Below are positions 1 through 34,411 of a stretch of DNA of 34,411 nt, piece after piece (positions within the stretch are counted from its first letter, which is position 1; every line of letters starts with the position of its first letter). Origin of the DNA: Bacteroidales bacterium (GTDB lineage Bacteria > Bacteroidota > Bacteroidia > Bacteroidales > UBA12077); NCBI GenBank assembly GCA_030156305.1, contig JASGMZ010000004.1, positions 1-34,411 on the forward strand, read 5' to 3'. The notes under the pieces were generated by a model. The model searched no databases. It was not told the origin of the DNA and saw only the letters and a list, made by a program, of their open reading frames with translations. The translations under genes and the position numbers were made by a program.

Positions 1-36
1 CTAATATCCGTAAGTTAGTTAAGTTTTTATTTGTAA

Positions 37-130
37 CACTAAGTCACTCAAAGTATAACACAAAGTTTCACTAAGTAGAATCTCACCTAACTTGGTGTAA
101 CTTTGTGATAAAACTTTGTGGTACATTGTG
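37..130. repeat. Degenerate heptamer palindrome: four CACAAAG-like units then four CTTTGTG-like units
   Basis: CACTAAG 37-43, CTCAAAG 47-53, CACAAAG 59-65, CACTAAG 69-75, then CTTGGTG 91-97, CTTTGTG 101-107, CTTTGTG 114-120, CATTGTG 124-130; spacing 10/12/10 and 10/13/10. Confidence 0.85.
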
Positions 131-270
131 AAACTCTTAAAAGATATGCGGATTTTAGGATATCTATAATTTATTAACGCTGTGAATGCTTACAGGGTTT
201 ATTCATTCAAAATAAAAATATCAATAACTTTGTTTATAATTTTTTGCAAGAAAACAAAATTTTCGTAACA

Positions 271-921
271 TCAATGTAGTTTAATAGAGCCTTTCGTTTT
301 ATCCAAAACTTTAAAGAATATTCCATCCTCGTCTTCTGTAAATCCCAGTTTTTTTAAATATTCAACATATTTTTTACTATTCCCGGATGCTTTAACGATA
401 TCAAACCCATCCTGAATAAATCTTTTTCTTAATCTTAAATAGATGTATCGCCCGTTTTTAAAATCACGATATTCGGGAATCACATAATCAAGTCCAACCC
501 TTAGTATATTTCCATCCTCGCGTCGAGCCAAAAATAATCCGGCAACCGACATGTTTCGTAATATAAAAAAGCTAATGGTATTCATTTCAGGTTTATACTT
601 AAATCCGGGAAAGAATTTTTGTATTTCTTTATGATGAAATTCCAGAAATCGTAAAAGGTATTTGTTGTCAGCTCTTACTTCTAGTATTTCAAAAAGTTCT
701 TTTTTCCCATATATGGTTATTAAATAATAAATATCAACAACTACAATAAATCCGTTTAAAAAGCCAACCGGCAATGCGCCAATTAAAAAACCATAAGTAG
801 AAAAAGTAGTAGCTCCAATTAAATTAATCCATCTGAATTTTACGATGGAGCTCATGGTCATGGATAAGGCAATAATTACCGATGCAGCATAACCAATCCA
901 TTCGAGTATGTTTAGTTCCAT
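271..921 (-). CDS. YgjV-like inner-membrane protein with C-terminal GNAT-like domain
   Basis: N-terminal hydrophobic segments (IGYAASVIIALSMTMSSIVKFRWINLIGATTFSTYGFLIGALPVGFLNGFIVVVDIYY) resemble YgjV; C-terminus (YIPEYRDFKNGRYIYLRLRKRF...YLKKLGF-like) resembles N-acetyltransferase. Confidence 0.6.
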   Translation of the reverse strand: MELNILEWIGYAASVIIALSMTMSSIVKFRWINLIGATTFSTYGFLIGALPVGFLNGFIVVVDIYYLITIYGKKELFEILEVRADNKYLLRFLEFHHKEIQKFFPGFKYKPEMNTISFFILRNMSVAGLFLARREDGNILRVGLDYVIPEYRDFKNGRYIYLRLRKRFIQDGFDIVKASGNSKKYVEYLKKLGFTEDEDGIFFKVLDKTKGSIKLH

Positions 922-940
922 ACGATTTAGTTTCGAGTTT

Positions 941-974
941 AAAGTTCAAAGTTAATAATATAACTTTGAACTTT
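941..974. terminator. Perfect 14-bp inverted repeat, probable terminator or dispersed palindrome downstream of the ssnA-like gene
   Basis: AAAGTTCAAAGTTA-ATAATA-TAACTTTGAACTTT. Confidence 0.6.
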
Positions 975-984
975 TAATCTGGAG

Positions 985-2247
985 CTAATTCTTCATTTTT
1001 TCCCAAAGTCGAACTGATTGTTCTTTTGAGAATTCTAATATTTCGGATTCGTTTACCGTTTGCATTTTACGGCCTTTAACGATGATTTTTCCATTAGAAA
1101 TTACATCGTTGATATGATTTGAGTTAATACCAAAAACAAAATGCCCTAAAAAATTATCCTGATTGATTGGGGTAGGTGAGTCATAATCCAAAATGACCAG
1201 ATTATTTTCTCCATCGCCATCGAATTGATTAAGAGCAATATACTCATGCACCTTTCTAAAACGCTCATAAACAGAAGAAAAATCTATGGTATCAAATCCC
1301 TGGCCCACAAAAAATGCTGATTTAGCACTTTGTAGCATATCGCTGTGCATACCATCTGTTCCCAACATGATATTTTTTCCCAATCCTTTGGAATTGAAAT
1401 AACCCACATTGTTATTCAGGTTACTCTCCATATTCTGGACAATATATGCTTTTGATTGGCTAACCAATTTTCGTTCTTTATCATTCAAATGCAAACAATG
1501 TACGAGTATTGATTTTGATGAATCTAATGCTCCAAAGTTATTTAATCGTTCAATAACACTTTTGTTATGATGATTTTGGCAATGCTCCTGATCGTATTTC
1601 CCTTCGGCCACATGAATATGAAATCCTGAATTGTATTTTTGCATTAAGTTAACCGCTTTCTTCATGGTTTCATCACCTACGGTAAAAGATGCGTGTAACC
1701 CTACCAAACCCTGGTTTGATTGTAAATATTTTTCGGTCTCAGCAAGCCCTTTTTCTGCTTTATCCAAACCATCTCTGTCAGTAATTTCGTAGCACAATAA
1801 ATGACTAATGCCCACTTTATCAAAAGCGTTAGCAATAATTTCCAGCGAACCATTAATGTAATTAGGTGATGCATGATGGTCGATAACAAAGGTTGAACCG
1901 GCTTTTGCACAAGCCATCGCTGTATATAAAGCACTGGCTTCAATCATTTCTTTGTCAAGGGATTTATCTAATGTCCACCAAATATATTGAAGGATTTCGT
2001 AAAAATTTTCCGGATTTTTTTTGGGGGATCCCATACCACGAGACAATGCTGAGTACACGTGATGGTGCCCCACGGCAAAGGATTTGGTAACTAATTTACC
2101 TTGGCAATCAATTACCTTTGATGCATTTGAGTTTTCACTATTTGTAAAACTTATTTTTCCGTTTAAACCTTCTTCCACAAGAATGTTTGTGTTCAAAAAT
2201 TTAAGGGTTTTCCAATCGATGTATGTTGCGTTTTTAAGTAGAATCAT
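985..2247 (-). CDS. ssnA: SsnA-like amidohydrolase (ATZ/TRZ family)
   Basis: Metal-dependent amidohydrolase pattern: VGHHHVYSAL, GLHASFTV, FHIHVAEGKYD, LVHCLHL, LGTDGMHSDML; next to a TIGR03311-like xanthine dehydrogenase. Confidence 0.75.
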   Translation of the reverse strand: MILLKNATYIDWKTLKFLNTNILVEEGLNGKISFTNSENSNASKVIDCQGKLVTKSFAVGHHHVYSALSRGMGSPKKNPENFYEILQYIWWTLDKSLDKEMIEASALYTAMACAKAGSTFVIDHHASPNYINGSLEIIANAFDKVGISHLLCYEITDRDGLDKAEKGLAETEKYLQSNQGLVGLHASFTVGDETMKKAVNLMQKYNSGFHIHVAEGKYDQEHCQNHHNKSVIERLNNFGALDSSKSILVHCLHLNDKERKLVSQSKAYIVQNMESNLNNNVGYFNSKGLGKNIMLGTDGMHSDMLQSAKSAFFVGQGFDTIDFSSVYERFRKVHEYIALNQFDGDGENNLVILDYDSPTPINQDNFLGHFVFGINSNHINDVISNGKIIVKGRKMQTVNESEILEFSKEQSVRLWEKMKN

Positions 2248-2311
2248 AATAATAATTTTAAGTGAGATTCGACATCAAGTGCGGAATGATATTTCGTTTA
2301 TTGTTTTTGTC

Positions 2312-2331
2312 ATTCCCGTGAAAACGGGAAT
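2312..2331. repeat. Small hairpin ATTCCCGT-GAAA-ACGGGAAT
   Basis: 8-bp perfect stem with a GAAA loop between xdh-like and ssnA-like genes. Confidence 0.6.
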
Positions 2332-2334
2332 CTT

Positions 2335-4887
2335 TCATTTGTTTCTTAGCAAAGGTAACTTATATCTTCTTATTCCGTCAAATTTGGTTAAAGCGTTGCC
2401 TACTGCAGCTGCTGTGGGTACTAATCCGATTTCTCCAATTCCTTTGGCTCCGTAAGGCCCAACAGGATCTTTTACTTCAATCATTCTTACATCAATTTCT
2501 GGTGTTTCGTGAGCTCTTAAGATTTTCAAATCTTTCATCTTATCACTTATTAAAAATCCATCTTTCATGGGTAAATCTTCGGTTAATGCATAACCAAGTC
2601 CCATGTGTACCCCGCCTTCTACCTGGCCTTCAAAAAGCATTGGGTTCATTATTTTGCCACCATCGTGTGCAGCTATCATTTTCTTTATTTTTCCATTGTC
2701 ATCTAAGATACACACCTGTGCTGCATAACCGTAAGAATAATGGGTAATTTGTTCGTCAACATCTGTTCCTGGTTTAGTAGTCCAGTCGCAGACATATTGC
2801 CCTTTGTACGATTTGCCAACAATTTCTTTTAAAGATTTTGTTTTTAAATCTTTTTTTAATGCTTTGGCCGCATTAATCACGGCCAATCCAACCAATGCTG
2901 TTGCCCGCGATGATGTAGTCATTCCAGTTTTGATTTGTGCATCTGTATCAACAACCACTTCAATAATATCAGGAGAAAGGGATGTTTCCTGACACAATGT
3001 TTGTAAGGCCATATTATGTACCCCTTGTCCCATCTCGGTCCATCCGTGTTGTATACGGATATGATTTTCGGAAATAATATCTATCATTACTTTTGAATCA
3101 TCAATCATTCCATTCCCTACACCTGAATTTTTAATGGCGCAAGCCAGCCCTGCAAATTTTGCCTTTTTAAAGTCATCCTTAACGGCATCTAAACAAGCGC
3201 GAATTCCTACGCCAAAAACTTTTTGTCCGGTGGATGTTTTTAACCCATCAACCAGGGCATTGTCATATCTTATCTGCCATCTGTCGAAATTAGCCTGATT
3301 GCAAATGTCATCGATACAACTTTCCAGGGCAAAACATACCTGGTTGACGCCAAATCCTCGCATAGCTCCAGAAGGAATATTATTGGTATAAACTGTTTTG
3401 GCTTCAATATCAATTTCCGGAATAAAATAACCTCCGGATGCATGTCCCGCCACTCTTTCCAAAACTTTCATGCCAACCGAAGCATAAGCTCCGGTATCGC
3501 CCACAGCTCGTAACTTTAATGCTGTGAGTTTTCCTTTTTCGTCAGCACCCAACTCAATATCCATAAATACAGGATGACGCTTGGGATGCAGGCGTATTGA
3601 TTCTTCTCTTGTTAAGCTTAATTTTACAGGTTTTTGCATTAACCAGGCAAATAATGATGCATGGCCCTGTATGCTTAAATCTTCTTTTCCTCCAAATCCA
3701 CCCCCATTGGGGACAAGTGTTACATGCACTTTTTTTTCGGGTAATCCTAAGATCATAGCTACCTGGCGCCGGTCTTCATAAACACCCTGGCTCTGGCTAA
3801 ATAATTTTAGGCCATTTTTCCCATCCGGTTGTGCTACAGCAGCTTCTTTTTCTAAAAATGCATGTTCTATGCGTTGTGTTTCATATCTTCCTTTGGAAGT
3901 ATATGCTGATTTTTTTAATGTATCTTTGGCATTTCCAATGGTAAATTGAGTAGTATCAAAATGATTGGGCCTTTCATCATGCACCTGAGGGCCGTCAATT
4001 GCTTTAAATACATCGGTTACAGGTTCAAAAATTTCATATTCAACGTTAATTTTTTGAACTGCTTTGCGGGCAATATCTTCGGTTTCGGCAACTACACCTG
4101 CAATTACATCCCCAATATAATGCGTGGTTTCTCCTTCATCAATCATCACATTCCAATCCTGGAGTATTAATCCCACTTTTTTTTCGCCGGGAATATCCTT
4201 TGCTGTAAAAACACGGTGTACTCCGTTTAATTTTTCTGCCTGTGAGGTATCAATTTTTAAAACCCTGGCTTTGGGATGATCACTGAATTTTAGGGCAGCG
4301 AAAAGCATTCCGTCAAGAAAAATATCATCCACAAAATTGCGTTTTCCCAACGCTGTTTTATAGGCTTCGTATTTAGGATGAGCAACACCCACTTTTCCCG
4401 ATGTTTTGGTTATCTCCAGCTGTTTTGTGTTGCGAATTGCTTCACCGGCATACAGCATTGCCTGCTCAATTTTTTTGTATCCGGTGCACCGGCAAATATG
4501 AGGTTTTATTGCTTTTTGAATTTCTTCGATGGTGGGATTTGGGTTATTTTGTAAAAGGATTTTTGTGCGGGTTATAAAACCAGGAGTACAGAAACCACAT
4601 TGAACGGCTCCTTTATTAACAAAGGCTTTGGCAATCGTATCTTTAACATAATCAGGGAAACCTTCGGGAGTTAATATCACAGCACCATCAAGTTTGCCCA
4701 TTTTTGTTACACAAGCCAGTTTGGCTTTGCCATCAATTTCTACTGTACAAGCACCGCATGTTGCTTGTCCTGAGCATCCATCTTTAATCGATGTAATATG
4801 CTTTCCGGTGCGTAAATATTTTAATAATGTTTGATGGGCATCTCCCTTGTAAGTTTCTTTAACACCGTTTAAAGTAAATGTAATCAT
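2335..4887 (-). CDS. Selenium-dependent-type xanthine dehydrogenase, fused 2Fe-2S and molybdopterin-binding domains
   Basis: DGCSGQATCGACTVEIDGK and CGFCTPGF/CRCTGY 2Fe-2S motifs followed by Mo-hydroxylase motifs (GGGFGGKED, AMRGFGVNQ, GWTEMGQGVHN, PVGPYGAKGIGE); 850 aa without an FAD domain. Confidence 0.85.
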   Translation of the reverse strand: MITFTLNGVKETYKGDAHQTLLKYLRTGKHITSIKDGCSGQATCGACTVEIDGKAKLACVTKMGKLDGAVILTPEGFPDYVKDTIAKAFVNKGAVQCGFCTPGFITRTKILLQNNPNPTIEEIQKAIKPHICRCTGYKKIEQAMLYAGEAIRNTKQLEITKTSGKVGVAHPKYEAYKTALGKRNFVDDIFLDGMLFAALKFSDHPKARVLKIDTSQAEKLNGVHRVFTAKDIPGEKKVGLILQDWNVMIDEGETTHYIGDVIAGVVAETEDIARKAVQKINVEYEIFEPVTDVFKAIDGPQVHDERPNHFDTTQFTIGNAKDTLKKSAYTSKGRYETQRIEHAFLEKEAAVAQPDGKNGLKLFSQSQGVYEDRRQVAMILGLPEKKVHVTLVPNGGGFGGKEDLSIQGHASLFAWLMQKPVKLSLTREESIRLHPKRHPVFMDIELGADEKGKLTALKLRAVGDTGAYASVGMKVLERVAGHASGGYFIPEIDIEAKTVYTNNIPSGAMRGFGVNQVCFALESCIDDICNQANFDRWQIRYDNALVDGLKTSTGQKVFGVGIRACLDAVKDDFKKAKFAGLACAIKNSGVGNGMIDDSKVMIDIISENHIRIQHGWTEMGQGVHNMALQTLCQETSLSPDIIEVVVDTDAQIKTGMTTSSRATALVGLAVINAAKALKKDLKTKSLKEIVGKSYKGQYVCDWTTKPGTDVDEQITHYSYGYAAQVCILDDNGKIKKMIAAHDGGKIMNPMLFEGQVEGGVHMGLGYALTEDLPMKDGFLISDKMKDLKILRAHETPEIDVRMIEVKDPVGPYGAKGIGEIGLVPTAAAVGNALTKFDGIRRYKLPLLRNK

Positions 4888-6134
4888 GAGAACATTTTTT
4901 TCAGATTTCCGATGTTGGGTTCGATTGAATCAGGTATTTTAAGCATGGATTGAACCGCATTAAGATCTTTTAATCCACTTCCGGTTAAAAGTACAACATT
5001 TTTTGATTTATTGTCAAGTTTCTGATGATGATAATAATTCAATAATCCTGCAAAACTTGTTGCAGCAGCAGGTTCTGCAAAAAGTCCTGTATTTTTTGAT
5101 AGGATAGAAGACGCTTTAAGTATTGATTGATCAGAAACGGTAATGTATTCTCCATTATATTTTTGGATAAAGTATTTTACCATATTAAAGTTACGAGGAA
5201 TATCGACCGAAATTGAATCGGCAATAGTATCACTTTTTCTGATTTTAAAATTCTTATGGTTTAGATTTCGGATTAAATTATCGCTTCCCTCTGATTGTAC
5301 GGCAACAATGATAGGTATTTTGTTGATGATTTTGAGGTTTAACAAATCTTCGAAACCCTTGTAAATGCCTGATATAATTACTCCATCACCCACAGGGACA
5401 AAGATTTTATCAGGGATGGTTTCATTTAATTGATCATAAATTTCGAAGGAAACTGTTTTTTTCCCTTCGATGGTTAATGGATTGTAAGCTGTGTTACGAT
5501 TATACCAGCCAAATTCTTTGGTTGCTTTAATACTTAATTCAAATGCATCGTCGTATGTTCCTTTTACAGGGATTATGGTTGCTCCATACATTAAAATTTG
5601 AGTGAGTTTTGCCCATGGAGCTTTTTCAGGTACCATGATAATAGCTTTTTGTTTTTGTGCAGCACAAATTCCAGCCAGTGATGATCCTGCATTTCCTGTT
5701 GATGCAGTAACCAATGTGTTTAATTTATTTTCTTTAGCGTATGCTGAAACTAAAGCTGATGCCCGGTCTTTAAACGAAAAGGTAGGATTTTGTGAATCAT
5801 CTTTTAAAAATAATTGGAAAGGTAATTTATTGTTATCCAGCTCATTGCATTCATATAAAGGTGTGTTTCCAACTTTTAATCTGGGCAAACTAACAATACT
5901 TCTAATAGGTAAAATTTGCAGAAAATTTTCCTTTCTCAAATCATTAAAAAGGATATTTTTCTCTGTATGATTAAAAAAGTTATAAACAATTCTAAGAACT
6001 CCTTTTGGAGGATTTAAATCGTTATTTTCCTTACTACATTTGGGACAAAGATATATTGTTTCAGATGCATTGTATTGTTTTCCACAATCAATACACTCAT
6101 AAATGAATTTTTCAGTAGTGGTTTTTTGTTTCAT
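4884..6134 (-). CDS. Threonine synthase-like PLP-dependent enzyme with N-terminal zinc-ribbon-like segment
   Basis: YECIDCGKQY...LCPKCSKEN; NPTFSFKDRAS lysine motif; TASTGNAGSSLAG; PVGDGVIISGIYKG; start overlaps the xdh stop/start by 4 nt. Confidence 0.75.
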   Translation of the reverse strand: MKQKTTTEKFIYECIDCGKQYNASETIYLCPKCSKENNDLNPPKGVLRIVYNFFNHTEKNILFNDLRKENFLQILPIRSIVSLPRLKVGNTPLYECNELDNNKLPFQLFLKDDSQNPTFSFKDRASALVSAYAKENKLNTLVTASTGNAGSSLAGICAAQKQKAIIMVPEKAPWAKLTQILMYGATIIPVKGTYDDAFELSIKATKEFGWYNRNTAYNPLTIEGKKTVSFEIYDQLNETIPDKIFVPVGDGVIISGIYKGFEDLLNLKIINKIPIIVAVQSEGSDNLIRNLNHKNFKIRKSDTIADSISVDIPRNFNMVKYFIQKYNGEYITVSDQSILKASSILSKNTGLFAEPAAATSFAGLLNYYHHQKLDNKSKNVVLLTGSGLKDLNAVQSMLKIPDSIEPNIGNLKKMFS

Positions 6135-6307
6135 AATATTTTAAACTACTGCGAATTTCTTATTTTTGTTAAAGAATAACAGTCTCTATATTTTCAAAAT
6201 TAAAGGTGTCTGTGTAGTTTTTTAAGGTTTGGTATTCCTGATACTTAAATTTTGTATAAAATTAATTCAGGTTTTATTTTTACTACATCCAGGCACCTTT
6301 ATGTTTT

Positions 6308-7789
6308 TCAGATATTTTTTAACAACCCGGTTGCTTCGTTGAATTCATTAATCAGTTCATCCCATCGTTTAACCTGGGTAAATTGCTCCTTCCAGATATT
6401 TCTATCGTACCACAGCTTATTTAAATCATCTACTTCTTTTGCTTGTTGTTCAATCCATGTAAAATATTTCAGATTATGTATGGATTTTTTATCATAATAA
6501 CTTAGTTCTTTTGTATAATCAATGGTACAACCAAATATACATTTTTCAAAATCTTTTGCTGCCTGAATTTGATGATAAGAACCTCGCTCATCATTTAATT
6601 CTTTGATTCTTGATTGATACATATCGGCAGAGTCTGTAGCAACAGTAATTATGATGTCATCATCAGTCATTTCGTAATATTTTGCTGTTTTAATGGCTGA
6701 TAACAAGTTTCCTATTCCGGATATCCCAATTAAATGTAAATTATCAATCAATTCTTGATCAATACCCGATGACTTTAAATATTGATGGCCCTCTTTTTCA
6801 TTAAATAAGCGAAGAAGGCGCATACAATCTTCATCGTCTATTGCAGTTACCATATTGGTATTTTTAATATTATGAATCCATGGCACATGTTTGTCGCCAA
6901 TACCTTCAATTCTGTGACCGCCAAATCCGTTCAATAATAATGTTGGGCATTGCAGAGCCTCTGAAGCAACAACTTTGATATTAGGGATAAAAGTCCGTAA
7001 ATAATCTCCTGCTGCAATAGTGCCGGCCGATCCGGTAGCTGAAACATAAGCTGCGAAATTAGATTTTTCGGTTTTTAACTGATTATAAATTTCTGCTATG
7101 GCATTTCCTGTAATATTATAATGCCAGGCAGCATTTCCAAACTCATCAAATTGGTTAAATATGATAGAATCGGGTCGTGTTCGACGAATTTCCCAGCATT
7201 TATCATAAATTTCTTTTACGTTTGATTCACACCCTGGTGTAGCAATAACCTCCGAACCAATCTCATTTTTTAACCAGTTAAATCTTTCCTCGCTCATTTC
7301 TTTGGGTAAAATGGCTATGGATTCCGTTCCCATTAATTTAGAATCAAAAGCTCCGCCTCGACAATAGTTGCCCGTTGAAGGCCATACAGCCTTATGATAG
7401 GTTGGGTCATATTCGCCAGTAGTAATTCGTGGAGCTAAACATCCATAAGCAGCACCAACTTTATGCGATCCGGTTGGAAACCATTTACCTATAAGTAAAA
7501 CAATTCGTGCTTTAACACCTGTAATTTCTTTCGGTAGTTCAATATAATTAACATTCCCAAATAATCCACCTTTTTCTTTGGGCTCATTCTTCCAGGTTAT
7601 GCGGAAAAGATTTAAAGGGTTAATTTCCCATAGCCCTACATTTTTTAATTTATCCTTTATTTTATCAGGAATTAAATCCGGATTTTTTTGTTGTTCAAAT
7701 GTGGGTAGGATAATATTCCTTTCCTTAAATCTTTGTATTGCATTCTTTAATGCTGTTTTATCGGTGACTTTATCAATTATTTCAATCAT
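6308..7789 (-). CDS. PLP-dependent fold-type-II enzyme (cysteine synthase/TrpB-like lyase), substrate unknown
   Basis: PTGSHKVGAAYGCL PLP-lysine motif, STGNYCRGGAFDSKLMG, ATGSAGTIAAGDYLR, IEGIGDKHVP; not a simple match to DpaL/YgeX. Confidence 0.7.
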   Translation of the reverse strand: MIEIIDKVTDKTALKNAIQRFKERNIILPTFEQQKNPDLIPDKIKDKLKNVGLWEINPLNLFRITWKNEPKEKGGLFGNVNYIELPKEITGVKARIVLLIGKWFPTGSHKVGAAYGCLAPRITTGEYDPTYHKAVWPSTGNYCRGGAFDSKLMGTESIAILPKEMSEERFNWLKNEIGSEVIATPGCESNVKEIYDKCWEIRRTRPDSIIFNQFDEFGNAAWHYNITGNAIAEIYNQLKTEKSNFAAYVSATGSAGTIAAGDYLRTFIPNIKVVASEALQCPTLLLNGFGGHRIEGIGDKHVPWIHNIKNTNMVTAIDDEDCMRLLRLFNEKEGHQYLKSSGIDQELIDNLHLIGISGIGNLLSAIKTAKYYEMTDDDIIITVATDSADMYQSRIKELNDERGSYHQIQAAKDFEKCIFGCTIDYTKELSYYDKKSIHNLKYFTWIEQQAKEVDDLNKLWYDRNIWKEQFTQVKRWDELINEFNEATGLLKNI

Positions 7790-7949
7790 TATTATATAGT
7801 ATTAATTTGCTTTGTAAGGTATAAAAAATACAAATATATTCTTTTATTTAAAAAATAAATAGTAAAAATTACTAATTTTGTAAATTATTAAAGAAATATA
7901 TTATATTTGTATTTCATTTAAGTATAATCAATAGAAAATATATCTCGCT

Positions 7950-8414
7950 ATGAAACCTCTTGACGAAATAGATAAAAAGCTACTAAATATTCTTCAAATG
8001 AATAGTCGAATTACTATTCGTGAATTATCAGAACAGCTTCATTTATCAACTACACCTATTCATGAAAGAATTAAAAAGCTTGAAAAAGAAGGATATATTC
8101 AACAATACATTACTTTAATTGATCCTAAAAAAATAGGGAAGAAGCTTATTGTTTATATTTCTGTTTCTTTAAATATTCATACAAAAGAGGCTATAGAGGA
8201 ATTTGAAAAACATATTTCTACTATGGAGGAAGTAATGGAAGCTTTTTATGTTTCCGGTAGCTCTGATTTTCTGTTAAAAGTTTACTGTAATGATATGGAC
8301 GATTTTCATCATTTTGTAACCAATAAATTTTCTGTTATTAGGAATATTAGCCAGTTTGTTAGTTCTTTTGTAATGTCGGAATCTAAAGTAAAGCGAAATT
8401 TTCACATAAGTTAA
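7950..8414 (+). CDS. Lrp/AsnC family transcriptional regulator
   Basis: LDEIDKKLLNILQMNSRITIRELSEQLHLSTTPIHERIKKLEKEGYI HTH followed by a RAM-like domain. Confidence 0.9.
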   Translation: MKPLDEIDKKLLNILQMNSRITIRELSEQLHLSTTPIHERIKKLEKEGYIQQYITLIDPKKIGKKLIVYISVSLNIHTKEAIEEFEKHISTMEEVMEAFYVSGSSDFLLKVYCNDMDDFHHFVTNKFSVIRNISQFVSSFVMSESKVKRNFHIS

Positions 8415-8459
8415 TTTTATACGATATCAATATTATTAGTTAACAAGATATTATAATTA

Positions 8460-8500
8460 AAAAACCAGCTGGGTTAAAAATAAACTTCCAACTGGTTTTT
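8460..8500. terminator. Bidirectional terminator-like hairpin between convergent lrp-like and AOR genes
   Basis: AAAAACCAG...CTGGTTTTT with A/T-rich flanks. Confidence 0.6.
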
Positions 8501-8518
8501 ATAGGTTATTTAAATCTA

Positions 8519-10291
8519 CTAATTTATTTGTTTTTGGGCATAATCCAATCCGGTTTGAATAAATTCCTTGGTAATCTGTCCGGTTGGATCTTCAGTTTCA
8601 TAAATTCGTTCAGGAATAGTTAGTTTGTCGAAGTTAAATCCTTCGCGAATTTTAAATTGATATTTATTAAGATGTATTTGTCGTCCAATTTCGTGCAATT
8701 GATTCTCATCCAGGTTAAAACCTAACAGTTTTAATCCCTGGCTTACTAATTTTAGATTATAAATTCCACGTGCAAAGAAACATACGGCAATACTCGAGAG
8801 GATTTGTCGAATTGCTTCTTCATCTAATAATTTATCTACAACCTTTTCGGGCGCTAAAGTATTATCGAGTAATTCTTTTTGATCTATCGAATAACCAGCA
8901 TTATCTAAGTGGCTATGTCTGGCTCCCAATAAAAAGCCTAAATATCCTGCAGGGCCTGTATGATACCCCGGCATTTCATTTTTTCCAAATTGCATAGCAA
9001 ATTCTTTTCCACCATATTTATTGGCTGCAAAGTCTACTCCTTTTGCACAAGCTTTAAGAAATGCTGTTTTTGGATGGGTAATTTTATCCACTAATTTGAT
9101 GTATGCATCTGCGTCGCCCCATTTAATTTGCAATTCTTCAATATCAGCTCCAGAGATTTTATTGCGTTCAAGCATTTCAGTAATCCATGCAAGGATAACA
9201 CCCATGCTCATAGCATCAACTCCAACTTCTTCTACCTTATCAATTAATTTAAGCATTTGCGTTGGATCATAAATTCCAACCATTGTCCCTAATGAATAAA
9301 TTAATTCAAAGTCGTAACCTACAGGAGTTGTTTTAAAAAAATAGGGGTCATCTTCATAAGGTTCACGCAAGTAGGCTAAATGAATACAAGCAACAGGGCA
9401 GTGTGCACAAGCCACTCTTCTGGCAAGATGATTTTTTGCCATTTCTTCACCTGTTAAGGGTTCTATAGATTCACTGGTACTTTTTTGCAGGTTTTTAATG
9501 GGTAAAGCTTTGAGTGTATTTAATGTTTTAATATTAACAGGCGTTCCAATATCGTGATATTTTTTCATTACCGGTGAGTCCGTAGCAATGTTGTAAATAT
9601 CATTGTATAATTTTCTATATTCTTTTTTATTGGTTACCTCAATCATCCGTTTACCTGAAACAATAAGCCCCTTTAATTTTTTACTTCCAAAAACAGCTCC
9701 TAAGCCTAATCTGCCAAAATGACGATAGGTTTCCGTAATAACATTAGAATAGGTTACAAGATTTTCTCCTGCCTGGCCAATACGGAATATGGCCCGGAGT
9801 CCTTCGCCTTTTTCGTTCTGTCTGATAACACGCGCTGGAATAGATCCATCTTTCATTCCCCATAAGGTTTCCGCATTTTTGAAAAATACTTTTCCATCAT
9901 GTATCGAAAGATAAACAGGTATTTCACTGGCTCCTTTGATAACAATAGCACCATAACCAGCCATACGGATAGCAATAGCGCTTCTTCCTCCTGCATGACT
10001 TTCGCCAAGATCACCGGTGTGAGGGGATTTAAACATAGCACAGGTTTTTGATGCTAAAGGAAATACACCGGTTAAAGGGCCTACTGCAAATATTATTGGA
10101 CTTTCCGGAGAGAATGGGTCAATTCCTTCAGGACATTCTTCCATTAATAGCTGAGTAGCTACACCTGTACCTCCCAAATATTTTTCAAAAAGTTCTTTTC
10201 GGCCTTTGACCCAAAATTTCTTTTTTGTCAGATCTATATATAATACTCTTGATAAAGTGTCATTTTCATTCATAGCTAACTTCCTTTTCAT
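8519..10291 (-). CDS. Aldehyde ferredoxin oxidoreductase family protein (tungsten/molybdenum bis-pterin enzyme)
   Basis: LYIDLTKKKFWVKGRKELFEKYLGGTGVATQLL, GPLTG, GRLGLGAVFGSKKLKGLIV, ACAHCPVACIHLAYLREPY, DAMSMGVILAWITEM. Confidence 0.85.
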   Translation of the reverse strand: MKRKLAMNENDTLSRVLYIDLTKKKFWVKGRKELFEKYLGGTGVATQLLMEECPEGIDPFSPESPIIFAVGPLTGVFPLASKTCAMFKSPHTGDLGESHAGGRSAIAIRMAGYGAIVIKGASEIPVYLSIHDGKVFFKNAETLWGMKDGSIPARVIRQNEKGEGLRAIFRIGQAGENLVTYSNVITETYRHFGRLGLGAVFGSKKLKGLIVSGKRMIEVTNKKEYRKLYNDIYNIATDSPVMKKYHDIGTPVNIKTLNTLKALPIKNLQKSTSESIEPLTGEEMAKNHLARRVACAHCPVACIHLAYLREPYEDDPYFFKTTPVGYDFELIYSLGTMVGIYDPTQMLKLIDKVEEVGVDAMSMGVILAWITEMLERNKISGADIEELQIKWGDADAYIKLVDKITHPKTAFLKACAKGVDFAANKYGGKEFAMQFGKNEMPGYHTGPAGYLGFLLGARHSHLDNAGYSIDQKELLDNTLAPEKVVDKLLDEEAIRQILSSIAVCFFARGIYNLKLVSQGLKLLGFNLDENQLHEIGRQIHLNKYQFKIREGFNFDKLTIPERIYETEDPTGQITKEFIQTGLDYAQKQIN

Positions 10292-10682
10292 CTTTGATTA
10301 ATTCTAAAACATCGTATGGGCAATATTCTGCACAAATTCCACATTGTACACAAATTACAGGTTTATTTTGCTCTTCATTCCAAAATACAGCATCAATAAT
10401 GCAAGCTTCTTTACAGAATCCACATCCGATACATTTGGAAGCTTTTAAACGTACTCCGCCATTTTTTTGAGGCACTAATGCCCCGGTAGGGCAAACATTG
10501 GCACAAGGAGGATTTTTGCATGAACGACAAACAATGACGGTATACCCTCTGGATATTCCTCCAGTGGATCGAACACCAATACAGGTGTTTGATAATCCGG
10601 CGTTACCGCTACGCCTCGAACATGCAAACATACAACTCTGACAGCCAACACATCGCATTGCATCTTTTACGGATAGTTTCAT
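10266..10682 (-). CDS. 4Fe-4S ferredoxin-type electron-transfer subunit of the AOR
   Basis: CVGCQSCMFAC, CRSCKNPPCANVCP, CIGCGFCKEAC, CVQCGICAEYCP; overlaps the AOR start by 26 nt. Confidence 0.85.
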   Translation of the reverse strand: MKLSVKDAMRCVGCQSCMFACSRRSGNAGLSNTCIGVRSTGGISRGYTVIVCRSCKNPPCANVCPTGALVPQKNGGVRLKASKCIGCGFCKEACIIDAVFWNEEQNKPVICVQCGICAEYCPYDVLELIKDEKEVSYE

Positions 10683-11023
10683 AACTTTATCATTTTATTT
10701 TTAATAGATATGCTAAATAATAAATTTATTTCTAATAAATACTAAAAAAAATCAAGGATTTAACAAGATAATAAAATGCTGATTCAGTTTTTTTTTATCT
10801 GATTTTCTGTTTTTATTTATTTAAAACGTTTGCGAAATATTTTTGAAAAGTTATTTTTATAAATGCCATAAGTTGTATTTTAAATATAATTGTTTTAAAA
10901 ATCAAGTAATTTATCGATTTATTTAGGATATCTATGAACTTTTATTATTCATAATTAAAAGTTTTAACTTGATAATTTTAATATATATACCATATTTCTT
11001 ACTTTTATCTAAAATGAAAAATC

Positions 11024-11704
11024 ATGCAACTCAACCTGATTGAAAAATTTATAATAATAGCCCTGAATGCTAAAAAAGGAAAATTTGTAATTGATAGTTT
11101 ATCCCTACATTACGGTATTGCCGGAGCCATATTGCTGGAACTATCGGAAATGAATAAAATTGAAATCGAAAAAAAACGATTAATACTTATAGATGATAAA
11201 TTTACTAATGATGAAGTTATTAATGCGTCCTTAAAAATTATAAAAAAATCAACAAAAAAACGAACGGCTAAATATTGGGTAAATAAAATTGGGAATAGTG
11301 CTTCAAGGTATAAGAAGCAGATATTAAAAGATTTGTCTGAGAAAAATGTATTAAATATTCATCAAAAATCGTATTTTTTTGGCCTTTTTAACTTTTATTC
11401 TTACCCCCTTATTGATCGTAAATATAAAGATGAAATAGTTGATCATCTTCTCGAAATTGTTCTTGATAATAAAAAAACAGATTTAGAAAGTTTGTTATTG
11501 CTGAGCTTATTAAATAGCAGTAAATTAAGCCGTACCCTTTTTGCCAATAAAAAAGATTATAGAGTAGCTAATAAACGCATTAAAGAACTTACCAAGGATA
11601 TTGTAATTAGCGATGCTGTTCAAAAAACATTAAAAGAAATACAAACGGCAGTTTTGGTTGCCACAACGTCGGCTTTTTTAGCCGCTACATCGTCTTCAAC
11701 ATAG
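11024..11704 (+). CDS. GPP34 (GOLPH3/VPS74-like) family protein
   Basis: LNLIEKFIIIALNAKKGKF...GIAGAILLELSEMNKIEIE... layout and C-terminal LLLLSLLNSSKL/VANKRIKEL resemble GPP34. Confidence 0.65.
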   Translation: MQLNLIEKFIIIALNAKKGKFVIDSLSLHYGIAGAILLELSEMNKIEIEKKRLILIDDKFTNDEVINASLKIIKKSTKKRTAKYWVNKIGNSASRYKKQILKDLSEKNVLNIHQKSYFFGLFNFYSYPLIDRKYKDEIVDHLLEIVLDNKKTDLESLLLLSLLNSSKLSRTLFANKKDYRVANKRIKELTKDIVISDAVQKTLKEIQTAVLVATTSAFLAATSSST

Positions 11705-12872
11705 CTCTGTTTTTTAAATAGATTACTAAGGTTAATGCTGCCACTATAAAAAAGATTATTCCTGATAACAATAATGCGGCTTGTAAACTGAAAGTATCGG
11801 TATACCATCCAACGAATGGGCCAATTATGGCAAAGAATATTCGGATGACGAAGTTTCTTACCGATAATACGGTAGCCCGTATATTTGAATCGCATAATTT
11901 GTTGATATAGTCTTTTAATACTGGTGTAGCTACTCCACGAACAAAGTAAAAAATAAATAAAATACCTATGCCCCATAGTGCTTGAATTCTGCTAATAGCA
12001 ATATATCCTGCAGGGATTAATATCGTAATCCATAGCAACGTTTTGGTTTGTTTTAATTTGAATTCAATTTTATGTGCAAATATTGCACTAACTCCAACAA
12101 TGAGGTTTAACATAGTCCAGAATATTCCGAAGAGTGTTACGGGCAGGGCAATCATTTCAAAATAAGGTTGAACAAACCAGGCCATGGTTAAGGTAGCAGC
12201 TCCTATGACTGAAGAATAAATGATATTCCACTTTAGCTCTTTATGATCGTAAAGTGCATATTTAACAATTTTTAGAATATCATTTATTTTGAGCTTAATA
12301 ACTTCTCTTTGTTTTTTGGGTTCTATAAGAAGTATAGCTGCCGGTACACCTATGAATGATACGAGAGTTTGTGCATAATAGGGGTATCGTAAACTAACTC
12401 CTGCCAATAACCCACCCAAGACTCCGGCAATGGCTTCGGCAAAGTTTCCAATAGAAACCATTCGGCCTTCAAATTTAATATATTGCTCCTTTTTCCCAGA
12501 CTCCTGGAGGGTATCGTAAAGCATAGCCGAATCGGCTCCGGAAATTAAACTTTGTCCGATGCCTAATATAATTTCTGCAACTAAAAACCCTGCAAAACCA
12601 TAAGAAAAACTGTAAGTTAAAAATCCAAAAAAACCCATTATGGTTCCAATAACTAGCGTTGATTTTCGGCCTAATGCATCAGCAAAATAGCCTGAAGGGA
12701 TTTCTAAAATAACAATTGTCACGGAGTAAATGGCTTGTAACAGAAAAACATGCCGCATGGCCAATCCATTATCTTCATAAAAAAGAACAACAATGGGCAT
12801 AAATAGCATAAACCATTTGGCAATTTTAATTATATATAATTTTAAAATATTGCTATTTAGACTATGCTGCAT
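11685..12872 (-). CDS. MFS transporter
   Basis: Multiple TM helices, SGYFADALGRKSTLVIG loop motif; 3' end overlaps the GPP34 gene by 20 nt. Confidence 0.8.
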   Translation of the reverse strand: MQHSLNSNILKLYIIKIAKWFMLFMPIVVLFYEDNGLAMRHVFLLQAIYSVTIVILEIPSGYFADALGRKSTLVIGTIMGFFGFLTYSFSYGFAGFLVAEIILGIGQSLISGADSAMLYDTLQESGKKEQYIKFEGRMVSIGNFAEAIAGVLGGLLAGVSLRYPYYAQTLVSFIGVPAAILLIEPKKQREVIKLKINDILKIVKYALYDHKELKWNIIYSSVIGAATLTMAWFVQPYFEMIALPVTLFGIFWTMLNLIVGVSAIFAHKIEFKLKQTKTLLWITILIPAGYIAISRIQALWGIGILFIFYFVRGVATPVLKDYINKLCDSNIRATVLSVRNFVIRIFFAIIGPFVGWYTDTFSLQAALLLSGIIFFIVAALTLVIYLKNRAMLKTM

Positions 12873-13060
12873 GAGGATGTATTTTTAAAAATACAAAAAT
12901 AACGGCATATTATTGATTTTAAAATTTATTACATGTTTTATTTGCTATATGCTTGCGGTTTTATTATGTCGAATTTTATAAAATCAATAACGATAAAATA
13001 TTTAACAATATGGTATTTATGTTAACTTTGTTACAGAGTTGATAAATACTTTAATGTAAA

Positions 13061-13567
13061 ATGGGAAACAATCTATTTGATAAGCCTAAAATTATTGAAG
13101 GACGTGCCTGGCTCATTTATAAAGATCATATTGATACAAGAAAGATTTTTCCGAATAAATATCTTTCCAAAAATGATTTTAATGAGTTGGGAAAGTATAC
13201 TTTTAAAGGATTTAAAAATTATGAAAATTTAGCACAACAATCAGTTCCCGGAGATATTTTAATTACCGGAAAAAAATTTGGGTGTGGAGCTTTTCATCAG
13301 CAAGCAATTGATTGTTTTATATCTATGGGTATTCAGGCAATACTTGCAGAGTCTTTTTGTGAAACCTACCAAAAAGAAGCAATAAATATAGGTTATCCTG
13401 TACTTACCTATGAAAATTTAGATAATATTAATTTGGAACGATGGGATAGAATACGTGTAAATTTTGTGAAAGGGCTTATTACTAATTTAAGAAATAATAG
13501 ATCAACCCAAATAAATTCTTTTTCAGAAAAGCAAATGAAGATATATTTAAAGCAAGCAGATATTTAA
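13061..13567 (+). CDS. LeuD-like / aconitase swivel-domain protein (3-isopropylmalate dehydratase small-subunit family)
   Basis: GRAWLIYKDHIDTRKIFPNKYL, VPGDILITGKKFGCGAFHQQAIDCFISMGIQAILAESF. Confidence 0.75.
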   Translation: MGNNLFDKPKIIEGRAWLIYKDHIDTRKIFPNKYLSKNDFNELGKYTFKGFKNYENLAQQSVPGDILITGKKFGCGAFHQQAIDCFISMGIQAILAESFCETYQKEAINIGYPVLTYENLDNINLERWDRIRVNFVKGLITNLRNNRSTQINSFSEKQMKIYLKQADI

Positions 13568-13599
13568 AATAATTTTTTTGAAAGTTTTTACAAATTAAA

Positions 13600-13624
13600 A
13601 AAGCCACATTTTTAAAGTGGCTTT
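13600..13624 (-). terminator. Rho-independent terminator downstream of tRNA-Arg
   Basis: AAAGCCAC-ATTTTTAAA-GTGGCTTT; on the minus strand followed by TTTTTT. Confidence 0.7.
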
Positions 13625-13626
13625 CG

Positions 13627-13700
13627 TGATCCCGGCAGGATTCGAACCTGCGACCCACAGCTTAGAAGGCTGTTGCTCTATCCAACTGAGCTACGAGACC
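13627..13700 (-). tRNA. tRNA-Arg (anticodon TCT)
   Basis: Minus strand GGTCTCGTAGCTCAGTTGGATAGAGCAACAGCCTTCTAAGCTGTGGGTCGCAGGTTCGAATCCTGCCGGGATCA; anticodon stem ACAGC/GCTGT, loop CTTCTAA. Confidence 0.95.
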
Positions 13701-13961
13701 ATGCAAATATTTAAGGACTTTTCTTGTTATTCGAAAAGCGTTGCAAAAATATAAAAATATCTTTAACCTCAAAAATAAAAAGTCTATAAATTGTATATTA
13801 CACTGGATGAAGAGTTTAAGATTATTATCAGTACTCATGGATTTTTTTTTTTTGAATATCTAACTATCTATTATTTCAATTCAGGGTATAAAGTTGAAAA
13901 AATCAATAAATTTTGATAACTTGTTACAATTAAATTAATTGTTAATTACAAATTTTTTATT

Positions 13962-14657
13962 ATGGCTAATATATTACTTAAATATCTGGAAGAAAGACAT
14001 AAAAAAGCTACTCAGAAAGTTGAAGAACCTAAAAAGGTTGGTCCGGTAATTACTATTTCAAGATCTTTTGGTTGTTCTGCAAACTTATGTGCTACTGAGC
14101 TTGCAAATATTTTAACCCAAATGGAAGGGAATCCTAATAATCCCTGGAAAGTAATTAGCAAAGAAATTCTTGAGGAGTCGGCTAAAGAGCTGGGCATCGA
14201 TTCAGAAAAAATTGAATATATTTTTCAGTTTGAAAGACGGAGTGCAATAGATGAAATTTTAGAAGCTTTATCGAGCAAATACTACAAAAGTGAACGAAAA
14301 ATAAAAAATACTATTAGAGAAGTGATTCATTCATTTGGCGAACAGGGACGTGTAATTATTGTTGGGAGGGCAGGATCTAGTATTTTATATGATATTAAAA
14401 ATGCATTACATGTTAGATTAATTGCTCCTTTAGATTATCGAATTGAAGGCGTAAGCCAAAGGCATAAAATTTCACATAAAGAAGCCAAAAAGCTTACCAT
14501 TGATATGGATAAAAAAAGAGCCATGTTAAGAAAAGATTTTGCAGGGAAAAGAACTTCTGATTTAGATTATGATTTGATATTTAATTGTAAAACAGTTAGT
14601 TCTGAAGAAATTGTACAACTGATTGTTAAAGCTGCAGAAATGCGGAAAATGGTTTAA
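13962..14657 (+). CDS. Cytidylate kinase-like family protein
   Basis: ITISRSFGCSANLCATELANIL, RVIIVGRAGSSILYD, RISHKEAKKLTIDMDKKRA-like C-terminus. Confidence 0.8.
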   Translation: MANILLKYLEERHKKATQKVEEPKKVGPVITISRSFGCSANLCATELANILTQMEGNPNNPWKVISKEILEESAKELGIDSEKIEYIFQFERRSAIDEILEALSSKYYKSERKIKNTIREVIHSFGEQGRVIIVGRAGSSILYDIKNALHVRLIAPLDYRIEGVSQRHKISHKEAKKLTIDMDKKRAMLRKDFAGKRTSDLDYDLIFNCKTVSSEEIVQLIVKAAEMRKMV

Positions 14658-14710
14658 TTTTTTCAGCTATAAAAGTAAGAGAAATAATATAATTCAAGAA
14701 TTTATAAAAA

Positions 14711-14740
14711 AGAAAGCCACCGCGAGGTGGCTTTCTTTTT
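14711..14740. terminator. Strong hairpin terminator between convergent genes
   Basis: AGAAAGCCACC-GCGA-GGTGGCTTTCT followed by a T tract. Confidence 0.85.
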
Positions 14741-14755
14741 TTGGTAATTATTCGA

Positions 14756-17700
14756 TTACTGTTTTATTATTTGTTTCGTAAGGGGTTCTTTTTCATCTTC
14801 TACAGAGATGATGTATGAACCGGCAGGTAAGTCAGAAATATCAACTTCTTTCTCATTGCCATTGATTTCTTCCACTTTAACAAGCGATCCAATCATGTTG
14901 TAAATACTTATCGTTCCTACTCTTGATCCATTTTCTACTTCAACGGTAATATAATCGATCGCAGGATTAGGATAAACATTAACATCGGTTGGCATTTCGT
15001 TACCTAAGTTTTTAGCATTCGCATTAAAAGAAGCTAATGCATATGAACCGGTAGTAGTAACATTAATCGTATAATCCTCAACCTCGCCATAACTAAATGT
15101 TTCACAAGCCGTAGCTGCTGCATTATACTTCATGGTTACGCGCATTCGGGTAGTTCCCAATTGTGCATCAGAAGGCACGGTAAAAGTGGCTGATAGTGTG
15201 CCGGAACTACTTGATGAACCATAAACCATTCGTTCATCTGTATCAAAGGTACCACTGTGGTCCCAGTCAATCCATACATGCCAGTATTCAGTGTAACTGC
15301 TACTAGCAAATCCACAGCTGAAATATATGGTTTGTGATGATCCTGCGGTAACATTTGCGGTCATATTTGTAAAGTCTGCATAACCACCATTACTAACTGT
15401 TGAGTTGTCGATTTCATTTAATTGTACCAGATCAATCCATTCGTAATTAACATTGTTTCCTTTTGAGCTGCAATAAGTTAACTGTTCATCACTGGTTGTA
15501 ACATTTAATGTACTACTGGCAGCCGAAACATTTCCGGCAGCATCTTTGGCTTTTACATAGTAACTGTAAGTTGTTGCTGCGCTTAATCCGGTTACATTGT
15601 ATGATGTTCCGCTGGTTGATGCACGATAAGCACCATTCTGGTAAATATCATATTCTGTTACACCAACATTGTCACTAGAAGCATTCCAGCTTAAAGTAAA
15701 TGAATTATTGGTAATGCTTGAAGAGGCTAATCCTGTTGGAGCAGTTGGTGCCTCAGTATCAGGTATTGCTTCTTCGAAGCTTACGGTATAATCTTCTACT
15801 TCGCCATAGCTGAAGGTTTCACAAGCAGTCTGCTCTCCATTGTATTTCATCGAAACACGCATGCGGGTTGTTCCGCTGGCTGTTGAACGAACATTAATGG
15901 TTCCACTCACGGTTGTTTTACTTAGTGAACCGGCATCGAAGGCTAACTCATCACTGGCAAATTCTTTATCATTGTTATAGTCGATCCAGATTTTCCAGTA
16001 CTCGTTATATGTAGAACCGCTATATTCGGGAACTAATGAAACATTAACAGATGATCCTGCCTCAAGAGTGATAACCTCACTGGTAAAGTCGGTATATCCT
16101 GAAGCTCCTGATGTGTTGCTGTAATTTCCGATAGATACTTTACCGATCCACTCATAGCTGTAATTATTTCCTTTTGATTCGCAATATTCACCACCACTTT
16201 GTTCGCTTGTAGTAACCGATATCGTGTTACTTGCAGCTGAAACATTTCCGGCAGCATCTTTGGCTTTTACATAGAAAGAGTAAGTTGTAGCAGCCGTTAA
16301 TCCAGTTACATTATAGCTTGTATTGGCAGTAGAAGCCATTACCGAGCCATTTCTATAGATATCATAACCAGTAACACCTACATTATCAGTAGAAGCATTC
16401 CAGCTTAAATCAACAGTTGTTTCAGTAACATTCGATGATGTTAAGTTTGATGGAGCTGTGGGAGCTTCGGTGTCAGATGTTGATTGGCTTATGTTAATAT
16501 GATAATCTTCTACTTCACCATAATCAAAAGTTTCACATGCATCTTGAGCTCCGTTATATTTCATAGAAACACGCATCCTGCGAATGCCATTTACATTAGT
16601 TGGGATGGTAATAGTGCCTGATACAGCACTGGAACTTAATGCTCCTGCATCATAAGCTAACTCGTCTGAAGTAAATGTAGTGTCATTATTATAATCGATC
16701 CATATTTTCCAGTATTCGTTATATGTTGAACTGGCAAACCCGGGAGTTAGGGTAAGGTTATATGATTCACCTGCATTAACTTCTATTACAGAACTTGTGA
16801 AATCAGAATATCCTGCAGCAGATGAGGTTTTTGAAAAGTTTCCAAGCTGAACTTCAGCAATCCATTCATAGCTATAATCATTTCCTTTGGAAGTACAGTA
16901 TGAAGATGGGTCAGGTGTTGTTCCGCCTCCGTTGTATGCATCTCCAACACCAATTGCATACATGGCATTAGTAACAGAGATTTCCTCTTGAGAACCTTCT
17001 CCGTATAAATCCTGAGCTGCTTGAATTGCATAGGTTCTGGCGTCAGCATAATCAGAACCTGAGGTCATGTATACACTTTCGATGCGATAAGCAATTTTTT
17101 CAGCTTTTTCAACACCAATTCCGGTTACTTCATACGAGTCATTATTATCATTCGTTCCACTGCCTCCAACAGAGATTAAATAAAACCAATAGCAGAAAGG
17201 CCCGTTATTGGTATGAACTCCATAATTATCTGACGAACCTGTGGCCCAGTTTTCACCTAAATAGGTGTCGGGCAGGTTCCTGGATTTAGGATCACTAATA
17301 GAGCGAAGTACATATCCAATATCTTCGCCCATTAGCCATGTATCTTTTTCCGGAGCATAATGATATTCAACAGCACAACCCCATATGTCGCTAAAAGCTT
17401 CATTTAATGCACCGGATTCACTTGAATAGGTTAAGTCAGAGGTATAAGTACAAACAGCATGGCCAAATTCGTGAGCAAAAACATCCAGAGATGTTAAAAT
17501 ATCAAAGGTTGATGCACCATCACCAAAGGTAAAAACAGAACCATTCCAAAAGGCATTTTCGTATTGATAATCATAGTGCACATAGGTTTTAATTAAAGCC
17601 CCATTTCCATCAAAACTGTTTCTTCCGTGAATATTTTGAAAATAATCATAGGTTACCATTCCTGCCCAATGGGCGTCTAGAGCTCCATTATCTTTGGCAG

Positions 17701-18538
17701 AATTGTTATACTCTGCTGACGACCAGGTATTGTCGTTGTCGGTAAAATCAACAGCACTAGAATAGTTGGTAGATGTATTACAGTCATAAGTAATAATACC
17801 ATCACCTCTGCTGTAATCGCGTAACCGATACGAGCCGTTATAACTATCTGTAGATAAAGTTTTGGTTCCACTATACCTGGTATCAGCATTGCCTGTTGCA
17901 CTTGCATTTTTTATTCTTGCATTGACATGTACAATTTCTCCGGTATGTGCATCCACGTAAACCCAGTCTCTTCTTAATGGTTTTAGCGCATATACATCTA
18001 CTTTATAGGCTAATACCATTTCATGTTTTGCTTTTGGGTGTTTCCCGTAATCATTGGCAACAATAACCAGTTCCGGTTCGTTCGAATCCTTTTCATTGTT
18101 TTCCATGTATTTTTGGGCATCTACAAATGACTTAGCCAATGTAATGGCTTCGTTAGCTGAAATTGAAGGTGTAGTATTGATATTCTTAATAACTTTGTAC
18201 TCACCACTTAATGATTCTATGATATCATTTTGGCTATGTACAATGTAAACACCGTTTTCTACTTTGATTCCTTTATAATACTGTTGGAATCTTTCATGAG
18301 TAAAGCCTATCGGATCTTTTTCTGAGCGAAAAGATTTAAACTCATCATTTTTTGTCGCATTTAATAAATTTGACAAAACGTTTTTAGCTTCTGATTTAGA
18401 AATGGCTTTTGCTTTTGTATCAAATTCTACAAAAGTTGGATTCCCATTTCTATCCAGAATTTGTTTTTCTATTTGTTGTGCAAAAGATGTTGCACTTAGA
18501 AAAACGACAATAAAGAAAAGAGTAAAAAAATTTTTCAT
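14756..18538 (-). CDS. Secreted M4 (thermolysin-like) metalloprotease with three GEVED and two FN3 domains and a type A T9SS sorting domain
   Basis: Signal peptide; FTP/PepSY-like propeptide; HEFGHA and GALNEAFSD zinc motifs; three GEVEDY units; two DTEAPTAP...FYVKAKDAAGNVSAAS FN3 units; C-terminal VYPNPAIDYITVE...AGSYIISVE...KQIIKQ. Confidence 0.92.
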   Translation of the reverse strand: MKNFFTLFFIVVFLSATSFAQQIEKQILDRNGNPTFVEFDTKAKAISKSEAKNVLSNLLNATKNDEFKSFRSEKDPIGFTHERFQQYYKGIKVENGVYIVHSQNDIIESLSGEYKVIKNINTTPSISANEAITLAKSFVDAQKYMENNEKDSNEPELVIVANDYGKHPKAKHEMVLAYKVDVYALKPLRRDWVYVDAHTGEIVHVNARIKNASATGNADTRYSGTKTLSTDSYNGSYRLRDYSRGDGIITYDCNTSTNYSSAVDFTDNDNTWSSAEYNNSAKDNGALDAHWAGMVTYDYFQNIHGRNSFDGNGALIKTYVHYDYQYENAFWNGSVFTFGDGASTFDILTSLDVFAHEFGHAVCTYTSDLTYSSESGALNEAFSDIWGCAVEYHYAPEKDTWLMGEDIGYVLRSISDPKSRNLPDTYLGENWATGSSDNYGVHTNNGPFCYWFYLISVGGSGTNDNNDSYEVTGIGVEKAEKIAYRIESVYMTSGSDYADARTYAIQAAQDLYGEGSQEEISVTNAMYAIGVGDAYNGGGTTPDPSSYCTSKGNDYSYEWIAEVQLGNFSKTSSAAGYSDFTSSVIEVNAGESYNLTLTPGFASSTYNEYWKIWIDYNNDTTFTSDELAYDAGALSSSAVSGTITIPTNVNGIRRMRVSMKYNGAQDACETFDYGEVEDYHINISQSTSDTEAPTAPSNLTSSNVTETTVDLSWNASTDNVGVTGYDIYRNGSVMASTANTSYNVTGLTAATTYSFYVKAKDAAGNVSAASNTISVTTSEQSGGEYCESKGNNYSYEWIGKVSIGNYSNTSGASGYTDFTSEVITLEAGSSVNVSLVPEYSGSTYNEYWKIWIDYNNDKEFASDELAFDAGSLSKTTVSGTINVRSTASGTTRMRVSMKYNGEQTACETFSYGEVEDYTVSFEEAIPDTEAPTAPTGLASSSITNNSFTLSWNASSDNVGVTEYDIYQNGAYRASTSGTSYNVTGLSAATTYSYYVKAKDAAGNVSAASSTLNVTTSDEQLTYCSSKGNNVNYEWIDLVQLNEIDNSTVSNGGYADFTNMTANVTAGSSQTIYFSCGFASSSYTEYWHVWIDWDHSGTFDTDERMVYGSSSSSGTLSATFTVPSDAQLGTTRMRVTMKYNAAATACETFSYGEVEDYTINVTTTGSYALASFNANAKNLGNEMPTDVNVYPNPAIDYITVEVENGSRVGTISIYNMIGSLVKVEEINGNEKEVDISDLPAGSYIISVEDEKEPLTKQIIKQ

Positions 18539-18856
18539 AATAAATTGTAAGTTTAGGTTAAAAAATAGTTAAATTTTAGTAATTTCGGGTCGAAATATAT
18601 AATATTTTTGAAAAGTATAAAGAGGATATCGACAGACAGCAATTTGCTACCCATAAAAGATTAGTTTCAACAGAATTTATATAGATATTAACAATACTTA
18701 TGTATTTTAAATAAATTTATTATAACTACTTGAAATATAGTCTCTTAATTTTAAAAGACGTATTTTGTTATTTGAATTGTTTTTACCAGGATTAAACGAT
18801 GTATTTGAAAGATCATCTAAATTAAAAATCAAACTAAAAATTAAACTTTAAGCTTT

Positions 18857-20050
18857 ATGATTAAAAAAGGAATACAATTAACTACGGTATTATTATTTGT
18901 TGCTGTTTTTTTAGTATCCGCACAGGATGATAAAGAAAAAGCCAATGGATATGAATTTGAAATTATTAAAGAGTTAGAAAATACTCCGGTTAAAAATCAG
19001 TTCCGTTCCGGAACCTGCTGGAGTTTTTCTGCGGTATCTTTTCTTGAATCGGAAATGTTAAACATGGGAAAACTTGAAGTTGACTTATCCGAAGCATGGA
19101 TAATCAGACATTCCTATTCGGATAAAGCAAAACGCTATGTAAGATGGCATGGATATCTGAATTTTGGCGGAGGAGGCGCCTTTCATGATGTAACCAATAC
19201 GATAAAAAAGTACGGTATAGTACCCGAAGAAATTTACGATGGATTGAATTATGGAACAGAGAAATATGTTCATGGTGAGTTTGATGCTGTATTAAAAGGA
19301 TACATGGATCAGGTAATTAAAAATAAAAATCGTGAGCTAAGTACAGCCTGGCATAGCGGGTTAGAAGGCATTCTGGATGCTTATTTGGGAGAAAAACCGG
19401 AAAAATTTACATTACAGGGTAAAGAATATACTCCTGAATCTTTTGCTGCCGAGTTTACCGGTATAAATCCTGAGGATTATATTGAAGTAACTTCGTTTAC
19501 TCATCATCCCTATTATTCAAAATTTATTCTTGAAGTTCCGGATAACTGGTCTTACGACGAGGTGTACAATGTAACGATGGATGATTTTATCGAGATTATC
19601 GATAACTCGTTAGAAATGGGACATACTGTTGCATGGGCCGGTGATGTAAGCGAAAAAGGATTCTCGTGGAAACACGGAATAGCCATTGTTCCGGATATTG
19701 AATATGAAGAAACCAGCGGAACAGATAAGGAGCGGTTAACCGGATTATCAACCGAAGAAAGGATTTATTCTTTCCAGCAGCCGGTAAAAGAGATGGAAAT
19801 AACTCCTGAAATGCGTCAAAAAGAGTTTGATAATTACAATACGACCGACGATCATGGAATGCATATCGTTGGGGTAGCCAAAGATCAAACCGGAAACAAA
19901 TTTTATATCGTAAAAAATAGCTGGGATGTTGATAATCCATACGATGGGTATATTTATATGTCCGAAGCATTTATTAAATATAAAGCCACAGATATAATGG
20001 TACATAAAGAGGTAGTACCTAAGAAAATTGCCAAAAAGTTAGATTTATAA
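18857..20050 (+). CDS. C1 family cysteine peptidase (PepC/bleomycin hydrolase-like aminopeptidase), secreted
   Basis: Signal peptide; PVKNQFRSGTCWSFSAVSFLESE; SWKHGIAIV/DDHGMHIVGVA; YIVKNSWDVDNPYDGYIYMSE. Confidence 0.88.
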   Translation: MIKKGIQLTTVLLFVAVFLVSAQDDKEKANGYEFEIIKELENTPVKNQFRSGTCWSFSAVSFLESEMLNMGKLEVDLSEAWIIRHSYSDKAKRYVRWHGYLNFGGGGAFHDVTNTIKKYGIVPEEIYDGLNYGTEKYVHGEFDAVLKGYMDQVIKNKNRELSTAWHSGLEGILDAYLGEKPEKFTLQGKEYTPESFAAEFTGINPEDYIEVTSFTHHPYYSKFILEVPDNWSYDEVYNVTMDDFIEIIDNSLEMGHTVAWAGDVSEKGFSWKHGIAIVPDIEYEETSGTDKERLTGLSTEERIYSFQQPVKEMEITPEMRQKEFDNYNTTDDHGMHIVGVAKDQTGNKFYIVKNSWDVDNPYDGYIYMSEAFIKYKATDIMVHKEVVPKKIAKKLDL

Positions 20051-20074
20051 TAACAATTCTACATTTATAAGTAT

Positions 20075-20112
20075 AAATCCGCCAATGAAAATTTTCTTTG
20101 GCGGATTTTTGG
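20075..20112 (+). terminator. Rho-independent terminator after the C1 peptidase
   Basis: AAATCCGCCAA...TTGGCGGATTT followed by TT. Confidence 0.8.
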
Positions 20113-20160
20113 TTCAAACAAACAGGTCACTTTAAATGTTGTATTCATAAACATTAGATT

Positions 20161-20937
20161 ATGGATTTACAAATTAACCATCAAACATTTATTGTAACAG
20201 GGGTAACCAGCGGATTCGGCCGATCAGTTGCCCTGAGGTTATTAGAAGAAGGAGCGAACGTAATCGGCGTTGCCCGAAGGAAAGAACTCCTCAGCGAATT
20301 AAAATACACCTATGATTCTCGTTTTGAATATCTGGCAGCAGATATTACTGAAGAGGGTGCTGTGGATCAGTTGATAGAAATAGCAGGGGTTACCAAGATC
20401 TCGGGAATTTTTGTGAATGCCGGAGGCCCGCCGGCAAAATCATTTATGGAAACTGAAATCACCGACTGGGACGAGGCCTATCAAAAGCTTTTGCGTTGGA
20501 AGGTTGATTTGGTGCATAAAATTGTTCCACGGCTGATTGATCAGCACTATGGACGAATTGTATTTTTAGAAAGTAGTTCCGTGAAACAACCCATCGAAAA
20601 CCTTGTACTAAGTACATCATTACGTATGTCGGTGGTTGGAATGGCTAAAACACTATCGCAGGAAATTGCCGATAAAGGAGTAACCGTGAATGTGCTGGCT
20701 CCGGGAACGCATCATACGAATGCCATTGAACGGTTAATCAACAAAAAGACTGAAACGGATGGTATAACTCATGAAGAGGCCCGGGTGATGTTTGAGAAAA
20801 ATACCAGGGTAGGTTTTATGGGCGATCCTGAAGATCTGGCTTCGATAGCGGTTTGGTTATTGTCTCCCTTATCCAAATTTGTTACCGGACAAACGATCTC
20901 CGTATCCGGCGGATCAATTTTAGGGGTTTTTGGATAG
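20161..20937 (+). CDS. SDR family oxidoreductase
   Basis: TGVTSGFGRSVALRLLEEGANVIGVAR; NAGGPPA; C-terminal VTGQTISVSGGSILGVFG. Confidence 0.85.
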   Translation: MDLQINHQTFIVTGVTSGFGRSVALRLLEEGANVIGVARRKELLSELKYTYDSRFEYLAADITEEGAVDQLIEIAGVTKISGIFVNAGGPPAKSFMETEITDWDEAYQKLLRWKVDLVHKIVPRLIDQHYGRIVFLESSSVKQPIENLVLSTSLRMSVVGMAKTLSQEIADKGVTVNVLAPGTHHTNAIERLINKKTETDGITHEEARVMFEKNTRVGFMGDPEDLASIAVWLLSPLSKFVTGQTISVSGGSILGVFG

Positions 20938-20997
20938 GTTATGTTCAATAACTGGTTAAACTTTTTGTTCTCAACACTTAATTCATTTATTTTGTAG

Positions 20998-21228
20998 ATG
21001 AAACAAAAGTTTAGAGCTATGGAATGTAATAAAGATCAGAATAAAAAAAATTGTAATTGTTCATACCCTTGCAGCAGAAAAGGGGTTTGTTGTGAGTGTA
21101 TCGCTTATCACCGGGAGATGGGACAGTTGCCCGCCTGTTACTTCCCTGATGATGTGGAAAAAACATACGACCGTTCAATCAGTAAATTTTTAGAAACGGT
21201 TCAGGAACGCGGGCCTCACTGGAACTAA
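20998..21228 (+). CDS. DUF6485-like small cysteine-rich protein
   Basis: [43 protein letters not shown]; true start may be the internal ATG at 21019. Confidence 0.7.
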
Positions 21229-21231
21229 TGT

Positions 21232-21798
21232 ATGGATAAGATTAGATGTGGCTGGGCCAAAAAGCCCTTAGAAATTGAATACCACGATAATGAGTGGGGT
21301 GTTCCGGTGCATGATGACCGTAAACTTTTTGAATTTTTAGTTTTGGATGGTTTCCAGGCCGGATTAAGCTGGTCGGCCATTTTAGCAAAACGCGCTAATT
21401 TCAGCAAGGCATTTGATGATTTCGAATCCCGAAAAATAGCCCGGTACGATGAGAAGAAAATCGAATCTCTGTTGCAGGATGCCGGGATTATCCGTAATAA
21501 ACTAAAAATTAAGGCAGCCATCAGCAATGCCCGGGCATTTTTAAAGGTGCAGGAAGAATTCGGCTCTTTTGACCGCTATATTTGGTCGTTTACTAACGGG
21601 AAAACAATAGTTAACCACTGGAGAACGATGGATGAAGTTCCTGCCACATCCCAGGAATCGGATGCCATGAGTAAGGATCTGAAAAAGCGGGGATTTAAGT
21701 TTGTGGGTTCAACCATTTGTTATGCCTTTATGCAGGCCGCAGGGTTAGTGAATGATCACCTCGTAACCTGTTTCCGATATATGGAAGTTTTACAATAA
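21232..21798 (+). CDS. tag: DNA-3-methyladenine glycosylase I
   Basis: RCGWAKKPLEIEYHDNEWGVPVHDDRKLFEFLVLDGFQAGLSW; FVGSTICYAFMQAAGLVNDHLVTCFRY. Confidence 0.93.
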   Translation: MDKIRCGWAKKPLEIEYHDNEWGVPVHDDRKLFEFLVLDGFQAGLSWSAILAKRANFSKAFDDFESRKIARYDEKKIESLLQDAGIIRNKLKIKAAISNARAFLKVQEEFGSFDRYIWSFTNGKTIVNHWRTMDEVPATSQESDAMSKDLKKRGFKFVGSTICYAFMQAAGLVNDHLVTCFRYMEVLQ

Positions 21799-21957
21799 AA
21801 AATCAACGCAAATCGCGTTCTACAGTTGTAGATCAGTGCCATCTGCGTTCTATTTAATGAATTATGATGAAACATCCATGCACTGAAGTTTACAAAAATG
21901 GAATGAATATAACATGGATGTTCCACAAGGCCAATTAATTAACTAAAATATATTCTT

Positions 21958-23364
21958 GTGAATAACGATATTATATGTGCCATATCCACACCGCAGGGAA
22001 ACGGAGCCATTGCGGTTATTCGTTTAAGTGGTGATGAATCGATAGCCCTTACCGATAAGGTGTTCCAATCAGCAATCGATAAAAAACTGATTGACCAGCA
22101 GCCGAATACCCTGCATTTTGGCGTGTTAAAAGAGGGTGATAACATTATTGACGAGGTGGTTGTATCTCTTTTTAAAGCACCACGATCATACACCGGTGAA
22201 GATGTAGTAGAAATTTCCTGCCACGGATCAGTATATATTCAACAACAGATTCTTCAGTTGTTGATTAGAAAAGGAGCAAGGCTGGCCAAGCCCGGAGAGT
22301 TTACCCTGCGTGCTTTTGTCAATGGGAAAATGGATTTATCGCAGGCTGAAGCAGTAGCTGATCTTATCGCTTCTTCCTCTGCCACCTCACACAAAGTGGC
22401 TATCCAGCAAATGCGTGGTGGTTTTTCAAGCGAAATTGCAAACCTGCGCGACAGGCTGCTCCATTTTATTTCCTTACTTGAGCTGGAGCTCGATTTTAGC
22501 GAGGAAGATGTGGAATTTGCCGACCGTGGCCAGCTAAACGAACTATTGAATAACATCCAACATTTAATCCAAAAACTGCTTAAATCGTTCGAATTAGGAA
22601 ATGTAATCAAAAACGGTGTGCCTGTTGCCATTGTTGGGCATACCAATGTGGGAAAATCGACCCTGCTGAATAAAATACTAAACGAAGAAAAAGCCATCGT
22701 TTCCGAGATTGCCGGCACCACACGCGATGTAATCGAAGATGTGATAAATATCGAAGGAGTAACGTTCCGTTTTATCGATACCGCCGGTATCCGTGAAACA
22801 ACCGATACCATCGAAACCCTTGGCATTGAACGTACCTACGACCGCATCGCCAAATCATCCATAGTGCTGTTACTGGTGGATGCTACCGAAAAAGTTGCGG
22901 ACATTGCACAGGCGGTAAAAAAAGTAAAAGAAAAAATTGGCGCTACCGATAAAAAGCTGATTGTGATTGTAAATAAAATAGACCGTTTAAACGATTCGAC
23001 GATAGAGCAGGAGATCAATCAGTCGCTAAATAATCTACTCGATGAGCATGATGTGCACATAAAAATATCGGCCAAAACGGGCGAAAATATTGAGAAACTA
23101 ATTGAAGAACTGTTGTCGGTGGTTAACCTGGCTGCCCTGAACCAAAACGAAGTGATTGTAACCAATGCACGTCATTACGAAGCACTGGAAAAAGCATCGG
23201 TAGCGCTGCAACGCGCCATCGACGGACTAGACACTGGGATTACCGGCGACTTTCTGGCTATGGACATCCGCGAAGTACTCCATTACCTGGGTGAGATAAC
23301 CGGAGAAATCACTACTGATGAGGTACTTGGAAATATTTTTAAGAATTTCTGTATCGGAAAATAA
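21958..23364 (+). CDS. mnmE: tRNA uridine-5-carboxymethylaminomethyl(34) synthesis GTPase MnmE
   Basis: ICAISTPQGNGAIAVIRLSG; GHTNVGKSTLLN; DTAGIRETTDTIE; C-terminal NIFKNFCIGK; GTG start. Confidence 0.96.
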   Translation: MNNDIICAISTPQGNGAIAVIRLSGDESIALTDKVFQSAIDKKLIDQQPNTLHFGVLKEGDNIIDEVVVSLFKAPRSYTGEDVVEISCHGSVYIQQQILQLLIRKGARLAKPGEFTLRAFVNGKMDLSQAEAVADLIASSSATSHKVAIQQMRGGFSSEIANLRDRLLHFISLLELELDFSEEDVEFADRGQLNELLNNIQHLIQKLLKSFELGNVIKNGVPVAIVGHTNVGKSTLLNKILNEEKAIVSEIAGTTRDVIEDVINIEGVTFRFIDTAGIRETTDTIETLGIERTYDRIAKSSIVLLLVDATEKVADIAQAVKKVKEKIGATDKKLIVIVNKIDRLNDSTIEQEINQSLNNLLDEHDVHIKISAKTGENIEKLIEELLSVVNLAALNQNEVIVTNARHYEALEKASVALQRAIDGLDTGITGDFLAMDIREVLHYLGEITGEITTDEVLGNIFKNFCIGK

Positions 23365-23422
23365 TTGATAATAAGAATTTTGTATTTTTACATTACAGGC
23401 ATATCGTTAATTTGTAGCAGTT

Positions 23423-23443
23423 ATGCTGAACTTGTTTCAGCAT
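23423..23443. repeat. Small palindrome ATGCTGAA-CTTGT-TTCAGCAT upstream of the GIY-YIG gene
   Basis: Perfect 8-bp stem, 5-nt loop. Confidence 0.7.
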
Positions 23444-23461
23444 CTGTTTAATTAACCAACC

Positions 23462-23812
23462 ATGATAAAACAAGGATACGTCTACATTATGTCAAATAAA
23501 AACAGAACAACCTTGTATATCGGTGTTACCAATAATCTGGAACGCCGGGTGCTCGAACATAAAGCTGCCTGTGGTTCAAAATTCACATCAAAATACAATC
23601 TTTTTTATTTGCTTTACTGGGAGAAAATTGATGGAATGCAGCGAGCGATAGGCCGGGAAAAACAATTAAAAAACTGGCATAGCGAATGGAAATGGAACAT
23701 CATTCAAGAAGAAAACCCTGCGTTGAAAGATTTAGCCGGGGATTGGTTCTCGGATGATGTGATAAAAGAATATAAAAGGAGCCATTTGGCAGATTCCGAA
23801 GCTAGTTCGTAA
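23462..23812 (+). CDS. Small GIY-YIG nuclease family protein
   Basis: GYVYIMSNKNRTTLYIGVTNNLERRVLEHK; KIDGMQRAIGREKQLKNW. Confidence 0.9.
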   Translation: MIKQGYVYIMSNKNRTTLYIGVTNNLERRVLEHKAACGSKFTSKYNLFYLLYWEKIDGMQRAIGREKQLKNWHSEWKWNIIQEENPALKDLAGDWFSDDVIKEYKRSHLADSEASS

Positions 23813-23845
23813 TGACTGCAAAACATCCGATGAAACAAGAATATG

Positions 23846-24009
23846 TATATAGTGGCTATAAGAAAACGTCAATAACTGCGTTACGCTCGCATTGGCAACC
23901 AGTCATTTACGTCAGTAAACTCCTGGATGCCAATTCTTCGCAAGCCTTGTTCTTGACGTTTTTTATTACGCCACTAAAAAAACTGGCGTTTTCTAAGATG
24001 CACTATATA
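23846..24009. mobile_element. Palindromic MITE/REP-like element, complete copy (164 bp)
   Basis: Perfect 9-bp TIRs TATATAGTG/CACTATATA; N6-spaced inner repeats AGAAAACG/CGTTTTCT; 97/98 nt identical to 34314-34411. Confidence 0.8.
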
Positions 24010-24160
24010 TCTTATCTAACAAAAACAGAACAACACTTTATCCCGGATGCCCAAAGCTTTTTATCTGTATAATCTTAAAAATATTTTCCTAAACACCCTT
24101 GTTCTTTTTTGCTTTTTGTTTGTTTTTGTTAATTTTAGGTTCTGTTAAAATAATAAATGC

Positions 24161-26926
24161 ATGGGTAAAACACCTGAACAAATTGCACGTGAAAAGATTG
24201 ACCAAATGCTGATATCAGCGGGCTGGGTTGTTCAGGATATGAAAGATATCAACCTCGGGGCTTCGTTGGGTGTTATTGTCAGGGAATATCCTACCGAAAC
24301 AGGGCCGGCAGATTATATTATGTTTGTTAACCGTAATCCGGTGGGTGTGATCGAAGCTAAAAAAGAAGGAACTATATTAACTACTGTAGAAGAACAATCG
24401 GAGCGATATGCCACCAGCGGATTGAAATGGAATATCGATCAGCAAAAATTACCATTTATTTACGAAAGTACCGGAGTTATTACACGGTTTACAGATAATC
24501 GCGATCCGGTACCTCGTTCCAGGGAGATTTTTCATTTTCACAGGCCGGAAACACTGGAAGAATTAGTAAAACAAGAAAATTCCTTTCGCTACCGGTTAAG
24601 GAATGACATTCCGGTATTAAACCCTGAAGGGCTAAGAGCTTGCCAGGTAAATGCTATTACCAGGCTCGAAAAATCTTTTGCTGAAAATAAACCCAGGGCG
24701 CTCATTCAGATGGCCACCGGTTCGGGGAAAACATTTACAGCTATCACTTCGGTTTACCGGTTACTTAAATTTGCCCATGCAAAAAGAATTTTGTTTCTGG
24801 TGGATACCAAAAATCTGGGTGAACAAGCTGAACAGGAGTTTCAGGCATACAAGCCAAACGATGATAAACGTAAGTTTACCGAACTATATACAGTACAGCG
24901 GTTAAGCTCCTCATACATTAACCAAAGCTCGCAGGTTTGTATCAGTACGATACAGCGCATGTATTCTATTTTAAAAGGTGAAGAGCTTGACGAAACGGCC
25001 GAAGAACATTCGTTAAATGAAATAAAATTAAACAACGAAAATCCCAAAGAAGTGGTTTATAATCCGGATGTTCCGATAGAAACTTTCGATGTAATCATTA
25101 TTGATGAGTGCCACCGTTCTATTTATAATTTATGGAAACAGGTGCTCGATTATTTTGATGCTCTTCTGATTGGATTAACAGCTACACCCGATAATCGCAC
25201 TTTTGCTTTCTTTCACGAAAATGTGGTAAGCGAATATACCCATGAAGAAGCAATTGCCGACGGGGTAAATGTAGGATACGATATTTATACTATCGAAACG
25301 GAAATAACCCAAAATGGAGCAAAAATTGATGCCAAACAATTTGTGGATTTTCGCAGTAAGTTAACCCGTAAAAAACGTTGGGGGCAATTAGACGAAGAAG
25401 AAGAATATACGGGCAGGAATCTCGACCGTAATATTGTTAATCCAAGCCAGATAAGACAAGTTATACGCACATTTAAAGAAAAACTTTTAACTGAAATCTT
25501 TCCAAACCGCAAGGAAGTACCCAAAACCCTTATTTTTGCCAAAACCGACAGCCATGCCGATGATATTATTCAGATTGTGCGCGAAGAGTTTGGCGAAGGA
25601 AACCAGTTTTGTAAAAAAATCACCTATAAAATTGATGAGGATCCAAAATCCCTTTTAGCCTCGTTCCGAAATGCATACTATCCGCGTATTGCTGTTACGG
25701 TAGATATGATTGCCACCGGAACCGATGTAAAACCTTTAGAGGTGCTTTTGTTTATGCGCGATGTAAAGAGCAGAAACTACTTTGAGCAGATGAAAGGCCG
25801 CGGAACAAGAACCTACCGAAAGGATGACCTGCAAAAAGTAACGCCTTCGGCCGTTTCCAATAAAACACATTTTGTGATTGTGGATGCCATCGGCGTATGC
25901 AAATCGGTAAAAACCGAAAGCAGGGCACTGGAACGAAAAAAATCGGTCCCGCTTAAAGATCTGGTGATGAATGTAATGATGAATAACCGCGATGAAGATA
26001 CCTATACATCTCTTGCCGGGCGTTTGGGCCGAATAGAAAAGCAAATGACCCCTGAGGAAAAAAATCAATTTAAAGCTATTGCCGGTGGTAAAAGTATTCA
26101 CCAGGTAACCCATGAGCTCTTAAATGCCTACAATCCCGACTGTGCTATTGAAGAAACAAAAGCAAAATATCCCGAAACGGTTAATCTCGATGAGCAGGAA
26201 ATCCCGGCCGAAAGAGTAGAAGAAAGTAAGCAGGAATTGATAAATAAAGCAGGCAATGTATTTACCGGAGAGCTGTTGCAATATATCGAAAAAGTAAAAA
26301 CTGCACACGAGCAGATTATTGATACCGTAAACCTGGATAAAGTAAATTTTGCAGGTTTTTCGGACGATATGCAAGAGAAGGCCAAAGAAACCATCAAAAG
26401 CTTTGAGGCGTTTATTGAGGCGAATAAAGATGAAATTATTGCGCTTCGGATTTTTTACGATCAGCCTTATAAGCGCAGAAAGTTTTCTTATCAAATGATC
26501 AAAGAATTGCGCGGGAAATTGCTGCAAAGCAAACCCAATCTATCTATAATGACTGTTTGGGAAGCATATAAACGTTTGGAAAACAAACAAATATCGAACC
26601 CGGCCACCGAATTAACCGCATTGGTGGCTTTGGTAAGGCGTGCAATAGGGCTTGATACGGGCTTAACCCGGTTTGAAAGTACCGTAAATAATAATTTTAA
26701 ACAATGGGTGTTTACCAAAAATGCCGGTAATGTACAGTTTAGCAAAGAGCAAATGGAGTGGCTGCGGATGATGAAAGATTACATAGCCACCTCAATGAAT
26801 ATCGAAAAAGACGATTTTGACAACGAGCCCTTTGCCGAAAAAGGCGGGTTAATGAAAGTATGGAATATTTTTGGTGATCAACTGGAAGATATTGTAGAAG
26901 AATTAAATGTTGAATTAATTGCATAA
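24161..26926 (+). CDS. hsdR: Type I restriction endonuclease subunit R (HsdR)
   Basis: GPADYIMFVNRNPVGVIEAKKEG nuclease motif; MATGSGKTFTA; DECHRSIYNLWKQVLDYFDALLIGLTATP; GRGTRTYRKDDL. Confidence 0.95.
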   Translation: MGKTPEQIAREKIDQMLISAGWVVQDMKDINLGASLGVIVREYPTETGPADYIMFVNRNPVGVIEAKKEGTILTTVEEQSERYATSGLKWNIDQQKLPFIYESTGVITRFTDNRDPVPRSREIFHFHRPETLEELVKQENSFRYRLRNDIPVLNPEGLRACQVNAITRLEKSFAENKPRALIQMATGSGKTFTAITSVYRLLKFAHAKRILFLVDTKNLGEQAEQEFQAYKPNDDKRKFTELYTVQRLSSSYINQSSQVCISTIQRMYSILKGEELDETAEEHSLNEIKLNNENPKEVVYNPDVPIETFDVIIIDECHRSIYNLWKQVLDYFDALLIGLTATPDNRTFAFFHENVVSEYTHEEAIADGVNVGYDIYTIETEITQNGAKIDAKQFVDFRSKLTRKKRWGQLDEEEEYTGRNLDRNIVNPSQIRQVIRTFKEKLLTEIFPNRKEVPKTLIFAKTDSHADDIIQIVREEFGEGNQFCKKITYKIDEDPKSLLASFRNAYYPRIAVTVDMIATGTDVKPLEVLLFMRDVKSRNYFEQMKGRGTRTYRKDDLQKVTPSAVSNKTHFVIVDAIGVCKSVKTESRALERKKSVPLKDLVMNVMMNNRDEDTYTSLAGRLGRIEKQMTPEEKNQFKAIAGGKSIHQVTHELLNAYNPDCAIEETKAKYPETVNLDEQEIPAERVEESKQELINKAGNVFTGELLQYIEKVKTAHEQIIDTVNLDKVNFAGFSDDMQEKAKETIKSFEAFIEANKDEIIALRIFYDQPYKRRKFSYQMIKELRGKLLQSKPNLSIMTVWEAYKRLENKQISNPATELTALVALVRRAIGLDTGLTRFESTVNNNFKQWVFTKNAGNVQFSKEQMEWLRMMKDYIATSMNIEKDDFDNEPFAEKGGLMKVWNIFGDQLEDIVEELNVELIA

Positions 26927-26940
26927 CTATATTCGTAAAA

Positions 26941-27846
26941 ATGAGTAGGAATAGCGAAAATATTCTTGAAAAACCTAAATCAGAATGGGGAGGGATTTGG
27001 ACTGAAAAGAAACTTGATGCATTTGCTAAATATGTTTCCGCCTATTTAAGAATAATGAATAGGAATAAGTATTGGAAAACTATTTATTTTGATGGTTTTG
27101 CAGGAAGCGGTACCAGAAAGTCAAATTGTAAATCTCCAATATACAGGCAGTTACTATTAACCGAACAGGAAGAAAGATTATATAAAGGTGCAGCTGAACG
27201 TGTACTTTCATTACCTGATAAATTAAAATTCGATTATCATTACTTCATTGATTCAAATGAAGAGTCTCTTAATAATTTAAAGGATAGATTATTAGATTTT
27301 CAGGAAAGTTATCAAAATCAATTTCAGTACAGGACAGGCGATTGTAATCAACACTTGTTGGATCTTTCTAAAGCTATGAAATCGAATAAAAATAAATACG
27401 CATCACTTGTTTTATTGGATCCGTTTGGTATGCAAATTAGTTGGGATTCTATTGAATCATTAAAAGAAACAAGAACAGATATTTGGATTTTGATTCCGAC
27501 AGGGGTAATTGTTAACCGATTGTTAGATAAATCTTGTCAGCTTAAAAATTCAAAGAAACTTCAATCTTTTTTTGGGCTAAGTAAAGATGAAATAATTGAG
27601 TATTTTTACCAGAAAGAAGTAAGGTCAACCTTATTCGGCGATGAAGAAGTTATAACAAAGGTTTCTAAACCAATTGAAAAAATTGCTGAATTATATTCGA
27701 AAAGATTAAAATCTATTTGGAAATTTGTGACAGATAAACCGTTAAGGTTAGAAAATTCAAGGGGTGTGCCGATTTTTCATTTTGTTTTTGCTTCAAATCA
27801 TCCGGCAGCAGTTAAAATTGCAAAAGAAATTATTAAAAGTTCATAA
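26941..27846 (+). CDS. Three-Cys-motif partner protein (TcmP-like)
   Basis: KLDAFAKYVSAYLRIM...YFDGFAGSGTR; YFIDSNEESLNNL; LVLLDPFGMQISWDSI; ends 2 nt before a Gp37/Gp68 gene. Confidence 0.85.
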   Translation: MSRNSENILEKPKSEWGGIWTEKKLDAFAKYVSAYLRIMNRNKYWKTIYFDGFAGSGTRKSNCKSPIYRQLLLTEQEERLYKGAAERVLSLPDKLKFDYHYFIDSNEESLNNLKDRLLDFQESYQNQFQYRTGDCNQHLLDLSKAMKSNKNKYASLVLLDPFGMQISWDSIESLKETRTDIWILIPTGVIVNRLLDKSCQLKNSKKLQSFFGLSKDEIIEYFYQKEVRSTLFGDEEVITKVSKPIEKIAELYSKRLKSIWKFVTDKPLRLENSRGVPIFHFVFASNHPAAVKIAKEIIKSS

Positions 27847-27848
27847 TT

Positions 27849-28571
27849 ATGGCAACAACAAAAATAGAATGGACAGAAAGTACATGGAATCCTGTAACAG
27901 GATGCACTAAAATATCAGCAGGTTGTAAGTTTTGTTATGCAGAAGTTATGACCAGACGTTTAAAAGCCATGGGACAGGAAAAATATCGTTACGGGTTTGA
28001 TTTAACTTTACATCCCGAAACGTTAAAAGAACCCTATACCTGGAGAAAATCAAGAATGATTTTCGTAAATTCCATGAGCGATCTTTTTCATAAAGATATT
28101 CCTGTAGATTATATTCAAAAGGTTTTTAAAGTAATAAAGGATAACCCACAGCATGTTTTTCAGGTATTAACTAAAAGAGCTGATGTGTTAAAGTTTTATG
28201 ATAGTGAAGGATTGCTTGAGTGGCCTCATAACTTATGGATGGGAGTAACTGTTGAAAACAATGATGCTGTTGATCGAATAGATAACTTAAGAAATACAGG
28301 AGCAAGAGTTAAATTTCTTTCTTGCGAACCTTTATTAAGTGATTTACCTAGATTGAATTTGAGTCATATTGACTGGGTAATTGTTGGTGGAGAAAGCGGG
28401 CGAACACCACGTCCAATGAAAGAAGAATGGGTGATTGATATTAAAAAGCAATGCCAGCAAGCAAATGTTGCTTTTTACTTTAAACAATGGGGCGGTACAA
28501 ACAAAAAGAAAGCGGGTAGAAAGTTAGAAGGTAAAGTTTATGCTGAAATGCCTGTGTTAAACGATTTATAA
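27849..28571 (+). CDS. Phage Gp37/Gp68 (DUF5131) family three-Cys-motif protein
   Basis: IEWTESTWNPVTGCTKISAGCKFCYAE (C-x6-C-x2-C), MSDLFHKDIP, FQVLTKRAD, WVIVGGESGRTPRPM. Confidence 0.9.
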   Translation: MATTKIEWTESTWNPVTGCTKISAGCKFCYAEVMTRRLKAMGQEKYRYGFDLTLHPETLKEPYTWRKSRMIFVNSMSDLFHKDIPVDYIQKVFKVIKDNPQHVFQVLTKRADVLKFYDSEGLLEWPHNLWMGVTVENNDAVDRIDNLRNTGARVKFLSCEPLLSDLPRLNLSHIDWVIVGGESGRTPRPMKEEWVIDIKKQCQQANVAFYFKQWGGTNKKKAGRKLEGKVYAEMPVLNDL

Positions 28572-28574
28572 AAA

Positions 28575-28668
28575 CTTTGTGTCTCTTTGTGATTTTCCTT
28601 TGTGAAACTTTGTAGTAAATTTTTTTAAACCACAAAGGCGCACAAAGTACACACGAAGGCTCACAACG
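28575..28668. repeat. Heptamer palindrome, second copy: four CTTTGTG-like units then four CACAAAG-like units
   Basis: CTTTGTG 28575, 28585, 28598, CTTTGTA 28608; CACAAAG 28631, 28641, CACGAAG 28652, CACAACG 28662. Confidence 0.9.
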
Positions 28669-28688
28669 AATAAACAGGAAAATATAAA

Positions 28689-29921
28689 ATGAAATTACCA
28701 AAAGGGTGGATAAAGTCGAAATTTAAGGGAGTTTTACATAATATTTCCATTAATAATTTAAAAGTAAAGAAAAAGGATTATTTACTCCAAGGGAAGTTGC
28801 CTGTTATTGATCAAGGACAGGAGTTAATAGGTGGTTATACAAATAATATTGAAAATAAAATTGATGAAGAGCCACCTTTTATCATATTTGGTGATCATAC
28901 TAGAATTTTAAAATTTATTAATTTCAGTTTTGCACCAGGTGCTGACGGTGTAAAAGTTTTGAAGGCTAAGAATAATATAGATTCTAAATTGTTATATTAT
29001 TTTTTAAAAGTTATTATAAATAAGGTTCCCAATAAGGGTTATGCTAGGCATTTTCAATATTTAACAAAGGAAAATATCCCACTCCCCCCACTTCCCGAAC
29101 AACACCGCATTGTAAAAAAAATTGAAGAGCTGTTTAGCGAACTCGATAATGGCATAGAAAACCTGCAAAAAGCCAAAGAGCAAATAAATACCTACCGGCA
29201 ATCCGTTTTAAAAGCCGCGTTTGAAGGGAAATTGACTAATGAAAATGTTAAAAATGACGAGTTGCCAAAAGGGTGGAAGTGGCTGTCAATTAAAGATATT
29301 TGTTCTAAGGTAGAATATGGTTCATCGAAGAAATCAGAAAAAGAAGGTAGAATTCCAGTTCTTAGGATGGGGAATATTCAACATTATTTCTTTGATTGGA
29401 CTGATTTGGTTTATTCAAATGATGATGAAGAAATTACTAAATACAGATTAAAAAAGGGAGATGTTTTATTTAATAGAACAAATAGTCCTGAATTGGTTGG
29501 AAAAACTGCTATATATTTAGGAGAAAGAGAAGCAATTTTTGCAGGTTATTTAATTAGAATACATTACAATTCAGATATTAATCCAAAGTATTTAAATTAT
29601 TATCTAAACTCTCTGAATGCTAAGGAGTACGGAAATACAGTAAAAACTGATGGCGTGAATCAGTCTAATATAAATGGGCAGAGATTAAAAGGCTATCCTT
29701 TTCCTTATTGTAAAAAAGAGGAACAAAATAAAGTAGTCTCAGAAATCGAACAACGTTTCTCGGTAGCCGATAAACTGGAAGAAAGCATCGATCAAAGCCT
29801 GCAACAAGCCGAAACGTTGCGGCAAAGTATTTTAAAAAAAGCCTTTGAAGGCAAACTAGTTCCGCAGGACCCAAATGACGAGCCGGCAGAGAAATTGTTA
29901 GAAAAGATAAAAACCCCGTAA
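28689..29921 (+). CDS. hsdS: Type I restriction-modification specificity subunit S (HsdS)
   Basis: Two TRDs and two conserved helical repeats (PLPPLPEQHRIVKKIEELFSELD...FEGKLT and KVVSEIEQRFSVADKLEES...FEGKLVPQDPNDEPA). Confidence 0.95.
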   Translation: MKLPKGWIKSKFKGVLHNISINNLKVKKKDYLLQGKLPVIDQGQELIGGYTNNIENKIDEEPPFIIFGDHTRILKFINFSFAPGADGVKVLKAKNNIDSKLLYYFLKVIINKVPNKGYARHFQYLTKENIPLPPLPEQHRIVKKIEELFSELDNGIENLQKAKEQINTYRQSVLKAAFEGKLTNENVKNDELPKGWKWLSIKDICSKVEYGSSKKSEKEGRIPVLRMGNIQHYFFDWTDLVYSNDDEEITKYRLKKGDVLFNRTNSPELVGKTAIYLGEREAIFAGYLIRIHYNSDINPKYLNYYLNSLNAKEYGNTVKTDGVNQSNINGQRLKGYPFPYCKKEEQNKVVSEIEQRFSVADKLEESIDQSLQQAETLRQSILKKAFEGKLVPQDPNDEPAEKLLEKIKTP

Positions 29922-30177
29922 GAGTTTTCGGTTTGTAACCAGCAGTACAGATTGCAGTCAGAGCTCCGTAGATAAAGTAATATGTCAAAGAACAAAGATA
30001 TATTAAATCTAACTTAATGCCAGATGGCACAAAGAAAGGAGCGATCTGTTCCAAGCCCGCCACTACATGGCTCAATGGCTCATATTTTTAAACACTTTTG
30101 TTATAAACAGTACACTACTTCGTAGCTTTCTTTTTTATGTTTTTATCAGTAGTTTTGTATAAAATTTTGTAATAAAA

Positions 30178-30636
30178 ATGGCAAATACTTACACTCAGTT
30201 ATATATACAAATTGTATTTCCCGTAAAAAACAGGGAAAGTGTTATTCCACAAAAACATAAAGAAGAATTACATAAATATACTACTGGAATTATTCAAAAT
30301 CGTAATCATAAATTATTAGCTATTAATTATATGCCTTTTCATGCGCATATATTTATTGGCTATAAACCTGTTCAGGCACTACCTGATCTTGTTTGTGATA
30401 TAAAAGCAAATACCTCTAAATTTATAAATGATAAAAATTGGGTAATTGGACGTTTCAGCTGGCAGGAGGGCTATGGTGCTTTTTCATATTCCAGATCGCA
30501 CATCGATCATGTTATTCAGTACAAAATTAAACAGGAAGAACATCATAAAAAATCTTCATATAAAGACGAATACCTTAAATTATTAAAAAAATATGAGGTT
30601 AATTATGATGATAAATACCCGTTCAACTGGATATAA
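30178..30636 (+). CDS. IS200/IS605-type Y1 (HUH) transposase
   Basis: MANTYTQLYIQIVFPVKNRESVI; HAH motif in MPFHAHIFIG; VIQYKIKQEEHHKKSSYKDEYLKLLKKYEVNYDDKY. Confidence 0.9.
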   Translation: MANTYTQLYIQIVFPVKNRESVIPQKHKEELHKYTTGIIQNRNHKLLAINYMPFHAHIFIGYKPVQALPDLVCDIKANTSKFINDKNWVIGRFSWQEGYGAFSYSRSHIDHVIQYKIKQEEHHKKSSYKDEYLKLLKKYEVNYDDKYPFNWI

Positions 30637-30650
30637 ATATAAATATTACC

Positions 30651-30935
30651 ATGTACCAATTATCAAAAAAAAAAAATAAAATTACCAGCGAAATCAATGA
30701 AAAGAGGTTACAAACCGAATACAAAACCGGAATTTTACGCTGCAAAAAAATTTTGGATAACTGGAACCCCGATGCAATGGATAACTTTGAAACATACCAT
30801 AAACTTTATAAAACACTAACTGAATACGATAAACACTTTGCTTTTTGTTACGATTACATGAGTGGCTCAAAATATTTAAATGTTATAGCTTTACAGTTAG
30901 CCGATAAGGTTGGCTTAAAAGGCTTTTACCGATGA
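30651..30935 (+). CDS. Hypothetical small protein with an A12 tract in codons 5-9
   Basis: 94-aa ORF 14 nt after the transposase; no recognised family. Confidence 0.45.
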   Translation: MYQLSKKKNKITSEINEKRLQTEYKTGILRCKKILDNWNPDAMDNFETYHKLYKTLTEYDKHFAFCYDYMSGSKYLNVIALQLADKVGLKGFYR

Positions 30936-30998
30936 AACCAGGGATATAATTATTCGCTGGAGCAGAATAAATGAAAAAATCTAAATAATTTAAACAAG

Positions 30999-32588
30999 AT
31001 GGAAGAAAAAAGAGAAGAAACTTTTGAATTTTTAAATTACAAGCTAACAGATGATCCTGAACTTTTAGATAAAGATTCAAGAATTACACCAGAATTATCC
31101 GAACAAATGGAATCTTTGCATCATAAAGCCCTGAAAGGCGGCAAAAAAAATATCGATTATTTATTGCATAAAATTGAGCAATACCCGGATGTTCCGCAGC
31201 TTAAAAATTATTTATCGGTAGCTTATATGAATAGTGGTAAAACAAAAAAAAGTTTTGAAGTGAATGATTGGATTCTCAAGGAGCATCCTGATTATTTGTT
31301 TGGATTATTAAATAAAGGATACGAGTATTATATAAATGAGCAGTACGAGAAAATTCCGGAGTTGTTAGGCCATTTAATGGAAATAAAAGAGTTATATCCC
31401 GAACGGGATATTTTCCATTTTTCAGAAGTGATTTCTTTTAATAAATTAGCGGTCATGTATTTTTCGGTAATCGGCAATTTTGAAGCAGCCGAATCGAGAT
31501 TTGAGTTATTAGCGAAGCTGGCTCCCGATCACAGGGAAACGGAAATAGCATTTCAGGCACTTCTGAGTGCCCGCATGAAAGCAGGACACGAGAAATTCCT
31601 TGAAGAAGAAAAAATGCGAATTAGCCCTGAGCTTAAGGACTACAATAAATCGATACAAACCGATAAAGCACCAGAATTTGAGCATTTATTAATCAATGAA
31701 TTATATCAGAACGATGTTAAAATCAATCACGATATTTTAAAAGAAATTCTAAGCCTGCCCCGCCACTCAATTATTAGCGACCTGAAGAAAGTTTTAAACG
31801 ATTCGATTTGCCGTTTCGAATATTTTAAGGAGTTGTATAATGAGGGAAATATTAATGGAAAAGATATCACTTTTCCCATACATGCTTTGTTTTTGCTGGG
31901 TGAATTAAAGGCTTATGAAACGTTGGATGATATTTTAGAAAATTTAAGGCAGGGAAAAGAATTTATCGAATTCTGGTATGGAATTTTTATGACCGAAGCT
32001 TTATGGTTGCCTTTGTATCAATTAGCCGGGCCTAATCTGGATAATTTAAAAGATTTTATGCTTGAGACGGGAATATATACCTATGCCAAAACCGAAGTTT
32101 CAACAGCTATTATGCAATACTATTACAATAATCCTGAAAAAAGAGAGCTTATTGTAAACTGGTACCAAAGCATTCTGCACAATTTTTTAACCACAGAGAA
32201 AGACAACCTGATAGATTCCGAATTAATTAGTTTAATGATATGTGAGATAATGAAAGCTGATTTTAAAGAACTAATCCCTTTAATAGAAAAACTTTACGAA
32301 AAAGGGTATGTTAGCCAGGGTGTTTGTGGTACATTAGATGAAGTAAAAGAATATTTTGGAAAACATGAAATTGAGTACTGGAAAAACGATAAAAAATCAA
32401 TCTTTGAAATGTATGATTATATTGTAAAATATTGGTATTCATACAACAAAGAAAAGCAAAACGAAACATTTGATTCCTGGCACAAAAAGGAAGAAACATA
32501 TATACGCAACGAACCTAAAATTGGGCGAAACGACCCTTGTCCTTGTGGTAGCGGGAAAAAATACAAAAATTGCTGTTTAAATAAATAA
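30999..32588 (+). CDS. TPR-like / DUF1186-like protein with C-terminal SEC-C motif
   Basis: Helical repeats ([23 protein letters not shown]); [45 protein letters not shown]. Confidence 0.75.
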
Positions 32589-32642
32589 ACCATAAAAAAA
32601 TTAAGTACAATTCTTGAAATTTTTAACTTTTATATTGAAAGA

Positions 32643-34109
32643 ATGACACAACAAATCATACAAAAAGTCTGGAATTATTGCAATACCTTACGGGATGACG
32701 GGGTAAGTTACGGCGATTATGTAACCCAACTGACCTACCTGCTGTTTTTAAAAATGGCCGATGAGTATTCCAAAAAACCTTACGAACGCAATATCGGAAT
32801 TCCTGAAAAGTATAACTGGGAATCGTTGAGAACAAAAACAGGAGCAGAGCTGGAAGCTCATTACATTACTATTTTAAATGAGCTGGGTAAACAAAAAGGC
32901 ATGCTGGGACAGATTTTTTTCAAAGCGCGAAACGAGATTTCCGACCCTTCCAAGTTGCATAAGCTGGTACAAATGATTGACCAGGAAACATGGGTAATGC
33001 TGGGTTCGGATGTGAAAGGCGATATTTACGAAGGGCTATTACAGAAAAATGCAGAAGATACCAAAAGCGGTGCCGGCCAATATTTCACACCACGCCCGTT
33101 AATACGTGCAATGGTTGAGTGTGTTCGGCCACAGCCTATGAAAACTATGGCCGATCCGGCATGTGGTACGGGTGGTTTCTTTTTGGCTTATTATGATTTT
33201 ATCAATCAGTTTTATAAAAAATCTTTAGATAAAGAGCAGCAGGAGTTTTTACGTAAGAAAACATTTAAAGGATGGGATATCGTACCCAACACCGTTCGTT
33301 TGGGATTAATGAACCTGGTTTTACACAATATTGGCGATTTGGATGATACCAATCCGCCTATTGTTCGCAACGATAGCCTTATTTCCGATACCGGCGAACG
33401 GTTCTATTATGTATTAACCAATCCTCCGTTTGGCAAAAAGAGTAGTTATACCATTACCAACGACGATGGTACGCAATCCAAAGAAGCTTTAACCTATAAC
33501 CGTCAGGATTTTTGGGCTACCACATCCAATAAGCAGTTAAATTTCATTCAGCATATCCGCACCATATTAAAAATTGATGGCAAGGCCGCTGTGGTGGTTC
33601 CCGATAATGTGTTGTTCGAAGGTGGAGCGGGAGAGACCGTGCGGAAAAAACTGCTGGAAACTACCGATTTACACACTATTCTACGGTTGCCTACCGGATT
33701 GTTTTATGCACAGGGAGTAAAAGCAAATGTGCTGTTTTTCGATAACAAACCGGCAAGTAAAAACCCGTGGACCAAAGACGTGTGGATTTACGACCTGCGT
33801 ACCAACAAGCATTTTACCTTAAAAACAAACCAGTTAAGTTACGAAGACCTTAAAGATTTTATCCGGTGTTATAATCCGGATAATCGATTTGAGCGTAAAG
33901 AAACAGAGCGGTTTAAAAAGTTTACTTACGAGGAGATTATTGCCCGCGATAAAACCAGCTTAGATATTTTCTGGTTAAAAGATGAAAGCTTAAGCGATTT
34001 GGAAAATTTACCGAAACCCAATGTACTGGCCGAGGAGATTATTCAAAATATTGAAGCCGGGCTAAATAGCTTTAAAGAAGTGCTGAATGGATTAAATGGG
34101 AGGGAATAA
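32643..34109 (+). CDS. hsdM: Type I restriction-modification N6-adenine methyltransferase subunit (HsdM)
   Basis: YFTPRPLIRAMVECV; MADPACGTGGFFLAYYDF; VLTNPPFGKKS; VVVPDNVLFEGG. Confidence 0.96.
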   Translation: MTQQIIQKVWNYCNTLRDDGVSYGDYVTQLTYLLFLKMADEYSKKPYERNIGIPEKYNWESLRTKTGAELEAHYITILNELGKQKGMLGQIFFKARNEISDPSKLHKLVQMIDQETWVMLGSDVKGDIYEGLLQKNAEDTKSGAGQYFTPRPLIRAMVECVRPQPMKTMADPACGTGGFFLAYYDFINQFYKKSLDKEQQEFLRKKTFKGWDIVPNTVRLGLMNLVLHNIGDLDDTNPPIVRNDSLISDTGERFYYVLTNPPFGKKSSYTITNDDGTQSKEALTYNRQDFWATTSNKQLNFIQHIRTILKIDGKAAVVVPDNVLFEGGAGETVRKKLLETTDLHTILRLPTGLFYAQGVKANVLFFDNKPASKNPWTKDVWIYDLRTNKHFTLKTNQLSYEDLKDFIRCYNPDNRFERKETERFKKFTYEEIIARDKTSLDIFWLKDESLSDLENLPKPNVLAEEIIQNIEAGLNSFKEVLNGLNGRE

Positions 34110-34217
34110 ATAGAATTGTTTTTTTATCATTGATTTGTTAAAAGAATATTTATAATTTTATTAAGCTATAGGTTAATTTTTTTTGAACTTTTTTTCAATA
34201 TTACCGTTTAATAGTCT

Positions 34218-34238
34218 ACATTTGTGAAACGCAAATGT
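34218..34238. promoter_or_regulatory. Operator-like palindrome ACATTTG-N7-CAAATGT overlapping a TAnnTTTG motif
   Basis: Perfect 7-bp arms 7 nt upstream of an ATG at 34245; TACATTTG at 34217-34224 fits the Bacteroidetes -7 consensus. Confidence 0.4.
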
Positions 34239-34313
34239 GAACATATGATTTCTGCAAAAGATGGTAAGAGAGCTATTTACATTGATGTGGATAACAAAGA
34301 AGAGATTTTGGCA

Positions 34314-34411
34314 TATATAGTGGCTATAAGAAAACGTCAATAACTGCGTTACGCTCGCATTGGCAACCAGTCATTTACGTCAGTAAACTCCTGGCTGCCA
34401 ATTCTTCGCAA
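34314..34411. mobile_element. Palindromic MITE/REP-like element, second copy, truncated by the window end
   Basis: 97/98 nt identical to 23846-23943 in the same orientation; one A/C difference. Confidence 0.85.

What the first reader, a model, noticed from the sequence alone, without database searches (positions are those of the whole stretch)
23846..24009. Compact 164-bp palindromic element with nested symmetric arms and a duplicated right terminus
Outer TIRs TATATAGTG/CACTATATA are perfect. Six nt in from each lies AGAAAACG/CGTTTTCT, also perfect. The left segment AAAACGTCAA (23863-23872) also pairs perfectly with TTGACGTTTT (23953-23962), and TAGTGGC (23850-23856) with GCCACTA (23970-23976). 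The left end therefore has two competing right-end partners. The core also folds: ATTGGCA-ACCAG...CTGG-TGCCAAT enclosing TTTAC-GTCA-GTAAA. This suggests an element with alternative foldbacks, a duplicated terminus, or a structured-RNA function.
Basis: seen in the sequence. Interest (0 to 1): 0.7.

Follow-up and report, generated by a model that had tools for sequence, protein, structure and literature searches.

The report
ERIC-type hairpin in a Bacteroidales MITE
The 164-bp palindrome is one of roughly 45-65 copies of a tiny transposon without genes; its ends match those of a family of insertion sequences, and inside it is a strongly conserved hairpin related to the ERIC repeats of E. coli that also occurs, often in many copies, in several other bacterial phyla where I found no report of ERIC-like repeats.

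Summary
The same genome holds 47 left and 41 right ends, 23 paired; copies are about 95% identical and carry no gene. The outer TATATA is not part of the inverted repeats but a 6-bp target duplication (TAnnTA), identical on both sides in 21 of 24 copies in relatives (5.2 expected). The true ends are GTGGC...GCAC; the outer right end, not the inner one, is used. Ends and duplications match ISNCY-family insertion sequences (ISRm17-like) of other Bacteroidales and rhizobia, the likely transposase source, though no ISNCY gene was found in this genome. The "second right partner" is real and conserved: it is the second arm of a hairpin whose first arm overlaps the left end. A covariance model of that hairpin built without enterobacteria finds E. 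coli ERIC (28.7 bits; best control 17.8); a cross-phylum model gives 39.2 and finds 1 to at least 150 copies per genome in ten genomes, including Gammaproteobacteria, Clostridia, Staphylococcus, Sulfurimonas and Mucispirillum. Compensatory changes are strong (314 cells; 104 in shuffles). Ends and duplications differ by group (6 bp here, 8 bp in a gammaproteobacterium, TA reported for ERIC). What the hairpin does is not shown.

The parts
23846..23851 (.). Left copy of the 6-bp target-site duplication TATATA (TAnnTA type)
   Evidence: Identical 6-mer on both sides here; 6-mers equal in 21/24 copies of other Bacteroidota (shuffle mean 5.2) and 10/20 in the own genome (2.7)
23852..24003 (-). The MITE proper (GTG...CAC), given on the strand on which the hairpin is more stable
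   Evidence: Boundaries from the alignment of copies and the flanking duplications; 47 left and 41 right ends in the genome
23850..23867 (+). Left end (TIR) TAGTGGCTATAAGAAAAC, counting the adjoining TA of the target duplication
   Evidence: 41 of 47 genomic hits match 23/23 nt; 16/18 to the ends of the ISNCY element in L273
23988..24005 (-). Outer right end (TIR) TAGTGCATCTTAGAAAAC: the right end that abuts the target duplication in complete copies
   Evidence: 16/18 to an ISNCY end of L273, 12 of 20000 tail shuffles as good
24004..24009 (.). Right copy of the target-site duplication TATATA
23850..23976 (-). ERIC-type hairpin; its plus-strand 5' arm overlaps the left TIR
   Evidence: Covariance models and pair counts
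23953..23976 (+).
   Evidence: Seen in copies and relatives and in analogous form in gammaproteobacterial copies
23876..23889 (.). Conserved internal-loop motif CTGCGTTACGCTCG (widely shared part CTGCGTT)
23936..23949 (.). Conserved internal-loop motif CTTCGCAAGCCTTG (widely shared part GCCTTG)
23902..23923 (-). Near-invariant tip GTCATTTAC-GTCA-GTAAACTCC; on the - strand GGAGTTTAC..GTAAATGAC with a 3x3 internal loop GAG/TGA
   Evidence: E. coli ERIC has the compensated form CTTAC/GTAAG
34314..34411 (+). A second copy, cut off by the end of the contig

Best explanation
It is a non-autonomous transposable element (MITE). An ISNCY-family (ISRm17-like) transposase, supplied in trans by insertion sequences that come and go in the lineage, acts on the left end and the outer right end (TAGTGnCt..AGAAAAC) and inserts the element at TAnnTA, duplicating those 6 bp. 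Between the ends lies an ERIC-type hairpin whose first arm is built from the left end, so the left end pairs both with the hairpin's second arm and with the outer right end. The hairpin is kept by selection on its structure (stems covary, internal loops and tip are conserved, wobble pairs mark one strand) and occurs in other phyla inside transposon ends of other types. I infer that it is a shared cis-acting module of these MITEs, acting as single-stranded DNA or RNA, that helps them spread or be tolerated. SHOWN: multicopy, ends, target duplication, end match to ISNCY elements, covariation, relation to ERIC. INFERRED: that an ISNCY transposase moves it; what the hairpin does.
For: Copies and ends. 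Target duplication. ISNCY elements with the same kind of ends and TAnn(n)TA duplications: L247/L275 (TAATTA), L272 (TATATA, TAGTGTCTGAAAGAAAAC at both ends, about 1.85 kb), L273 (TATTTA), ISRm17 (TAGCCTA), ISRle10 (TAGTCTA); family assignment 332 bits, above the cut-off of 325. End similarity 16/18 for both window ends, 12-15 of 20000 tail shuffles as good. In G129 the only match to the MITE-end pattern in the genome lies beside the ISNCY gene. Hairpin: 37 pairs, 24 with compensatory changes; cross-phylum 314 cells changed on both sides against 104 +/- 8 shuffled; 89.5% of cells paired against 35-47% in slid controls. ERIC: model R1 (20 Bacteroidota and one Chlorobiota sequence) 28.7 and 26.3 bits, best control 17.8; cross-phylum model R2 39.2 and 37.9, best control 23.9. 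One strand more stable in 113 versus 5 elements. Copy numbers in isolates: Marinilabilia rubra 41, Pseudomonas punonensis 31, Staphylococcus petrasii 12.
Against: No ISNCY transposase found in the own genome (78% complete) or its genus, only 1 of 25 family genomes, and none in Marinilabilia rubra despite 41 copies. Across the order, presence of ISNCY and of the end pattern are only weakly associated (9 shared, 5.8 expected, Fisher p = 0.12). Only half of the own copies have equal 6-mers on both flanks (10/20); recombination between copies or assembly joins could explain that. No empty site was compared. Nothing tests the hairpin's function.
Confidence: 0.72

Rival explanations
1. The hairpin is the functional unit as RNA: the element is an RNA-regulatory or mRNA-stability element (as reported for ERIC in Yersinia) that happens to be spread by transposition.
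For: Strong covariation with wobble pairs on one strand; ERIC insertions affect mRNA decay in Yersinia (reviewed in PMC10969869 and PMC2229807).
Against: No Rfam family. The more stable strand is antisense to co-directional neighbours more often than sense (43 versus 20, p = 0.005), including the window copy. Copies lie in varied gene orientations.
Confidence: 0.2
2. Ordinary MITE made by internal deletion of an ISNCY element; the interior is leftover palindromic filler without function.
For: Ends and target duplication match ISNCY elements; 55-bp mini-copies with ends only exist (L058, L059).
Against: The one ISNCY element read in full shows no such hairpin (L247); interior motifs and fold recur in other phyla with other ends. 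Filler would not covary.
Confidence: 0.06
3. Two alternative foldbacks form a switch: the left end chooses between inner and outer right partners during transposition (for example blocking or allowing synapsis).
For: Both right partners are conserved in Bacteroidota and, with different sequences, in a gammaproteobacterium (left GTAACTATTCAGC, inner CTGAACAGTTAC, outer GCTGAATAGTTAC).
Against: The inner pairing is more stable by 13-18 kcal/mol; both partners are explained without a switch by hairpin and TIR sharing the left end.
Confidence: 0.15

Closest known systems
ERIC / IRU / RU-1 repeats of Enterobacteriaceae and Vibrionaceae
   Same: Same order and orientation of CTGCGTT, CCAGTCAYTTAC-loop-GTAARCTCCTGG and GCCTT motifs; same nested hairpin; found by models built without any E. 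coli ERIC. Short, gene-less, multicopy.
   Different: Ends differ (ERIC TATACTC/GAGTATA; 8-9 of 18 to the ISNCY ends) and the reported ERIC target duplication is TA (PMC2759123), against TAnnTA here. Here the right terminus is duplicated. ERIC is reviewed as a repeat of Enterobacteriaceae and Vibrionaceae (PMC10969869).
ISNCY family insertion sequences, ISRm17-like (NCBIfam NF033593)
   Same: Terminal repeats TAGTGnCn..CCATAAA or ..AGAAAAC and TAnn(n)TA duplication.
   Different: The window element has no transposase gene and carries a hairpin not seen in the ISNCY element read in full (L247).
RUP and Correia/NEMIS MITEs
   Same: Short palindromic gene-less elements; RUP is proposed to be mobilised by an insertion sequence with similar ends (IS630-Spn1; PMC2229807).
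   Different: Different ends and target (TA). Cores were not compared by sequence here.
BrickBuilt MITE of Porphyromonas gingivalis
   Same: A MITE in Bacteroidota.
   Different: Defined by an internal minisatellite (PMC4596501, abstract); not compared by sequence here.

Membership tests
MITE (non-autonomous transposable element) | Many near-identical short copies without a transposase gene | tested here: met
   47 left ends, 41 right ends, about 95% identity
MITE (non-autonomous transposable element) | Terminal inverted repeats flanked by target-site duplications | tested here: met
   21/24 equal 6-mers in relatives against 5.2 by shuffle
MITE (non-autonomous transposable element) | An autonomous partner with matching ends | tested here: inconclusive
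   Matching ISNCY elements in other Bacteroidales but none in the own genome
MITE (non-autonomous transposable element) | Demonstrated mobilisation | not testable with these tools
   Needs a transposition assay; no empty site compared
ERIC | Core CCAGTCACTTAC-loop-GTAAGCTCCTGG with flanking CTGCGTT / GCCTT in the same hairpin | tested here: met
   Models without ERIC in training rank E. coli ERIC first; sequences side by side
ERIC | ERIC termini (TATACTC...GAGTATA) | tested here: not met
   Termini here are TAGTGGC.../...GCACTA; ERIC ends
ERIC | TA target duplication (as reported) | tested here: not met
   6-bp TAnnTA here; the TA duplication of ERIC is from PMC2759123, not tested here
ISNCY insertion sequence | Encodes an ISNCY transposase | tested here: not met
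   The element is 152 bp; no ISNCY gene found in the genome
ISNCY insertion sequence | TAGTG-type ends with TAnn(n)TA duplication | tested here: met
Known structured RNA (Rfam 15) | Match above gathering score | tested here: not met
   None in the element, nor in two E. coli ERIC loci and 10 other relatives

The most novel reading that the evidence does not exclude
ERIC is the enterobacterial branch of a hairpin module spread over at least five phyla that has been combined with the ends of several unrelated insertion-sequence families (ISNCY type with 6-bp TAnnTA in Bacteroidota; GTAAC ends with 8-bp duplications in a gammaproteobacterium; TA type in enterobacteria). It would be a portable cis-acting structure that lets gene-less elements exploit whatever transposase is at hand, with a duplicated right terminus as part of the design in at least two of the branches.
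Probability: 0.4. Interest if true: 0.9.

Novelty: new variant of a known kind. Interest (0 to 1): 0.76.

Why it matters
ERIC was described in 1990-91 and underlies a widely used typing PCR, but what moves it and why its hairpin is conserved are open, and the reviews read here place it in Enterobacteriaceae and Vibrionaceae only. If the hairpin is a module shared across phyla and set in different transposon ends, both questions become testable: compare which ends and transposases go with it, and ask which protein or process reads the conserved loops. It also proposes a concrete transposase family (ISNCY) for one branch.

Tried and rejected
A link to the adjoining GIY-YIG gene: the genome has only two other, distant paralogues against some 45-65 copies of the element. 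A link to the Y1 (IS200-like) transposase of the window (30178-30636): Y1 elements leave no target duplication (established knowledge), whereas these copies do. Plasmid homologues of the element: none. Rfam: none. Long elements with the same ends among the first fetched loci: none; the PF01609 search was the route to the ISNCY element. Viral contigs: most of the 13 pattern hits look like chance matches in coding sequence by eye; only L200 looks like a hairpin. The first alignment, on the plus strand, gave a poor consensus fold; the minus strand gave a strong one. IS66 as partner of the gammaproteobacterial copies: one weak IS66 hit (36.9 bits) in that genome, one GTAACTATTCAG beside it but no element with both ends, and nothing on plasmids; left open. 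Laying the whole genome in the Python box was not available.

Full report
WHAT IS THERE. The window is contig C117 of a fragmented 2.59-Mb genome, 78% complete, 232 contigs. Its genus-mate G017 has a contig (C85, 39549 bases) whose length and element agree with JAQIBH010000108.1, a Bacteroidales MAG, so the window is most likely Bacteroidales.

A MULTICOPY ELEMENT. A BLAST search of the genome finds 43 matches, most at 92-99% identity. Pattern searches find 47 left ends and 41 outer right ends with no control hit; 23 pair within 200 bp. Unpaired ends that were looked at stop at contig ends, so the element itself probably breaks the assembly. Left ends are almost invariant: 41 of 47 match 23/23 nt. 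Two copies are 55-bp minis with only the ends (L058, L059).

TRUE ENDS. Flanks read TAnnTA-GTG...CAC-TAnnTA. In other Bacteroidota the two 6-mers are equal in 21 of 24 copies (5.2 by shuffling); in the own genome in 10 of 20 (2.7). One copy (L009) has a 7-bp TAnnnTA. So the outer TATATA is target duplication, and the outer right end, not the inner one, is the end of complete copies. The lower agreement in the own genome is unexplained; recombination between copies or assembly joins are possible.

THE SAME ANATOMY IN RELATIVES. Eight of 25 genomes of the family (own included) have matches; most of the elements printed have left end, hairpin, inner right arm and outer right end with diverged arms. 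The end pattern TAGTGTYTGTCYATAAAGTC occurs in 33 of 147 genomes of the order, up to 143 times in one, with control counts of 0 or 1.

CANDIDATE TRANSPOSASE. A search for DDE_Tnp_1 genes found one (L247, 443 aa) flanked by TAATTA-GTGTCTGTCCATAA on both sides. It is an ISNCY-family transposase (332 bits, cut-off 325). Other ISNCY elements share ends and duplication: L272 (TATATA, TAGTGTCTGAAAGAAAAC twice), L273 (TATTTA, TAGTGYCTCTAAGAAAAC), and the rhizobial ISRm17 and ISRle10 (TAGCCTA, TAGTCTA; TAGTGCCCGTCCATAAAC). Both window ends match an L273 end at 16/18; 12-15 of 20000 tail shuffles do as well. Against this: no ISNCY gene was found in the own genome or genus, nor in Marinilabilia rubra with 41 hairpins, and co-occurrence over the order is weak (p = 0.12). 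The partner may be transient or missing from MAGs; the link is inferred from ends and target.

THE HAIRPIN. One strand folds better in 113 elements against 5: mismatches on the plus strand are wobbles on the minus strand. On the minus strand 21 sequences (20 Bacteroidota, one Chlorobiota MAG) give 37 pairs, 24 with compensatory changes. Twenty-nine sequences from a mostly non-Bacteroidota set, aligned to that model, give 89.5% paired cells (slid controls 35-47%) and 314 cells changed on both sides (shuffled 104 +/- 8). That second alignment was fitted to the model and leans towards it; the first was not. The tip was selected by the pattern and counts for nothing; the outer and inner stems and the CTGCGTT/GCCTTG loop were not in the pattern.

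RELATION TO ERIC. E. coli ERIC has the same order of motifs, with the tip stem compensated (CTTAC/GTAAG for TTTAC/GTAAA). Model R1, built from the 21-sequence alignment, puts the two E. coli ERICs first (28.7, 26.3 bits; best in 50 kb of E. coli control 17.8). Model R2 gives 39.2 and 37.9 (control 23.9). E-values from these short calibrations are rough. One Pseudomonadales MAG holds both tip variants (L308, L321).

OTHER ENDS ELSEWHERE. R2 matches per genome (E <= 0.001): gammaproteobacterium S140_32 at least 150, Clostridia RGIG4556 42, Marinilabilia rubra 41, Pseudomonas punonensis 31, Bacteroidales E22 29, Mucispirillum 13, Staphylococcus petrasii 12, Sulfurimonas 6, a Pseudomonadales MAG 2, Neomelitea 1. 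In S140_32 the left end GTAACTATTCAGC is followed by the hairpin, an inner partner CTGAACAGTTAC and an outer partner GCTGAATAGTTAC, with 8-bp duplications in 10 of 14 copies (0.7 by shuffling). So the duplicated right terminus recurs with unrelated ends. GTAA ends with 8-bp duplications recall IS66 from memory, but no matching IS66 element was found.

LITERATURE. ERIC is reviewed as a MITE of Enterobacteriaceae and Vibrionaceae with TA duplications and an unknown mover (PMC10969869, PMC2229807, PMC2759123). My searches of the open-access library found no report of it in other phyla; most subscription papers are not in that library, so priority is not certain.

WHAT THE HAIRPIN DOES. Not shown. 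Selection on structure is well supported. The stable strand is antisense to co-directional neighbours in 43 against 20 cases (simple ORF calls, related copies not removed), which speaks weakly against a role in the neighbours' mRNA and for a role as DNA.

Noticed in passing
window 24161-34109: The element sits at the edge of what looks like a type I restriction-modification island: HsdR-like (24161-26926), HsdS-like (28689-29921) and HsdM-like (32643-34109) ORFs, judged from the translations only.
   Followed up: no
window 30178-30636: IS200-like Y1 transposase (PF01797, 73.8 bits) inside that island.
   Followed up: partly
window 23462-23812: Single-domain GIY-YIG protein directly left of the element; two distant paralogues in the genome (C31, C35).
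   Followed up: partly
L009 1501-1657: A copy with a 7-bp TAnnnTA duplication (TAAAATA), as in ISRm17 and the ISNCY element of L293.
   Followed up: partly
L041, L087, L091, L100, L109: Short GC-rich palindromes (REP-like) inserted inside the hairpin, several of them next to the GTTAC of the CTGCGTTAC loop.
   Followed up: no
L312, L328, L321, L308: Sulfurimonas and Pseudomonadales hairpins have GAGACC..TGCA-type flanks, which recall IS5-family ends (from memory); possibly a further type of terminus.
   Followed up: no
G000, 10 of 20 complete copies: Unequal 6-mer flanks are much commoner in the own genome than in relatives (3 of 24).
   Followed up: partly
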